Source: an uncultured Actinomycetes bacterium
Lineage (GTDB): Bacteria; Actinomycetota; Acidimicrobiia; Acidimicrobiales; RAAP-2
Direction of reading: 5' to 3'
Assembly: GCA_903893745.1 (NCBI GenBank)
Contig: CAITNF010000001.1
Span: 1-64,000, forward strand
DNA length: 64,000 bases
The position numbers and the translations under genes are program-made. How positions within the stretch are numbered: position 1 is the first letter of the stretch; each line of letters begins with the position of its first letter. A model generated the notes under the pieces. It had not been told where the DNA came from and did no database searches. It was given only the letters and a program-made list of their open reading frames with translations. Of this stretch, positions 1 to 64,000 are shown piece after piece.

Positions 1-336
1 GTTTAACAATCTCTATTCGTAAGGGTTCTGGGCTGCTTTGCTCGTCGCTCATAAGGAAAGAATAGACCACTCTGTTAGGCCATAGGTAGGCGTTCCCTAC
101 CCCTGATAGGTGTCAGAACTGATGGTGTTGACCCGTTGTATGCCTTGGGGGCATTGAATATAAGAGTGAGTATCTGGCTAGCGGAGAACTGTCATTTTCA
201 CTATCAGGTGTAGGTTTAGAGAAAAAGGGGTGTTTATGTTTGGTTTCGCTTTTCTTTTTACGCTCGTTTTTATCGGTGTCGCAGCTAGTACAAAGGGCAA
301 GCCGAATCAGTTTCGTAACGCTCACAGCCATGGTTC
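1..336. other. Left-edge stretch without a recognisable gene
   Basis: Short open frames exist on both strands, but none has a recognisable domain, a Shine-Dalgarno sequence, or the TANNNT start signal seen elsewhere in the window. The stretch lies directly upstream of the YbaK-like remnant and may hold its decayed 5' half, though I could not recognise YbaK sequence in any frame here. Confidence 0.5.
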
Positions 337-573
337 ATGGATCTGGTGGTACGACCAATGATGATGCGAGAAGCTCTCGATTCTGTACCGAACAGTGGCG
401 TGCCGCCATTGGGTTTGGCAACCCAAATGAGAGTCTTTATTGACCCAGACTTATTGCAGTACGACGAGGTATGGGCAGCGGCGGGAACATGGAACGATGT
501 GTTTGCAATCAAGCCTGATTCTCTGGCCCAAACCACTGGCGGCCTGATAGTGGATCTGAAGCGAAACGGATGA
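337..573 (+). pseudogene. C-terminal remnant of a YbaK-like aminoacyl-tRNA deacylase
   Basis: The 78-residue frame contains GVPPLG, then RVFIDPDLLQYDEVWAAAGT, then a WNDVFAI segment. This is the conserved C-terminal half of YbaK/ProX-type trans-editing proteins, which hydrolyse mischarged aminoacyl-tRNA. Family members are about 150-180 residues long, and the N-terminal half is absent: the first ~18 residues do not resemble the family, except that MREAL could be a degenerate version of the usual VREA segment. No ribosome binding site precedes the ATG. I read it as a 5'-truncated gene beside a restriction-modification-like cassette. An uncharacterised short YbaK-like protein is the less likely alternative. 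Confidence 0.55.
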
Positions 574-649
574 GTCAGTCGTCTCCAGCAACTTGGGTTC
601 AGTCTCTTAGCCGAATGCCTCAGTTGTGAAGTCGTATGTGAGCGGTGTC

Positions 650-706
650 ATGAGTGAGAATAGGTACATGAGAGAAGCGCTAAACAACTCCAAGGGGTGG
701 CAGTAG
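650..706 (+). CDS. Possible 18-residue leader ORF coupled to the methylase
   Basis: An ATG at 650 opens an 18-codon frame (MSENRYMREALNNSKGWQ) that ends with TAG at 704-706. The last base of the stop is the first base of the proposed methylase GTG (706), a TAGTG arrangement typical of termination-reinitiation. The AAGGGG that would serve as ribosome binding site for the methylase lies inside the frame. No homology is recognised. It may be a translational-coupling leader or chance. Confidence 0.3.
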   Translation: MSENRYMREALNNSKGWQ

Positions 707-1878
707 TGGCCAAGCCCGACATGAGCGCCGCCAGATTGGCTAAGAACGACGAGTTTTACACGCAGTACGCCGACATCGAAAAAGAGATGAACGCCTACTT
801 GGACTTTGACGCTGATGTCTTCCGCGACAAGGTGGTGCTGCTCCCTTGCGACGACCCGGAGTGGTCGAACTTCACCAAGTACTTTGCCCAGAACTTCGAC
901 AAGCTAGGAATGAAGAAACTAATTTCGACGAGTTATGCACCAGACTCAAAACCAAAAGAGCTCAATGTTCAGCTGGCATTCTTTGAAACAGAGAGCCCCA
1001 AGTTCGACAAGAAGAAGGCTCGGACGAACGGACGCATTTTCACGCTCGAACGTGACCGAAACGGCGACGAGAAGATCAACTTTGACGACATCGAATGGGA
1101 CTATCTCAAAGGCGATGGGGACTTCCGCAGCGACGAGGTGAAGGCGCTCCGCGACCAGGCCGACATCATCATCACCAATCCACCGTTCTCGTTGTTCCGC
1201 GAGTTCTTGGCTTGGATAGTCGAGGCCAACAATAAGTTCGTCATCATCGGAAATAAAAACGCCATCACGTATAAAGAAGTCTTTCCGCTTATCAAAGACA
1301 ACAAGATGTGGCTTGGCAACACCTCGATGAGCCTCGACATGCTCTTCCGTATTCCAGCAATGGTGGCAGTCGAACTAGTCGAAACCGGTAAGCAGGGGAG
1401 CAAATGGCGCCGTGTTGATGGAGAAGTACTCGCTCGGGCTAGTTCGGCCTGGTTTACCAACCTTGACCACGGACGCCGCCATCAACCACTCGCATTGATG
1501 AGCAAGGCTGACAACAAGAAGTTCAGCAAGCACAAAGAAGTCAATGGCGCTGGCTACCAAAAGTACGACAACTATGACGCAATCGAAGTGCCTTTCACCG
1601 ATGCAATCCCAAGTGACCACCCAGGGGTGATGGGTGTCCCCATTAGTTTTCTCGACAAGTATTCCCCGGAGCAGTTTGAAATCTTGGGTAATGGTCAAAC
1701 CATGGCGAATGAACTTGGCATCAAGCCAGTTGGACAAGAGTTTGTTGATACCTACTATGCGCAAGGTAACAAAGGTCAAATCACCGCGAAATGGAACAAC
1801 CTCGTGTATCGGATTGGCGACAAAGTTGTGGTCCCTTATCAGCGCATTCTCATCAGGCACAGGAGTCCAGCGAAATGA
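706..1878 (+). CDS. EcoRI-type adenine-specific DNA methyltransferase
   Basis: About 390 residues, matching the EcoRI methylase family (PF13651 type): an N-terminal [17 protein letters not shown] block, DDPEWSNF, and the catalytic NPPF tetrad near residue 159 followed by SLFREF. It should transfer a methyl group from S-adenosylmethionine to adenine N6 in a short DNA site. GTG 706 is preferred because AAGGGG at 692-697 lies 8 nt upstream; GTG 697 in the same frame is possible. Its stop overlaps the next gene as ATGA (1875-1878), so the two are very likely co-translated. It resembles the modification half of a restriction-modification unit; the target site cannot be read from the sequence. Confidence 0.9.
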
Positions 1879-3035
1879 AAACCGATCTACGCACTTACAC
1901 AGTTCGCGATATCTGCAATGGGTTCGTGTACAACGAGCTCGAGGGTAAAGGGCTGTTCGGACTTGCAGGCAAACTAACCATTCAGCCCGAGTATCAGCGC
2001 AACTACATTTACGCAGATGGCAAGCGTGACGTTGCTGTCATTCAGTCTTTGCTAATGGGATACCCGTTGGGTCTCATCTATTTCAACATCGCAGCCAACG
2101 AGCAGCTTGAAGTACTCGATGGTCAGCAGCGCATCACAAGTTTTGGACGTTTCGTAAGCGGCAAGTTTGCAATCATCGACTCGAACAACATGCAGCAGTA
2201 TTTCTCAGGACTAGCTAAAGACCAGCAAGACAAGATCCTTGACTCAGAAATCCTTGTCTATGAATGCTCTGGAACAGAGAGTGAGATCAAGCAGTGGTTC
2301 AAAACCATCAACACTGCCGGTGTCCCGCTAAACGACCAGGAACTATTGAACGCCATTTACTCTGGCCCGTTCGTTACTGCTGGTAAGGAAGAGTTTTCTA
2401 ACAGTCAGAACGCGAACATCCAGAAGTGGAGTGCGTACGTCAGCGGAAGTGCAAACCGTCAAGACTTCTGGGCCCGCGCACTCGACTGGGTTGGACGTGG
2501 CGAAATAGACGAGTACATGAGCAAACACCGTCATGACACCGACATCAACGGAGTGAAGACATACTTCGTGACGGTCATTGACTGGATAGCAAGCGTTTTC
2601 GAATCCGTTGAGTCTGAAATGAAAGGTCTCGAATGGGGCCGTCTCTACGAGGAATACCACCAGAAGCCCTATGACCAAGCTGCAGTCGAAACAGAAGTAA
2701 AAAAACTGTATGGAGACCCGTACGTGAAGAATCGGCGAGGCGTGTTCGAGTATGTCCTCGGGGGCTCAAACGACACACGACTTCTTGACGTGCGAGTGTT
2801 CGATACAGCTACAAGTCGCTCCACATACGAGACACAAACTGCGAAAGCACGCACTGACGAGACAACAAACTGTCCCCTGTGTGCAGTCGCAAATGACGCA
2901 AACAAAACGAAGATCTGGACTTTTGCAGAAATGGAAGCCGACCACGTTGCAGCGTGGAGTAAGGGCGGTGCGACGACTGCGTCAAACTGTCAGATGCTAT
3001 GCAAGACGCATAACCGCGCTAAGGGAAATCGATAA
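1875..3035 (+). CDS. DUF262 domain protein with C-terminal HNH nuclease
   Basis: 386 residues from the ATG that overlaps the methylase stop. The N-terminal half is a DUF262 domain (GmrS-like, ParB/sulfiredoxin fold) with the diagnostic [10 protein letters not shown] motif and the preceding IQPEYQRNY segment. The C-terminal ~60 residues form an HNH endonuclease: CPLC, then [12 protein letters not shown], then NCQMLC-x2-HNRAKG, with four likely zinc-binding cysteines or histidines. DUF262 proteins of the GmrSD/BrxU kind use nucleotide-dependent cleavage, usually against modified DNA. Being strictly coupled to an adenine methylase suggests that this one is instead the restriction partner. That functional link is inference. 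Confidence 0.9.
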
Positions 3036-3088
3036 GGCTGCATCAGAACTGGGACGGTCTGTAGCCAATACAGCTGAGATCGCCGACC

Positions 3089-3259
3089 ATGCCCCAAGTT
3101 CCAGGAGTGCACATCTATAAAGTTTCCACATCTGTTCCGACAACAACCACAACTACCAAGAAGCCAGTTACAACCACTATCAATTGCTACAAAGGCAAGT
3201 TGTTGAAGAAGGTAACTGCTGTTAAGCCTGTGTGCCCTGCTGGGTATAAGAAGAAGTAA
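3089..3259 (+). pseudogene. Orphan Thr-rich C-terminal tail of a surface/secreted protein
   Basis: A 56-residue frame: a run of threonines, KKPV, then TINCYKGKLLKKV and CPAGYKKK at the very end. A tail of this form (Thr/Pro/Lys linker, then two Cys flanking a basic segment and ending GYKKK) is, from memory, a recurrent C-terminus of large exported proteins in planktonic Actinobacteria. Here nothing but the tail remains: there is no signal peptide, and an in-frame TAG lies at 3062. I read it as the 3' stump of a deleted gene, which fits the patchwork nature of this region. Confidence 0.5.
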
Positions 3260-3436
3260 TACATCTGTGTTTGTTAACCGTTCAGGGAGTAAGTAGATAA
3301 ACCCTTTGGTCTTGCAAATACTGCCTTATTCGTTATGCAATCGCCATCGAACGAATTCGCCAAGCTACCTCTAGGAATTCAAGTGCTGGAGTTTGAACTT
3401 CAAACCGTTGGGGGTGCCATTAGGCCTGATACCGGG

Positions 3437-4909
3437 TTACTGCTCAACCAAAAATTGGCCCATGAGGCCGCCATCTTCATGATTAGCCATGTGACAGTGA
3501 TACATAAAAGGCCACTTTGAACTTGCGTAGTCATCAAACTTCGCAATGAATGTAACTTTCTCATTTGGAAGAATTGAGAAAGTATCTTTCCAGCCATTTT
3601 CATGAGCGGGAACGGCTCCCGTGCTTCGAGAAGTTATTTTGAACTGTACGTCGTGAATATGAAAGGAATGTCCAAACACACGATCATTTGTAACAGTCCA
3701 AGCTTCTGTTGCTCCAAGCTTCACATGCTGATTTATGTAGTCCATTGAATAGCTCTTACCATCAAAAGTAAACGGAGTTCCCGGACCATTGTCAGTAATG
3801 GCGATTGTTCGAGTATTTGTAACTTGTGAAGCAACTGGAAAAATGTTTGTTGTTAACTTCGTTGGCAAAGACGAAATTCCCTTAGCAATGGGCTTGGTAA
3901 TTTTTATCTTCAGTACATCAAAGTTGGCATTATTTAAAAGGCTTCCGAAATCACCCGTTGTTGCTGGTTCGGATCCACCGTAGCCAAAGGCCAATCCTCT
4001 GTTGTATGCGCAAAGCGCAACGACTGATCCGATTTTGTCGTTAGAAAGATTGACAAGAATTTCGTAGCGCTCACCGGGAGACATTAGAAGACGCTTCAAT
4101 GGAATTGGCTTTCTCACCAAACCTCCATCTGTAGAAATAACATGGAATGTCCTGTTATCGGACATTCCTAAGTTAAGAACACGTTCTGATTCCATGTTCA
4201 GAATACGAAGGCGAACATATTGTGCTGGAAGAGTTGCTTGTGCGTTTGCAACACCATTTGCGAGCATGGTGTCCCCATAGATAGCTGTGGTGCTTATCTG
4301 ATTTACTGCAGAAAGTGTTCTACTCCCTAGCGCCAGAGGAATGTCATCAACTCCATACGTACGCGGCAAAGCCAGCGCAGCTTCTTTTGAATCTTGCACA
4401 AAAATAAAGCCCCCAGCCCCTAGTGCCAACTGTTTCTGAGTGGTTTTGTGCATGTGAGGGTGATACCAGAACGTGGCAGCATTATTCATAACTTTGAAGT
4501 GCGGCGACCAGGTATCACCAACCGAAATAACTTGCATTGGTCCACCATCCATTTTTGCGGGCAAATGCATTCCGTGCCAATGTGTTGTAGTTTCTTCCGA
4601 TAACCCGTTTGTGACGTTGAGCGTCACGTTGTCACCTTTTTTCATAATTAAGGTTGGACCCCAAAATCCTGCCCCGTTGTAGCCATACGTTTTTGTTACC
4701 GACCCTTGAGCAATTTGTTTGGTGCTTTTCAAAAGTTTTAGATTGAAGTTTGAACCTGAAAGCTTTGGCGGTATCCAAAGGGCATTTGTCACTGCTGCAC
4801 CGGTGGGCGAAGTCTGAAGCATTTCTGGAATCAGCGCTATCCCTGCACCTAAGCCAGCTACTTTGAATAGGTTCCTTCTGCTGATTTCGAATTGATTTTC
4901 TTCCGACAT
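3437..4909 (-). CDS. Tat-exported multicopper oxidase (CueO-like)
   Basis: 490 residues beginning with a twin-arginine signal (SRRNLFK, arginines 11-12, followed by a hydrophobic stretch). Copper ligands are visible: HWHGMH at 110-115, WYHPHMH ending at 154, HSFHIHDVQF, and the type-1 site MYHCHMANHEDGGLMGQF at the C-terminus. It should oxidise Cu(I), phenols or metal ions at the cell surface using oxygen. A weak AGAGGA precedes the ATG. It is divergent from a MarR regulator across a 26-bp perfect palindrome, so it is probably the regulator's target. The gene is visibly more AT-rich than its right-hand neighbours, consistent with acquisition by transfer. Bilirubin oxidase-like activity cannot be excluded. 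Confidence 0.93.
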   Translation of the reverse strand: MSEENQFEISRRNLFKVAGLGAGIALIPEMLQTSPTGAAVTNALWIPPKLSGSNFNLKLLKSTKQIAQGSVTKTYGYNGAGFWGPTLIMKKGDNVTLNVTNGLSEETTTHWHGMHLPAKMDGGPMQVISVGDTWSPHFKVMNNAATFWYHPHMHKTTQKQLALGAGGFIFVQDSKEAALALPRTYGVDDIPLALGSRTLSAVNQISTTAIYGDTMLANGVANAQATLPAQYVRLRILNMESERVLNLGMSDNRTFHVISTDGGLVRKPIPLKRLLMSPGERYEILVNLSNDKIGSVVALCAYNRGLAFGYGGSEPATTGDFGSLLNNANFDVLKIKITKPIAKGISSLPTKLTTNIFPVASQVTNTRTIAITDNGPGTPFTFDGKSYSMDYINQHVKLGATEAWTVTNDRVFGHSFHIHDVQFKITSRSTGAVPAHENGWKDTFSILPNEKVTFIAKFDDYASSKWPFMYHCHMANHEDGGLMGQFLVEQ

Positions 4910-4938
4910 TCATTCCATCCTCTGTATGGGTACTAGTG

Positions 4939-4964
4939 AATATAGTTACCTAGGTAACTATATT
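4939..4964. promoter_or_regulatory. Perfect 26-bp palindromic operator between mco and marR
   Basis: Each arm is AATATAGTTACCT and its reverse complement, with no spacer and no mismatch. It is centred in the divergent intergenic region and lies over the -35 zone of the marR promoter. A perfect dyad of this size next to a MarR gene is the expected binding site for the MarR dimer, giving autoregulation and control of the oxidase. Confidence 0.85.
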
Positions 4965-4978
4965 TCAAACTAGCACTA

Positions 4979-4984
4979 TAGACT
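4979..4984 (+). promoter_or_regulatory. -10 hexamer of a leaderless marR transcript
   Basis: TAGACT occupies positions -12 to -7 relative to the A of the marR ATG (4991). This is the spacing at which transcription would begin on the start codon. There is no Shine-Dalgarno sequence. Confidence 0.6.
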
Positions 4985-4990
4985 GTTGTT

Positions 4991-5488
4991 ATGAAAAAAA
5001 AAGAGAAAGTTCTTAATAGGCCTTCATCGAGCTCTCTATCTACTATGCCTAAAGCACAAGTATCAATTTTTGCAGCAGCAAGCGTGGGACGGTTGAGCAA
5101 CCTTTTCCCTCGGTGGATGTCAGTTCATGTAGAAAAAGAACACGGAATTGCGTCATCTCGATTAATGATTATGTGGATCTTGTTAAATGAAGGGTCGTTA
5201 CCTATCGGGCAATTGGCAAAATTAATTGATTTGACCCCTAGAGCACTTACCCGAATTGTTGATGGGCTCGAATCCAATGGATATGCGATGCGTAAGCCGG
5301 AAAAAACTGACAAGCGAGCCGTCAATGTGGAGCTCACGAAAAATGGAAGGGCTTTTTTTGATGAGATTGTATTGGATGTAACTTCAAAATTTGAATCACT
5401 ATTCAATGTGCTCGATAAGAGAGAGATGGTGGAGCTTTCCCGCATTATTGAGAAACTAACCGATCACATGAAGTCCCAAATCACCTAA
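4991..5488 (+). CDS. MarR-family transcriptional regulator
   Basis: 165 residues: a Lys/Ser-rich N-terminal tail of about 25, then the winged helix-turn-helix (LPIGQLAKLIDLTPRALTRI recognition region, LESNGYAMRKPEKTDKRA wing) and a C-terminal dimerisation helix. It should repress from the 26-bp palindrome at 4939-4964 and respond to a small ligand or oxidative/metal signal. Its divergent neighbour is a multicopper oxidase, so copper or phenolic stress is a reasonable guess. The start is fixed by the TAGACT at 4979-4984. Base composition is AT-rich like the oxidase. Confidence 0.93.
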   Translation: MKKKEKVLNRPSSSSLSTMPKAQVSIFAAASVGRLSNLFPRWMSVHVEKEHGIASSRLMIMWILLNEGSLPIGQLAKLIDLTPRALTRIVDGLESNGYAMRKPEKTDKRAVNVELTKNGRAFFDEIVLDVTSKFESLFNVLDKREMVELSRIIEKLTDHMKSQIT

Positions 5489-5620
5489 TGACGACTCTTG
5501 CTTAGACATAATCGGAGTTGATCCATCTCGGTTAACCAGTCAACCAATTGGTTCCAACTCAAATCGCTTGTGGGGTGCCAATTTCCCTGAATGGCCTTAA
5601 CCCCGTTCAGTGGACACGGG

Positions 5621-6496
5621 TTAAGCGGCTTTCTTAAGAGCCGCGCTGTTGGTTAAGTATTGCATTTCAAAGTTGACTGGCGAGACTTGACCGAGTGAAG
5701 CGTGTCGACGTCGACGGTTGTAGCGGTCCTCGATCCAGTTGCTGACCGCAAGGCGAGCACCCTGCTTGGTTGGCCACACGCGCCGGTAGTAGAACTCGGT
5801 CTTCAAGGTGGCGAAGAACGACTCGGCCATGGCGTTATCCCAGCACACTCCGGTGTAGCCCATCGAGCGGGTGAGTCCGTTAGCGTTCGCGAACGTGGTG
5901 ATCTGGTCCGAGGCGTATTGCGTTCCTCGGTCGGTGTGAAAAATGACCTTCGCGGGTCGTTCGCCCCGGAGGGTGATCGCCATGCGTAGGGCGTCTTCGA
6001 CGAGGTCACTGCGCATGTGCTCGTCGATCGCCCAGCCGATGACGCGACGTGAGTGTGCGTCGATGACCGTGGCTAAGTAAAGCCATCCTTCCCAGGTGCG
6101 CAGGTAGGAGATATCGCCAATCCAAACCTGGTTGAGTGCCCCGACGTCCCACTTTCGTTGCACGACGTCAATCGGGTAGGTGTCAGTCGTGTTGGTGATG
6201 GTCGTCGTCTTCCAGCGCTTCGGGCAGACGCCCTTCAGGCCGAGTTCACGCATGATCTTCGCGACGGTCTTCTTCGAGATCGTCTCACCGTCCTCGCGTA
6301 GGTCCACGAGGATCTTGGGGGAACCCGACACCTCGTCGGACTCCCCGTGAAACCAGGCCACTTTCGCCTCGATCCGCTCGTGACGCAGCGCTCTCTTTGA
6401 GGGCGTCCGACGACACCAGGCGTAGTACCCGGACCTCGAGACCTCTAAGAGTCGGACCATGCGGGTAATCGTGAAGTTGCTCTTCTCCGCGAGCAT
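5621..6496 (-). CDS. IS3-family transposase OrfB (DDE integrase core)
   Basis: 291 residues. An N-terminal HTH_21-like segment (SRSGYYAW) precedes the retroviral-type rve core with the catalytic triad Asp128 (WIGDISYL), Asp189 (HTDRGTQY) and Glu225 (NAMAESFF). In IS3 elements the active enzyme is the OrfAB fusion made by -1 frameshifting; here the orfB frame stays open upstream to the A7G run at 6552-6559. A separate ATG overlaps the orfA stop as TGATG (6494-6498). Intact by length and motifs. Confidence 0.95.
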   Translation of the reverse strand: MLAEKSNFTITRMVRLLEVSRSGYYAWCRRTPSKRALRHERIEAKVAWFHGESDEVSGSPKILVDLREDGETISKKTVAKIMRELGLKGVCPKRWKTTTITNTTDTYPIDVVQRKWDVGALNQVWIGDISYLRTWEGWLYLATVIDAHSRRVIGWAIDEHMRSDLVEDALRMAITLRGERPAKVIFHTDRGTQYASDQITTFANANGLTRSMGYTGVCWDNAMAESFFATLKTEFYYRRVWPTKQGARLAVSNWIEDRYNRRRRHASLGQVSPVNFEMQYLTNSAALKKAA

Positions 6497-6819
6497 CAGT
6501 GCGAACGCTTGGCGTTCGTATCCGTGGCTTCCTGGGCGAAGAAGAGTGACGCTTTTTTTAAGAACGCGCGATCCAGCATCAGTTCGGCGTTGTCCTTTCG
6601 CAGACGCACCAACTCCGCGAGTTCAGTCTCAGTGAGCCCTCGGTCGCCGGCGTCGTGGCGGGCTTTGAACAACTTCACCCATCGGCCCAGCGTCTGTTCT
6701 TGGAGACCCAGTTCTCGCGCCACCACGGCGACGGGCCGCGCGGTATTGATCACCAGCTTCACGGCCTCGTCTTTAAACTCTGGAGTGAACCTCCGGTACG
6801 TACTTCCCATTATGGACAA
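6496..6819 (-). CDS. IS3-family transposase OrfA (helix-turn-helix)
   Basis: 107 residues with the HTH_Tnp_1 fold: YRRFTPEFKDEAVKLV at the N-terminus, VAVVARELGLQEQTLGRWV as the DNA-binding helix-turn-helix, then a Leu-rich coiled segment (LVRLRKDNAELMLDRAFLKKA). It binds the terminal inverted repeats. The frameshift site lies in the AFLKKA codons. Confidence 0.95.
   Translation of the reverse strand: MSIMGSTYRRFTPEFKDEAVKLVINTARPVAVVARELGLQEQTLGRWVKLFKARHDAGDRGLTETELAELVRLRKDNAELMLDRAFLKKASLFFAQEATDTNAKRSH
6552..6559 (-). promoter_or_regulatory. Programmed -1 frameshift slippery run (A7G)
   Basis: On the coding strand the orfA codons read TTA AAA AAA GCG. A -1 slip on this run moves ribosomes into the orfB frame, which is open from here through the orfB ATG, giving the OrfAB fusion typical of IS3 elements. 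Confidence 0.7.
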
Positions 6820-6879
6820 CCTTTCTTACAAGGTGTCTACCAAACGGGGTTAAAGCCAGAATCCCGTTCGGGGGTCCAG

Positions 6880-6899
6880 ATCAATCAATCAATCAATCA
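6880..6899. repeat. Tetranucleotide repeat, five ATCA units
   Basis: Five consecutive ATCA units run into the 3' end of the HEAT-repeat gene, whose stop codon lies inside the repeat. Slippage would change the C-terminus of that protein by a few residues. Confidence 0.85.
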
Positions 6900-7328
6900 A
6901 TTAATACTTGGGTCTAACTTACGAAGTACTCGCTCAGCCGCTACCCTGACCCTTTCGATGGGGTCATTTCGTAGTGGCAACACATCCTCCATTAGTTCAT
7001 CAACAGCGTGGCGCGCAATGACTTTCAACGACATTTCCCTAACCCGCCAAGATTTATCACGAAGTGCGCTGCTGATTGCTTCAGCAGCGACTGGCTCGTA
7101 GCAATAAAGTAGGCCTCGAGCGGCCCACACCCGTGGCCAATACCCGTCAACTCCACCTTCTGCACCCGCCAGTACGTAGCGTGCATGTTCGCCACCCAGC
7201 ACCATGACCAAATCGCCATCGATGTTTGACCCATTCAGAATTGTGATGCAACCGGCGACAAACTCCACCCGACCACGTCGTTTGCTTTCCGCCGTTATTC
7301 GTTGAAGTGGCGTCGTTTTACTCAGCAC
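6897..7328 (-). CDS. Small HEAT-repeat protein
   Basis: 143 residues from a GTG. Two to three HEAT-like helical repeats are visible: VWAARGLLYCYEPVAAEAISSAL, DKSWRVREMSLKVIARHAVDELMEDVL, and NDPIERVRVAAERVLRKL. Such all-helical solenoids are protein-interaction scaffolds. AATAAT at -12 to -7 could be the -10 of a leaderless transcript. The specific partner is unknown. The stop codon sits in the ATCA repeat. Confidence 0.8.
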   Translation of the reverse strand: MLSKTTPLQRITAESKRRGRVEFVAGCITILNGSNIDGDLVMVLGGEHARYVLAGAEGGVDGYWPRVWAARGLLYCYEPVAAEAISSALRDKSWRVREMSLKVIARHAVDELMEDVLPLRNDPIERVRVAAERVLRKLDPSIN

Positions 7329-7420
7329 CGACTAATTATTGCACTCGACTTGACCAAGTAGATTGCTGAATCTCATTAACCAATCAATTCTAGAATTCTG
7401 ACTTCTGACCGAAGGAGTGC

Positions 7421-7666
7421 TCAGCTTTTAAGCAAATTGAAAAGGTACAGCAGACCGAATACGAATCCAACAGCCGCATACGATGCCGCGAAGAAAGTTA
7501 CATGAGTGGGCACGGCCAAAGTCAGAATGCCCAGCGACGTTGCCGAGACGCACATTACCCATCCAACCTGCCGGACTGAAACCCCGTCAGTGTTGTGCGA
7601 GTTCACCCACATGTTCCCGGCCAGAGCGAAGACGGTCACACCAATCATTCTCATCGACCAACTCAT
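7421..7666 (-). CDS. Possible small membrane protein, 81 residues
   Basis: Two hydrophobic stretches (around residues 31-50 and 55-75) suggest a two-helix membrane protein. There is neither a Shine-Dalgarno sequence nor a TANNNT motif at the right distance, and I recognise no family. It is the only frame of reasonable quality in this interval. Confidence 0.35.
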   Translation of the reverse strand: MSWSMRMIGVTVFALAGNMWVNSHNTDGVSVRQVGWVMCVSATSLGILTLAVPTHVTFFAASYAAVGFVFGLLYLFNLLKS

Positions 7667-7810
7667 TTCTGAGCTTTGGTGGAGCGCCAGAGGGTTATAA
7701 AGACTCTTGGCACTGCTACTAAAACGAGAGAAGATCCTCCAAAAATGAGAGATCCGGCCCTCAGCGTTCTCCGTAGCCCATTGACATCCATAGAATTTTT
7801 CGTCGCATTA

Positions 7811-7851
7811 AACCACAATGCCGCCCCGTGTTGCGGGGCGGCATTGTGGTT
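7811..7851 (-). terminator. Terminator hairpin after the rhodopsin gene
   Basis: A perfect 18-bp inverted repeat (7811-7828 with 7834-7851) with a 5-nt loop, 8 nt beyond the rhodopsin stop. On the minus strand it is followed by TTTAATG, a weak U-tract. The arms include CCGCCCCG/CGGGGCGG, making the stem very stable. Confidence 0.85.
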
Positions 7852-7858
7852 AACGAAC

Positions 7859-8623
7859 TTAGATTAATTCTTCTTCGCGGCTCTTGATCAACATGATCAA
7901 GACTGCGAAGAGGCCAAACAACGGCTTTGCGAGCACGTCAGCTATTGAGTAGCCAACCTGACGCGAAACGAGAGCGGCAGTTTCGTTTGAGATGAGTCGC
8001 GGCAAGATGAACGCGACTGGGTAGACCAACCACGTCACCAAAATTACCCAGCGCATACCAGAAACCAACTGGCGAATTCGAGCCGGCTGACCATCGAGCG
8101 ACTTGGTGAGTTCAACAAAGAGGACGTAGAGGACGTAGATGAAGAAGATCGTCGAAAGTCCTCCCCACACGAGACGCGCCGTCGAGTGAGCGGGGGCAAT
8201 CTCTCCGGGGTAACCAAGACCAATCATGAAGAGTGACGCCACTGAAAGCTTGATAATCAGTCCGCGGGCAACCTCAGCCTTGAGTCGAAGCACCGTAATG
8301 AGCTCCGCCAAAAGAAGTGGCACGGTGAGCAGCCAGTCAACGTAGCGGTACGCCTCGTTGAACGGAGTGCCCGACATGACGTACGAACCGTTGACGAAGT
8401 GAAATGCTTCATTCCATGAGTTAAAGATACGAAGGTAGTGGTAACCAGCGATCAACACGACCAGTGTGGTCAAGTTGAGGGCAGTTTGGTTTTTCTTGGT
8501 TATTTGATTACGAATCAGCAAGAAGTAGACAAACGAAGCAATCATTGCGGCAAACACAAACGACAGTGCGTTGTAGACCAAATTGAACTGTCCATGTGAG
8601 AGCGTAAGTACAGCGTTATTCAT
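7859..8623 (-). CDS. Actinorhodopsin-like light-driven proton pump
   Basis: 254 residues with seven hydrophobic helices. Helix C reads RYVDWLLTVPLLLAE, giving the proton-pump triad Asp96 (acceptor), Thr100 and Glu107 (donor), the DTE pattern of proteorhodopsin/actinorhodopsin. Helix G carries Lys233 (ADVLAKPLFG) for the retinal Schiff base. His62 in helix B would pair with Asp96. Leu104 at the tuning position predicts green absorption. The small WGGLS segment at 153-157 in helix E is like xanthorhodopsin-type proteins that leave room for a carotenoid antenna. AGGAG lies 7 nt before the ATG, so this gene has a conventional leader. No retinal-forming (blh) gene is seen in the window. Confidence 0.95.
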   Translation of the reverse strand: MNNAVLTLSHGQFNLVYNALSFVFAAMIASFVYFLLIRNQITKKNQTALNLTTLVVLIAGYHYLRIFNSWNEAFHFVNGSYVMSGTPFNEAYRYVDWLLTVPLLLAELITVLRLKAEVARGLIIKLSVASLFMIGLGYPGEIAPAHSTARLVWGGLSTIFFIYVLYVLFVELTKSLDGQPARIRQLVSGMRWVILVTWLVYPVAFILPRLISNETAALVSRQVGYSIADVLAKPLFGLFAVLIMLIKSREEELI

Positions 8624-8808
8624 AAAACAACTCCTGTTCTCGCGCCTGTTCCCAATCCCAATTTAAGCATCCCGTGGCAAGATTTGAAGCAATCGAGATA
8701 TTCAGTTAAATAGTTTGATGAGAAATTGCACTATTAATCGAATAGATAATCTTCTGCCATCTACATTTACTTTTTGTTTCTTTTTCAAAAATATTCTAGA
8801 TTTATCAC

Positions 8809-9372
8809 GTGTCAGATCTCATTATGACCAACCGGCTTGGTCTTTATTTGATAAGCGCCAGCGACCTGATTTTACTTTTTGAAACTCCGGGCGACGTTGC
8901 AATCTGCGAGGGCAAACCATTCTCTAATCCTCACCGGGTACTAGTCGATGACCCGGGTCCGCTCCACTGGAGAGTCCCCCAGGTGAAGGAAGACCCCTCA
9001 TTAAATATCTGGTTTGTCAGGTGGATAGTTCTGAACTCTACCCACGAAATCATCGGCAGCGTTAGTTTTCACGCCCCGCCAGACGCTAAGGGAATGATTG
9101 AAATCGGTGTAGGAATTCACCAAAATTTTCGGAACAATGGCTACGCCAAAGAAGCACTCTTGGGAATGTGGAGCTGGGCTATCAACGAGCCCGCAGTTCA
9201 GACTCTCCGCTACACCGTTTCTGCCGACAACATCCCTTCAGTCAAAATAATCAAGGGGTTTGGGTTCAACCATGTTGGGCAACAGACCGACGAAGCGGAT
9301 GGAATAGAGGAGATTTTCGAAATAGATTCTGAAGTCTTTCGACGTCGGTTTGAAATTCCAGGTGACCACTGA
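8809..9372 (+). CDS. GNAT-family N-acetyltransferase (RimJ/RimL type)
   Basis: 187 residues from GTG 8809. The acetyl-CoA site is visible as IEIGVGIHQNFRNNGYAKEAL, with an R/Q-x-x-G-x-A loop of the form RNNGYA, followed by RYTVSADNIPSVKIIKGFGF, the Asn-Ser-Lys pattern of RimJ-like enzymes. It acetylates an amino group of an unknown substrate. TAGATT at 8797-8802 is exactly -12 to -7 from the GTG and there is no Shine-Dalgarno sequence, so the mRNA is probably leaderless. Confidence 0.85.
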   Translation: MSDLIMTNRLGLYLISASDLILLFETPGDVAICEGKPFSNPHRVLVDDPGPLHWRVPQVKEDPSLNIWFVRWIVLNSTHEIIGSVSFHAPPDAKGMIEIGVGIHQNFRNNGYAKEALLGMWSWAINEPAVQTLRYTVSADNIPSVKIIKGFGFNHVGQQTDEADGIEEIFEIDSEVFRRRFEIPGDH

Positions 9373-9479
9373 AGTATCGAATTAAGACTTTTGGTACCAC
9401 GAGCGCTGATGGTAGACCGGAACAGAACCATGTTCAATAGTCACGGCCGTTTGGCTCTCATTCGAGTAGCCCGATTCCC

Positions 9480-11639
9480 TTACTTGTGAGAAAAGATGAA
9501 ACTCACTGGCGCCGATTTTGCAGCCCCGACGTTTTTCTTTCCCCGTTGCTTGGCCGTAACCACGCAGGTCGTTGCAGTCTTCGCACTCACTGATCCGTGC
9601 GTAATTCTGCATCCCGCTCCCGTGACAACAAAGCGAACAGGTCCGACGCCGGTGCCACCCGTAGTTGTCAAAATGACTGGTCGACCGACGACACCGGAAA
9701 ACACGGTGTTCGTGATTTGCAGCACGGTCGTGCTACGAACCGCAACAAAGTCTTGGTAAATGTTGCCGGAGTCTTTGAAGGCACCATAGGCCGCACAAAA
9801 CGTAACGGTCAGACAGGTAACGTGCGGGTGGCCAAACGTGTAGCCACTCAACCTGGCGCTAAGTTCCTGACTGCTCCAGTTACTGCCGTTATAGGTCGAT
9901 ACGAATCCGTGCCAATCGTGCGATGTGTTCGAGTAGTAGCTGCCTCCGCCAACACAGAAGTTAGAGGAGCGACAAGTCGCGTTCTCAATATTCGACGCGC
10001 CTCCGAGAGTGCCCGCCAACTGCTGACTATTCCACGAAGTCCCGTTATAGACCGAGACAAAGGCGTATTGGGTATTCCCCGAGTCAGAATAATTGCCATC
10101 GACTAAGCAGAGCGACGATGAACGACAAGTGACCCCCTCGACAATTTCTGTCCCATTGGTTCCCGCGGTTAGCGAACTTGCCAGCTGCTGACTATTCCAC
10201 GAGGTCCCGTTATAGACCGAGACAAAGACCTGCGGGACGTTGGAACTGTCCCCGTAGAGACCGCTCGCCACACAAAAAGATGTCGAGTAGCAGATAACCC
10301 TAAAGTTCGAATTCAGGCCAACGTTGGTTCCGACACTCAGTCCACTAGCTAATTCCTGGTCCGCCCAGGTAGAGCCGTTATAGACCGAGACGAAGGGGTG
10401 CTCAACTGCGCCACCATCTTGGTAATTGCCGCTCGCGATACAGAGGGTTGTCGATCGACACGTCACATTGACTAAACCACTGACAATTTCTGTCACTCCG
10501 TTACTAAAGGTCGTAGCTATTGCCTGATCACTCCAAGTTGAGCCGTTATAAATCGACGCAAATGCTCGTCTGGTGGACGAGCCGTCGTGGTACGAACCAC
10601 TGGCGGTACAGAACGTCGACGAAGTGCAGAAAACGGAATCGACTTCAGCCGCACCATGAAGGTTCAAGATGCTCGCCAGCTCCTGATTACTCCAGTTTGA
10701 GCCGTTGTAGACAGCCACGAAGGCTTGAGTGTCATTCGCCACGTCGGCGTAGTCGCCGTAGGCAACACAGAACTTGGACGAACGACAGGTAACACCCGCG
10801 AGGGTTGAGCCAGCCACCCCTTGACTTAACGAGCTAGCAATTTGGTTGTCGCTCCACGTCGAGCCGTTATAAATCGATACAAATATTTGTGGTCTGTTCG
10901 ACACATCGGAGTAGGAACCGTACGCGATGCAAAACTTGGACGAGTGGCACGTGACGTTACTAATGCTGGCCCCGTTCGTTCCCTTGCTCAGCGAACTGGC
11001 CAGCTCCTGGGTACTCCAAGTTGAGCCGTTATAAACCGACGTGAATGTTTGCAGGACATTTGCAGCGTCCCGGTACCAACCACTCGCGACGCAGAAGGTG
11101 ACCGAATGACACGTTACGTTCGCGGTATTGGCCCCATTAACCCCCACATTGAGCGAACCAGCTAACTCTTGATCACTCCAGTTCGTCCCGTTATAGACCG
11201 ATACGAACGCTTGGAGAACATTCGACAAATCCAAGTATCGACCATAGGCAACACAGAAAGTCGATGAGCGGCACGTCAGGTGCAAGGAGCTGTCACCGTT
11301 CGCCCCGCCGTTACTTCCTTTGCTTAGTGAGCTCGCGATTTCATGGTCCGCCCAGTCGGTTCCGTTGTAAACCGATACGAAGGATTGTTGCAAATTGTAC
11401 GAATCATGGTACACACCGCCCGCAACGCAGAAGGTGGACGACGTGCAGTTGAAATCTTCAATGAAGGCTCCACCCGCCCCTTGATTCAGAGTGCTCACGA
11501 GCTGGCGCTCACTCCAATGAGTGGTGGTCGAACCAGCGGAATTCGTAAAAAGCAACGTAACGACGAGGCTGAGGGCAATAAATCGCGCGAAGCGAGCTCG
11601 TCTCGAATCACGAGACACCAATCGAGTCAATCTGTCCAC
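9480..11639 (-). CDS. Secreted protein with 11 tandem Cys-pair repeats
   Basis: 719 residues. An N-terminal signal peptide (basic start, hydrophobic core about 20-36) leads into 11 repeats of about 50-58 residues. Each runs W-[SAN]-x-x-[EQ]-[LI]-A-x-x-L, a Gly/Asn turn, TCRSSTFC with two cysteines six apart, an ASGxYxD turn, then FVSVYNGT. The pattern suggests a beta-propeller or solenoid with one disulfide per blade and possible Asn-rich glycosylation motifs. The last ~85 residues form an Ig-like domain with GTGVGPVRF and two Cys. No anchor is visible, so it is probably released or held by other wall proteins. Adjacent repeats are near-identical at DNA level in places. Function unknown. Confidence 0.85.
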   Translation of the reverse strand: MDRLTRLVSRDSRRARFARFIALSLVVTLLFTNSAGSTTTHWSERQLVSTLNQGAGGAFIEDFNCTSSTFCVAGGVYHDSYNLQQSFVSVYNGTDWADHEIASSLSKGSNGGANGDSSLHLTCRSSTFCVAYGRYLDLSNVLQAFVSVYNGTNWSDQELAGSLNVGVNGANTANVTCHSVTFCVASGWYRDAANVLQTFTSVYNGSTWSTQELASSLSKGTNGASISNVTCHSSKFCIAYGSYSDVSNRPQIFVSIYNGSTWSDNQIASSLSQGVAGSTLAGVTCRSSKFCVAYGDYADVANDTQAFVAVYNGSNWSNQELASILNLHGAAEVDSVFCTSSTFCTASGSYHDGSSTRRAFASIYNGSTWSDQAIATTFSNGVTEIVSGLVNVTCRSTTLCIASGNYQDGGAVEHPFVSVYNGSTWADQELASGLSVGTNVGLNSNFRVICYSTSFCVASGLYGDSSNVPQVFVSVYNGTSWNSQQLASSLTAGTNGTEIVEGVTCRSSSLCLVDGNYSDSGNTQYAFVSVYNGTSWNSQQLAGTLGGASNIENATCRSSNFCVGGGSYYSNTSHDWHGFVSTYNGSNWSSQELSARLSGYTFGHPHVTCLTVTFCAAYGAFKDSGNIYQDFVAVRSTTVLQITNTVFSGVVGRPVILTTTGGTGVGPVRFVVTGAGCRITHGSVSAKTATTCVVTAKQRGKKNVGAAKSAPVSFIFSHK
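10021..10227 (-). repeat. Recently duplicated 42-nt segments within the repeat gene
   Basis: Positions 10021-10062 and 10186-10227 differ at only one of 42 bases. They encode the FVSVYNGTSWNSQQL junction of neighbouring repeats 8/9 and 9/10. Other junctions have diverged more, so the array has grown or been homogenised recently here. Confidence 0.8.
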
Positions 11640-11930
11640 ACCAAATCATAAATCCCGAGTTGTCGAATAAGAAATGGTTTATCAGGACTACTCAGCAGTC
11701 AAGAGTGAATTCTTCGTGAAGGTTTTGCATCAAACTTGCACACATTGCTAATCACCAACGAGCAGAGATTTAACGAGTCGAATAAGAAAGAACTCCGATC
11801 ATTCTCAGCCCCGCAACCAGAACGAGGCGCCCAGGCTCTGGTAATTGAGCTCTGCACTGAGTTCTGCGTATTCGCTGCAGCAAAAAGGTACGAGGTGTAC
11901 CCTTCGCTAGTCACCTAGTAAAGGAGAAAA

Positions 11931-12293
11931 ATGAGCGCTACTGATCACGATGAAATTACCCGAGTCGTTACTCTCTACATTGATGGAGCTGCGAAGGGCG
12001 ACGCCGCACTACTTGATGAGGCGTTTCACGAAAGTGCCCACTGGTTTGGCTATATGCACGACACCGTGTACGCCGTTGACAAAGCAGGGTTTATTGAGCT
12101 CATGGTTGGTCAACCTGGTGATGCTGGCAATTTAGTTTCAGAGATTGTTTCAATTGAACAGACGGGCAATGCTGCGGTCGCAACCGTGACTGACCAGGGT
12201 TTCTGGGGTGACATGGACTTCACTGACTACTTTCAGCTCGTCAAGTTCGACGATACCTGGAAGATTGTTTCAAAGGCATTCCACTTGCATTAA
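11931..12293 (+). CDS. NTF2-like (SnoaL / lumazine-binding-like) protein
   Basis: 120 residues of the NTF2-like cone fold: an N-terminal helix ITRVVTLYIDGAAKGDAALLDEAF, a mid-chain HDTVYAVDKAGFIELM, and a C-terminal sheet ending DYFQLVKFDDTWKIVSKAFHLH. Proteins of this Lumazine_bd_2/SnoaL type bind or isomerise small hydrophobic molecules; the substrate is unknown. AAGGAG at 11921-11926 is a strong Shine-Dalgarno for the ATG, unlike most genes here. The gene ends in a strong terminator. The 290 bases upstream (11640-11930) hold no other gene I can support. Confidence 0.85.
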   Translation: MSATDHDEITRVVTLYIDGAAKGDAALLDEAFHESAHWFGYMHDTVYAVDKAGFIELMVGQPGDAGNLVSEIVSIEQTGNAAVATVTDQGFWGDMDFTDYFQLVKFDDTWKIVSKAFHLH

Positions 12294-12358
12294 GGCACAA
12301 CCACTGCGAAGCCAGCAGCCAGTGCCGGTGGAGTCGCAGGGTTCAATCTGGACTTAGT

Positions 12359-12405
12359 AACCAAGAACCGTCTGAATTTTCGATTCAGGCGGTTCTTGGT
12401 TTTTT
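12359..12405 (+). terminator. Rho-independent terminator after the NTF2-like gene
   Basis: An 18-bp stem (12359-12376 with 12384-12401) with one G-U wobble and a 7-nt loop, followed by a run of T. A textbook intrinsic terminator. Confidence 0.92.
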
Positions 12406-12510
12406 GTCACACTTCCTTCGAAAGGCATCACCTGTATCAATCAACTTCGGGGCCACGCCAAGTGGGTTAGAGGTGTTAATTCAAAGCGACTAGACCCTTA
12501 GTATTTTTCC

Positions 12511-13185
12511 ATGAGCTCATTTTTCATTGGAAAGAATATTTGCATAGTTGGCGGTTCGGGAGTGCTTGGTGGCGAAATTGCGCGACAGTTATTGAGTCGC
12601 GGCGCCGATGTCTGCGTTATCGCTCGCCACCCAGATCACATTGCCCCGGATCTACAGGGACTTCGTTCTGCTCAAAGTGACATCCGTTCACGCGACTCAC
12701 TCCAAGCGGCGTTCAACCAGATGGGTGGTGACTTTGACGGAATAGTAAACGCCTGTGGAGTAGTGGCCTTTGGTTCAATAGACTCCACGCCCCCTGAAAT
12801 AGTCAGTGAGTTGATGAATGTCAACGCAGTGGGGACAATGAATGTTTTGGCTCTGGGTCGTGACACCGTGAAGGACGGTGGATTCATCGTCTCGCTCACT
12901 GGTGTAGCCGCGGACATGAATCTGGTGGGCATGGCTGGCTACTGCGCCTCAAAGTCCGCTGCTCACAAGATGATGACCATCGCCGCACGAGAATTCCGGT
13001 CGAAGAAAATTACGGTACTCGACGTACGAGCTCCACACACGGAGACCGGTCTCGTGGACCGGGCACTCCATGGCACGGCTCCAAAAATGCCTGAGGGGCT
13101 CGACCCAGTGTCGGTCGCCGCACGCATTTTGTTGGCCCTTGAAAATGGAGAGAGCGATCTCCCCGCCGAGGCTTTCACCGCTTAG
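12511..13185 (+). CDS. Short-chain dehydrogenase/reductase
   Basis: 224 residues with a Rossmann fold: GGSGVLGGEIA in place of the usual TGxxxGIG nucleotide-binding loop, a VNACGV segment at the NNAG position, and the catalytic Tyr-x3-Lys as YCASK with a preceding Ser in SLTGVA. It should oxidise or reduce an alcohol/ketone with NAD(P); the substrate is unknown. TAGTAT at 12499-12504 is exactly -12 to -7 from the ATG, so the transcript is probably leaderless. Confidence 0.9.
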   Translation: MSSFFIGKNICIVGGSGVLGGEIARQLLSRGADVCVIARHPDHIAPDLQGLRSAQSDIRSRDSLQAAFNQMGGDFDGIVNACGVVAFGSIDSTPPEIVSELMNVNAVGTMNVLALGRDTVKDGGFIVSLTGVAADMNLVGMAGYCASKSAAHKMMTIAAREFRSKKITVLDVRAPHTETGLVDRALHGTAPKMPEGLDPVSVAARILLALENGESDLPAEAFTA

Positions 13186-13341
13186 TTAAGCAAGGTCGAA
13201 GGGGTAACTAATCATTTGCCGCAGACCAACTAAGCAAATGGTTCTGGCATAAATCGAATAGGGCCGCGGCGCGGCGTATCGTGATGAACACTCTGGTCAG
13301 TTCGTACTCACTCAGTACGAACGATTGGGTAACAATTTTCG

Positions 13342-15021
13342 CTAACTACCGTTCCACTGACGCATCAGCTCTTCGAAGGGATCAAGACCCATACCGCCCA
13401 TCGCCAGAGCGTGTGCGTGGAATTTCTTAAGCGAAAACTTGTCACCAAGACGAGCCTTCGCTTCCTCGCGGCAGCGCAACCACACTCGCTCGCCAACTTT
13501 GTACGAGATGGCCTGGCCAGGCAGTCCGAGATAACGGTCAACCTCTGAAACCGACATATCGTGACTCTGGATTGCCAGATTCTCTAAAACCCACACCGCC
13601 ATCTCGGCTGTCCATGTTTCACCCGAGCAGTCACCGAGGTCCCCCATTGGCCAAAATCCTTGGGGCACTGTCAACTCGAGATGAAGTCCAATGTCCACGA
13701 CGATTCGGGCCGCGCGCAAAGCTTGGTTCGAGAGATAACCAAGTTCGTATTCCGGCAAGTTGTAGTAGCCCAGTTCGTCCATTAATCGTTCGGCGTAGAG
13801 CGCCCAACCTTCTACGTAACCTGAAGTGCCACCTTCGAGACGCTGAAAACGACTCTGACGCTCGGACTGCAACGTTGCGGTAGCTATCTGCAGGTGGTGG
13901 CCTGGCACGGCCTCGTGGTACCAGACTCCAAGGTCACTCCAAAAGGGAAACGATTCACGACCGAGCGTTGGGTACCACGTAGTTCCCGGTCGCGAGAGAT
14001 CTTCGCTCGGTCCGATGTAGTACGGAGCCGCCGCACTGCCTTCGGGAGCGATTCGCACATCACAGAACTCGATACGTTCATCAATATCGAAGTGAGTTCC
14101 GTTCAATTCCTTAATGGTGGCTTGGGTTAGCTCCTTTAGTCTCGCAACGAGTGCGTCAGTGCCATGAATTGATCGTGCGGCATCATTATCGAGATAGTCA
14201 GCGACTTCCGCCAAGCCCTTAGCCCCGGGAAGTATGACGTTGGCAATCTCCCACATTCGGTTTACGATGCGCTGAAGATCAGAGTAACCCCAGTTATACG
14301 TATCAATAAGGTCGAGTGATGCGCCAGTCCAGTAGCTAGCCCACTGGCCGTAGCGTTCGGCCCCGCAAGAATCATGCTCCGTGGCGCTTGACAGTAGTGA
14401 ATCCGTCATCCATGTCGCGAACTCGTCATACGCCGCATCAGCGGTGACGGCAGCTCGGCGAAGTGCACTGCTCGCGTCCAGAGTCGGAGCGATTCGTTCA
14501 GCAAAACCTGAGAAATTCGCCACTCGAGCCTGCTGAGCGACCCCTTCGATATGGCGTTTTGGCGGGAGTTGATTCGTGGCTCGAAGTTCCTCGAGGGTCA
14601 GTTTCCAAGAACTCAATGAGTCGTGCACCGCGTTAAGTCGGGCGGTGATGCTGTCGAGATCACCGGTATCCATCAGCTCGAAGACTTGTCGGAAATTAGC
14701 AATTGGAGAACTTAGTACCGAAAAAATTCTTGATGTCTCGTTACTCTGGGCCAGTCCTAGTCCGGACTGCAGTCGTTCTCGCAAGAGTGCCGCCGCCACC
14801 TCGTCAATTTGATCGATAACCGGGGTTGATTCGAGCCGGTCGAGGAACTCTTTCGTCTCAGCTATGTCACGTTGACGTTGAGCCGGCGAGAGGTCGGGGA
14901 GTAGATGGTTGTAGCCCTCAATACCAAAATACGTTGCGGCGGTCGGATCGCTCGCCGCGCGAGCATCGATGATGTCACTCGCCAATTTAAAAACTTCGGA
15001 GCGGTGTGGTGCTTCAGCCAT
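13342..15021 (-). CDS. DUF885 family protein (putative metallopeptidase)
   Basis: 559 residues, a usual length for DUF885. The diagnostic HEAVPGHHLQ motif (HExxPGHH) near residue 369 supplies zinc ligands, with EGWALYAERLMDELG following as the usual downstream glutamate region. No signal peptide is visible, so it is probably cytoplasmic. It is likely a peptidase of the gluzincin type; substrate unknown. TAAATG lies at -13 to -8 and a GAGG is also near the ATG, so the mode of initiation is ambiguous. Confidence 0.9.
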   Translation of the reverse strand: MAEAPHRSEVFKLASDIIDARAASDPTAATYFGIEGYNHLLPDLSPAQRQRDIAETKEFLDRLESTPVIDQIDEVAAALLRERLQSGLGLAQSNETSRIFSVLSSPIANFRQVFELMDTGDLDSITARLNAVHDSLSSWKLTLEELRATNQLPPKRHIEGVAQQARVANFSGFAERIAPTLDASSALRRAAVTADAAYDEFATWMTDSLLSSATEHDSCGAERYGQWASYWTGASLDLIDTYNWGYSDLQRIVNRMWEIANVILPGAKGLAEVADYLDNDAARSIHGTDALVARLKELTQATIKELNGTHFDIDERIEFCDVRIAPEGSAAAPYYIGPSEDLSRPGTTWYPTLGRESFPFWSDLGVWYHEAVPGHHLQIATATLQSERQSRFQRLEGGTSGYVEGWALYAERLMDELGYYNLPEYELGYLSNQALRAARIVVDIGLHLELTVPQGFWPMGDLGDCSGETWTAEMAVWVLENLAIQSHDMSVSEVDRYLGLPGQAISYKVGERVWLRCREEAKARLGDKFSLKKFHAHALAMGGMGLDPFEELMRQWNGS

Positions 15022-15200
15022 ACGACCTCATTTACGTGGTTGGGGTAACGATACCGTTTATTCGAGATGGGTGACTTGATCTCAAGACCGCCACCCCGAT
15101 TCAAATCGGTGACGGAGATGTAGAAAAATCTCGCCCACTGGCCGTCCCATCACATTCAACTTACGTGGATTAAGTGGCCCATTTTTCTACAGTTGACTAT

Positions 15201-16919
15201 TTAGCCAAAAGTAAAGTCGTACACCTGCACGCCCGCACTAAAAGTAAGTTTCAGCGCTCCAGTCGCGCGAGAAGCGCTGTGTAGCAACGTGTACAGCGTT
15301 GGAAATCCTTGAACAGTAATGGTCTTCACGTACTTGCCGTTGATTGACTCGCGGACGGTTCCCTTCCCCCCGAGAACTAAATAGACATCACTTGCCTGGT
15401 AGCCAAGTTCAAGTTGTGCACCCGAAGACGACGTAACGAACTGGTTTGACGTCGTCCATCCACCGTTTAGGGCGTAGTTACCCGTCGTGAGTGAACCCGG
15501 GAAGGAGTACGTGGAAGAGCCGTTGCTGACTGACGACGAACCCTGTAAGTACTGCGATCGTTCCGATCCGAGGTACGTTTCTGGGCTAATTCCTCGAGTT
15601 GGTGTGCGATCGGGGATGCTGGTTGGCGCCGGCAAGGACGCCGCGGGGTTGGCGGAAATGAGTAGTTTTCGAATGAGTTGTTCATCGTTCGAATAACCAC
15701 CCTCCCCATAGGCGACGTGGCGAATTACCCCATTGGCATCGATCAAATACTCCGCTGGCCAATATTGATTTAGGTAGGCATCCCACGTCGCCAGATTGTT
15801 ATCGACCGCAATGGGGTACTTAATGCCAAGACTCTTGGCGCCAGCAGTGATGTTGGAGAGGACGTGTTCGAAGGCAAATTCGGGGGCTTGAACACCTATC
15901 ACGTCTAATCCGTAACGGTGATAGCGCTGATACCACGCTTCAACGTGTGGAAGTGACCTCTGGCAGTTAATGCATGAATAGGTGTAATAGTCAATCAATA
16001 CCACATGCCCTCGTAACGCACTTAGGTTGAGCGGCTTATCCCCCGGGGTATTCACCCAATTAGTGATGCCAACAAAGTTTGGAGCGGTGCCACATTTCTG
16101 CAAGCCAAGAATTTGCTCAAAACTCGCCATCTGTTCACACGTGTTGAGATTTCCATTATTACTTTTCTTGTGGGATAACGATCGAAGCGCGTGCAAGGTG
16201 TAGGAATTCCCTTCCACTTTTTGTTGCAGTACTGAGGTGTAGTTAGGTATCCAACGCTGCAGAGGATCTGCCACATTAAACGCCAAAATCAAAGCAATCA
16301 CAATGAGAAAAACGCCCGCCAGCGGACGGATTTTTCTCGTTAAGGATGACAGCCGGCGATTCTTTTCAACAAATCGATCACCGATCATCGCGATGATGAA
16401 GAGTGGGATTGCTGCCCCTACAGCAAAGAAGAGGCTCAGTAACACGCTGTACAAATTGGCTCGGTGAGTCGCTCCCAAGACTGAAATAGTTGCTAAGACA
16501 GGTCCAGCACAGGGAACGAAGACTGCGCCGAGACCAAGTCCGATCAAGAAGCCTGAGCGAGTTCCCGAAGGCGCACTCCGAGCAAATCTCTGAAAAGGTC
16601 GTTCAAGAAGTTGTTCAATTTTCGGACTGATCAGACTTACGCCAAAAAGGATAAGTAGAGCAATACCAGAATCTCTTAATAAATTGGCTGGTAGATGAAG
16701 ACTGGAAAGAATGACTGACCCGAGGGCCGTCAATAGTCCGAAACTCAGCACGAGCCCCGCCATTACTGACAGTGATCGCCGACGCCTCGCTCGATAGGGA
16801 TGTGTCGGATCACTCACCGGCGCCACCCATCCAACAATGACAACTGGAAGGATGGGCAGAACGCAAGGAGAGACTCCGGCAATAACACCCGCAATTAAAG
16901 CGACCAGTAGCAACAACAA
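15201..16919 (-). CDS. dipZ: DipZ-like fusion of CcdA/DsbD membrane domain and thioredoxin domain
   Basis: 572 residues. The N-terminal ~240 are six-plus membrane helices of the DsbD/CcdA type with paired motifs SPCVLPILPV and VPCAGPVLAT carrying the redox cysteines. A TlpA-like thioredoxin domain follows with Cys316-x-x-Cys319 (SCINCQRSLPHVE). The last ~150 residues form a beta-rich module as in mycobacterial DipZ. It should carry electrons across the membrane to exported thiol proteins. The start is a run of three TTG codons without a clear ribosome site; 16919 is the furthest upstream. The 288 bases upstream to the aldehyde dehydrogenase contain no gene I can support. Confidence 0.92.
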   Translation of the reverse strand: MLLLLVALIAGVIAGVSPCVLPILPVVIVGWVAPVSDPTHPYRARRRRSLSVMAGLVLSFGLLTALGSVILSSLHLPANLLRDSGIALLILFGVSLISPKIEQLLERPFQRFARSAPSGTRSGFLIGLGLGAVFVPCAGPVLATISVLGATHRANLYSVLLSLFFAVGAAIPLFIIAMIGDRFVEKNRRLSSLTRKIRPLAGVFLIVIALILAFNVADPLQRWIPNYTSVLQQKVEGNSYTLHALRSLSHKKSNNGNLNTCEQMASFEQILGLQKCGTAPNFVGITNWVNTPGDKPLNLSALRGHVVLIDYYTYSCINCQRSLPHVEAWYQRYHRYGLDVIGVQAPEFAFEHVLSNITAGAKSLGIKYPIAVDNNLATWDAYLNQYWPAEYLIDANGVIRHVAYGEGGYSNDEQLIRKLLISANPAASLPAPTSIPDRTPTRGISPETYLGSERSQYLQGSSSVSNGSSTYSFPGSLTTGNYALNGGWTTSNQFVTSSSGAQLELGYQASDVYLVLGGKGTVRESINGKYVKTITVQGFPTLYTLLHSASRATGALKLTFSAGVQVYDFTFG

Positions 16920-17207
16920 AGTAGAGCTACTTACCTATCGTGACAAGACTAGAAATCGTGGGATTTAATGCTTGGTGACGTGTGAGATTTTCAGTCATGG
17001 CTTTGCCCAATTTAGTGGTTTAGCGCTGATCTCACGCCGTTGCGCCGTCGAGTCACTTCAGTAATTGGACCAGCGCGCCTCGAGTGAGTTCGAAACTCAC
17101 TAACCCATAATTCCATTGGCCAGCGGCCGCTCTAAGACGAGTTGACGTCGTTAGCTTTCGTCTCTAGATTCACGGTACGGCAGTAACTATTTGATAAGGG
17201 GAATTAA

Positions 17208-18731
17208 ATGACTGACTTTGTCGCACCAGGCGAAAAGGGAAGTAAGGCTACTTATCTACCCAGATACGACCACTGGATTAACGGTGAATTCGTCAAGCCT
17301 TCATCCGGACAATATTTTGAAAACGTAACTCCAGTGACTGGAAAAGTTTTCTGTGAGGTTGCTCGTGGAAACGCCGCAGATGTCGAGAAGGCGCTTGATG
17401 CAGCTCACGCGGCAAAGTCCGCCTGGGGTAAAACATCAGTCACCGAGAGGTCAAATATCTTGCTGAAAATTGCTGACCGCATGGAGGCCAATCTTGAGGC
17501 ACTCGCGGTGGCGGAAACTTGGGAGAACGGTAAACCAATCCGTGAATCACTCGCCGCTGACATCCCACTCGCCATTGACCACTTCCGCTACTTCGCTGGA
17601 GCAATTCGCGCGCAGGAAGGCACACTAGGGGAAATTGACGATGACACAGTTGCGTATCATTTCCACGAACCACTCGGGGTCGTTGCGCAAATTATCCCGT
17701 GGAACTTCCCGATCTTGATGGCTGCATGGAAGCTCGCGCCAGCCCTTGCTGCGGGCAACTGCGTAATCTTGAAGCCCGCAGAGCAGACGCCAGTTTCGAT
17801 TCACTTCTGGATGGACCTTGTAAAAGATCTACTGCCAAATGGAGTGCTCAACATTGTCAATGGCTTTGGCGTTGAGGCTGGTAAGCCTCTGGCATCGTCA
17901 CCACGCGTTGCCAAGGTTGCCTTTACCGGTGAAACAACAACTGGCCGACTTATCATGCAATACGCATCTGAGAACATCATTCCAGTGACACTGGAGCTCG
18001 GTGGCAAGAGTCCAAATATCTTCTTCAATGATGTTGCAGCCGCCAATGATGCGTTCTATGACAAAGCGCTAGAGGGATTCACAATGTTTGCGCTCAACCA
18101 GGGTGAAGTTTGTACTTGCCCTTCTCGTGCGCTCATCGAAGGTGGCATCTACGACAAGTTTCTGGGCGACGCAGTGGAGCGCACAAAGGCCGTCAAGCAG
18201 GGTCACCCGCTGGACCTCTCAACCATGATTGGTGCACAAGCCAGTAACGACCAACTCGAGAAGATTCTTTCTTACTTAGAAATTGGTAAGCAGGAAGGTG
18301 CGAAGGTGCTTACTGGTGGCGAACGTGCCGATCTTGGCGGAGAACTTTCGGGTGGCTACTACGTCACTCCAACGATTTTCGAAGGAAACAACTCTATGAG
18401 AATCTTTCAAGAGGAAATCTTTGGACCAGTTCTTTCGGTCACTAAGTTCAATGGCTTCGATGAGGCCATGCAGATTGCCAATGACACGTTGTACGGTCTG
18501 GGATCAGGCGTATGGACGCGTGACATGAATACGGCTTACCGAGCTGGGCGGACCATTCAGGCTGGACGTGTATGGACTAACTGCTACCACGCCTACCCTG
18601 CCCACGCAGCATTTGGTGGTTACAAGGCGTCAGGTATTGGTCGTGAGAACCACAAGATGATGCTTGATCACTACCAGCAGACAAAGAACCTATTAGTTTC
18701 CTACTCAGTGAACAAACTAGGTTTCTTCTAA
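17208..18731 (+). CDS. NAD-dependent aldehyde dehydrogenase (ExaC/AldB-like)
   Basis: 507 residues. [17 protein letters not shown] forms the NAD pocket, [14 protein letters not shown] supplies the general-base Glu, and [11 protein letters not shown] holds the catalytic Cys302 with a second Cys at 304. The C-terminal motif is [24 protein letters not shown] is typical of bacterial acetaldehyde dehydrogenases (ExaC/AldB). It oxidises acetaldehyde or similar aldehydes to acids. AAGGGG precedes the ATG. The DUF779 gene follows after 1 nt, an arrangement often seen for this dehydrogenase type. Confidence 0.95.
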
Positions 18732-18732
18732 A

Positions 18733-19149
18733 TTGACCACACCGCTACCTTCACGTGTTTCATGCACAGAAGCAGCTGCGGACTTGCTACGTAGCCTCGC
18801 AGCAATCCACGGACCATTGATGTTTCATCAGTCCGGGGGTTGCTGCGATGGCTCGTCGCCAATGTGCTATCTCGAAGGTGAATTTCGCGTCGGAGCATCC
18901 GATGTTTTCTTGGGTGACCTCGACATTGAGGGGATTAGCCGTCCTGTAAAGGTTTGGATCTCTCTGGCCCAATTTGCCTACTGGAAACATACCCACCTCA
19001 CCATTGATGTCGTTGATGGTCGTGGAGGGGGGTTTAGTCTCGAGTCACCCGAGGGAAAAAGATTCTTAATTCGCTCAAGAATTTTTAGTGACGACGAGTG
19101 GGCGCTGCTAGAAAAGGCTCCAATTACCACTGGTGCAGTTGCCCCGTAA
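18733..19149 (+). CDS. DUF779 protein, partner of aldehyde dehydrogenase
   Basis: 138 residues from TTG 18733, one base after the dehydrogenase stop. The conserved signature is MFHQSGGCCDGSSPMC followed by GDLDIEG and YWKHTHLTIDVVDGRGGGFSLE. The clustered cysteines suggest a metal or thiol role. DUF779 genes are commonly found directly behind ExaC-type aldehyde dehydrogenases; their biochemical role is not established. Co-transcription with the upstream gene is almost certain. Confidence 0.9.
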   Translation: MTTPLPSRVSCTEAAADLLRSLAAIHGPLMFHQSGGCCDGSSPMCYLEGEFRVGASDVFLGDLDIEGISRPVKVWISLAQFAYWKHTHLTIDVVDGRGGGFSLESPEGKRFLIRSRIFSDDEWALLEKAPITTGAVAP

Positions 19150-19249
19150 CGGCAATACTCGAGGTTGCAATCCCTCCCCTGATTCGATGCATCGCGAGTA
19201 GGCAACAAGCACTCTGTGTGAAACTCAATTCAGTGGGCAGTACTAGTTG

Positions 19250-19939
19250 TCAATTGGCCTTGAGTAACGCTTGCACGTGGGCTGCAACCGAGTCAATTGT
19301 CTGGAAACTAGTCGTGTGGCCATTGAGTAACAGTCCAAATTCCGTGCAACAGAGGCCAACCACACCGGCACCCTGATCGACGCAGTTTTCCGCGATGTCT
19401 ATAAACCGCTGACGTGACGAATCAGTAAAGACCCCAAGGGTCAGCTCGTCAAAGATGATTCGCTGCAAATCGTCCATCTCCTCTTTCGTTGGTTTCACTA
19501 CTTTGACGCCCAGTTCCTCTAGGCGTGACGAATAGTGGTTGGTCGCCATTGTGGGCTTGGTACCCAACAACGCCATCGAAGTCTCACCCATCGACTTCAC
19601 TTCTTGCGCCATCGCCACACGAATGTCAATCATGGGGATACTGACTGAAGCCTGTACCACTTCAAAACCTCGATGTGCGGTGTTGGCACAAAGACCAAGG
19701 ACCGTAGCGCCAGCCGATTCCAAGCGCTTGGCCGCATCAATATAGATTTCGTTGCAGGCGTCCCAGTCTTGTGCTCGCTGCAGTGCGACGTTTACTTCGA
19801 AGTTCTGCGAATCAATCACCACTTCGGGTTGCGTATGGGGCCCAGCGGACTTATCAACTAATTGATTGAGGAGTCGGTAGTACTCAGCCGTCGATTCCCA
19901 TGAAATACCGCCAATGAGCCCGATTCGTGAGTTAGCCAC
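19250..19939 (-). CDS. Aspartate/glutamate racemase family protein (YgeA-like)
   Basis: 229 residues. GLIGGISWESTAEYY is the family start, Cys84 (GLCANTAH) and Cys197 (GLCCTEFG, with Cys198 adjacent) are the two-base catalytic pair. It interconverts D and L forms of an amino acid such as aspartate without PLP. The GTG start is fixed by TAGCAT at 19951-19946, exactly -12 to -7. Confidence 0.93.
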   Translation of the reverse strand: MANSRIGLIGGISWESTAEYYRLLNQLVDKSAGPHTQPEVVIDSQNFEVNVALQRAQDWDACNEIYIDAAKRLESAGATVLGLCANTAHRGFEVVQASVSIPMIDIRVAMAQEVKSMGETSMALLGTKPTMATNHYSSRLEELGVKVVKPTKEEMDDLQRIIFDELTLGVFTDSSRQRFIDIAENCVDQGAGVVGLCCTEFGLLLNGHTTSFQTIDSVAAHVQALLKAN

Positions 19940-19998
19940 ACTCTGATGCTATTGCAGTGACTTCGCTCGAACGGTACGAGTCACATTGCACGGCCGGA

Positions 19999-20029
19999 GT
20001 CGGACACTACCGCTGTTGTGGTGTCCGAC
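19999..20029 (-). terminator. Hairpin downstream of the DCC-family gene
   Basis: Perfect 9-bp arms (GTCGGACAC and its complement), extendable by three more pairs including one wobble, with a 7-nt inner loop. It lies 19 nt beyond the stop of the gene ending at 20048. There is no T-run on the minus strand, so it is a weak terminator or an mRNA-end stabiliser. Confidence 0.45.
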
Positions 20030-20047
20030 GTAGAAGTAGTTCGGGGA

Positions 20048-20440
20048 CTAACTCTCTTTTGAACGGAGGAATCCAAAACGCGAGAGAACTATGGCGACAG
20101 TGTGGCGATTCCGGCTGACCAGGTTGTACTGAAAATCGTTGAATATCCGAAAAAACGCAATCCGATTGATGAGTAAGACCCATTTACCGAAAATGCCCCA
20201 GAATCTCGGTAGGACGCTGAGCGCCCTCGCTACCGCGCTCGAGCGTACGTACGTGGACCCTTGAGCGTCTCGGACCACCACGGTTTCAGAAAATGGCATG
20301 AGGTCCGCGTCATTCCAGGAGCACTCGCGCGACGGAAAGAATTGAATCGAGTGGTTTCGATCACGCCGTTTGAGCCAATCAACCGAAGCACGGCACAACC
20401 CACAGTCACCATCAAAAATTAATTCGACTCGGTCAATCAC
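20048..20440 (-). CDS. DCC-family thiol-disulfide oxidoreductase (DUF393)
   Basis: 130 residues. The family signature FDGDCGLC opens the protein, placing a CxxC redox pair at 13-16; VVVRDAQGSTYVRSSAVARAL is the usual central region, and a WGIFGKWVLLINRIAFFRIF hydrophobic segment follows. Members are thioredoxin-fold proteins of unclear partner. TAGGAT at 20452-20447 is exactly -12 to -7 from the GTG, indicating a leaderless mRNA. Confidence 0.9.
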   Translation of the reverse strand: MIDRVELIFDGDCGLCRASVDWLKRRDRNHSIQFFPSRECSWNDADLMPFSETVVVRDAQGSTYVRSSAVARALSVLPRFWGIFGKWVLLINRIAFFRIFNDFQYNLVSRNRHTVAIVLSRFGFLRSKES

Positions 20441-20481
20441 CTTCTAATCCTACGAGTGCCCTCGCCAGTAGTGCTCGCCCA

Positions 20482-21129
20482 TTAGCGAAACCACAGTAGA
20501 TCCACGAGACCCACCAGAATCAAAATGACCGCCACTATTACTGATCGACGCGTGCCCAGACGTTGCGGCAGCCCCATTATCTTCTGGCTCCGATCAGCGT
20601 CCATATCTTTCAAAGTATTGAAGAAGTGGAAGGCACTGGCGAAACTAATGAAAGCAACTAACACCCACCCAGGTGGCCAGCGATCGACCGTGCTGTACAT
20701 GGCCACGGGAAATAGTGTGAATGAAACTGCGTAGGGAATAAGGGAGAACACCGTAGCCTTGGCGCCCAAGTTGTACGCAGTGGCGCTAAGGAGTGCCAGT
20801 ACATGGGCCACGGTTCCCCTAAAGCCAAATGGGCCCACGAACGATGTCACTACCGCTCCAACAAAGGCCATGGGGATAAGTACGGCCAGGGTCTTCTTGG
20901 ACAACTCACCGCTCACCAGGGGCTTCGTCGCTCGACCGGCGACGCGATCTCGTTCAGCGTCTAAATAGTCATTCGACCAACCAACAAAACACTGCCCCAA
21001 GAAGACCGCCACTGTCACTTCTAACGATCCAGGCCAGGACAACAGTTGGCGAGCAAAAATCAAACTGATACCACACACCAGGACCGTTGGACCGAAATGA
21101 GTAGCGCGAAGCAGCGCAGGCAGTTTCAC
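20482..21129 (-). CDS. UbiA-family prenyltransferase
   Basis: 215 residues, short for the family (usually 280-300). The first Asp-rich motif is NDYLDAERDRVAGRATKPL; the second is the weaker LKDMDADRSQKIMGLPQRLG. Membrane helices fill the rest. It should transfer a prenyl chain to an acceptor (quinone, sugar or carotenoid type); the substrate cannot be told. TAATGT at 21141-21136 is exactly -12 to -7 from the GTG. It is divergent from an FAD oxidoreductase, and a shared isoprenoid pathway is plausible but unproved. Confidence 0.88.
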   Translation of the reverse strand: MKLPALLRATHFGPTVLVCGISLIFARQLLSWPGSLEVTVAVFLGQCFVGWSNDYLDAERDRVAGRATKPLVSGELSKKTLAVLIPMAFVGAVVTSFVGPFGFRGTVAHVLALLSATAYNLGAKATVFSLIPYAVSFTLFPVAMYSTVDRWPPGWVLVAFISFASAFHFFNTLKDMDADRSQKIMGLPQRLGTRRSVIVAVILILVGLVDLLWFR

Positions 21130-21318
21130 ATTGCAACATTAGCGATGAAACAGTTTCCACTCGCTACCTCGAACGAGAGCGTGGCCTTCAATCCTTCAGT
21201 GACGAAGTCGATGCCGTGACTCTTCACTGGTCGACGGGCGGATGTCATTGCGTTGGTCAAATTTTCGCTGGTAATTGTTCTCATTGAACACCGTTTCTTG
21301 TTGACTAACCTAAGTTCA

Positions 21319-22584
21319 GTGAATAAGTCTTTTGACGCTGACGTCATTGTGATCGGAGCCGGATTAGCCGGACTTCGTTGTGCACAAGTTTTGACCGCGA
21401 ACAATCTTTCAGTGCTACTGATTGAGAGCAACGATTACGTGGGTGGCCGCCTAAGGAGCTTCGCCGTCGATGGGTACATCATCGATCAAGGTTTTCAACT
21501 CATCAATCCCTCGTACCCCGAATTGATTCAATCGGGAGTGCTCAAAGAGTTTGACCTACGCACTTATGATCCGGGTATCGAGTTTCGTGAGAATGACTCC
21601 CGGTTTACCTTGAGCGATCCCCGAGCGGGCGCACTAGCTAGTCTGCAGGGGATTAGGAAGAGTTCACTACCCTTCAGGGATATTCTCCGTATCGGCAAGG
21701 TCCTCGCCGGAAGCTACCTGTCACCAGCCCGCCAACTCATGCAACGCGAGGACACCGATACTTTTCACGGCCTCCGGGCCGCCGGTATCTCCGAAAACAC
21801 CATTAGAACCTTCTTTCAGCCATTCCTTCGAGGAACGTTTTTAGATGACGAACTTGCTACGTCTTGGAATTACGCCCGACTAATTCTTAAAAGCTTCGCC
21901 AAGGCGAGCCCGGGCACCCATCCAGAGGGCATTCAGGCCCTACCCCAGGCGTTCGCCCGCGACCTTCCACTTTCATCGGTTCTGCTCAACACCAAGGTGA
22001 CCCGCATAAGTGAAAATAAGGTCTCTTCAACAAATGGTGATTTCTCGGCCCGCGCAATTGTGCTGGCGACCGACGGCTCGTCCGCAGCGCAACTCCTCCC
22101 TTCGACACCCCCACAGTGGCGATCGCAGACCACGTGGTGGTGGTCGGCACCTAAACAGACTGACTCGAGCGCCCTGCGCATTGATCTCTCTGATCGGCTG
22201 CTGTGCAGTGCACTCGATATCTCATCGCGCGCACCCGAGCGAAGTCCGAAGGACTGCTCACTGATAGCAACACCAATGATCGGTAATCAACCCACGCTCG
22301 AACTCGAACAACGAGCGCGAGCAAGCGTAGCCCATCTCTACGAAATCAATGTGGAACAAGTGCAACTCATCACGACCACAATCGTCGAAAAGGCCCTACC
22401 CGCGCTTGCGCCGCCATTCGCACCCAAGTTCGTGAATAAAAACGGCACCGTATTTTGTGCTGGCGATTATCTGGAGTCACCCTCAATTCAAGGGGCCCTA
22501 CACAGTGGCGCCAAGAGCGCGCACGCGGTGCGAGCAGCGTTGCACTCATCGCATCGCTCAGCAATGTTTGACGACCCAGCATGA
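21319..22584 (+). CDS. FAD-dependent amine oxidase / phytoene desaturase-like oxidoreductase
   Basis: 421 residues from GTG 21319. The dinucleotide motif VIVIGAGLAGLRCAQVL is followed by ESNDYVGGRLRSF, the second FAD contact of flavin amine oxidases and phytoene desaturases. The C-terminus has VFCAGDYLESPSIQGALHSG, the FAD-closing motif. An upstream in-frame GTG at 21253 would add 22 residues ahead of the Rossmann strand. TAACCT at -13 to -8 supports 21319. It may act on an isoprenoid, given the divergent UbiA gene; the true substrate is unknown. Confidence 0.88.
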   Translation: MNKSFDADVIVIGAGLAGLRCAQVLTANNLSVLLIESNDYVGGRLRSFAVDGYIIDQGFQLINPSYPELIQSGVLKEFDLRTYDPGIEFRENDSRFTLSDPRAGALASLQGIRKSSLPFRDILRIGKVLAGSYLSPARQLMQREDTDTFHGLRAAGISENTIRTFFQPFLRGTFLDDELATSWNYARLILKSFAKASPGTHPEGIQALPQAFARDLPLSSVLLNTKVTRISENKVSSTNGDFSARAIVLATDGSSAAQLLPSTPPQWRSQTTWWWSAPKQTDSSALRIDLSDRLLCSALDISSRAPERSPKDCSLIATPMIGNQPTLELEQRARASVAHLYEINVEQVQLITTTIVEKALPALAPPFAPKFVNKNGTVFCAGDYLESPSIQGALHSGAKSAHAVRAALHSSHRSAMFDDPA

Positions 22585-22630
22585 CCGCTTCGTTTCTGCA
22601 AGGACACCCACACTTTTATAGAATTGCGAC

Positions 22631-23464
22631 GTGCAGTCAAAAACAATTATTATCACTGGTGCGAGTGACGGGATTGGCGCGGCCGCGGCTCGAGAACTGA
22701 AACAAAAAGGGCATAATGTTGTCGTCATCGGCCGGTCGCCAGAGAAAACAGCTGCCGTAGGCAACGAACTCGGTGCACCTTTTTTCATTGCTGATTTTGC
22801 AGATCTTTCTCAGGTACGAGATCTCGGCGCCGCGATACTGGCGCAGTACCCAAAAATCGATGTCCTGGCGAACAACGCTGGTGGAATTTTTGGAAGCCGG
22901 GAACGAACGAACGATGGATTTGAATTGACCTTTCAAGTGAACCATCTCGCGCCATTTCTTCTCACTAATCTTCTACTCGACCGCTTAATAGCCAGTAAGG
23001 CGACAGTCATTAATACGGCGAGCTTGGCCGCACGGATGTGGGGCGAAATCGACCTCGACGACGTGAACTCCACGAAACATTTCAAGACTCGACGGGCCTA
23101 CGGGACATCGAAACTCGAAAACATCCTCTTCACTAGGGAGTTACAGCGCCGTTATGGAGCCAGTGGTATAAATGCCGTGGCTTTTCACCCCGGAACGGTC
23201 GCTACCAATTTCTCTTCGGAATCCACCAGCTGGGTGCGCTTTGCCTTCCACTCACCGCTGAAGTACGTAGCCAGATTCAGTACTCCCGAAAAGGGTGCTC
23301 GCCAACTCGTGCGACTCGCCGAAACCGTTGCGGGAATCGCGTGGCAACCCGGGGCGTATTACGAGCGTGGCAAAATAGCCAAAACACACGCGCAAGCTGA
23401 CGATGTACTCCTCGCGAGAAAACTCTGGGATCTCAGCATGGCACTCGCGGGTCTCGAGCAGTAG
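22631..23464 (+). CDS. Short-chain dehydrogenase (retinol-dehydrogenase-like)
   Basis: 277 residues: TGASDGIGAAAARELKQKGH (NAD(P) loop), NNAGG, and catalytic YGTSK with Ser in NTASLAA. The overall layout (FQVNHLAPFLLTNLLLDRL, AFHPGTVATNF) is that of the retinol dehydrogenase/WW-oxidoreductase-like SDR group. Substrate unknown. TAGAAT at 22619-22624 lies exactly -12 to -7 from the GTG; it overlaps the region just behind the FAD oxidoreductase, so this gene has its own promoter. Confidence 0.92.
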   Translation: MQSKTIIITGASDGIGAAAARELKQKGHNVVVIGRSPEKTAAVGNELGAPFFIADFADLSQVRDLGAAILAQYPKIDVLANNAGGIFGSRERTNDGFELTFQVNHLAPFLLTNLLLDRLIASKATVINTASLAARMWGEIDLDDVNSTKHFKTRRAYGTSKLENILFTRELQRRYGASGINAVAFHPGTVATNFSSESTSWVRFAFHSPLKYVARFSTPEKGARQLVRLAETVAGIAWQPGAYYERGKIAKTHAQADDVLLARKLWDLSMALAGLEQ

Positions 23465-23547
23465 TACGAAAAACTCTGCTGCAACGTTGCGTCGTTGACG
23501 AGCTAAAAAATCTCAGACATCAGATTGCTCCTAGCTCTCTGGTGGTT

Positions 23548-23790
23548 TTACTTTTTCGCCAAGCGTCGTGCGCGGCGAAGAGAGATACCTAACGACAGTA
23601 TGACCAGCAGTGGCAGCACGACCACTGCCCAGCCATTCAACTGCCAGACCACTCGCACGAGTGTCGTGATCGCCACGAGGAGTACTGCAGCGACGAATAG
23701 TTCCGGCGTATCACCAACTAAGAAGTCCCACCAAAACATCGCGAAGCCCTTCAGGATTCGAAAAGGCAGCGACGAATTCTTTTGCTGCAT
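23548..23790 (-). CDS. Small two-helix membrane protein
   Basis: 80 residues with two hydrophobic helices (about 31-48 and 53-70) and a basic C-terminus RRARRLAKK. Its ATG shares one base with the stop of the upstream FTR1-like gene (TAATG, 23788-23792), so it is translated by coupling and probably works with that protein. No family recognised. Confidence 0.7.
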   Translation of the reverse strand: MQQKNSSLPFRILKGFAMFWWDFLVGDTPELFVAAVLLVAITTLVRVVWQLNGWAVVVLPLLVILSLGISLRRARRLAKK

Positions 23791-24548
23791 TAGGCGACTC
23801 CTACCAGCGAGCTTTTAGGCCGCGAGCTCAGAACCAAGAGCCACGCCACCAACCCATACAGCAGTACGAACACCAATAGAGCTCCATCGTTTCCGGGCCA
23901 CTTGACCTTAAGTCCTTCGCCCACCCAAAACGTTCCATAACTAATGAGAAGCACTCCCACACTCATCTTCATCGCGTTTTCGGGAACTCGTGACAGTTGC
24001 TTGGCAACGATGACGCCCACGACACCGACCACAACGACCGCTGACACTGCAGTAATTGCCGCGAGGCCCAACCGATGTGCGGACGTTCCGAGCGTCAGCA
24101 CGGTAATAACGACCTCGAGCCCCTCCAGAAAGACTCCCTTAAAGGCCATCACGAATGCCACCCGATCGCGACCAGGGGTCGTCCCCGCTAACCGTAATTC
24201 GGCAACCGTCTCTTGATAGATAAGGTCTTCGTCGTGTTTGGCCTTCAGCCCGCTGGCTCGAAGTATCGCTTTACGTAGCCACTGCATCCCAAAGATGAGT
24301 AACACACTGCCCACAAGTAGCCGCAAGACGCTGATTGGTATCTGCACGAGCGCGGGTCCAAATGCGGCGACGAGTGCCGCGAGCACGACCAGTGCTGCCC
24401 CAGTGCCCTCAAAAGCGGATCGCCATCCTCGAGTCCGACCGACCGCCAGGACGATGGTCAACGCTTCGACCATTTCAACAGTACTCGCGAGAAATACAGC
24501 GCCGACCAGAACGACCACTCCCGATGAAACTGCCGCTCCGATGAACAC
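23790..24548 (-). CDS. FTR1-like / COG4280 integral membrane protein
   Basis: About 252 residues with seven hydrophobic segments. The first helices carry STVEMVEALTIVLAVGRTRGWRSA, and a second, related FLEGLEVVITVLTLG occurs later. The paired E-x-x-E motifs recall iron permease FTR1, in which Glu residues carry the ion. GTG 24548 is preferred because GAAAGG lies 9 nt upstream and membrane sequence begins at once; the open frame extends 37 codons further without homology. Transport of a metal ion is a reasonable but unproved guess. Confidence 0.8.
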   Translation of the reverse strand: MFIGAAVSSGVVVLVGAVFLASTVEMVEALTIVLAVGRTRGWRSAFEGTGAALVVLAALVAAFGPALVQIPISVLRLLVGSVLLIFGMQWLRKAILRASGLKAKHDEDLIYQETVAELRLAGTTPGRDRVAFVMAFKGVFLEGLEVVITVLTLGTSAHRLGLAAITAVSAVVVVGVVGVIVAKQLSRVPENAMKMSVGVLLISYGTFWVGEGLKVKWPGNDGALLVFVLLYGLVAWLLVLSSRPKSSLVGVA

Positions 24549-24731
24549 GAGTGCTGGCCTTTCAAAAAATAGGTGGTTCCTACATGAGACTGTAGCGACC
24601 TTCCAAATTGAATGGTAGGTATTAGTGACCGAGTATGCACGCACCGCACGCTGACACAACCCGCACGATACGCAATCAATTAACTCTTGACTAGAAAATC
24701 AAATTCGGGTGGCGGGCTATAGAGTGGCAAA

Positions 24732-25241
24732 ATGGGTGAACCGTTAAACTTTGACGCGATTGAGGAAGCCCGGCGACGATGGTCGAAAATGTGGCCGAAT
24801 TCGGCTCGTTCAATGGCGGCGGCGGTATCAATAATGCGCGCTGAGCAGATTGTTTTGAACACGATAGATACGGCACTTCGCCCCTTTGGCCTGACGTGGG
24901 CTCGTTACGAGGCCCTCGTGCTACTTTCGTTCACTCGAACTGGCACTCTCCCAATGGGCAAGATGGGCGAGCGACTCATGATCCATCCAACGAGTGTCAC
25001 CAACATCATCAATCGCCTGGAACAAGATGGATTCGTTGAGAGGATTTCTGACCCCTCTGATCGTCGTACCCGCCTGACTCGAATCACCGATTCCGGGCGC
25101 GAACTCGCGGCCAAAGCCTCAGTGGCAGTTGACGAAGTGAAGTTTGGTATGGGCTCACTTGGTGACTCAAAACAAGAGGCCATCATCGACCAGATTCGAG
25201 ACTTTCGCTTAAGTGTCAACGACTTTCGTCCCGAGGACTAG
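24732..25241 (+). CDS. MarR-family transcriptional regulator
   Basis: 169 residues: an N-terminal dimerisation helix, then the winged helix (LPMGKMGERLMIHPTSVTNIINRLEQDGF, wing SDPSDRRTRLTRIT) and a C-terminal helix. TAGAGT at 24720-24725 lies exactly -12 to -7 from the ATG. It precedes the icmF gene by 65 bp, and regulation of branched-chain acyl-CoA metabolism is possible. Confidence 0.92.
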   Translation: MGEPLNFDAIEEARRRWSKMWPNSARSMAAAVSIMRAEQIVLNTIDTALRPFGLTWARYEALVLLSFTRTGTLPMGKMGERLMIHPTSVTNIINRLEQDGFVERISDPSDRRTRLTRITDSGRELAAKASVAVDEVKFGMGSLGDSKQEAIIDQIRDFRLSVNDFRPED

Positions 25242-25294
25242 TCAAATTCTCCACGTAATGGACGCTCACTAAGTAAGGTAGATGGACTTCCTAG

Positions 25295-25300
25295 TATTAT
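25295..25300 (+). promoter_or_regulatory. -10 hexamer of a leaderless icmF transcript
   Basis: TATTAT lies exactly -12 to -7 from the icmF ATG (25307). A TTGACA-like -35 is not evident. Confidence 0.6.
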
Positions 25301-25306
25301 GTAGGA

Positions 25307-28300
25307 ATGAGTTCAAGTGACCAGCCAGAGGCGCTATACCAACCTCGACACGAAGTGCGATTTATCACCGCTGCGAGCCTCTTCGACGGACACGACGCCG
25401 CCATCAATATCATGCGGCGATTCCTGCAGGCCCAGGGGGCTGAAGTAATTCACTTAGGACACAATCGCTCCGTCCACGAAGTAGTCACTGCCGCGGTGCA
25501 AGAAGACGTCCAAGGTATTGCGTTGAGTTCGTACCAGGGCGGGCACATCGAGTACTTCAAGTACCTGATTGATTCACTACGCGAAGCTGGTCGACCCGAC
25601 ATCAAGGTCTACGGCGGCGGTGGCGGCGTGATTGTTGATCGCGAAATTGCCGAGCTCGAAGCCTACGGCGTCCAAAAAATCTTCTCACCCACCGATGGTC
25701 AAAAACTCGGCCTCGAGCGAATGATCAATCTGCTCATTAAAGAGTGCGATATCGACCTCGTCCAACAACAGCCCCCCTCGGTGGAGAACGTGATTCTGGG
25801 TGACACCGTCAGTTTGGCTCGGACCATCACCGCTCTCGAAACTCTTGAACTCGACAATCAGCAACGTGCGTTACTCACCGAAGCGGCCTCCCAACATCAC
25901 GCGCCCGTCATTGGCATCACCGGAACCGGCGGCTCCGGTAAGTCGTCTCTGACCGATGAGCTCATTCGTCGATTCCGCCTCGATCAGGGCGACAAATTCC
26001 GAATAGCGGTGCTCGCCGTTGATCCGACGAAGCGTCGAAGTGGTGGCGCACTGCTGGGTGACCGAATTCGCATGAACGCCATCGATTCCCCCCAGATTTT
26101 CTTCCGCTCCCTCGCCACGCGAGGTAGCAACTCCGAAGTGCCACCCCCGATTCCGGCGGCCATCGAAGCCTGTCGAGCGGCAGGCTTTGACCTCATCATC
26201 GTGGAGACGCCCGGGATTGGTCAGGGTGACGCCGCAATTGTTGACGTGTCGGACCTTTCGCTGTACGTCATGACGCCCGAATTTGGTGCGGCGTCTCAGC
26301 TCGAAAAAATTGACATGTTGGACTTGGCTGACGTGGTCGCGATTAACAAGTTCGATCGTTACGGCGCCCAGGATGCTCTGCGTTCGGTTGTTCGACAGTG
26401 GCGACGCAGTCATCCCGGCGTGGCCGCCGACGATGGCGACCCCGTCTTTGGCACAATCGCGTCGAGGTTCAACGACAACGGCACGACCGCTCTGTACCAA
26501 CACATCCGATCGAGATTGGAGAAGTTGGGTCTCAATTTCAATGAACCACTTCTACCAATCGTCGCAGTGTCCACCTCGGAAGTCACGGCCCCGATCATCC
26601 CGTCGGGGCGCGTTCGCTATCTCTCCGAAGTGGCCGAGACAATTCGTCGCTACCACGACACCACGCTGAGTCAGACTGAGGCTCTTCGCCGTGCGAACAG
26701 CGTGCGCGTGACTAGGGAACTAGCCAACGAAGAGGTTGAGCACGCACTCGGTGACCTCGAGCGCACTCTCGAGGGAGCGGTCGACGCCTCAAGTCGGCAA
26801 CTTCTGACTTCATTTGAGCAGCGGCGCGCCGAGCTCAGTCACGATGAGCTCGTAACCGATCGTGGCACGATTGCGCTGACTCGACGATCGCTGTCGGGTA
26901 ATCGAATTCCTCGCGTCGCGCTGCCACGATTCACTGATGAAGCGGAGTTGTTGCGATGGCTGCGCTCAGAAAATCTTCCTGGTGAATTCCCCTTCACGGC
27001 GGGAGTATTCAACTTCAAGCGAGAAAACGAAGACCCGGCTCGAATGTTCGCGGGCGAAGGCGACCCATTTCGCACGAACCGCCGCTTCCACCTGCTCTCA
27101 GAGGATCAGCCCGCCACCCGTCTTTCGACCGCCTTTGACTCAGTGACGCTCTACGGTCGTAATCCTGATACGCCGCCCGATATCTACGGAAAAATTGGCA
27201 CCTCAGGGGTTTCCATCGCCACGCTCGACGACATGAAAGAGCTCTACAAGGGCTTCAATCTCTGCGATCCGACCACGTCAGTCTCTATGACCATCAATGG
27301 TCCGGCTCCCACCATCTTGGCAATGTTCCTTAATGCCGTCATCGATCAGCAACTCACACTCTTCGAACAAGCATCCGGTCACGCTCCATCGAGTGACGAA
27401 GCAGCGGTGATTCGAAGCAAGGCGCTGAAGAGCGTGCGCGGCACCGTGCAAGCCGACATCCTCAAAGAAGATCAGGGCCAGAACACCTGCATCTTCTCGA
27501 CGGAGTTCTCACTCGGTGTCATGGCCGACATCCAGGAGTACTTCGTGCAGCACGACATGAAGAATTTCTACTCCGTGTCAATCTCGGGCTACCACATTGC
27601 TGAAGCCGGGGCGAACCCCATCACGCAGCTGGCCTTCACGCTCGCTAATGGCTTTACCTACGTTGAGTCGTACCTCGCTCGTGGAATCGCGGTCGATGAT
27701 TTCGCACCAAATCTCTCATTCTTTTTCTCCAACGGTATGGACCCGGAGTACACCGTTATGGGTCGAGTTGCTCGTCGTATTTGGGCCGTCGCCATGCGCG
27801 AGCGCTACGGCGCTGCCGAGCGTTCCCAGAAACTGAAGTACCACGTGCAGACTTCGGGACGCTCACTCCACGCCCAAGAGATGGCCTTCAACGACATTCG
27901 CACTACCTTGCAAGCTCTCTGTGCGATCTACGACAACGCCAACAGTCTCCACACCAACGCCTACGACGAGGCCGTGACAACCCCCACCGAAGACTCCGTG
28001 CGTCGCGCGCTGGCAATCCAACTCATCATCAACCGTGAGTGGGGACTGGCGATGAACGAGAATTCGTTGCAGGGCAGTTTCATCGTGGAGGAACTTACCG
28101 ACCTCGTCGAAGCAGCCGTTCTCGAAGAGCTCGACCGCCTCTCCGAGCGAGGAGGCGTGTTGGGCGCCATGGAGACTGGGTACCAGCGTGGCCGTATTCA
28201 AGATGACTCCATGCTCTACGAGCACGCCAAGCACAGCGGGGAACTACCCATCATTGGGGTCAACACCTTCACGCGATCAGTGAAAGAGACCGTTACGCAC

Positions 28301-28537
28301 GAAGTTGAGCTGGCCCGAGCCACCGAAGGCGAGAAGTCGGGTCAGATCAACCGTTTGGCCTCCTTCCACGAAACTCACCAGAGTGAAGCTGATCGCGCGC
28401 TCGCCACGTTGCGCGAAACTGCACTGACTCGCGGCAACATCTTTGCGGCACTTATGGAGACAGTCCGACACGCTTCACTTGGTCAAATCACCGACACTCT
28501 CTTCGAGGTTGGTGGAATGTATCGCCGCAACGTCTAA
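25307..28537 (+). CDS. icmF: Fused isobutyryl-CoA mutase IcmF
   Basis: 1076 residues in three parts. Residues about 15-150 form the cobalamin-binding domain (SLFDGHDAAINIM with the lower-axial His, then SSYQGGH and GGGGG). About 200-420 is a MeaB/MeaI-type G-protein chaperone (GTGGSGKSS P-loop, NKFDRYGAQDA). The rest is the mutase catalytic barrel (DIYGKIGTSGVSIATLDDM, TTSVSMTINGPAPTILAMF, GYHIAEAGANPITQLAFTL). It interconverts isobutyryl-CoA and butyryl-CoA (or isovaleryl- and pivalyl-CoA) using adenosylcobalamin. The three-part order is specific to IcmF and excludes ordinary methylmalonyl-CoA mutase. Confidence 0.97.
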   Translation: MSSSDQPEALYQPRHEVRFITAASLFDGHDAAINIMRRFLQAQGAEVIHLGHNRSVHEVVTAAVQEDVQGIALSSYQGGHIEYFKYLIDSLREAGRPDIKVYGGGGGVIVDREIAELEAYGVQKIFSPTDGQKLGLERMINLLIKECDIDLVQQQPPSVENVILGDTVSLARTITALETLELDNQQRALLTEAASQHHAPVIGITGTGGSGKSSLTDELIRRFRLDQGDKFRIAVLAVDPTKRRSGGALLGDRIRMNAIDSPQIFFRSLATRGSNSEVPPPIPAAIEACRAAGFDLIIVETPGIGQGDAAIVDVSDLSLYVMTPEFGAASQLEKIDMLDLADVVAINKFDRYGAQDALRSVVRQWRRSHPGVAADDGDPVFGTIASRFNDNGTTALYQHIRSRLEKLGLNFNEPLLPIVAVSTSEVTAPIIPSGRVRYLSEVAETIRRYHDTTLSQTEALRRANSVRVTRELANEEVEHALGDLERTLEGAVDASSRQLLTSFEQRRAELSHDELVTDRGTIALTRRSLSGNRIPRVALPRFTDEAELLRWLRSENLPGEFPFTAGVFNFKRENEDPARMFAGEGDPFRTNRRFHLLSEDQPATRLSTAFDSVTLYGRNPDTPPDIYGKIGTSGVSIATLDDMKELYKGFNLCDPTTSVSMTINGPAPTILAMFLNAVIDQQLTLFEQASGHAPSSDEAAVIRSKALKSVRGTVQADILKEDQGQNTCIFSTEFSLGVMADIQEYFVQHDMKNFYSVSISGYHIAEAGANPITQLAFTLANGFTYVESYLARGIAVDDFAPNLSFFFSNGMDPEYTVMGRVARRIWAVAMRERYGAAERSQKLKYHVQTSGRSLHAQEMAFNDIRTTLQALCAIYDNANSLHTNAYDEAVTTPTEDSVRRALAIQLIINREWGLAMNENSLQGSFIVEELTDLVEAAVLEELDRLSERGGVLGAMETGYQRGRIQDDSMLYEHAKHSGELPIIGVNTFTRSVKETVTHEVELARATEGEKSGQINRLASFHETHQSEADRALATLRETALTRGNIFAALMETVRHASLGQITDTLFEVGGMYRRNV

Positions 28538-28600
28538 GTCGAATTAGGTAGACGACGTGCGAATCCGTGCGCACCGTGCTCCACTTGTAAGTTAAGTGTC

Positions 28601-29317
28601 GTGAGTGAAATAAATTTTTTAACGGTGGCTGAACGTGAAGCCCGGTTGTTGCTGGCGGTCGCCGAATCAGATTGGGAACGACCCGTGCGTCAGTGTCCGG
28701 GGTGGAACGCGCACGATCTCGTTCGACACGTTGGCAATGTCTTTGTTTGGATGGGCGCAATCACCACCGCTCGAGAGCGCGTGGCCCAACGTGCTCTGGC
28801 ACCTGCCCCCGAACGGGCTGGTGATCTGCCGGCTTGGTACCTCGACCAACTTGCTCGAACTCTCGTGCTCTTTAACGAAGCCGACCCCCAGTCGATCACG
28901 TGGACCTTCTCTGGTTCTGGTGACCAGCGAGTGGCGTGGTGGTACCGCCGACTTGCCGTGGAGGTGTCCATCCACCGGTGGGACGCACACGACGCCGCGA
29001 GCCCGATGGGTGCGCCGGTACCGCTCGATAGCGACGTGGCGACCGCGGGCATCGACGAGTACGTCCAAGATTTTCTACCTAGTCTTCTGTCGAGCAACAC
29101 CATCGAAGGGTTGCGGGGACAGCTGAAACTCTCGGCACTCGACGGACCGGCTACGTGGTCAATCAATTTAAGTACTGACCCCAGCGATGAACCGACTTCG
29201 ATACGTGCAACGTATTCTGATCTGTTGCTCTGGCTCGTGAATCGGGGCCGTGGCGACACGGTCTCTTTTACGGGACGAGCCTCGGTGCTCGACGAGTGGT
29301 CCAAACTCCGGCGTTGA
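28601..29317 (+). CDS. Maleylpyruvate-isomerase-family protein (mycothiol-dependent type)
   Basis: 238 residues. The DinB-like four-helix bundle has its metal ligands visible: DLVRHVGNVFVW (His), and AVEVSIHRWDAHDAA (Glu and His pair). The start NFLTVAEREARLLLAVAESDWERPVRQCPGW has the usual W..C.GW core. Family members use mycothiol, bacillithiol or a metal alone. TAAGTT lies at -13 to -8 from the GTG, one base further upstream than the commonest position here. Confidence 0.88.
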   Translation: MSEINFLTVAEREARLLLAVAESDWERPVRQCPGWNAHDLVRHVGNVFVWMGAITTARERVAQRALAPAPERAGDLPAWYLDQLARTLVLFNEADPQSITWTFSGSGDQRVAWWYRRLAVEVSIHRWDAHDAASPMGAPVPLDSDVATAGIDEYVQDFLPSLLSSNTIEGLRGQLKLSALDGPATWSINLSTDPSDEPTSIRATYSDLLLWLVNRGRGDTVSFTGRASVLDEWSKLRR

Positions 29318-29350
29318 CTATCCGGTAATTATGAGTGGTCATCCCCGGTC

Positions 29351-30262
29351 TCAGTCGAGGAGTGGCACTCTTTGATCAAGAGCTTCAATTAGATCAATGG
29401 CTTGGTGGCGCGAAGTCTCTCGATGTGCTCGAAGGGCCAGCCCTACCGCCACGATGATTCCAATAATGACAGCGTAACCAAGCAGTCGCACGGAGAGTCC
29501 CACGTACTTCAGTCCGCTGAGTAGCACCACGGTGAAGAGAAAGGGGCGAAGTTGTCGGCTCAACTCCTTTGATGAAAGCCACGACCCCAGTAACACCGCA
29601 GGTACGCTCCCAACAATGATTGGGAGCGTCACCGCCCAAGCAACGTGGCCGAAGAGAAAAGTTCCCGCTGTCGCCGCCATCGTGAGCGGAATTGACTGGC
29701 TTAGATCCGTTCCGACCAACTGCTGGCTACGTAGGCGTGGGTAGATCCACATCAGTAGTACTAAAACCAGTGATCCCGCGCCAACCGAAGTCAGTCCAAC
29801 CATGAACCCGCCAATGACCCCAATTAACGCCGTGGCCAATGGGCGGACCGTCCGTGGTGCAGTGGTCGACACTTTGGTGTGCAGAAGTGATCGAGCAATC
29901 ATTGCTAACGCTCCAAGAATGAGCGCGGAGCCCAGGATGCGTTGCAGTAGTAACTGCGCACCGTTGGACCCACCAAGCAGGTGCATGACGTACGTACCGA
30001 AAAATGCCGAGGGTACTGAGCCGTAGCAGAGGTACTTCACGACGGGCCACTGGACGGTCCCACGCCTCCAGTGAAGTATCACTCCGGCCGGCTTCATGAA
30101 TAACGCCGCGACAAGGTCTGACGAAATTGCCGTCGCGGGTGTTACGCCAAAGAGCAGAACCAGCATGGGAGTCATCAGCGCACCGCCGCCCATCCCCGTG
30201 AGACCAACCAGCAGTCCCACGACTGCACCGCCGATACCGAGTGCGATATCACCGTGCATCAC
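29351..30262 (-). CDS. TauE/SafE-family membrane exporter
   Basis: 303 residues with eight or so hydrophobic helices and the duplicated TauE/SafE half motifs: GAVVGLLVGLTGMGGGALMTPML at the N-terminus and GGFMVGLTSVGAGSLVLVLL in the middle. It probably moves sulfite, sulfoacetate or another organosulfur anion. The GTG start has TATAGG at -12 to -7. A strong inverted repeat (30272-30305) lies over the upstream promoter zone. The next gene, divergent, is a rhodanese-domain protein. Confidence 0.9.
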   Translation of the reverse strand: MMHGDIALGIGGAVVGLLVGLTGMGGGALMTPMLVLLFGVTPATAISSDLVAALFMKPAGVILHWRRGTVQWPVVKYLCYGSVPSAFFGTYVMHLLGGSNGAQLLLQRILGSALILGALAMIARSLLHTKVSTTAPRTVRPLATALIGVIGGFMVGLTSVGAGSLVLVLLMWIYPRLRSQQLVGTDLSQSIPLTMAATAGTFLFGHVAWAVTLPIIVGSVPAVLLGSWLSSKELSRQLRPFLFTVVLLSGLKYVGLSVRLLGYAVIIGIIVAVGLALRAHRETSRHQAIDLIEALDQRVPLLD

Positions 30263-30271
30263 TACCGTCCT

Positions 30272-30305
30272 ATAACCTAGTTAATCCACTGATTTACTAG
30301 GTTAT
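30272..30305. promoter_or_regulatory. Inverted repeat operator upstream of the TauE/SafE gene
   Basis: Two perfect 10-bp arms, ATAACCTAGT and ACTAGGTTAT, separated by 14 bp. The left arm abuts the -10 hexamer of the leftward TauE/SafE gene. This looks like a dimeric-repressor site; the regulator is not in the immediate neighbourhood. The remaining bases to 30544 hold no gene. Confidence 0.65.
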
Positions 30306-30544
30306 CAGTAGTTGAAGGGTAATTTGTCTCTTTTAGCCACCCTCGACCGATGTTGGCCGACACGCCTTCGCGGTGGTGGATAGGTGGGCCTATCGAGTGT
30401 GGCGGACACAATGGCCACGCGAACCGAATAACCCCAGCACCAACACCGCGTGCCCGCTTTGGTCGCTCGCCGTTCAGTTAAGACGTTACTAAATCGACTT
30501 TTGCGGCCCAATGTCGTCGAATCAGCATTCAATAGAATTCTAAA

Positions 30545-31438
30545 GTGGATAGTCCCAAGGTGCTCTTGTATTACGCCTTCACGCCACTGGCCGATCCTGA
30601 GGCCGTACGACTTTGGCAGTGGACTCTCTGTGACTCGCTGGGTTTGAAGGGTCGCATCATTCTTTCATCGCACGGAATGAATGGAACAGTGGGCGGCGAC
30701 ATGCGGGCGCTGAAGAAGTACATACGGCGAACCCGCCAATTTCCGGCGTTTAAAGAGATCGACTTTAAATGGTCCGAGGGGACTGGTAACGAATTTCCTC
30801 GTCTTCGTATTCGAGTGCGCGACGAAATTGTCTCCTTTGGGGCACCGGGAGAGTTGAAAGTTGACGAGCATGGCGTCGTCGGAGGTGGCCGCCACTTGAC
30901 GCCTCTCGAAGTGAACGAACTCGTTGCCCAACGAGGTGAGGAAGTGGTCTTCTTTGACGGACGCAATGCCTTCGAAGCCGAAATTGGCCGCTTCAAAGGC
31001 GCCATCGTGCCGGACGTGGGTACCACGCGAGACTTCGTCGGTGAACTCGATAGCGGAAAATTTGACCATTTAAAGGACAAGGCCGTGGTGACCTACTGCA
31101 CCGGTGGGGTGCGATGCGAAGTTCTGACGTCACTGATGCGTAACCGAGGTTTTAACGAGGTCTACCAAATTGACGGTGGCGTCGTTCGCTACGGTGAAGC
31201 CTTTGGTGATCGAGGCCTTTGGGAAGGTTCGCTGTATATCTTCGATGGTCGCTTAAAACAAGAGTTCAGCCCCGATGCCAAAGTGCTGAGCAGCTGCGAA
31301 CGGTGTGCAGTGGCAACGAGTAATTATCACAACTGCGCCAACCTCGCGTGTCGAAAGCTGCTACTTCTCTGTAACGAGTGCGCCGCAGATAACACCAGCA
31401 CGAACTGTCGGCCGGAACACGCTGAACTATCGCGCTGA
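30545..31438 (+). CDS. trhO: tRNA uridine(34) hydroxylase (TrhO / YceA)
   Basis: 297 residues: an N-terminal acylphosphatase-like domain ([17 protein letters not shown]), a rhodanese domain with catalytic Cys185 in CTGGVRCE, and a C-terminal Cys-rich tail (SSCERCA, NCANLAC, LLCNEC). This is UPF0176, shown in other bacteria to make 5-hydroxyuridine at tRNA position 34. TAGAAT at 30533-30538 is exactly -12 to -7 from the GTG. Confidence 0.93.
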
Positions 31439-31473
31439 CGATTCTCACCGGCCGCGTGGTCTACATTTTTAGC

Positions 31474-32307
31474 GTGCCTAACAGCCTCTTAACTCTCAAT
31501 GATGGACGAACTCTGGAGTACAACTCCAACGCCATTAACGCTTCGAGCGCAGTGATCTTTCATCAAGGAACACTCACTGATCTCAGCGGATGGGAAAGTT
31601 GGATGAAGGAACTTGGCGAACGAAATATTCGTGCAGTTGCGTTCAACCGCAGTGGTTATGGTCGCAGTTCGGCGGATCACGAGCGCCAAGTTCTTAACAC
31701 TGGACGCGACGTCAGCCAGCTCGCCGACGCGCTGGGACTAACCCGTTTTGTTTCGATTGGGCTTTCGGGCGGCGGCCCACCGGCCCTCGCTACTGGCCTT
31801 GACCAGCGATGCGCCGGCGTCGTCACGGTTGGAGGGCTCGGTCCCTATGGAGTCGACTCACTTGATTTTTACGCAGGGATGAAAGATGACGACGTCAATG
31901 AGTACCACGCCGCTTTACGCGACATTACTGAACTACTGGCCCTCTTAGGCCCCGACGGGCCCACCACGTACTGGTGTCCACCAGACGCCGAAGCCCTCGC
32001 GTCACCCGAAGCTGACGAGCTGCACCAAGCAACGACGACGACGTTGACGTGGGGACTGCAGTGTCTGATTGATGACTACAGCAGCTACCTCTCGCCCTGG
32101 GGTTTTGACGTGACTGAGGTTCGAGTGCCCGTCGTACTTTTTCAGGGAACCTTGGACGGAAATGTCCCTCCCGGACACGCGTCGTGGCTCGGCGAACATC
32201 TGGTCAACGGGCGAGTTCAGTGGTGCGAAGGTGACGGTCACATCTCAACACTTTTACGACACCGCACCGCAATTTTGAACGCCGGTGAGCAGCTCTTACG
32301 TTCTTAG
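31474..32307 (+). CDS. Alpha/beta hydrolase
   Basis: 277 residues from GTG 31474. The oxyanion region is FHQGTLTDLSGW, the nucleophile elbow GLSGGGPP places Ser98, FQGTLDGNVPPGHASWL supplies Asp and GDGHIST the His. GTG 31456 is also open, but TACATT at 31462-31467 is exactly -12 to -7 from 31474 and marks that as the start. Substrate unknown. Confidence 0.9.
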   Translation: MPNSLLTLNDGRTLEYNSNAINASSAVIFHQGTLTDLSGWESWMKELGERNIRAVAFNRSGYGRSSADHERQVLNTGRDVSQLADALGLTRFVSIGLSGGGPPALATGLDQRCAGVVTVGGLGPYGVDSLDFYAGMKDDDVNEYHAALRDITELLALLGPDGPTTYWCPPDAEALASPEADELHQATTTTLTWGLQCLIDDYSSYLSPWGFDVTEVRVPVVLFQGTLDGNVPPGHASWLGEHLVNGRVQWCEGDGHISTLLRHRTAILNAGEQLLRS

Positions 32308-32355
32308 CCCACCTTTGACGTGAAGTAGACAAGTGCCTCGGATAATCTCTTTCGC

Positions 32356-33189
32356 GTGCAACCACTTCTCTTGGTCATCATCATCGCTTCGGGCGCTTGC
32401 CTCTTTGCTTGGATAAGTTCACTCGTTACGGGCGATACTTCGTGGGTTGATCGCTTGTGGTCCATTGTGCCCGTCGTTTACGTTGTGGTTTTCGCCGCCG
32501 TGGCACATTTGACGAACGCGCGCCTTGATCTAATGGCGGGATTGGTGGCTCTGTGGGGGATACGACTTACCTTTAACTTTGCTCGAAAGGGTGGCTACAC
32601 CGGCGTGGAGGACTATCGCTGGCAAGTACTTCGTGATTCGATGAACCGTTGGCAGTTCCAACTCTTCAATCTTTTCTTCATTGTCCTGTATCAGAATTTC
32701 CTCTTGGTCTTGATCGCGCTCCCCGCACTCAACGCCTATCAACACCGTGACGCACCGTTCACCTGGCTCGACGCAGCGCTCGGACTGCTCTTTCTAGCCA
32801 GCACGGTTGGTGAAACAATTGCCGATCAACAACAGTGGGACTTCCACCAGTGGAAAGCCGCAGAACTTAGTGCCGGCCGTAGTGCGAACCCTCGGTTCTT
32901 GCAGAGTGGCCTCTTTCGCTTCTCACGTCACCCCAACTACTTCTTCGAACTTGCGCAGTGGTGGTTGCTGTTCTTCATGGGAGCATCGGCCGCGAGCAGC
33001 GTCGGACAATGGACCCTTGCGGGGCCGGTGCTCTTGAGTCTGCTCTTCATTGGCTCGACGCGCTTCACCGAGCAGATCACAATTGCGAAGTATCCCGAAT
33101 ACGAGCAGTACCAACGCCACACCTCATCGGTAGTCCCGTGGTTCGTGAAGAAAGACAAGTCATTGGTTCTCGCCGAAATAGCTGGGTAG
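32356..33189 (+). CDS. DUF1295 steroid-reductase-like membrane protein
   Basis: 277 residues, about seven helices, with the family block GLFRFSRHPNYFFELAQWW and WGIRLTFNFARKGGYTGVEDYRW. It belongs to the isoprenylcysteine methyltransferase/steroid 5-alpha-reductase-like superfamily, with an NAD(P)H-binding C-terminus expected. TAATCT lies at -13 to -8 from the GTG. Substrate unknown. Confidence 0.9.
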   Translation: MQPLLLVIIIASGACLFAWISSLVTGDTSWVDRLWSIVPVVYVVVFAAVAHLTNARLDLMAGLVALWGIRLTFNFARKGGYTGVEDYRWQVLRDSMNRWQFQLFNLFFIVLYQNFLLVLIALPALNAYQHRDAPFTWLDAALGLLFLASTVGETIADQQQWDFHQWKAAELSAGRSANPRFLQSGLFRFSRHPNYFFELAQWWLLFFMGASAASSVGQWTLAGPVLLSLLFIGSTRFTEQITIAKYPEYEQYQRHTSSVVPWFVKKDKSLVLAEIAG

Positions 33190-33273
33190 CTTCGAACGGG
33201 GTCCGGGTGCCAGCGATGAGTGCGACTTTCGAGTCGACAACCTGATTAGACCGCGACGTGCTCTACTAAGAGC

Positions 33274-33831
33274 GTGCGCTACGTCTTGCTCGTCGCGATT
33301 GTCTTCGCCGTCAACCTCCTACCGGCCTTTGGCCCACCCACCTGGTCACTTTTGGTCTACGCCCGCCTTCGCTGGCACCTCGATCCAATTCTTCTTATTC
33401 TTCTGGGCGACGTTGCATCCACGTCGGGTCGTTACGTGCTCGCCACTACTAGTCGTCGTCTACGAAATCACTTCCCGGCGGGTTGGCGCGCCAACCTGTC
33501 CACTATGGAGCAGCGTCTCGTAGCGGCCCGCGGACGGGCCGCCACCCTAGCCGGGCTCTTTGTCGTATCACCACTGCCCTCAGCCCAACTCTTTATTGCG
33601 GCGGGACTCTTGCAGTTACGTCTGGTGTGGTTATGCGTCGCCTTCTTCGCCGGTCGATTAGTGACCTACTCGCTCTACGTCACTACCTCGGTCGTGGCCG
33701 ATCAACAGTTCTCTAAAGTCCTCTCTAATATTTGGGGCAATCCGTGGTCAGTGGCCCTCCAGTTCGTGATGCTCGGAGCGCTCGCGCTCCTTCCGCTTCG
33801 CCCCTGGTCCCGTCGGGCTGGTTCCTCGTGA
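33274..33831 (+). CDS. VTT-like small integral membrane protein
   Basis: 185 residues with four or five hydrophobic helices. The start FAVNLLPAFGPPTWSLL and the later GLFVVSPLPSAQLFIAAGLL resemble DedA/SNARE-associated (VTT) membrane proteins, in which Pro-rich re-entrant loops of this sort occur. The GTG start is weakly supported (TACTAA at -10 to -5). Function unknown. Confidence 0.7.
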   Translation: MRYVLLVAIVFAVNLLPAFGPPTWSLLVYARLRWHLDPILLILLGDVASTSGRYVLATTSRRLRNHFPAGWRANLSTMEQRLVAARGRAATLAGLFVVSPLPSAQLFIAAGLLQLRLVWLCVAFFAGRLVTYSLYVTTSVVADQQFSKVLSNIWGNPWSVALQFVMLGALALLPLRPWSRRAGSS

Positions 33832-33913
33832 ACGCATCGGAGTAAACACCATTTCCGGTTCCGGACGCTCGCTTAAGTCGTACGGCGTGGGCTCGGCCGA
33901 CTAGAAATTACGG

Positions 33914-34480
33914 GTGGCCCAATTGATTGAACCTCGTCATACCGCTCGGCTAACGCTGCGCGCCTTCGAGCGCCGCGATCTGGATGATCTAACCGCAATC
34001 TTCGAGCGAGCCGACGTCAATCGTTTCCAGTACTCCGAACCGCGCAGCCGTGAAGAGACTCGAGCAGTGCTCGCTAGCTACATGAAGGCGCCACTGGACA
34101 TTGTCGATGACAATGTGCTGAACGTCGCCATACTGCAGCGCAGCAGCGAGCGAGTAGTTGGCGCGTTCATGCTGCGGTGGCTTCGCAATGACCACCATCA
34201 GGGCGAAATTGGTGGTTCACTGCACCCCGATGTTCATGGTCGAGGGTTAGCGGTGGAGATCTACCGTGAGCTGTTGCTCATTGCCTTCGATGAAATCGGT
34301 CTCCACCGAGTTATTGCGCGATCTGACGGACGCAACGTCGCGTCGATAGGTTCACTTGAAAAGACTGGACTTCGCAAGGAGGCCCACTTTATTGAGAACG
34401 AATTTGTGAAAGGTGAGTGGACCGACGAGGTCGTCTACGCAATTCGCCGCACGCAGTGGCAGGCCACACTGTCGCACTAG
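33914..34480 (+). CDS. GNAT-family N-acetyltransferase (RimJ type)
   Basis: 188 residues: PRHTARLTLRAFERRDLDDL at the N-terminus, EIGGSLHPDVHGRGLAVE for acetyl-CoA binding, and HRVIARSDGRNVASIGSLEKTGL, the Asn-x-x-Ser-x-x-x-x-Glu-Lys pattern of RimJ/RimL. TAGAAA lies at -12 to -7 from the GTG, a near match to the leaderless consensus. Substrate unknown. Confidence 0.88.
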   Translation: MAQLIEPRHTARLTLRAFERRDLDDLTAIFERADVNRFQYSEPRSREETRAVLASYMKAPLDIVDDNVLNVAILQRSSERVVGAFMLRWLRNDHHQGEIGGSLHPDVHGRGLAVEIYRELLLIAFDEIGLHRVIARSDGRNVASIGSLEKTGLRKEAHFIENEFVKGEWTDEVVYAIRRTQWQATLSH

Positions 34481-34639
34481 CGACCACTATCGAGGTCCAT
34501 CCCCCGCGAGCGCTTCTCGCTTAAGAAACTCTTAGGTAGACGAGTCGCGCCAGCGCGGGTGCGCCTTCTAGATTGGGCTTCGTAGTGAGAGTGGTCGAAG
34601 TGCCCACCTTGCGGCACAACCGAAAGATTGATTGAAGTT

Positions 34640-35269
34640 ATGGCCCGTACAAACCCACGACACGCCACTGTTCGTAGTCCCGCCGGAGTGGAAGGTAACG
34701 CTCGGCTCACCTCCGCACTCGGCGCATCAATTTTCGTGCTGCTCTTTGTTGAGGGCATCACTATTTTGCAAATTGTTCCCATGCTCTATCTCCACGTCTT
34801 CATTGGCGTGGTGCTGATTCCCATCTCTTTAACGAAAATTGCGTCAACGAGTTGGCGATTTTTTAAGTACTACGCCGGTAACCCCGAGTATCGCCAAAAG
34901 GGTCCGCCCCTCTTACTACTGCGCCTACTCGGACCAATCGTGATTGTCTTAACCATCATCGTCCTGGCCACTGGAGTGGGTCTCGTTCTTCTGCCCACCT
35001 CCCTACGTGGCCAACTCTTTTTCTTGCATCAAGCAAGCTTTGTGTTGTGGCTGATAGCCACGACGGTCCACGTTCTCGGTCACGTAATCGAAACCGCCAA
35101 ACTCGCCCCCCAGGACTGGTTTGGCCGGTCGCGACGCCAGGTGCGTCAAGCCAGCACCCGCCAGTGGGTGGTGGTCATAAGTCTGGTGCTAGGTGTGCTC
35201 TTGGCTTTGGTTATTTCACCGCACTACGGCCACTGGTGGTGCGGTGTGGCGGGATATCGCTGCACGTAG
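34640..35269 (+). CDS. Four-helix membrane protein, possible b-type cytochrome
   Basis: About 209 residues with four or five hydrophobic helices and histidines placed inside them: MLYLHVFIG, FFLHQASFVLW, and TTVHVLGHVIE. Paired histidines of this kind often ligate heme b, as in cytochrome b561-like or ferric-reductase-like proteins. The family is not recognised by name. ATG 34640 is preferred; TTG 34628 in frame would add four residues. The C-terminal half ends in a short Cys pair (WWCGVAGYRCT). Confidence 0.6.
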   Translation: MARTNPRHATVRSPAGVEGNARLTSALGASIFVLLFVEGITILQIVPMLYLHVFIGVVLIPISLTKIASTSWRFFKYYAGNPEYRQKGPPLLLLRLLGPIVIVLTIIVLATGVGLVLLPTSLRGQLFFLHQASFVLWLIATTVHVLGHVIETAKLAPQDWFGRSRRQVRQASTRQWVVVISLVLGVLLALVISPHYGHWWCGVAGYRCT

Positions 35270-35297
35270 CGATTAGTGGACGCCCTTCACCCGTACG

Positions 35298-36035
35298 ATG
35301 ACTCGGGGGCTAAACATGAACGACACAAAATTTGGGCCACTCGCGCTCGTGGGATCTGGTGAGTACCTCCCTCAAATGACTGCGGTCGAGGGGCTCCTGC
35401 TTGCGGGGCGTGCCCCGCGTTACGTCCAGTTAGCCACCGCCGCCGTGCCCGATGGTCCAAACGTCGTTGAACGCTGGCACCGACTCGGGACCGTCCAAGC
35501 CGAGCGACTCGGTGCCGAAGCAGTAATACTTGACGTGCAAGACCGCGACGACGCGAACCGCGCCAGCATCGTTGAAAAAGTTCGTGGGGCCGGCCTTATC
35601 TACCTGTCGGGTGGACACCCCACATTTCTCGCCGAGACACTGCGCGACACCGCACTTTGGGACGCCATCGTCGCCGAATGGCACGCGGGCGCGGCACTCG
35701 CCGGTTGCAGTGCCGGCGCAATGGCACTCACTTCGTGGGTGCCCTCACTTCGTCACCCTCGTGGAGGCGGGGTAGAGGGACTCGGACTGCTGAGCCATCT
35801 ACGCGTCATCCCACACTTTGACGCCTTTAGCGCGCGCCTTCCCGATCTCGTCACTCGATTTCTCCTCCCGCACGAAACCACAATCTCACTTATTGGCGTC
35901 GATGAAGATACCGCAATCGTGGGTGGCCCCTTCGAATGGACGGTGCACGGTCGTCAGTCAGCGTGGCGCATTACTCGTGACGGTCGTGAAGAAATTTCCA
36001 GCGGTACGACCTTCACCACTCCGGCCACTGCCTAA
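35298..36035 (+). CDS. Peptidase S51-like protein (cyanophycinase/dipeptidase E family)
   Basis: 245 residues. LALVGSGEYLPQM is the N-terminal strand and loop, YLSGGHPTFLAETL the second, and AGCSAGAMALTSW places the nucleophile Ser138, as in cyanophycinase and dipeptidase E. It probably cleaves a beta-aspartyl or related peptide bond. ATG 35316 is an alternative start, six codons downstream. Confidence 0.85.
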   Translation: MTRGLNMNDTKFGPLALVGSGEYLPQMTAVEGLLLAGRAPRYVQLATAAVPDGPNVVERWHRLGTVQAERLGAEAVILDVQDRDDANRASIVEKVRGAGLIYLSGGHPTFLAETLRDTALWDAIVAEWHAGAALAGCSAGAMALTSWVPSLRHPRGGGVEGLGLLSHLRVIPHFDAFSARLPDLVTRFLLPHETTISLIGVDEDTAIVGGPFEWTVHGRQSAWRITRDGREEISSGTTFTTPATA

Positions 36036-36068
36036 CTTGGCGCAACTGTACTTGCGCGTTGGCGATAT

Positions 36069-37370
36069 TTAATCGTGCAGTGTGCGACTGAGAATACTGA
36101 GCAGATCAGTCGCCGAGCCGTAGGTCGGCATTCGCGCACCGGCTCGCCCGTGAAGATGCGCAGCGAGAGCTGCCGCCTCCAATGGTTCATGGCCACGAGC
36201 AATGGCCGCCGCAATGAGCCCCGCGAGGACGTCTCCCGAACCGGCGGTGGCCAGAGCTGGTGTTCCCGACTGCACCACACGAACGCGACCGGCTGGATCG
36301 GCGATAAGCGTTGTCGAACCCTTCAAGAGAACGATGCAACGAGTTTCGAGGGCGAGTAGCTTGACCGCGCTGAGACGACTCGCTGGTAGTGGACCACCAA
36401 TAAGCCGTTCGAACTCTCCCTGGTGGGGAGTGAGCACCCACTCACGTTGGCTAATCGCACTCAGCAGACTTCGCTCTAAACCATCGGCATCAAGAACAAC
36501 CGGTACGCGCGCGTCAGCCAGCCGTGGGGCCAACCACGATCCCGCCTCCTGGCCGAGACCGGGACCGGCCACAACCGCACGACAGCGTGGATCAATCGCT
36601 GTATCAGACGTACGCACTACTTCTGGCGGCACGTCGCTCGTATCAACCTGCTCACCGCGTGAAGAAAGGCAGACCATCGACGCCCCACCAGCCATTGCTC
36701 CACGGGCCACGAGCGCGCCCGCCCCCGGCATGAAGCGTGAGCCAGCGAAAACCTGCACCGCGTGCGTCCACTTGTGATCGTCGCGTTTGATGCGAACCAG
36801 ATTATGCATGTCGGAGTCCTCGACCATGCCACTCGAAGCATCTTCAACGATGCCGAGACCGGCAAAACGTATCTCACCCACGTAGTCACTGGCGTGTCCG
36901 GTGACGTGCGCGAACTTCAACGCCCCCAGAGCGAGTGTGCTCGTCGCTCGCAGTGGTTGGCCTAGAAGTATTCCCTCATCGGCGTCAACTCCCGAAGGCA
37001 GGTCAACACAAAGTACCAACGTCCCTGGCGTCACTCGCGGTGCGACGTAGGGACGTGAGCACCCGAGACCGAACGCCGCATCAATCAACAAGTCGTAGCC
37101 ACTGATGACATCTGGTTGTGTCGCTACCTCTATAAGGTCGACCAGCGCGCCGCGACCGCGTAGCCACTCGGCGCTAACTCGACCGTCGGCTCCGTTAAGT
37201 CCCGGGCCCACAATTACCGCTACTCTGCGGCCGTAACACGAGCCCAGTAGGCGTTTTGCTTCGAGTCCGACCGCGATTCCCGCCGCCGCGACTAAATGAT
37301 CTTGACCTCGTGTAGCCACGGCGCGAGCGTCAGCCTCGCGCATTTCGCCAGCGGATAACAGAGGGATCAC
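36069..37370 (-). CDS. nnrDE: Bifunctional NAD(P)H-hydrate epimerase / dehydratase
   Basis: 433 residues. The N-terminal YjeF_N (epimerase, NnrE) domain shows VIVGPGLNGADGRVSAEWLRGRG and LIDAAFGLG. The C-terminal ribokinase-like dehydratase domain (NnrD) shows AVVAGPGLGQEAG, LTPHQGEFERL and ATAGSGDVLAGLIAA. Together they repair hydrated NADH and NADPH using ADP. TAGCCT at 37382-37377 is exactly -12 to -7 from the GTG. Confidence 0.95.
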   Translation of the reverse strand: MIPLLSAGEMREADARAVATRGQDHLVAAAGIAVGLEAKRLLGSCYGRRVAVIVGPGLNGADGRVSAEWLRGRGALVDLIEVATQPDVISGYDLLIDAAFGLGCSRPYVAPRVTPGTLVLCVDLPSGVDADEGILLGQPLRATSTLALGALKFAHVTGHASDYVGEIRFAGLGIVEDASSGMVEDSDMHNLVRIKRDDHKWTHAVQVFAGSRFMPGAGALVARGAMAGGASMVCLSSRGEQVDTSDVPPEVVRTSDTAIDPRCRAVVAGPGLGQEAGSWLAPRLADARVPVVLDADGLERSLLSAISQREWVLTPHQGEFERLIGGPLPASRLSAVKLLALETRCIVLLKGSTTLIADPAGRVRVVQSGTPALATAGSGDVLAGLIAAAIARGHEPLEAAALAAHLHGRAGARMPTYGSATDLLSILSRTLHD

Positions 37371-37401
37371 GTCACGAGGCTACCTAGGCCCGAGGCGTAG
37401 T

Positions 37402-38709
37402 TCAGCGAACCCGAATTCGAAGTAGTGCCGACCATGGCCCCGCGCCTACTTGATTGAGCGCGCGAACTCGAACGCGGACCAACTGACCCGAACGGAGGTG
37501 ATGTATCGTCAAGCTGTGACTGGCCCGAGTAAGCGTCGCGCCCCCAGTAATTGAATACTGCCAGCTCGAGATTGGGCTCCCCCCGGTTGAGCCAGAACGC
37601 GCCAGCACAACTACCGTCCCCTTCGAGGGTGAGGTAATGACGCACCGAGGAACACCCGGTGCTGATGCCACGCTCAGCGCCCCCGACGGTGCCGAGATGG
37701 CAAATACCCCACTCGTCGGAGTCGCGAGCACGCTAAACGTATAGGTCAATCCACCGGTCAAGCCCGACACGATGCAGCTCGTCGTGGTCGTAGTGCACTT
37801 TGCTCCACCCGGCGAGGTACTCACCACGTAGGTGGGTGATGTCGAGAGGGTCGGTGCATTCCAACTCACGACGACGCCACTCGGCGAAGCGACTGCGCTG
37901 ACGTCCGTTGGCTCACTCGCCGGGTTACACCAGTAGTCACCGTCAAAAGATCCCGACGGGTACTGCGTCATCGTGACCGCACCACCGCTGAAGGAAGTCT
38001 GCGAACAGCCCGCCGCGGCACCCACTGGCGAGCTGAAGCCCGCGACCCAAATTGGTAACGACGCGAAGAGCGAGCCCGTCACGCCAGCGATCTGGCGCCA
38101 CTGCGTTGACGTCGAGTAGATGCCAGTCGTAGTGACGCCAACACTGGTTAAGTAGGCGACGGCACCGAGCAGCGACGACGCATCATTGGCCGCGTAGGTA
38201 GCACTGGTGCCGTAGTCCGATTCGCCAGTTTGCCAACTCGATCCCGTCTCGACGTCGAGCCACCAGGTAGCGGTGCTCGCCGTTACGTTGAGTGCACTGA
38301 CCGCGGCGAACGAGTACTGAGCTTCATTCCACCCGTAGTCGTAGGAACAACCAGCGCTGTTCGATCCATCACACATCTGCGGCGTGGATTGGCCCGCAGG
38401 CCAGTGTGACGAGTGCGCTGGACCCGGATCGGCCGTGTTGAGATAAAAAGATGGCGAGCTCGAACTCGTTTGCGCCCACGCCAATTCGGCGGCCAAACAC
38501 GTATTCACGCTAAAGGGCAGCCCGTTATTGACTCCAACGACTGCGAACGTGGGAATTGGTGGAAGAGGTAATGAGCACTGCGGAAAGCTCACGTCCAAAC
38601 CGAGGGCCGGACCAATGAGCGGTGTCGCAAGGGCCGACGCGCCCGACACAGTACTGACGGTCAACGCCATCACCAGAGCAACGATCGCTTTTGGTAACCA
38701 CCGGCTCAT
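37402..38709 (-). CDS. Secreted DUF1906-like glycoside-hydrolase-fold protein with FnIII domains
   Basis: 435 residues from ATG 38709; an upstream TTG at 38739 is open, but TAGACT at -13 to -8 favours 38709. A signal peptide (hydrophobic core ~8-26, ending near ALA) is followed by a TIM-barrel-like domain: LGLDVSFPQCS, FYLNTADPGP, and WWLDVETGSSW, as in Rv2525c-like DUF1906 proteins. Two fibronectin type III-like domains follow (PTDVSAVASPSGVVVSW, and one ending RVRALNQVGAGPWSALLRI). It is probably exported and acts on or binds cell-wall glycans. Confidence 0.85.
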   Translation of the reverse strand: MSRWLPKAIVALVMALTVSTVSGASALATPLIGPALGLDVSFPQCSLPLPPIPTFAVVGVNNGLPFSVNTCLAAELAWAQTSSSSPSFYLNTADPGPAHSSHWPAGQSTPQMCDGSNSAGCSYDYGWNEAQYSFAAVSALNVTASTATWWLDVETGSSWQTGESDYGTSATYAANDASSLLGAVAYLTSVGVTTTGIYSTSTQWRQIAGVTGSLFASLPIWVAGFSSPVGAAAGCSQTSFSGGAVTMTQYPSGSFDGDYWCNPASEPTDVSAVASPSGVVVSWNAPTLSTSPTYVVSTSPGGAKCTTTTTSCIVSGLTGGLTYTFSVLATPTSGVFAISAPSGALSVASAPGVPRCVITSPSKGTVVVLARSGSTGGSPISSWQYSITGGATLTRASHSLTIHHLRSGQLVRVRVRALNQVGAGPWSALLRIRVR

Positions 38710-38833
38710 CCCACGAAGTCTAAGGAGCGTCAATGCCAATCGCGGCAGGCGACTTTGAGCAGGTTTTGAACACGATTATCCGTACTTTCTACTTGGTTTC
38801 AGTCGGTACAACCACCGGCAGTAGTTTCACTTC

Positions 38834-39454
38834 ATGGGCATCTACACCAAGCACCTCGCCCCCCGACTCATTAACCTCGCCTGTGGTTCTCCCGCGATAC
38901 AGCGATGGCGACGAGATGTCTGTGTCGGGCTTCGAGGGACGGTGGTGGAGATTGGTTTTGGCTCGGGACACAACGTACCGTTCTATCCTGACGAGGTAAC
39001 GAACGTCTTAGCCCTCGAACCGTCAAGTCTGGCCTGGCGTCTAGGAGCGAAACGAATCGCTGCTTCAGTGATAGCCATCGAACAGATAGGTCTTGACGGG
39101 CAGTCAATACCACTGCTCGATCAGTCGTGTGACGCCGCCCTGCTGACCTTCACACTCTGCACTATTCCTGACCCCGTAGCGGCGTTACACGAGATCATGC
39201 GAGTCCTTCGTCCTGGCGGCGAACTCCACTTCCTCGAACACGGGCTGGCCCCTGATGCAAAGACGGCCCTGCGCCAACACCGACTCGATCCGCTTGAACA
39301 GCGACTCGCCGACGGGTGCCGACTGACGCGCAGACCACTCGAGCTCATCACAAGTGCCGGCTTTATCAGTCAATGGAAACATGAGCAGTTCGTTAAGGGG
39401 CCAAAACCCTGGAGCTATTTCACACTCGGTGTGGTAACACGTCGGGCAAACTAA
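38834..39454 (+). CDS. Class I SAM-dependent methyltransferase
   Basis: 206 residues. VVEIGFGSGHNVPFY is the SAM-binding motif I, DAALLTFTLCTIPDPVAAL motif II/III, and EIMRVLRPGGELHFLEHGL the post-motif of Methyltransf_11 proteins. The substrate is unknown; homologues are often annotated as phospholipid or quinone methyltransferases. TAGTTT at 38822-38827 is exactly -12 to -7 from the ATG. Confidence 0.9.
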   Translation: MGIYTKHLAPRLINLACGSPAIQRWRRDVCVGLRGTVVEIGFGSGHNVPFYPDEVTNVLALEPSSLAWRLGAKRIAASVIAIEQIGLDGQSIPLLDQSCDAALLTFTLCTIPDPVAALHEIMRVLRPGGELHFLEHGLAPDAKTALRQHRLDPLEQRLADGCRLTRRPLELITSAGFISQWKHEQFVKGPKPWSYFTLGVVTRRAN

Positions 39455-39589
39455 GTCAAACAAAAAGTAAACAATCGCGACACCACTCACAGAGTATTCA
39501 CAGTAGCGACGTTGCTACCGAATACTGGTGACTTTCGACCCTGGTGACGCGCGCCGGGCACCTCTAGGTTGGAACTGCGAGTAGAAAAT

Positions 39590-39604
39590 CTTTCAATGTG
39601 AAAG
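39590..39604. promoter_or_regulatory. Short dyad upstream of hsp20
   Basis: CTTTCA-ATG-TGAAAG is a perfect 6-bp inverted repeat with a 3-bp spacer, about 28 bp before the hsp20 start. It may be a repressor site, but it does not match the HspR-type HAIR consensus. Confidence 0.4.
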
Positions 39605-39632
39605 GTTGGACATTCAAAAAATGGAGGTTGCG

Positions 39633-40085
39633 ATGAGTAGCACCAAAGTAAAGAAGCGTGATGTGGTATCACCAATGGACATGTCGACAATGACCTGGCC
39701 ATCGTGGCGGTGGCTTGACGAAATGTTTCACGATTTCGAAGGTCACCACATGATTAAAGTCGAGCAGTTTGATGAGGGCGGGACCTTTGTCGTGCGAGCC
39801 GAGCTCCCCGGTCTCGATCCAGATAAGGACATTCAGCTCGAAATAGCTGACGGTTAGTTAGTACTTCACGTTGAGAAGTCGGCCGTCTCCAATGAGCTAC
39901 ACCATCACGTGCAACGAAGTGAATTTCATTACGGGTCAATGACTCGAACAATTCCGCTACCCCGAGGCGCTGACGAAGCTTCGATGAGGGCAACCTATAA
40001 CGACGGAATCTTGGAAATCCGGACGAATCACCCCGCCGAAATCAAGTTTCAGGCGACTCGCCCTATTTTGATTGATCACAACTGA
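39633..40085 (+). pseudogene. Small heat-shock protein Hsp20 interrupted by one in-frame TAG
   Basis: The ATG at 39633 is fixed by GGAGG shortly upstream. Residues 1-74 cover the N-arm and the first alpha-crystallin strands (FVVRAELPGLDPDKDIQLEIADG). A TAG at 39855-39857 then stops the frame. In the same frame the domain continues without any indel (LVLHVEKSAVSNEL, then MTRTIPLPRGADEASMRATY and NDGILEIRT) to a TGA at 40083-40085, where a terminator follows at once. The expected residue at the stop is Gln (CAG to TAG fits DGQLVLHVEK). It is either a recent nonsense mutation, an assembly or base-call error, or a read-through case. Truncated product 74 residues, full product 150. Confidence 0.85.
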
Positions 40086-40088
40086 CCC

Positions 40089-40127
40089 AATCAACCCGGC
40101 GTCTCGACGAGAGGCGCCGGGTTGATT
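40089..40127 (+). terminator. Terminator of the hsp20 gene
   Basis: 13-bp perfect stem AATCAACCCGGCG/CGCCGGGTTGATT, extendable by four pairs to a 5-nt loop, then TCGTTCGTT. It begins 4 nt past the full-length hsp20 stop, showing that the transcription unit is built for the uninterrupted frame. Confidence 0.85.
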
Positions 40128-40217
40128 TCGTTCGTTAATGTCGGTGGCCAACGGTCTCTAGAGGTGATTAATCACAGTGATTGGGCTTATCGTCCCTGGC
40201 CCGGTACGCTCACCATC

Positions 40218-40235
40218 ATGAGGAAAACACTATGA
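40218..40235 (+). CDS. Possible five-residue leader ORF coupled to the response regulator
   Basis: ATG AGG AAA ACA CTA TGA encodes MRKTL and its stop overlaps the response-regulator ATG as ATGA. TACGCT at 40205-40210 sits -13 to -8 from this ATG, so the mRNA may be leaderless with respect to the mini-ORF. The AGGA inside it also serves the next start. Confidence 0.3.
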   Translation: MRKTL

Positions 40236-40921
40236 CCACCGTCCTCGTAGTCGACGACGAAGTTGGCGTCCGTAACTTGTTGGGCGAAGCCCTTCGAATC
40301 GCGGGCTACCAAACCGAAGAAGCCGCGGATGGGGAGCAGGCCCTCAAGCTTTGGCGCTCCCAGCATTTTGACCTCTGCATTGTTGATATCAACATGCCCA
40401 CCGTCAATGGTTTTGAGTTTGTCGACGAAGTCCGAAAATCCAACGCTACTCTGCCCATCCTCTTACTGTCGGCTCGTGACACCGCCGAGGACATCGCGCA
40501 CGGGCTTCGATCCGGGGCCGATGACTACGTACGCAAACCCTTCAGCCTCGAAGAGTTACTCCTGCGCGTCGCGGCAATTCTTCGGCGGACTTCCGACCCC
40601 TCGAAGGCCGAACTCGATTACCGCTGCGGACCGCTGACGTTAAACGTCGATCGTCACGAGGTCTACCTCGACGAAGAGCTGATTGACATGTCCGCTACCG
40701 AATTTCGCCTCCTGGCCGCACTACTGGCCCGAATGGATCGAGTCATGACTCGAGCACAGTTGCTGCGCGAAGTGTGGGGAATTGATTTCGAAAGTGAAAC
40801 TTCCGTACTCGACACCTACATCTCGTACCTGCGCAAGAAGATTCATCGGGAGGACTTTGCGCCCATCTCCACAGTGCGCGGTGTCGGCTTCAAACTGATT
40901 GAACCCACTTCGCACCAGTGA
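40232..40921 (+). CDS. OmpR-family response regulator
   Basis: 229 residues. The receiver domain shows VLVVDDEVGVRN, phospho-acceptor Asp52 (CIVDINMP), Thr/Ser in LLLSARD, and Lys in VRKPF. The winged-helix output domain shows LDVRHEV-type strands as LNVDRHEVYLDEELIDMSATEFRLL and VRGVGFKL. ATG 40232 is chosen over the longer open frame because the receiver begins here and AGGA lies 8 nt upstream. Its stop overlaps the kinase GTG. Confidence 0.95.
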   Translation: MTTVLVVDDEVGVRNLLGEALRIAGYQTEEAADGEQALKLWRSQHFDLCIVDINMPTVNGFEFVDEVRKSNATLPILLLSARDTAEDIAHGLRSGADDYVRKPFSLEELLLRVAAILRRTSDPSKAELDYRCGPLTLNVDRHEVYLDEELIDMSATEFRLLAALLARMDRVMTRAQLLREVWGIDFESETSVLDTYISYLRKKIHREDFAPISTVRGVGFKLIEPTSHQ

Positions 40922-42282
40922 AGCTATCCACACGGCTCACTGTTCTCTTGGTCACGGTCACGGTGGCTGTCGCCGCGTCAGTTGGCTGGTACGCAATCGC
41001 CGAGAGTTCGCGCGCGAACGTGTCAACACTCGACAGCTCCATCAATAGCGTTATCGCGAGCGCGGCGGGACACCCAAACTCTGCACTGAATGACGCGCTC
41101 AAAGATGCCCAGTTGCACCACCTTGATGTCTCGCTCGACGTGGTGGAAGCATCGGGCTCGGTACTTCAGATCACCACTGGGCAGATTCCACTCTTGAATT
41201 CGCCAAACAAGGTCAACGTACTCGCTTCGTTACGAGCGGTAACGACCGCCAGCAATCTTCCGGACTTTCGATTCCGCTCCGTCGACGTCGGGAATGGTAA
41301 CTACCTACTCGTGGCAGCATCGACGAGGGGCATCACCAGTCGAGCGCACCAACTTCTCCTTCGGACCGTCCTCGTCGGGCTCATTGCCGCACTCGTAATG
41401 GCGATACTCGCACGGCTGTTCATTCGTCGGGACCTACGTACAATTTCTCAACTCATCCGTTACGCCTCAGACGTTGCGGGTGGCTCTATTGACTCGGCGC
41501 CTCCCACCGTTCATGGCAGCTCTGATATTCGAGAGTTGCACACCGCGCTCGGTGACACCGTCGTCACGCTCGCTCGGGCCCTCACTATCGAGCACAAGAG
41601 CGCCCAGACAATGCAGCAGTTCATTGGTGACGCCTCGCACGAACTTCGTACCCCGCTAACCGTCATCAAGGGTTACGCCGAGCTATTGGAGAAAAACGAT
41701 GTCCCCGAAGAGTCACGACGTTCAGCGCTGCAACGCATCGCTCGTGAAGTAGACCGGATGGATAACTTGGTCGGTGACCTCCTTTTCCTGGCTGAAGTGC
41801 ACGAAGCCCCCGCTCACGCCAACGAACGTCTGAACGTCTCGGCAGTCGTGTCCGATCTAGTGAAAGACTTTGCAACTGACTTCCCCGACCGTCGGGTTGA
41901 ATCAGTAATCACCCCTGATTTGTTCTTAATGGGGCGACCCGATTTCCTGGCTCGTCTCGTGGCCAACGCCCTCAATAACATTCGCCGACACACCAATGAG
42001 GACGCGCCGGTTCAAGTGGTGCTCGACGAGAGTACTGACCTCGTACTGCGGATTGACGATGGTGGACCGGGGCTGCCCGACGATCTGCTCGGCGCGCCAC
42101 CCGAACGATTTCGCCGATTTGATCAATCTCGCTCTCGTGAAACCGGGGGTTCCGGTTTAGGCATGAGCATCATGGCAAATGCCGCTCGAGCCATGGGGGG
42201 TTCAATGACCACATCGAAGAGCGCCCTCGGTGGTTTGAGCCTGACCTTTAGCTTCCCTCGCGGCGAAGTACCAACCACGTAA
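40918..42282 (+). CDS. Membrane sensor histidine kinase
   Basis: 454 residues. Membrane helices at about 7-27 and 150-168 enclose a ~120-residue sensing region. A HAMP domain follows, then HisKA with phospho-acceptor His241 (GDASHELRTPLTV), and the HATPase domain (LVANALNNIRRHTN, IDDGGPGLPDDLL, GGSGLGMSIM). It phosphorylates the response regulator whose stop overlaps its start (GTGA, 40918-40921). Its own 3' end overlaps the convergent methyltransferase by 35 bp. The signal sensed is unknown. Confidence 0.95.
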   Translation: MKLSTRLTVLLVTVTVAVAASVGWYAIAESSRANVSTLDSSINSVIASAAGHPNSALNDALKDAQLHHLDVSLDVVEASGSVLQITTGQIPLLNSPNKVNVLASLRAVTTASNLPDFRFRSVDVGNGNYLLVAASTRGITSRAHQLLLRTVLVGLIAALVMAILARLFIRRDLRTISQLIRYASDVAGGSIDSAPPTVHGSSDIRELHTALGDTVVTLARALTIEHKSAQTMQQFIGDASHELRTPLTVIKGYAELLEKNDVPEESRRSALQRIAREVDRMDNLVGDLLFLAEVHEAPAHANERLNVSAVVSDLVKDFATDFPDRRVESVITPDLFLMGRPDFLARLVANALNNIRRHTNEDAPVQVVLDESTDLVLRIDDGGPGLPDDLLGAPPERFRRFDQSRSRETGGSGLGMSIMANAARAMGGSMTTSKSALGGLSLTFSFPRGEVPTT

Positions 42283-42874
42283 ATGGCTGCACGGCACCCC
42301 ATGGGGTGACGTGCTCTTCGCGTTGCGATGCACTAACCGAAAACTGTTCGCCAAATACTCTTGCCAGACCTTCATCGTCGTAGCGCTGCACGGAGAGCCC
42401 TGAGCATTGAGCAGGGCCGTCGGGGGCGAACACGCCCAGTACGATTACTCCTCCCGGTGACACGGCGGAACTACATGTCGCAACGTAACGACGCTGATCT
42501 GATGGGTTGGTAAGGAAGTGAAATACCGCCCGATCGTGCCAAAGGGCAAAGTGCCGACTTGGCCGCCACGTGAGTACGTTGGCAGTGACGAACTCAACCG
42601 AGTCACTTTTTTCCCCCAAACGTGTAGCCACCTGATCGAGCGCCTTTGAAGAGATGTCAACGACAGTGATGTCGCTATAGCCGCGATCTACTAACCGGTC
42701 GACGAGTGTGGAGGCACCAGCTCCCACGTCAACGATGCCCTGCGAAGGAACCGCGTTCGCCTCAATCAACGCCAGCGATACCGACGGGTTACGTTGAAAC
42801 CAACTCACTTCATCGGGTGATTTCGCACCGTACACGTCGTCCCAGTGCTGAGCGCTAGACGATTCAGACTTCAT
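42248..42874 (-). CDS. SAM-dependent methyltransferase (TehB-like)
   Basis: 208 residues: HWDDVYGAKSPDEVSWFQRNP at the N-terminus, GIVDVGAGASTLVDRL as SAM motif I, VVDISSKALDQ, and LWHDRAVFHFLTNPSDQRRYV. This is a TehB/thiopurine-methyltransferase-like class I enzyme. The substrate is unknown. The 3' end overlaps the histidine kinase on the opposite strand. Confidence 0.9.
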   Translation of the reverse strand: MKSESSSAQHWDDVYGAKSPDEVSWFQRNPSVSLALIEANAVPSQGIVDVGAGASTLVDRLVDRGYSDITVVDISSKALDQVATRLGEKSDSVEFVTANVLTWRPSRHFALWHDRAVFHFLTNPSDQRRYVATCSSAVSPGGVIVLGVFAPDGPAQCSGLSVQRYDDEGLARVFGEQFSVSASQREEHVTPWGAVQPFTWLVLRREGS

Positions 42875-42886
42875 ACCAACAAACCA

Positions 42887-43186
42887 TTAGTGCTGGTGGT
42901 CAAGTGCCTCAAGAACTGCTCGACGTTTATTGAACTCGGCTTCATCTATCTTGCCCTTAGCGAAACGTATTTTGAGAATCTCAATTGGGTGGTCGTAGTG
43001 ACCATGCTGCTGATCATATCGGTGGACGAACCTCCGCTCCGGGCTGCGGGGCCCACGCAAGTTCCCTACGTAACGCACCCAAATGAATGCGGCAACAACT
43101 ACTAAAAGAACGAAACTCACCACTGAAAGCCACATCAAAGCAGGGTGGGTCTGCTGACCCGGGTAGTAACCCCAGTTTTCCATCAT
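42887..43186 (-). CDS. Small SHOCT-domain membrane protein
   Basis: 99 residues from ATG 43186, preceded by GGAG at 7 nt. One membrane helix (about 16-38) is followed by a basic linker and a C-terminal SHOCT domain, ILKIRFAKGKIDEAEFNKRR. SHOCT modules promote oligomerisation. A longer frame from TTG 43198 would add four residues. Confidence 0.8.
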   Translation of the reverse strand: MMENWGYYPGQQTHPALMWLSVVSFVLLVVVAAFIWVRYVGNLRGPRSPERRFVHRYDQQHGHYDHPIEILKIRFAKGKIDEAEFNKRRAVLEALDHQH

Positions 43187-43451
43187 TGCGAACTCCAATT
43201 CCTAGTCCACAATCCACCATATTGTTGTATTCCCATTACCGCTAGAGGAAAGAGTCCTTTTCAACTACGAGTTACCGAAGGGACTTTTTGTTCGTCAAAG
43301 TGATGTGAGTTGGATCGCAACACCCACTCGTCATCAGCAATCTGCTGGGCGCGATTAAGCCCTACTTCGAGGGGGTTCTACCTCGTACTTCACGAGCCAA
43401 CTGCGGTCCGGCACAACAAATCACACGGCCCGGTGGGCCTAGGCGCTCTCG

Positions 43452-43457
43452 TATAGA
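43452..43457 (+). promoter_or_regulatory. -10 element for the tRNA pair
   Basis: TATAGA lies 40 bp before tRNA-Asp in an otherwise empty 311-bp gap (43187-43497). No clear -35 is visible, and no other gene can be supported in the gap. Confidence 0.45.
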
Positions 43458-43497
43458 CTGGCCATTCGCGTCTCGAGGTTCGCTTCGAGAACACCGA

Positions 43498-43572
43498 GGA
43501 CCTGTGGTGCAGCTCGGAGTGCACGCCGCCCTGTCAAGGCGGAGGTCGCGGGTTCAAATCCCGTCAGGTCCG
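43498..43572 (+). tRNA. tRNA-Asp (anticodon GTC)
   Basis: 75 nt cloverleaf. The 7-bp acceptor GGACCTG pairs with CAGGTCC. Anticodon arm CCGCC-CTGTCAA-GGCGG gives GTC. T-arm GCGGG-TTCAAAT-CCCGT is standard. The discriminator base is G, as expected for Asp. CCA is not encoded (the next bases are CTC). A CACCC-GAAA-GGGTG hairpin lies between it and tRNA-Phe. Confidence 0.95.
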
Positions 43573-43600
43573 CTCGACACCCGAAAGGGTGACGAGGTTT

Positions 43601-43676
43601 GGTCGAGTAGCTCAGTTGGTAGAGCGCGCGCCTGAAAAGCGTGAGGTCACCGGATCGACGCCGGTCTCGACCACCA
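43601..43676 (+). tRNA. tRNA-Phe (anticodon GAA) with encoded CCA
   Basis: 76 nt including CCA. Acceptor GGTCGAG pairs with CTCGACC, discriminator A. The anticodon arm CGCGC-CTGAAAA-GCGTG gives GAA and contains one G-U pair. The T-arm is ACCGG-ATCGACG-CCGGT: position 54 is A instead of the near-universal T, the only anomaly. It is 28 nt behind tRNA-Asp and likely in the same transcript. Confidence 0.93.
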
Positions 43677-43694
43677 ATCCACTCACATTATTTT

Positions 43695-44009
43695 CTACGA
43701 ATGCGAGTGGCGCCCGGGGAGCGCAGCGGCGGTGCCCTCACGAGTCCTCACCTGAACTCGCGCGTGATGGTGGCTCTTCGTATCACGCCATGACCCGACG
43801 AGTTCCAGATTCCGCCGCACACCTTCCAGCGTGAGTTCGACCTCAGGATGGGCTCTTGCCACCCGGCCGAGTGGTTCAACCCGGGCCACGATATTTGAAC
43901 CGATTAAGCGCTCGACCAGATACGCACTAACTCTTCGAGGTTGATCTTTGGCTGGTCGCCGAGCCTGGTAAAAGTAACGGTCGAGAACCCGGGGCACGTT
44001 TATTTCCAT
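43695..44009 (-). CDS. Uncharacterised 104-residue protein
   Basis: The ATG at 44009 has TACCTT at 44021-44016, exactly -12 to -7, the same start signal as many genes here; this is the main reason to accept it. The protein is basic (EINVPRVLDRYFYQARRPAK, then VERLIGSNIVARVEPLGRVA) with no signal peptide or membrane helix and a His/Arg-rich C-terminus. I recognise no family. A longer open frame to 44054 lacks support. Confidence 0.5.
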   Translation of the reverse strand: MEINVPRVLDRYFYQARRPAKDQPRRVSAYLVERLIGSNIVARVEPLGRVARAHPEVELTLEGVRRNLELVGSWRDTKSHHHARVQVRTREGTAAALPGRHSHS

Positions 44010-44053
44010 AGTGTGAAGGTAATGAGCCCGTGTGACAGTGTCGACGTGACACA

Positions 44054-45136
44054 ATGCCTAGCAAGGACTCTATGACTCAGCTACCTCACATCACGCCCGC
44101 CTACGCACCTCAACCGGAGGGGGTGGCGTGGCCGACCCACGAATGGCCCCGAGCCACCCATCCGCTTCAAGCGGAACTCGAGCGCGTCGTCGATGAACTC
44201 TTTACCCGTGAAGAACTCTTCGTCACAAATGCCGTAGTAATTGTGCAAGGTGGACGCGTACTCGTTGAACGTTACGGCGGCGTGCAGGAGTACTTCGATC
44301 GGCCGGCTGAACCCATCACCGAAGCCAGTCAACTCCTCTCATGGTCAATGGCCAAGTCCATGCTCCACTTCATCATTGGCACGCTGGTCGACGAGGGGCG
44401 TCTCGACCCCAGTGCACCCGCGCCAGTACCCGAGTGGGCCAGCCCCGACGACCCTCGCCACGCCATCACCATTGGTGACCTTCTCGCCATGCGTGATGGC
44501 CTCAATTTTGTGGAGAACTACGAAATTGATCAGGTGAGCAACGTCATTGAGATGCTCTTTGGCGACGGCAAGGAGAACATGGCGGCCTACACCGCACAAC
44601 GCCCTCTCGCCCACGCTCCCGGCTCGACCTTTAACTATTCGAGTGGCACCACCAACGTGCTCAGTCGAATTGTCGCCGACCAGCTGGGCTACGACGAGCC
44701 GTACCGGCGCGCACTGCAGGATCGACTCTTTGGCCCCATTGGCCTCACCAGCGCGGAGCCCACTTTTGATCAAGCTGGCGTGTGGATTGCGTCAAGTTAT
44801 CTGCACGCTCAAGCTCTCGACTTCGCAAAATTTGGCCTGCTCTACCTTCGAGGTGGCGAGTGGGATGGTCAGCAGTTGGTGTCACGTTCGTGGGCCGACA
44901 CCGCGCAAACCCCTCACAGCATCGATCCAGAGAGTGGCGCCTACTACTCGTGGCAGTGGTGGGTAACGGGCGACCAGTTCGGTACCTACTGGGCGAGCGG
45001 CTACGAGGGGCAGATGATCAGTGTGGTCCCCGCCCTTGACGCGCTGGTAGTGCGTTTTGGCCATAGTCCAGCCGAAAACTACCCGGCTCTGTACTCGTGG
45101 CGGTCCCGCATTCTCGAAGTACTGGCTCAAACCTAG
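44054..45136 (+). CDS. Class C beta-lactamase-fold serine hydrolase
   Basis: 360 residues. SMAKS places the catalytic Ser98-x-x-Lys101, FNYSSGTTNVL the Tyr-x-Ser motif, and FGHSPAENYP the third conserved region. The fold is shared by esterases, D-aminopeptidases and 6-aminohexanoate-dimer hydrolases, and FNYSSGTTNVL-type signatures are commoner in the latter two. No signal peptide. ATG 44072 (AAGGA upstream, TAGCAA at -13) is an alternative start six codons in. Confidence 0.88.
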   Translation: MPSKDSMTQLPHITPAYAPQPEGVAWPTHEWPRATHPLQAELERVVDELFTREELFVTNAVVIVQGGRVLVERYGGVQEYFDRPAEPITEASQLLSWSMAKSMLHFIIGTLVDEGRLDPSAPAPVPEWASPDDPRHAITIGDLLAMRDGLNFVENYEIDQVSNVIEMLFGDGKENMAAYTAQRPLAHAPGSTFNYSSGTTNVLSRIVADQLGYDEPYRRALQDRLFGPIGLTSAEPTFDQAGVWIASSYLHAQALDFAKFGLLYLRGGEWDGQQLVSRSWADTAQTPHSIDPESGAYYSWQWWVTGDQFGTYWASGYEGQMISVVPALDALVVRFGHSPAENYPALYSWRSRILEVLAQT

Positions 45137-45208
45137 GCGGTCCACCGCTCTAGTGCCCAGGCCCGTTTACGCACTGATTGCGCCATAAATGTCACGACAA
45201 ACGAGGTG

Positions 45209-45214
45209 TAGTCT
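45209..45214 (+). promoter_or_regulatory. -10 hexamer of the polyamine transporter operon
   Basis: TAGTCT lies exactly -12 to -7 from the ATG of the ABC ATPase (45221). No Shine-Dalgarno sequence precedes that ATG. Confidence 0.6.
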
Positions 45215-45220
45215 GCCTTC

Positions 45221-46288
45221 ATGCGATGGGGGTCGAAGACTACTGGGCAGCCAGCGTCGCCCAGAGGGGTGAACGGTAGCAGCCAACCAGGAATCACCTT
45301 GCGCGGTGTGACCAAGCGATTTGGTGGCCAGCTCGCCGTCCACGACGTTGACCTCGACATCGCCCAAGGTGAATTTTTTACCATGCTCGGTCCATCGGGT
45401 TCTGGCAAGACAACCTTGCTGCGACTCATCGCCGGATTTGAAGTTCTCGACGCCGGAACCATCATTCTCGAGGGAGTTGACGTCACTGGGCTGCCCCCCT
45501 ATCAGCGAGGCGTCAATACCGTCTTCCAGGACTACGCGCTCTTCCCACATTTCTCTGTCGCCCAGAATGTGGCCTACGGACTTCGAGTTCGTCGGGTGCC
45601 CGCTAGTGAACGCCGCGAACGCGTCGAGCGAGTACTCGACATGGTGCGCATGAGTGCATTCGCAGATCGGCGACCGACCCAACTCTCAGGTGGCCAGCGT
45701 CAGCGGGTTGCACTCGCTCGCGCCATTGTGAACGAGCCCTCAGTATTACTGCTCGACGAGCCACTCGGCGCGCTCGATCTCAAACTACGCCAGGAGATGC
45801 AAGTCGAGCTCAAACGCATCCAACGCCAGATTGGCATCACTTTCATCTACGTAACACACGATCAAGAAGAAGCGCTCACCATGAGTGACCGGCTCGCGGT
45901 CTTTCGCGACGGGACAATTGAACAAATTGGCCACCCCAGTGAGGTCTACGAACAACCAGCGTCGGAGTTCGTCGCCTCGTTCGTGGGCACTTCAAACGTT
46001 GTGGAAACTAACCTAGGTCGCGCAGTGGTACGACCAGAAAAAATTGAACTTTCATCAACGTCGCTCGCATCGGGAGAATTGGGCGGCACCGGACATATAA
46101 CCGACGTTGCTTACCTTGGAATGGTGACGCGTTATACCGTGGCCATGGATGAGGGACACACTATGTCAGCGGTCCGACAGAACAGTTCGCTCGAACGCCA
46201 GACTTTCACTATCGGTGATCGGGTCACCGTGGCTTGGAAACTTCACGACGCTTTTCCACTCACCAATCAGTCCATCGCCGCTGGCTAG
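45221..46288 (+). CDS. potA: Polyamine-type ABC transporter ATP-binding protein (PotA-like)
   Basis: 355 residues: Walker [11 protein letters not shown]-loop [21 protein letters not shown], signature [15 protein letters not shown], Walker [13 protein letters not shown]-loop THDQEEA, and a C-terminal TOBE domain (about 265-350). QDYALFPHF and the four-gene order identify the spermidine/putrescine class. It hydrolyses ATP on the cytoplasmic face to drive import. The first ~25 residues are an extra Ser/Gly-rich tail. Confidence 0.95.
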
Positions 46289-46313
46289 CGTGGACGCCAA
46301 CAAAGGAGAAAAA

Positions 46314-47504
46314 ATGAAACAGTTCCGAACCACCCACTGGCTCGCCAGCGCGGGCGCGGTTATCGTGCTCAGTCTTGGCGCGGTTCCAGTGGCACTCGCT
46401 ACCGCCGGGGCTAGTTCCAGCACCCCGCCGATGCAGAACATGAAACCGCAAGCCAGCGTGGGCGCTGGCGAGGGTGCGCTGAATCTGATTGCTTGGGAAG
46501 GTTACGCCCAGCCAACGTGGGTTAAGCCCTTCACGAAAGCCACTGGCTGCAAAGTGAACGCTAAATACGGCGGTTCGTCCAGCGAAATGGTTTCACTTAT
46601 GGCCAATGGTGGTGGTCATCAGTACGACCTGGTTTCAGCCTCGGGTGACGCGGACCTGCGACTGATCTACGGTGGCAACGTCAAGCCAATCAACATGAAC
46701 TTGATTCCGGCCGCCAAACAGTTTCGCCCCTTCTTGCGAGCTCCTTCGTTCAACACGATTAACGGCAAGCACTATGGCGTGAGCTACGAATTTGGTCCGA
46801 ACGTACTCCTGTACTCCACCAAGACGTTCAGCTCTGCACCAACTTCGTGGTCAGTGCTCTACAGCAAGGCCAACAAGGGCAAGATCACCGTTCCGAACAA
46901 CCCCATTCAAATCGCTGACGCCGCGCTCTACCTCGCCAAGGCTAAGCCGAGCCTCGGTATTACCGACCCCTACGAACTCACGACAACGCAGTTCAATGCG
47001 GCAGTCGCACTATTGAAGTCCCAGCACCCACTCATCAAGAAGTACTGGGACTTAGCGAGCCAAGAGATCTCACTCTTCACGAATGGATCAGTCGTGGCCG
47101 GCGCCGCGTGGCCGTACCAAACCAACACGCTGCAAGGCGCCAAAGTGAAGGTAGCCGACACCATCCCGAGTGAAGGGGCCACTGGCTGGGCGGACTCGTG
47201 GCTGCTCGCGACGAATGCGCCACACCCGAACTGTGCCTACAAGTGGATGCAGTGGGTCTCCACGCCAAAGGTCCAAGCTCAAGAAGCGCTGTACTTCGGT
47301 GAGACTCCCGCCAATACTCAGGCGTGCGCAATCATGGACACGCTGCAACCCGGTGGATGCGCCGCGTATCACGCTAACGCACCCGAGTCCTATTTCGCCA
47401 CCATCAAGTTCTGGAAGACCCCGCTCGCCGCGTGTGGCAACGGTCAGAACAACTGTGTGGACTTTACGAAGTGGCAGCAGGCCTGGACGCAGATCACCGG
47501 TTAG
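46314..47504 (+). CDS. potD: Extracellular polyamine-binding protein (PotD-like)
   Basis: 396 residues from ATG 46314 with AAAGGAG 5 nt upstream. A signal peptide (hydrophobic core about 10-30) precedes the mature protein: LNLIAWEGYAQPTWVKPF, YGGSSSEMVSLM, and WPYQTNTLQ. This is the SBP_bac_8-type fold of spermidine/putrescine receptors. No lipobox Cys is seen, so it may be released or held by its signal anchor. CAACP-like paired cysteines near the C-terminus (CAIMDTLQPGGC) may form a disulfide. Confidence 0.93.
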   Translation: MKQFRTTHWLASAGAVIVLSLGAVPVALATAGASSSTPPMQNMKPQASVGAGEGALNLIAWEGYAQPTWVKPFTKATGCKVNAKYGGSSSEMVSLMANGGGHQYDLVSASGDADLRLIYGGNVKPINMNLIPAAKQFRPFLRAPSFNTINGKHYGVSYEFGPNVLLYSTKTFSSAPTSWSVLYSKANKGKITVPNNPIQIADAALYLAKAKPSLGITDPYELTTTQFNAAVALLKSQHPLIKKYWDLASQEISLFTNGSVVAGAAWPYQTNTLQGAKVKVADTIPSEGATGWADSWLLATNAPHPNCAYKWMQWVSTPKVQAQEALYFGETPANTQACAIMDTLQPGGCAAYHANAPESYFATIKFWKTPLAACGNGQNNCVDFTKWQQAWTQITG

Positions 47505-47507
47505 CCG

Positions 47508-48401
47508 GTGGCTTCCCCCGCGAACTCACTCACGCAACGAACAGGGGCGGTGCTCTGGCGCCGCCCCTGGCTTCGCGGTGCGCTGACCCTTTCGCCACCA
47601 CTGCTGTGGTTTCTCATCATCTACCTCGCGTCACTCGCCGTGATGCTGGTCACGGCTTTCTTTAGTACCGACGCGCTCACCGGCAACATCAGTCACCAGT
47701 GGACGTGGAGCAACTTCTCTCAAATCGTCCACCAGAGTGTCTACGCCTCGATTGTGTTGCGAACGCTCACAATGGCGGTGGTCGTCACCATCACCGACAT
47801 CATCATCGCCCTCCCGTTTTCCTTCTTTCTCGCCAAGGTCGTCACCTGGCGGTGGCGCCAGTTCCTCCTCGCACTGTTACTGCTGCCACTTTGGGCGAGC
47901 TACCTCGCCAAGGTCTACGCCTGGATCAATATCCTCTCGGATAAGGGCGTGCTACCGGGAATTGAAAGCCGACTCGGTCTGCCGACGACGCACCTCGCCT
48001 ACACCAACGTCGCCATGTGGATTGTCTTTAGCTACCTCTGGCTCCCCTTCATGATCGTGCCGGTCTACAGCGCCTTTGAGCGCGTCCCGGACTCACTGAT
48101 GGAGGCCTCGTCCGATCTGGGCGCAGGTTCGTGGCGGACTTTTCGCTGGGTACTGATCCCCATGGTGCTACCGGGCATTGTCGCCGGGTCAATCTTCACC
48201 TTCTCGTTAACCCTGGGTGACTTCATTACTCCACTACTCATTGGCGGATCGAGTTCCAACTTTATTGGTAACGCGATTTACGACAGTGCATTGAACGGCG
48301 GCAATCTCCCATTCGCGGCCGCCCTCGCTTTCATTTCAATCATCATCATGGGCGGGTACCTCCTCATGGCCCGTTGGGCCGGGGCGTTCGAGGCCCTGTG
48401 A
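47508..48401 (+). CDS. potB: Polyamine-type ABC transporter permease (PotB-like)
   Basis: 297 residues, six hydrophobic helices, and the permease EAA loop EASSDLGAGSWRTFRWVLIPM that contacts the ATPase. GTG 47508 is three bases behind the binding-protein stop, so it is co-translated with it. With the overlapping next gene it forms the membrane channel heterodimer. Confidence 0.93.
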   Translation: MASPANSLTQRTGAVLWRRPWLRGALTLSPPLLWFLIIYLASLAVMLVTAFFSTDALTGNISHQWTWSNFSQIVHQSVYASIVLRTLTMAVVVTITDIIIALPFSFFLAKVVTWRWRQFLLALLLLPLWASYLAKVYAWINILSDKGVLPGIESRLGLPTTHLAYTNVAMWIVFSYLWLPFMIVPVYSAFERVPDSLMEASSDLGAGSWRTFRWVLIPMVLPGIVAGSIFTFSLTLGDFITPLLIGGSSSNFIGNAIYDSALNGGNLPFAAALAFISIIIMGGYLLMARWAGAFEAL

Positions 48402-49192
48402 GACTTTCGACGTTCACACGATTGAGCCTGGCAATTTTTGCCGGTCTCGTCATCTTGTTTCTCATTGTGCCGCTCATCGTGATTGTGTTCTTCGCCTTTG
48501 ATGCATCTAACGTGCAGACCTTCCCTATTCATCAATGGACCCTGAACTGGTTCTCCATTGCTTGGCGCGACCCCGCGGTGCGCAGTGCTTTCCTCTTAAG
48601 TGTGAAAGCGGGACTGTTTGCGACACTCATTGCCCTGGTGCTCGGCGTCATGGTCGCTTTTGGCATTCATCGCTTCAAATTCTTTGGACGAGAGGCGGTC
48701 TCGCTGCTGTTGGTGCTGCCTCTGGCACTTCCCGGAATCGTGACGGGCCTCGCGTTGCACTCCGCCTTCAACCTCATTGGCTTACCGTTTTCTCTCTACA
48801 CCATCGTGATTGGCCACGCGACTTTTTGCATCGTGGTGGTCTTTAATAACGTCGTCGCTCGACTTCGGCGCACCTCGAATTCACTCCATGAAGCATCGTC
48901 GGATCTGGGAGCAACTCCGCTGCAGACGATTCGCCTCATCACCCTTCCGACGCTCTCTACCGCCATCATTGCTGGAGCACTTTTGGCCTTCGCCCTCAGT
49001 TTCGACGAAGTCATCGTGACCACATTTACCGCCGGAGCTCAAAATACGTTGCCGCTGTGGATCTTTGGCGCTATTCGACTTGGCCAGCAGCTACCCGAAA
49101 TCAATGCCGTCGTCGTTGGAGTCGTTGCCCTCACTATTGTGCCGATTGCCTACGCCGCACGTATCGCCAGTGGCGACCGCGTCAAGAACTAA
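48398..49192 (+). CDS. potC: Polyamine-type ABC transporter permease (PotC-like)
   Basis: 264 residues from GTG 48398, which overlaps the upstream permease stop as GTGA. Six helices; the EAA loop reads EASSDLGATPLQTIRLITLP. The open frame begins earlier, but the overlap and the hydrophobic N-terminus fix this start. It completes the four-gene importer and is convergent with pyrE after a 6-bp gap. Confidence 0.93.
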   Translation: MRLSTFTRLSLAIFAGLVILFLIVPLIVIVFFAFDASNVQTFPIHQWTLNWFSIAWRDPAVRSAFLLSVKAGLFATLIALVLGVMVAFGIHRFKFFGREAVSLLLVLPLALPGIVTGLALHSAFNLIGLPFSLYTIVIGHATFCIVVVFNNVVARLRRTSNSLHEASSDLGATPLQTIRLITLPTLSTAIIAGALLAFALSFDEVIVTTFTAGAQNTLPLWIFGAIRLGQQLPEINAVVVGVVALTIVPIAYAARIASGDRVKN

Positions 49193-49198
49193 CTCGCT

Positions 49199-49753
49199 TT
49201 ACGCACCCTCGTAGGAGAAGCCGAGGTCGGGGGCGCTAAACAGCGCGTCGAATTGCCAACCCTCGTGCGCCGCCATCGCCGCCGCGGTGCCCCCACGATC
49301 AACGACCGCCAACAGCAGTACGACTTCGCAACCGAGATCACGAACTACCCGTGCCGCCTCGAGCAGACTCGTGCCGCGAGTCACGGTGTCCTCAGTGATG
49401 ACCACCCGATCGCCCTCGAGTAGCGAGCCGGCGATTCGTCCGCCCGCGCCGTGATCCTTGGCCTCTTTGCGCACGCTGAATGCTCGCAGCGAACGGCCCT
49501 GCGTGGCGCCCACGCCGGCGGCAATGAAACTGACTCCGTCAGCCCCCATCGTGAGCCCCCCAATTGCGTTCGCACCAGCGGGGATCCGTTCGAGCACGAG
49601 CGAGGCCACGTCGAGCATGGACTCTGGAGCGCAGATGGTCTGTTTTGAGTCAATGAACCATGACGAAGTGCGCCCGGACTTAAGCGTGAATGAGCCGCGT
49701 CGCACCGAGTGGTCAAGGAGGTGCTGAAGAACTCGTTCGCGCGCGTCACTCAC
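49199..49753 (-). CDS. pyrE: Orotate phosphoribosyltransferase
   Basis: 184 residues. The PRPP-binding loop is VVITEDTVTRGTSLLEA, and SGRTSSWFIDSKQ is the typical orotate-side region. It converts orotate and PRPP to orotidine 5'-phosphate in pyrimidine synthesis. Its GTG overlaps the purM stop by 4 bp, so the purine unit purF-purM ends with a pyrimidine gene. Confidence 0.93.
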   Translation of the reverse strand: MSDARERVLQHLLDHSVRRGSFTLKSGRTSSWFIDSKQTICAPESMLDVASLVLERIPAGANAIGGLTMGADGVSFIAAGVGATQGRSLRAFSVRKEAKDHGAGGRIAGSLLEGDRVVITEDTVTRGTSLLEAARVVRDLGCEVVLLLAVVDRGGTAAAMAAHEGWQFDALFSAPDLGFSYEGA

Positions 49754-50811
49754 GTCAGCACCACCTGGCCAGATCCTTCTCGAACTTCACCAACGACCCC
49801 CGCGTCAATGCCACACGAACGCGCCACGGTGATTGCGGCTGCGGCAATGCTGGGGCTCAACGCCACGACCATACCTAAACCGCAGTTAAAGACTCGCACC
49901 ATTTCGTCCGCACTGATCTGCCCACGTCGCTGCAGCTCAAAAAAGATTTCGGGCGTCACAAAACTCGTCATATCAATAACTGCGTCGAGCGTGGGGGGCA
50001 AGATTCGCACGACGTTGCCGAGAATGCCACCACCGGTAATGTGCGCGGCGGCGTGCACGAGTGTGTCGAACTCCACGCAAAGTGCGTGCACTGCGCCCGA
50101 GTAGATCACCGACGGGATCAAGAGTTCATCGCCCAAGTTACGCGTGGAGCCCTCAAAAGCGGGGGCTTGAAGGGCCACATCGTCAACGAGGAGGACTCGT
50201 CGGGCGAGCGAGTACCCATTGGAGCGCAGGCCGGGCGACGAAAAACCTACGAGCACGTCACCCGGGCGCACTCGTGTTGGCCCCAGCTCGCGGCCTCTTT
50301 CAACCACGCCCACCGCAAAGCCGGCCACGTCGAGTTCATCGGGCTTCATCACCCCACCGTGTTCGGCGGTCTCGCCACCGAGGAGCGCAACCCCCGCCTC
50401 GCGACACCCCTGCGCGATACCGCCCACGAGTTCTTCGAGCCGGCGCGGGTCCAGTGCGCCCACCGCCACGTAGTCGAGCAAAAAGAGCGGTTCGGCCCCT
50501 ACGCAGGCCAAGTCGTCGACCAGCATCGCCACCAAGTCAATACCCACCGAGTCGTAACGACCGACCAGTCTCGCGACTTCAAGTTTCGTCCCGACACCGT
50601 CGGCCGAGGCCACGAGGACGGGATGTTCGTAGCGAGCGGTGTCGAGCGCGAAGAGCCCCCCAAAGCCACCAATGTCGCCCAGAACCTCGGGCCGCTTCGT
50701 ACTGGCTACCGATTTCTTAATTCGTTCAACGGCTTCATCACCGGCCTCAATGGAGACACCCGCAGCGGCGTAGGTCAGTCCACCAGCTGGCTGATCGAGA
50801 AGTCGGCTCAC
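49750..50811 (-). CDS. purM: Phosphoribosylformylglycinamidine cyclo-ligase
   Basis: 353 residues: GLTYAAAGVSIEAGDEAVERIK, DGVGTKLEVA, MLVDDLACVGAEPLFLLDY and ITGGGILGNVVRILP. It closes the imidazole ring to give AIR using ATP. It overlaps purF upstream and pyrE downstream, each by 4 bp, giving tight translational coupling. Confidence 0.96.
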   Translation of the reverse strand: MSRLLDQPAGGLTYAAAGVSIEAGDEAVERIKKSVASTKRPEVLGDIGGFGGLFALDTARYEHPVLVASADGVGTKLEVARLVGRYDSVGIDLVAMLVDDLACVGAEPLFLLDYVAVGALDPRRLEELVGGIAQGCREAGVALLGGETAEHGGVMKPDELDVAGFAVGVVERGRELGPTRVRPGDVLVGFSSPGLRSNGYSLARRVLLVDDVALQAPAFEGSTRNLGDELLIPSVIYSGAVHALCVEFDTLVHAAAHITGGGILGNVVRILPPTLDAVIDMTSFVTPEIFFELQRRGQISADEMVRVFNCGLGMVVALSPSIAAAAITVARSCGIDAGVVGEVREGSGQVVLT

Positions 50812-52208
50812 CAGCGTTTGCCCGCTCGCCCGATTACCACGGGCACCGGGGCCGGGTAGTTACCCGTCAGACACGCGTCACAGCACTCCCCATCGAGCTG
50901 AATAGCCGTGCGCAAGTGCTCGAGCGTGATGAATTCGATGGAGTCACAGCCGATGTAGTCGCCCATTTCCTCGACCGAGTGATTCGCCGCGAGCAGATCA
51001 TCACGATTCGGCGTATCGATTCCGAAGTAGCAGGGCCACATAAAGGGCGGTGACGAAATTCTGAGGTGCACTTCACTGGCGCCGGCGTCGCGCAACATCC
51101 CCACGAGCGCGCGCGTCGTTGTGCCGCGCACAATCGAATCATCAACCACGACGAGGCGCTGACCCGCAATATTTTCGCGCAGTGGATTGAGTTTTCGACG
51201 CACTCCCGCGGCGCGCTGCTGTTGGTCCGGGGAGATGAACGTGCGCCCGATGTAGCGATTTTTCACGAGTCCGTAGCCAAAGGGGATTCCCGAGGCCTTG
51301 GCGTAGCCTTCGGCAGCTGGGATGCCCGAGTCGGGAACACCCATCACGATGTCGGCCTCCACGCTGGACTGCTGGGCGAGGAGTTCGCCCATGCGTCGCC
51401 GGGCAGTGTGGACCTGGTGACCCATGAGGTAAGTATCGGGACGCGCAAAGTAGACAAACTCAAAGATGCAGAGCATCTCTTTATCACTCGCGGGTTCAAG
51501 AAGTTGCACCGTTTGCACACCCGCCGATGTAATGGTGACTAACTCGCCCGGACGGATCTCGCGCACGAACGCGGCGCCCACCACGTCGAGCGCCGGCGAC
51601 TCCGAGGCGACCACCCATCCTTCGGGAGCGTCCTCAGTTCCGAGGCGACCCAGGCAGAGCGGACGAAATCCGTGGGGGTCTCGCACTGCGTGCACCGCAT
51701 TGGCTTCGAGCAACACCATTGAAAATGCACCCTGTGCTTCACCGAGTACGACGCTCAGCGCGTCAACGAGCGAGCCACCACGTTCAATTTCACGGGCCAC
51801 GAGTTCAGCGACCAGGTCCGAGTCTGAGAGCATCGAAGTGAACTCAATGCCGGCCGCTTCAGCGAGCACCGTAGTGTTCGTGAGGTTGCCATTATGGGCC
51901 AGGGCGAAACCCGATGATCCCGCTGAACGGTAGACCGGTTGAGCCGCGGTCCAGTTAGCCGAACCCGACGTCGAGTAACGCGTGTGACCAATTACCAGTG
52001 AACCCGCGAGAGCGCGCAGCGTCGTGTCGGCAAAGACGTGGCTCACGAGACCGTTATCTTTCACCACGGTGATCTGCTCATTGTTAAACGTGGCCATGCC
52101 CGCCGACTCTTGTCCACGATGCTGCAGCGCGTAGAGGGCGTCGTAACAGAGGTGCGCCACGTCGCGCCCGGACGCCACGATTCCTACGACTCCACAGGCT
52201 TCTTTCAT
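50808..52208 (-). CDS. purF: Amidophosphoribosyltransferase
   Basis: 466 residues. Residues MKEA form a short propeptide before the nucleophile Cys5 (CGVVGIVASG). The glutaminase domain shows GHTRYST and AHNGNLTN; the transferase domain shows VVVDDSIVRGTTTRAL for PRPP. The C-terminal GECCDACLTGNYP and other cysteines suggest a Bacillus-type Fe-S enzyme. First committed step of purine synthesis. TAGGGT at 52223-52218 is a probable -10, implying a very short leader. It is divergent from the PHP gene. Confidence 0.96.
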   Translation of the reverse strand: MKEACGVVGIVASGRDVAHLCYDALYALQHRGQESAGMATFNNEQITVVKDNGLVSHVFADTTLRALAGSLVIGHTRYSTSGSANWTAAQPVYRSAGSSGFALAHNGNLTNTTVLAEAAGIEFTSMLSDSDLVAELVAREIERGGSLVDALSVVLGEAQGAFSMVLLEANAVHAVRDPHGFRPLCLGRLGTEDAPEGWVVASESPALDVVGAAFVREIRPGELVTITSAGVQTVQLLEPASDKEMLCIFEFVYFARPDTYLMGHQVHTARRRMGELLAQQSSVEADIVMGVPDSGIPAAEGYAKASGIPFGYGLVKNRYIGRTFISPDQQQRAAGVRRKLNPLRENIAGQRLVVVDDSIVRGTTTRALVGMLRDAGASEVHLRISSPPFMWPCYFGIDTPNRDDLLAANHSVEEMGDYIGCDSIEFITLEHLRTAIQLDGECCDACLTGNYPAPVPVVIGRAGKRW

Positions 52209-52294
52209 GCCTGCTTCACCCTAGAAGCGGGAAAGGGGGCACGCGACACCCGGATATTCTCGCACAGTGGGTCCCCGGTGTCTCACCTTCTAGG

Positions 52295-52300
52295 TACGCT
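52295..52300 (+). promoter_or_regulatory. -10 hexamer of the leaderless PHP gene
   Basis: TACGCT at exactly -12 to -7 from ATG 52307, in the 98-bp divergent space shared with purF. Confidence 0.55.
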
Positions 52301-52306
52301 GCAAGC

Positions 52307-53227
52307 ATGATTGATCTCCACACCCACTCACTCTTCTCTGACGGGACCGATACCCCCGCCGAGCTGGCTCAGAAGGCGCACGATTTGGGACTTTCCGCTA
52401 TTGCCTTGACCGATCACGACACGACCGACAGCCACGAAGAGATGGCGAGTGCCTGTCGCGACCACGGAATTGAGCTGGTGCCGGGTGTCGAAATATCCCT
52501 GCACGAGGACCAGATCCCCAAATCGGGGCCCGAGGGTGGCCAGAGAAACGTGCACGTGCTGGCCTACTTCGTGCCCCTCGAGAGCAATCACCCCGTGCAG
52601 CAACAACTCGCGCTGCTGCGCGACGACCGCGACGCGCGCAACCGCGCGCTGGTATCTCTGTTGCAGGAACTCGGATTCGAAAAACTGACCTTCGAGTACG
52701 TCACAACATTGGCGCGCAGTGAAAGTTCGATTGGTCGCCCCCACTTCGCCAAGGCAATGTTCGCCCTGCACCCCGAGATCGTGGGCGAAGAGAGCGACCA
52801 GGGTTGGGCGAAACTCTTTAACGATTGGCTGGGATCAGAGGGTCGGGCCTATCTTCCCAAAACCTCGATAACAATTAGTGATTTTGTTGAAGCAGCCAAA
52901 GGCTCGGGGACACTCTTTTCCATTGCGCACCCACTCCTCAACTACCTCGACGGCGCCGAGACGCCAAGCACGATAGAAGCGACGATGCCGCGCGTTATGA
53001 ATTCGTTACGCGAACGGGGCTTCGTTGGTATTGAAGCCCACTACGGGGGTACTAATGCGACTACGCGTGCCCATATGGTGAAACTAACTCGCGACGCGGG
53101 GATGATTCCGACTGGTGGCTCGGACTATCACGGCAGTGTTAAGGCCGAGGTGAGTCTTGGCACGGGCCGGGCCGGTGACCTGGCCGTACCCAACGAAATT
53201 CTTGATGAACTAAAAGCTGCTCGCTAG
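52307..53227 (+). CDS. PHP-domain phosphoesterase (YciV/TrpH-like)
   Basis: 306 residues: MIDLHTHSLFSDGTDTP, ALTDHDTTDS, EVSIHVL-type strands seen as NVHVLAYF, IGRPHFAKAM, and GGSDYHG. These give the His/Asp cluster of a trinuclear metal centre. Relatives (RNase AM/TrpH) degrade 3',5'-bisphosphonucleotides and short RNAs. It is a plus-strand insert in the minus-strand purine cluster, with its end overlapping purL by 4 bp. Confidence 0.9.
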   Translation: MIDLHTHSLFSDGTDTPAELAQKAHDLGLSAIALTDHDTTDSHEEMASACRDHGIELVPGVEISLHEDQIPKSGPEGGQRNVHVLAYFVPLESNHPVQQQLALLRDDRDARNRALVSLLQELGFEKLTFEYVTTLARSESSIGRPHFAKAMFALHPEIVGEESDQGWAKLFNDWLGSEGRAYLPKTSITISDFVEAAKGSGTLFSIAHPLLNYLDGAETPSTIEATMPRVMNSLRERGFVGIEAHYGGTNATTRAHMVKLTRDAGMIPTGGSDYHGSVKAEVSLGTGRAGDLAVPNEILDELKAAR

Positions 53228-55494
53228 CCCGCGATAGCGAGCGACGACTCCAGTGCACCCTGACGTCGCGACGCAATAGTGGCGACATCAAGATTGATGG
53301 TCGAACCAATCACGAGTGACGAACCACCAACGGTACCGAGCACGAACACGGGTAGATCTGCCGCGCGAGCCATGAAGGCTTCGGGGTCACTCGTGGCCAT
53401 GACGAAACGTCCCGGAAACTCGCTGAACAGCTCACCGTGACTGGACAGAGCGCCCACCTGTGCTCCACGACCGGTAGCGGCCACCATCTCCGCCAGGGCC
53501 GTTGCCAAACCACCTCCGCTCACGTCGTGCACCGCCGTCACGTCGCTGGTTTCGCCCGCACAGATTGCGGCAATCTCACCCGCCACAAACTTCACCGTGG
53601 GGCGAAAAGTGGTGGCGTCAAAAGTGGGTATTTTGCCACCTCGGCGTCCGCGAGCTGTCGCCCATCGACTGGCTCCGAGGGGGAACGGTTGGGGGCCCGA
53701 GGCCTCTCGTGCACCCACCAGCACAATCGTGTCGCCTTCGCGCCAGTCCCATCCCGGAGGTGGTGCCAGTAGTGAATCAACGACGCCCAGCAGACCCACT
53801 ACGGGGGTGGGATCGATATCGTGGCCGCCGCTCTCGTTGTAAAGCGAGACGTTGCCACCGACGACCGGTAGATCGAGCGCCCGACACGCTGCCGCCATTC
53901 CATCAATCGACTCTGACAGTTGCCACATGACTTCGGGATGTTCAGGATTACCGAAGTTAAGACAGTTGACGACCGCCTTCGCACTCGCGCCCACGCACGC
54001 GAGGTTCGCCACACTTTCGGCCACCGTCAGTGCCGTACCGGCGTGCGGATCAAGCGCGCACCAACGCGGGTTCGAATCAGTCGACAGCGCAATACCCCGC
54101 GACGAAGGTGGCAGTCCGGGTCCGGCGAGTCGCAAGAGCGCGGCGTCGCGACCCGGTCCCACCACGGTGTTCAAGAACAACTGCGAGTCGTACTGGCGAT
54201 AGACCCACCCGGGATCGAGCAAGAGCGCGAGCAGGTCATCGTTGGGCGAACCCTCGGGCTCGTCGTCGGTCGGGTCATCTGCGTGAATTCCGTCGAGGTT
54301 GGCGGGTCGCAATCGCGGTCGATCGTAAAGGGGGGCCTCGTCAGCGAGCGACGCGGCGGGTACCTCAGCGAGAATTGCTCCGTCGAATCCGTCACGTACG
54401 CGCAGCACACCCACTGAGTTGCCTTCGTCATCGATGTTCGGCTCAACCACGTGCCCAATGATGCTGGCTCGTACTTCCCAGGTCGCGCACAGCGCCGCAA
54501 CGGCCGGCCAGTCGTCGGGAGTGATAATTGCGAGCATGCGCTCTTGACTCTCCGAGGTCATGATCTCGAAGGGTTGCATCCCCGACTCTCGCAGGGGCAC
54601 CGCGTTGATATCGACGTCCATCCCCACTCGACCGCGCGCCGCGGTCTCGCTCGTCGCACAGACCAGACCAGCGCCACCAAGGTCCTGAATCCCTACGACC
54701 ATGCCTCGATCCAACAATGCCAAACAGGCTTCAATGAGTCGCTTTTCTTCGTAAGGGTCACCGACCTGCACACTGGGGCGCTTCGCGTCATCGAGTGACG
54801 CCGCACCGTCGTCGCCCGCAAAGCCCGCTGAAGCCAGTACCGATACCCCACCAATGCCGTCACGGCCCGTCGTCGAGCCAAGTAATACCGCGAGATTGCC
54901 CACTCCCGACGCGACCCCGAGCACGAGTCGCTCCTTCGGTAGTGCTCCGGCACAGAGCACGTTAACGAGTGGGTTCGACGCGTAACACTCATCAAAAGTC
55001 AGCTCACCGCCAATGGTCGGTACGCCGACCGAGTTACCATAACCCGAGATTCCCGACACGACTCCCTCAACTAACCAACGTTGGCGAGCGTCAGTTAACT
55101 CACCAAAGAAGAGCGGGTCCATAACTGCCAAGGGGCGCGCGCCCATCGTAAAGACGTCACGCAAGATGCCGCCGACTCCGGTCGCGGCACCCTGATAGGG
55201 CTCGATGGCCGATGGATGGTTATGGCTTTCGATGCGAATCGCGACGGCGATGCCGTCGCCCGCGTCGATCACCCCGGCGTTCTCACCCGGACCCACCAGC
55301 ACGTGCGCGCCCTCAGTGGGTAAGCGCTTGAGGTGAATTCGTGAAGATTTATACGAGCAGTGCTCGCTCCACATGACCCCATAAAGCGCGAGTTCCAGAT
55401 TGTTGGGTTCACGACCCAGCACCGTACAAATTTCTTCGTACTCGCCGTCGGTCAGCCCGAGCGCACGATGGAGGGGTTCGAGAGCGCTGGTCAC
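53224..55494 (-). CDS. purL: Phosphoribosylformylglycinamidine synthase, large subunit
   Basis: 756 residues, the small PurL type that needs PurQ and PurS. Motifs are LYGVMWSEHCSYKSSR, GPGENAGVIDAGDGIAVA, SHNHPSAIEPYQGAATGVGG, and GVPTIGGE. GTG 55494 is preferred over the adjacent 55497 because TAGTTT at 55506-55501 falls exactly at -12 to -7. It stands apart from the rest of the cluster, with its own promoter facing the basic-protein gene. Confidence 0.96.
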   Translation of the reverse strand: MTSALEPLHRALGLTDGEYEEICTVLGREPNNLELALYGVMWSEHCSYKSSRIHLKRLPTEGAHVLVGPGENAGVIDAGDGIAVAIRIESHNHPSAIEPYQGAATGVGGILRDVFTMGARPLAVMDPLFFGELTDARQRWLVEGVVSGISGYGNSVGVPTIGGELTFDECYASNPLVNVLCAGALPKERLVLGVASGVGNLAVLLGSTTGRDGIGGVSVLASAGFAGDDGAASLDDAKRPSVQVGDPYEEKRLIEACLALLDRGMVVGIQDLGGAGLVCATSETAARGRVGMDVDINAVPLRESGMQPFEIMTSESQERMLAIITPDDWPAVAALCATWEVRASIIGHVVEPNIDDEGNSVGVLRVRDGFDGAILAEVPAASLADEAPLYDRPRLRPANLDGIHADDPTDDEPEGSPNDDLLALLLDPGWVYRQYDSQLFLNTVVGPGRDAALLRLAGPGLPPSSRGIALSTDSNPRWCALDPHAGTALTVAESVANLACVGASAKAVVNCLNFGNPEHPEVMWQLSESIDGMAAACRALDLPVVGGNVSLYNESGGHDIDPTPVVGLLGVVDSLLAPPPGWDWREGDTIVLVGAREASGPQPFPLGASRWATARGRRGGKIPTFDATTFRPTVKFVAGEIAAICAGETSDVTAVHDVSGGGLATALAEMVAATGRGAQVGALSSHGELFSEFPGRFVMATSDPEAFMARAADLPVFVLGTVGGSSLVIGSTINLDVATIASRRQGALESSLAIAG

Positions 55495-55664
55495 CACACC
55501 AAACTATCGGTCGCCCTCGTCGTGCTCACGACACGTGGTCATAAACCTTACTGAGGAGTAATGGGGCGACGAGGTCGACCTATTTAATTCACTTCATCAC
55601 CAAAAAAGAACAGTCACCATTGAACACTTCAATTTGGTAATTACGACAATGCTGATGTGGATTC

Positions 55665-55684
55665 AATTAATTAATTAATTAATT
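55665..55684. repeat. AATT repeat in an AT-rich spacer
   Basis: Five AATT units run into further A/T-only sequence (to about 55695) in the 281-bp space between purL and the basic-protein gene. No gene lies in the spacer. It may act as a promoter-proximal AT tract; there is no sign of a replication origin. Confidence 0.8.
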
Positions 55685-55775
55685 TAAAATTTACAAAAGA
55701 CATTTAGCCCACGTGAAATAAATCCCAACGTTTCGTCCTCTACACTTGAGCATCCCCACCCCCAATGGAGTACGA

Positions 55776-56216
55776 ATGGCTACTGCTTCGAAAAAAACTG
55801 CTGTCAAGAAAACGGCAAAACGAACGATGAGCACCGATCACAAAGCCAAATTGGCGCAAGGGCGCAATGAATCTCGGATCGTCGGCAAGTATCTCGAAGC
55901 AATTACCGCGGGAAAGGGTAAGCGTGGTCGAAAGCGCACTCCTGAGTCGATCAATATCCAGATTGTGCGTATCGATAAAGAGTTCGACGGCGCGTCAGCG
56001 ATTCGTCGATTAGAACTCACGCAACTGCGTTACGACCTGGTTGCTGAGCGCGAGCGACTTACTTCGAGGATGGACCTTACGGAACTCGAGCGAGACTTCG
56101 TGAAGGTTGCCAAGTCCTACGCCAAGAGAAACGGCATTACGTACGGGGCTTTTCGCGAGTTGAGCGTCAGTGCCGAAGTTCTAAAGCGCGCGGGCATTAG
56201 CCGCGCACGCGCCTAA
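55776..56216 (+). CDS. Conserved small protein with Lys-rich N-terminal tail
   Basis: 146 residues from ATG 55776, with GGAG 5 nt upstream and TACACT (55741) as a likely -10 giving a leader of about 20 nt. The first ~20 residues are Lys/Thr/Ala-rich (KKTAVKKTAKR), like histone-type tails. The body (KRGRKRTPESINIQIVRIDKEF, then FVKVAKSYAKRNGITYGAFRE and AEVLKRAGISR) matches a family I have seen widely in actinobacterial genomes, without known function. DNA or RNA binding is likely from charge. It converges with purQ, overlapping by 4 bp. Confidence 0.85.
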   Translation: MATASKKTAVKKTAKRTMSTDHKAKLAQGRNESRIVGKYLEAITAGKGKRGRKRTPESINIQIVRIDKEFDGASAIRRLELTQLRYDLVAERERLTSRMDLTELERDFVKVAKSYAKRNGITYGAFRELSVSAEVLKRAGISRARA

Positions 56217-56884
56217 ACCGCACTCACCCGAGTTCGAACGAATCCTTCGAGTAGGACTCGCCCGTCGGCACTGCCGAGCAGAGTCGACATTGCGCGTTCG
56301 GGGTGCGGCATGAGACCCACCACGTTGCCCGCTTCATTGGCGACGCCGGCAATATCACCTCGAGAGCCGTTGGGGTTGTCCTGGTAGCGCAGAACTATTT
56401 GATCATTCGCCTGCAACTGCTCGTACGTCGTGTCGTCACAGGTGTACGCCCCCGAGAAGTGGTTAATCGGGATACTGAGTGTTTGGCCTCGGGTGGCACT
56501 TCGCGTCAGCACCGAGTTCGTCGATTCCACAATTAACGTCGTTGGCTGACACAGAAAAGTGAGTCCCCGGTTCTTCTGAAGCGCTCCGGGCAAGAGGCCG
56601 GCTTCGGTGAGTACTTGGAAGCCGTTACAGATTCCTAGAACCGCTCCACCACCTCGCGCAAACTCCGCGACTGCTTCCATAACTGGAGAAAAACGAGCGA
56701 GGGCACCAGGGCGAAGGTAGTCACCGTGCGCAAAACCTCCCGGCAATATGATCCCGTCAAATCGCGCGACGTCATTCGACGAGTGCCACACGAACTCCGC
56801 AGTGGCGCCGAGATCCTCGACCGCTGCCGCTGCGTCATACTCGCAGTTCGACCCCGGAAAGACGACTACACCAATGCGAATCAT
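56213..56884 (-). CDS. purQ: Phosphoribosylformylglycinamidine synthase, glutaminase subunit
   Basis: 223 residues. [12 protein letters not shown], the nucleophile Cys in [11 protein letters not shown], and the catalytic His/Glu in MPHPERAM are all present. It supplies ammonia to PurL. It overlaps purS by 4 bp upstream. Confidence 0.96.
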
Positions 56885-57141
56885 GAGTGTGGCGTCACCG
56901 CCACGCGCGCGGTGGCGTCTTCAATAACTGGGTTTGAGAGCAGTCGCTGTGCCAGGGCCGTCGCCTGCGCCAGAGCTGCCACTTCCGTTTCGGCTTCGAC
57001 CGTGAACTGGAAGAGTTTGCCCGCCCGCACCGCACTCACGCCGGTAAAGCCCAGCGCCGGAAGCGCTCGCTCAATGGTCGCGCCCTCGGGGTCGGCAATA
57101 CCGCTGCGCAAGGTGACTTCGACGACGACGGGGACTAGCAC
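56881..57141 (-). CDS. purS: Phosphoribosylformylglycinamidine synthase subunit PurS
   Basis: 86 residues, typical for PurS: VEVTLRSGIADPEGATIERALPALGF and the C-terminal LLSNPVIEDATARV. It holds PurL and PurQ together. GTG start 2 nt behind purC. Confidence 0.95.
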   Translation of the reverse strand: MLVPVVVEVTLRSGIADPEGATIERALPALGFTGVSAVRAGKLFQFTVEAETEVAALAQATALAQRLLSNPVIEDATARVAVTPHS

Positions 57142-57143
57142 GA

Positions 57144-58046
57144 CTATGCACCGTACCAGTCAAGGAGCTGGCGACCGGTCACTCGTTCGTAGGCACTCAC
57201 GTAGCGCTGTGAGGTCACTTCGACGATCTCTGCTGGCACGCGCGGTGGTGGTGGCGTTCGGTCCCACGGCTGGTCGGCCAGCCAGTCACGAAAGGGCTGC
57301 TTGTCGTACGAGGGTGGCGTCTCACCCGCCCGCACCTGCTCTGCCGGCCAAATTCGTGACGAATCCGGGGTCACCACCTCGTCACAGAACACCAGCTCAC
57401 CGTCCACAATTCCCAGCTCAAATTTGGTGTCAGCGAGAATCAAGCCCACGCCGTCAAGCGCGCGAGCGCAACGAGCAAAGAGGTCAAGACAGAGCGTCTG
57501 AGCGCGCGCCAACATATCGGCACCAACAATCTCGGCGGCGGTGGCGAGGTCGATATTGAGGTCGTGACCAGTTGTCGCCTTGGTCGACGGGGTAAACAGT
57601 GGCTCGGGGAACGGATCCGTGAGGGCCATACCCGACGGCACCTCCATGTGGTGCACGGTTCCTTCGCGCGCGTACTCCTCGTAGGCCTGGCCGGCTAAAC
57701 GGCCGCGCACGATGCACTCGAGTTGCACCATCTCGGCTTGGCGCACGAGCATCGTGCGCCCGTGCCACGCGTGGTGCTCACTAAAGCCCGGAATGAACGA
57801 TTCAATAATGTGCGGGTCGCACGAAATGAGCGCGCTCGGCACGTCAGTGGAGAACTCTCGCAACCAATAATTGGTAAACCCAGTTAGAACGCGGCCCTTC
57901 TCGGGAATAAGTTCATTCATCACAACGTCAAAGGCACTGAGGCGATCTGACGCCACCATGAGGAGGTGGCGATTATCTACTTCGTACAGGTCACGCACTT
58001 TGCCCGAATAGACGTGCCGTAGACCGAGGTCGCTCACGTTCGCCAC
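57144..58046 (-). CDS. purC: SAICAR synthetase
   Basis: 300 residues: YSGKVRDLYEVDNRHLLMVASDRLSAFD, ECIVRGRLAGQAYEEY, LILADTKFELGI and DEVVTPDSSRIWP. It joins aspartate to CAIR with ATP. Its start lies 13 bp inside the 3' end of purB. Confidence 0.96.
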   Translation of the reverse strand: MANVSDLGLRHVYSGKVRDLYEVDNRHLLMVASDRLSAFDVVMNELIPEKGRVLTGFTNYWLREFSTDVPSALISCDPHIIESFIPGFSEHHAWHGRTMLVRQAEMVQLECIVRGRLAGQAYEEYAREGTVHHMEVPSGMALTDPFPEPLFTPSTKATTGHDLNIDLATAAEIVGADMLARAQTLCLDLFARCARALDGVGLILADTKFELGIVDGELVFCDEVVTPDSSRIWPAEQVRAGETPPSYDKQPFRDWLADQPWDRTPPPPRVPAEIVEVTSQRYVSAYERVTGRQLLDWYGA

Positions 58047-59341
58047 GTGAGCGCATCTAAGAAACGTCCGCGATGCGCGAGGAGGCGCTGGGGATCGAAA
58101 GCTCGTGCCAGTACTTCATTACTCAACGTCACTTCGCTATCGGCCTCAATGACTTCACGGAAGTTTTTGCGCTCTTCCACCGAGCGGCGCGACGCCGCTT
58201 GCACAATGCGATACGCGTCGTCACGAGATAGTCCTGTTTCAATTAGAGCGAGTAACACCGACTGAGAGAAGACCAGGCCGAGCGAGTGCACAGTCAGATT
58301 CTCGAGTGCTCGGTCGGGGTGCAGCACCAAACCATCGGCTAGCCCCGTGGCCTTACGCAACATATAGACCGTCAACTGCAGGGCGTCAGGCAGGATAATC
58401 CGCTCGACACTCGAATGTGAAATATCACGCTCGTGCCAGAGGGCCACGTCCTCGAGCCCGGCCTGAAGGTAGCCCCGCAGCACCCGGCTCAACCCACAGA
58501 GACGCTCCGAGAGAACCGGATTGCGCTTGTGGGGCATGGCCGACGAACCTTTTTGACCCGCGGTGAAGGGCTCTTCGGCTTCACCCACCTCACTGCGCGC
58601 GAGGTGGCGCACCTCGAGGGCGAACTGTTCAATTGACGTACCGAGCGCGGCGCAGGCGTAGAGCACTTCGGCGTGTCGGTCGCGGGCGATGACTTGGGTT
58701 GCCGGAACCGCAACCAGACCAAGTCGCTCACACACGAAGGCCTCAACTGACGGATCGATGTTAGAAAATGTACCGACGGCACCGGAGAGTTTGCCCACGG
58801 CAATTGATGCGCGAGCGCGCCGCGCCCGCTCGAGGTCCCGATCAACTTGCAGCGCGAAGAGTGAAAACTTGGCCCCGTAGGTGGTTGGTTCGGCGTGCAT
58901 TCCGTGCGTGCGACCAGTGATCGCCAAATCAATTGACGCTACGGCGCGACGCGTTAGTGCGTCACGCAGGGCCGTCGCTTCAACCAGCACGACGTCCATC
59001 GCGCGAGTGAGCACGTGACAGAGTGCGGTATCGACCACATCGGACGAGGTCAACCCGTAGTGAATCCAGGCCCCTTCGGGCATGCCCACCCGAGACTGCA
59101 CGACATCAACAAAGGCCGCCGTGTCGTGATTAGTTATGCGTTCACGTTCATTTACTTCAGCGACGAACTCCGCGTCAATGACTGGCTGACGAGTTCGCAG
59201 TACTCGAACGTCTTCGCGGGGTAACACGTCGAGCTCGGCGAGGGCCTCGGCGGCGAGAAGCTCAACTTCGAGCATGCTGGCAAAGCGCTGCTCGTCACTG
59301 AAGAGTTCGGCCATGTCCTTGGGGGCGTACCTGGGAATCAT
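58034..59341 (-). CDS. purB: Adenylosuccinate lyase
   Basis: 435 residues. TGRTHGMHAEPTTYG holds the catalytic His, and GSSAMPHKRNPVLSE is the fumarase/lyase superfamily signature with the flexible catalytic loop. It releases fumarate from SAICAR and adenylosuccinate. It lies 9 bp behind purD. Confidence 0.96.
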   Translation of the reverse strand: MIPRYAPKDMAELFSDEQRFASMLEVELLAAEALAELDVLPREDVRVLRTRQPVIDAEFVAEVNERERITNHDTAAFVDVVQSRVGMPEGAWIHYGLTSSDVVDTALCHVLTRAMDVVLVEATALRDALTRRAVASIDLAITGRTHGMHAEPTTYGAKFSLFALQVDRDLERARRARASIAVGKLSGAVGTFSNIDPSVEAFVCERLGLVAVPATQVIARDRHAEVLYACAALGTSIEQFALEVRHLARSEVGEAEEPFTAGQKGSSAMPHKRNPVLSERLCGLSRVLRGYLQAGLEDVALWHERDISHSSVERIILPDALQLTVYMLRKATGLADGLVLHPDRALENLTVHSLGLVFSQSVLLALIETGLSRDDAYRIVQAASRRSVEERKNFREVIEADSEVTLSNEVLARAFDPQRLLAHRGRFLDALTWRT

Positions 59342-59350
59342 TTCTCTCCT

Positions 59351-60595
59351 CTAGAGCGCCGCGGCCGCGATATCCGTGCGTGCGACCTGACCTTCAAAGG
59401 TTACGAGGGATACGCCCTCGTAGGCGCGACGCCGAGCCAACGCCACGGAGTGCGCCACACCGGTCACCGCCACGACCCGTCCGCCCGCAGTCATGAAGTC
59501 GCCGTGTTCGCCATGGCGGGTCCCCGCGTGAAAGATGCTGACACCCTCGAGGGCGTGGGCCAATTGACCGTCTGGCCCCAGACCACTGATAACGTCGCCC
59601 GCTCGAGGGTGCTGAGGGTATCCGTGCGCCGCCAAGACTACCGTTACCGCGCAGCCCGATGTCGTGGTGTCCACGCCGCGCAGGTCGCCGTTGGCCGCCC
59701 GTTCTAAAAGTTCGTAGAGTCGATCACCGTAGAGAGGGGCGAGTACCTCCGTCTCGGGGTCACCGAAACGCACGTTGTACTCGAGCAGTCGCGGGCCATC
59801 CTTGGTCAACATCAAACCGGCGTAGAGCACGCCACGAAAGTCGATGCCCCGACGGCGCAGTTCGCGCATTGTTGGTTCAACCATCGTGGCGGTGATTTCA
59901 GTAACGGCGCGCGAGTCCATAGCGGCCATGGGTGCGTAGGCCCCCATGCCACCAGTATTAGCGCCACGGTCACCGTCGCCAACTCGCTTAAAGTCTTGCG
60001 CCGCCACGAGAGGCGTGGCTCGAGTTCCGTCACAAAGAAACAACAACGAACACTCCTCGCCAGCTAGTCCCTCTTCAATCACGACTGTTGAGCCCGCCGC
60101 CCCAAATGACGAACCGCGTAATTTGTCGAGCACGTCAGCACGGGCTTCGTCAAGGTCATTGGTGACCAGTACGCCCTTACCCGCTGCCAGTCCGTCAGTC
60201 TTGATGACGTAGGGCGCCGACATCGTGGCGAGAAATTCGAGTGCCCGAGTCTCGTCACTGAATGACCCGTACGCGGCGGTGGGTACCCCCGCGGCGTTAA
60301 GAAACTCCTTCATGTACGCCTTGGAACCTTCGAGCCGTGCGCCATCAACACCGGGTCCCAGTACTGACTTACCCTGGGCGCGCAACGTGTCCGCCAAGCC
60401 GTCGACTAGTGGTTGTTCGGGCCCAATGACGAAGAGGTCCGCGTCTAGTTCCGTGGCCCCCGCGGCACTGCACGCAATACCTTGAGCGGCAATCCCGGCG
60501 TTACCCGGGGTCACGACCACGTCGTGCCTACTGGCGAGAGTCTGGGCCAGCGCGTGCTCGCGCGCGCCAGCTCCGACGACGACGCAGCGACTCAC
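59351..60595 (-). CDS. purD: Phosphoribosylamine-glycine ligase
   Basis: 414 residues of ATP-grasp type: [54 protein letters not shown], and [14 protein letters not shown]. It makes GAR from phosphoribosylamine and glycine. It overlaps the purA stop by 4 bp. Confidence 0.96.
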
Positions 60596-61869
60596 GAGGG
60601 GCGAACGAACTGCTCTCGGCCCGGTCCTACACCAACCACCGAGATTGCAACGCCCATGACTTGTTCGAGAAAGGCCACGTAGTTCTTCGCCGCTTGAGGC
60701 AGCTGCTCAAACTTCGTGAACGACGTGAGGTCGGCTCCCCAGCCCGGCATTACTTCGTAGACCGGTTCAACGTCGTGTAACACCGACTGATGATAGGGCG
60801 GGTAGTCGTAGCGAACGCCGCCCGCCGTGTAGCCAACACAGACTTTAATTTCGTCAAGGGTGTCGAGCACGTCAAGTTTGGTAAGTGCCACCTCCGTCAA
60901 GGAGTTAAGGCGTGCGGCCTGGCGGGCCATCACTGCGTCAAACCAACCGACCCGGCGACGTCGACCAGTGTTCGTTCCAAATTCGTGACCGCGGGTCACG
61001 AGCAGTTCACCGAGGTCGCCATCGAGTTCAGTGGGGAACGGACCCGCACCCACTCGCGTCACGTAGGCCTTGGCGATGCCCATAATTGCGGTGAGGTCGC
61101 GCGGTCCCAGTCCCGATCCAGTACAGGCCCCTCCGGCGACTGGGTTCGATGACGTGACAAAGGGGTACGTGCCGTGGTCGAGGTCGAGGAAGGTAGCTTG
61201 GGCGCCTTCGAGCAGTAGTCGCTGACCCTTGGCCAACGCGTCGTGCACGACCGTCACGGTGTCACCAATCATCGGGGCGATTCGAGGCGCCAACTCATCG
61301 AGATACTTTTCGGCAATATCCTTCGCATCCATAGCGGGTCGGTTGTAGATCTTGGTCAAGATGAGATTCTTTTCCTTCAAGACCACGTCGAGCTTCTCGC
61401 GAAAGATTTTTGGGTCAGTAAGGTCCTGCACGCGCAGCCCCACCCGCGACGACTTATCGGCGTACGCGGGACCGATCCCACGCTTCGTGGTGCCCAGAGC
61501 GTTCTTACCGAGGAATCGCTCAGTGAGTCGATCAAGCTCCTGATGGTAGGGCATAATCAGGTGCGCGTTGCCCGACACCACGAGGCGACTTACGTCAACG
61601 CCCTTGGCCTGCAGCGTTTCAAGTTCGTGCAGCAGCACGGCTGGATCAACGACGACTCCGTTACCAATTATCGGAGTGATGTGGTCGTAGAGCACGCCCG
61701 AAGGTACGAGCTGTAGGGCGAACGCTTCGCCGTCCACGACAATGCGGTGACCGGCGTTGTGACCGCCCTGGTAGCGAATGACCAGGTCCATGTCACGAGC
61801 CAGTAGGTCAGTGAGTTTTCCCTTGCCCTCGTCCCCCCATTGCGTTCCAACTACGACGGTTGCGGGCAC
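60592..61869 (-). CDS. purA: Adenylosuccinate synthetase
   Basis: 425 residues: [19 protein letters not shown] (GTP loop and catalytic Asp), [26 protein letters not shown] and [10 protein letters not shown]. It joins IMP and aspartate with GTP. AAGGAG lies 5 nt before the GTG, and the leader contains no other recognised element. First gene of the purA-D-B-C-S-Q run. Confidence 0.97.
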
Positions 61870-61945
61870 TGGACTCCTTCACGAGGGACTCGTTGCAGAA
61901 CAACAGTCTACCCGACGGTGCACCAGCCTCGACCAGTGACGTCGA

Positions 61946-62335
61946 TCAACTTCGTCGCCGGCGCTGCGCCTCGATGAAGAGTGCGATGCTGTTTTGCACG
62001 GGCACCAGGTCGCGTCGGTACTGACGATGCGTAGCTTCAACGTGTGAGCGCGACTCGCTGGCCAGAGTCGCAAGCTGCTCGCGCGCCTGCGCGAGTTGGA
62101 TCTCCAGGGCCATGATTCGCCGAACTCCTTCAAGATTGACGCCATCATTGGTGAGTTCTTGAATCCGGCGAAGGGCCGCAAGGTCCGCCTCGGAGAAACG
62201 ACGAGACCCGCCACTCGTACGTTGGGGATTGAGTAGTCCGCTGCGTTCGTAGTTACGCAGCGTCTGGGGGTGAACGCCCGCCAACTCGGCGAAGACCGAG
62301 ATGACGTAGACAGCGTGGTGTTGGCGTTCGTTCAT
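61946..62335 (-). CDS. hspR: MerR-family heat-shock repressor HspR
   Basis: 129 residues. MerR helix-turn-helix: YVISVFAELAGVHPQTLRNYERSG, RTSGGSRRFSEADLAAL, then a coiled coil. In Actinobacteria HspR is the last gene of the dnaK operon and represses it at HAIR sites. The ATG overlaps the dnaJ stop by 4 bp, confirming that operon. The binding site would be upstream of dnaK, outside the window. Confidence 0.95.
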   Translation of the reverse strand: MNERQHHAVYVISVFAELAGVHPQTLRNYERSGLLNPQRTSGGSRRFSEADLAALRRIQELTNDGVNLEGVRRIMALEIQLAQAREQLATLASESRSHVEATHRQYRRDLVPVQNSIALFIEAQRRRRS

Positions 62336-63405
62336 TCAGTCACCTCTTCGTGCAGGGCTTTGGCTAGTCGTTCTACTAGTGATCGCTGTTCCTTATTGAG
62401 TTTTTTTGGAATCGTGACGTTCAGCGTTACCAAGAGGTCGCCCGCGGCATGCTTGCCGGCGGCGGGAACTCCTCGGCCCCGTACCCGCATTGTCGTACCG
62501 CTCTGGGTGCCCGCCGGAATTTTCAACGTCACCGGTTCGTCGAGGGTCGCCACCTCGAGCGTGGTACCCAGCATCGCGGCGGTAGCGGGCACGGATACCG
62601 TCGTGGTCACGTGACGTCCCTTCATGGCGAAGTGGCTATCGACCGCGACGTGGACGTCGACGAAGAGATCGCCGGCTGGTCCTCCTTGACTACCTGGGGT
62701 GCCCTTGCCCTTGAGGCGAATACGTTGACCGGCGATAACTCCCGCGGGGATCCGTACGTTCACCCGTCGCGACGATGGTTCACGGCCGGTACCGTGACAG
62801 CTCAAACATGGCGTCACGATTCGTCCCCCGCGACCTTGGCAGGCCGAGCAGACACTCGACATGGCGAACGGGCCCTGGTCGTCATTGAGTACCCCGCGAC
62901 CCTGACAGCGCTCACAGGTGGCAAAGCCGCTACCGGGAGCCGCACCGCGTCCTCCACAAGTACGACAGGCGTCGTTGCTCGGCAGCGTCACCGTCGTGGT
63001 GACTCCAACCACGGCATCTCGAAAGCTTAAGTGCAGTGCAGTTTCTAGGTCAGCCCCCCGTTGGGCTCGTTGGCGTGAGCGACCCCCAAAGAGGCCACCA
63101 AAAATATCGCCGAGGTCGCCGAGGTCGCCCGGATTGAAGTTGCCACCAGCGCCCGGTCCCCCGAACCCCGCAGCGGCGGGACCCAGACGACGAACCTCGT
63201 CATATTCTTTACGCTTTTGTGCGTCGCCCAGTACGTCGTAGGCCACGGAAACTTCTTTGAACTTCTCTTCCGAGCCCGGATTCGTGTCGGGGTGCAGTGA
63301 CTTGGCCAGTTTGCGATAGGCGCGAGTGATCTCCTTATCGGTTGAACTCGACGTCAAACCGAGGACTTTGTAGTAGTCCTTATCGAACCACTCGCGCTCC
63401 GCCAT
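62332..63405 (-). CDS. dnaJ: Co-chaperone DnaJ
   Basis: 357 residues. J domain with HPD (about residues 38-40, KSLHPDTNPGSEEKF), a Gly/Phe-rich linker, four zinc repeats (CRTCGGRG, CERCQGRG, CSACQGRG, CLSCHGTG), and the C-terminal substrate domain. It stimulates DnaK ATPase. Adjacent to grpE with no gap. Confidence 0.97.
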   Translation of the reverse strand: MAEREWFDKDYYKVLGLTSSSTDKEITRAYRKLAKSLHPDTNPGSEEKFKEVSVAYDVLGDAQKRKEYDEVRRLGPAAAGFGGPGAGGNFNPGDLGDLGDIFGGLFGGRSRQRAQRGADLETALHLSFRDAVVGVTTTVTLPSNDACRTCGGRGAAPGSGFATCERCQGRGVLNDDQGPFAMSSVCSACQGRGGRIVTPCLSCHGTGREPSSRRVNVRIPAGVIAGQRIRLKGKGTPGSQGGPAGDLFVDVHVAVDSHFAMKGRHVTTTVSVPATAAMLGTTLEVATLDEPVTLKIPAGTQSGTTMRVRGRGVPAAGKHAAGDLLVTLNVTIPKKLNKEQRSLVERLAKALHEEVTE

Positions 63406-63921
63406 CTAGCCCTTCACTCTCACCATCGCTGGTCGTACGACGTTGCCCTTCCAGCGATAACCAGCTCGCAGCACTTCATCGATAATCTGGTCGCCGCCAT
63501 CGTTATCAACGTGGGCGACCGCGTCGTGAATCTGTGGGTCAAACGCCACGCCCACCTCGGCCAGACGCTCTAAACCATCCTTAGCCAACGTCTCGAGGAG
63601 CAGACTGCGCGACTGCGAAATTGCGGCGGCCTCGTCACTCTGCGACGACACAAAATGGGCTTGCGCCAGGTCTAGTGCATCGAGAACCGGCAAAAGCTTC
63701 ATGACCAAGTCGCCACTCGCCCGTTGAGCCGCCGAGTCAGCCTCTCGAATCACTCGCTTACGAAAGTTTTCGTAGTCGGCCTGCAGCCGCTGGAGCATGT
63801 CACGATACTCATCGCGCTCTCGCTCAATTTCACTCCGCGGATCGACAGTCTCAGACTCGGCGTCTACTGACGCCGAGTCTGAGACATTCGACACGACTTC
63901 ATCAATCGTTTCGTCACTCAC
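63406..63921 (-). CDS. grpE: Nucleotide exchange factor GrpE
   Basis: 171 residues. An acidic N-terminus leads into a coiled coil (ERERDEYRDMLQRLQADYEN) and the beta-rich C-terminus AVAHVDNDGGDQIIDEVLRAGY. It releases ADP from DnaK. GTG 63921 follows the dnaK stop by 2 nt. Confidence 0.95.
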   Translation of the reverse strand: MSDETIDEVVSNVSDSASVDAESETVDPRSEIERERDEYRDMLQRLQADYENFRKRVIREADSAAQRASGDLVMKLLPVLDALDLAQAHFVSSQSDEAAAISQSRSLLLETLAKDGLERLAEVGVAFDPQIHDAVAHVDNDGGDQIIDEVLRAGYRWKGNVVRPAMVRVKG

Positions 63922-63923
63922 AA

Positions 63924-64000
63924 CTAATCGACAATCTCGGCATCAACAATGTCGTCGTCGTTGCCCTCGGGCGCGGACGTACCAGCATTCGCCTTGGCGG
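63924..64000 (-). CDS. dnaK: 3' end of DnaK (partial)
   Basis: Only the last 24 codons and the TAG stop are in the window. The acidic tail (GNDDDIVDAEIVD) is characteristic of DnaK, and grpE follows directly. The rest of the gene and its HspR-controlled promoter are beyond the right edge. Confidence 0.92.
   Translation of the reverse strand, partial: AKANAGTSAPEGNDDDIVDAEIVD

Follow-up and report, generated by a model that had tools for sequence, protein, structure and literature searches.

The small heat-shock proteins of the Hsp20/alpha-crystallin family (PF00011) have a C-terminal motif of the I-x-I type as a family feature. The protein studied here reaches several solved members by profile, among them HspA (6ewn, E 1.8e-23) and the low-molecular-weight heat-shock proteins 3gt6, 3gla, and 5j7n. 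When read through, its frame matches the family and 29 genes of one subfamily at about 41-53% identity, but it differs from them in being interrupted at codon 75, which leaves a 74-residue product that is unmatched to the family. In this respect it resembles the nonsense-type pseudogenes of bacteria, with which it shares a single inactivating lesion, an otherwise conserved frame, and retained control signals. Feng and colleagues reportedly described translated 'pseudo-pseudogenes' in 2022. According to PMC13345370, pseudogene transcripts are still bound by ribosomes and few of them have detectable proteins. A further likeness is to mycobacterial hspX/acr of the DosR system, in that an alpha-crystallin gene is found with a DosR-box-like element 5' of it. 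The mycobacterial gene is tabulated as Rv2031c acr/hspX in the introduction of PMC4082495.

The gene lies in a stretch of 64 kb (the window, hereafter) of a draft genome of 1.66 Mb in 18 contigs that is 96.4% complete, and whose nearest named matches are metagenome-assembled genomes obtained from bog, fen, and palsa, most of them bearing the title Acidimicrobiaceae bacterium and some the titles Actinomycetes or Acidobacteria. Elsewhere in the window, a 254-residue membrane protein (7859-8623, minus strand) resembles, by eye, a microbial rhodopsin, and an open reading frame at 5621-6496 (minus strand) resembles, likewise by eye, an IS3-family transposase. Translation of positions 39633-40085 on the plus strand gives 74 codons, a TAG at 39855-39857, 75 further codons, and a TGA, confirming that hsp20 is split by a single in-frame stop, as the initial annotation had proposed. 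The first part (39633-39854) encodes the N-terminal arm and the first three alpha-crystallin strands, and the second (39858-40085) comprises the 75 codons and the TGA. Read through, the frame matches PF00011 at residues 48-146 (E 1.7e-13) with 50.9 bits, above the curated cut-off of 20.8. The part 3' of the TAG suffices for a match to the family, over profile positions 40-101 of 102 (E 8.9e-8), which bears out the earlier claim of a conserved second half, and includes an ILI that aligns with VEV or IEI of the relatives. The 74-residue product expected under the standard code retrieves no Pfam family at E<=1 when searched alone and, having only three of seven strands of the model, would not amount to an alpha-crystallin domain. 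In the structure predicted for the frame when read through (38 sequences, mean pLDDT 69.2), codon 75 is the first residue of the strand spanning 75-90 and follows three of the seven strands. The inactivating stop thus falls inside the conserved domain, as the translation and the PF00011 matches both indicate. In-frame starts 3' of the TAG (GTG 39909, ATG 39939, ATG 39984, TTG 40011, and TTG 40068) could in principle serve for re-initiation, which we set aside, given that no obvious ribosome site is seen by eye and that the product would lack the first strands.

The subfamily alignment consists of 29 relatives (L003-L020 and L033-L043), excluding 11 more distant loci (L021-L031). The window protein has matches in 54 genomes, of which the best 30 places, that of the window included, supplied the loci. 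At the site of the TAG the alignment with these relatives has zero gaps, in agreement with the frame having been described as continuous and free of indels. The column itself is variable: the relatives carry E (9), A (7), D (6), M (4), Q (2), or T (1), encoded by GAA (5), GAG (4), GAC (5), GAT (1), GCG (4), GCA (2), GCC (1), ATG (4), CAA (2), and ACC (1). The derivation of the stop from an expected Gln by a CAG-to-TAG change therefore fails, Gln being present in only two of the 29 relatives, as CAA in both, and CAG in none. No ancestral residue can be inferred for codon 75, and Gln as the expected residue is unsupported. The comparison with orthologous loci, which had been suggested as a check, did yield relatives that are open at the stop site, but because the closest of them among the best 30 places is only 53% identical to the window Hsp20, they cannot show whether the TAG is a true mutation or an error. 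The neighbourhood is of no help in dating the loss, because when the six flanking genes were compared with 40 relative loci (flanks of ~1.5 kb), only the upstream methyltransferase was matched, and in one locus only (L022).

The initial annotation had further seen no other decay in the gene, a statement that holds for frame-breaking lesions, none of which besides the TAG is apparent on translation of 39633-40085, but not for divergence. We compared hsp20 with purM in genomes that have both loci (14 for identities and 12 for the tree). The window branch is the longest of the hsp20 tree (0.98 substitutions per site, followed by 0.67 for G072 and 0.54 for G027), against purM branches of 0.21, 0.19, and 0.24, respectively. 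The window hsp20 is 50 and 51% identical to its counterparts in G023 and G005, versus 80 and 78% for purM, with G005 and G023 being 70% (hsp20) and 81% (purM) identical to each other. One-sided changes between the window and G023, with G035 as outgroup, stand at 33:9 for hsp20 and 26:12 for purM, and when relative rates are compared with those of G023 or G005, 13 of 14 tests show the window hsp20 to be the faster one at p<0.05 (the remaining one giving 0.0501), versus four of 14 for purM. Three of 33 near-invariant sites are broken in the window hsp20, as against a maximum of two in any of the 29 relatives. When each sequence is scored against a profile built from the rest, the second half of the window hsp20 comes last of the 30, at 1.45 bits per column (next 1.83), and its first half, at 2.48, is in the ordinary range; the first half is nevertheless fast when one-sided changes are counted against G005 (e.g., 19:1 with outgroup G035). 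This asymmetry between halves is no proof of decay, because the intact hsp20 of G027 (L009) shows a similar one (2.89 versus 1.83 bits per column), nor does divergence alone prove relaxed selection, because G027 is asymmetric and both G072 and G027 have long branches. Most of the long branch of the window gene probably predates the stop.

The regions on either side of the gene seem to have kept their signals. An element, GTGACTTTCGACCCTG (39528-39543, plus strand), which resembles the mycobacterial DosR box, lies 105 nt 5' of the start codon; it fits 12 of the 13 specified positions of GTGACNTTNGNCCCTA and is the sole match with at most one mismatch in the 64 kb, where 0.06 would be expected. 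Many subfamily members have GTGACNTTNGNCCCTA 84-120 nt 5' of the start codon, and of the 29 upstream regions compared, which include that of the window but not that of L020, whose upstream sequence is missing, 13 have at least 12 of the 13 positions, versus 0 of 5800 shuffles, the consensus having been derived from the same sequences. Counts of GKGACNTTNGNCCC in 28 chosen genomes amount to 3 in the window genome, 0-4 in seven more genomes that do not exceed 1.8 Mb, and 4-16 in twenty that reach 2.0 Mb or more (0-3 per genome for the reversed pattern as a control); G063 and G075, which lack PF00011 matches, have 13 and 12 such elements. The number of GKGACNTTNGNCCC elements tracks genome size more than hsp20 and was not used as evidence. 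Downstream of the element, the leader contains a hairpin of nine pairs with a 3-base loop (39587-39607, -6.1 kcal/mol, z -3.07), whose pairing register is common to the window and eight relatives (L004, L005, L009, L015, L019, L033, L034, and L040), with both-sided changes in five of the nine pairs and most bases differing. Together with a second leader hairpin, 94.3% of cells pair, versus at most 63.4% with the partners slid. This second hairpin covers the ribosome-binding site in relatives (folded for G023) and is not kept in the register of the relatives in the window. Taken over all its 66 bases, the window leader folds no better than shuffles (z -0.63), and only the hairpin folds better than they do; the leader has no match in Rfam up to E 10. 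As an aside, the leader hairpin, accompanied in relatives by the second one over the ribosome-binding site, makes a candidate RNA thermometer. GGAGG, the likely ribosome-binding site, follows at 39623-39627, five bases 5' of the ATG at 39633. At the other end, a terminator had been placed 4 nt past the TGA, and a strong hairpin of 17 pairs is indeed found there (40089-40127; MFE -32.9 kcal/mol, z -7.85, equalled by none of 200 shuffles); only four of the eight bases after its stem are T, and the consensus scan does not list it. Because the upstream element and the leader hairpin are conserved, we suggest that hsp20 may have been regulated until recently.

In a survey of the genus, 81 PF00011 matches were found in 62 of 99 genomes, 19 of which have two. 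That of the window is the sole match in its genome, and the only one of the 81 with a stop inside the matched stretch. A second, distant hsp20 in another genome (G087:C39:44470-44811) has a TGA crossed by its longer, weak match to the window protein, but none inside its PF00011 stretch. Since PF00011 is unmatched in 37 of the 99 genomes, among them 22 of the 59 near-complete ones, small heat-shock proteins look dispensable in the genus.

The reading that we favour, at roughly two chances in three, is that of a genuine and fairly recent nonsense mutation in a gene that was already under weakened selection and has kept its control signals. The initial annotation had left the choice between a very recent mutation, a base-call error, and read-through of the stop, and the last of these fared worst. 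If the UAG at codon 75 were usefully decoded, some full-length chaperone would be made beside the truncated chain; the lack of further frame-breaking lesions, the signals kept on the promoter and terminator sides, and the position of the stop at a variable column and the edge of a strand, where many residues should be tolerated, would all be compatible with this. Yet none of the 46 tRNA matches of the window genome (96.4% complete), all read by ARAGORN, has a CTA anticodon, and PrfA (RF1) is present in an open frame and over its cut-off. Pyrrolysine is rejected, the only match to PylS, in a frame of 663 residues, being sub-threshold (18.8 versus 178.15 bits); 12 of 14 control genomes likewise match this model only below the cut-off. 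No relative has a stop at this position, and TAG ends 17 of 51 hand-listed genes of the window (TAA 18, TGA 16), including the SDR at 12511. The frame 5' of grpE at the window edge, which we take to be dnaK by its position only, also ends in TAG. This supports what had been stated from the outset, namely that TAG is a normal stop here and the code is not reassigned: a code change is rejected in view of these 17 genes, the lack of a CTA-anticodon tRNA, and the presence of RF1. Nothing found in the genome would favour decoding of the codon-75 UAG, and we regard functional read-through as very improbable. More doubtful still would be its use as a dosage throttle, by which the sole small heat-shock gene of a small-genome lineage would give mostly truncated chain and little full-length chaperone. 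An older pseudogene, in which the stop was fixed long ago, the second half drifted neutrally, and further lesions are missing by luck, seems no more credible than decoding. The contrast between the least conserved second half of the 30 and an ordinary first half would suit it, and in simulations of the second half it takes roughly 10 to slightly more than 30 neutral changes to lower six tested relatives to the window score, with 0.37 to 0.77 of such sequences staying stop-free when indels are ignored. But when the whole gene is mutated neutrally, the lesion-free fraction after 30 mutations drops from 0.41 without indels to 0.05 and 0.005 when indels make up 10% and 20%, respectively, and after 60 mutations with 10% indels only 0.3% remain lesion-free; in addition, the intact gene of G027 is similarly asymmetric, and the upstream element, leader hairpin, GGAGG, and terminator all persist. 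An old stop is therefore unlikely, and a brand-new one is not required.

The main rival to a genuine mutation, unlikely in our view but to be taken seriously, is an artefact, the TAG being a consensus base-call error or a minority-strain allele in a population whose gene is intact and encodes an ordinary small heat-shock protein. It would fit a draft of 18 contigs and a lone substitution amid otherwise intact hsp20 signals, as well as the 80 other PF00011 matches of the genus, none of which has a stop within its matched stretch. That same scarcity speaks against a nascent pseudogene, as it implies that decaying copies are not often caught. The unusual divergence of the gene and its weakened second half are not predicted by a base-call error, and members of the genus commonly lose the family, two arguments which bear on the gene and not on the base itself. 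A genuine nonsense mutation remains the reading that we prefer, and as the frame is otherwise intact, the time free of constraint would have been limited.

Under such a nonsense mutation, selection on hsp20 would probably have weakened in this lineage before the stop arose, and a single change would then have hit the sole small heat-shock gene of a small-genome actinobacterium, turning it into a nascent pseudogene. The message would presumably still be made and end at its own terminator, with ribosomes halting at codon 75 to release a product of 74 residues that has three of the seven strands seen in the model. Because this truncated chain would be unable to form the alpha-crystallin domain, the cell would be left without small heat-shock protein function, a state seemingly shared with the 22 near-complete genomes (of 59) mentioned above. 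The stop is most likely an ordinary event, another case of nonsense-type gene loss, and it needs no special mechanism, because the family looks dispensable and the gene was already diverging fast. The value of the analysis is thus mainly corrective, the stop lying in a chaperone family that is seemingly absent from over a third of the genus, and the leader hairpin and the DosR-box-like element probably deserve study more than the stop itself. If the base is real, the locus would capture an early step in the loss of a small heat-shock protein, with the upstream element, the leader, and the terminator still present.
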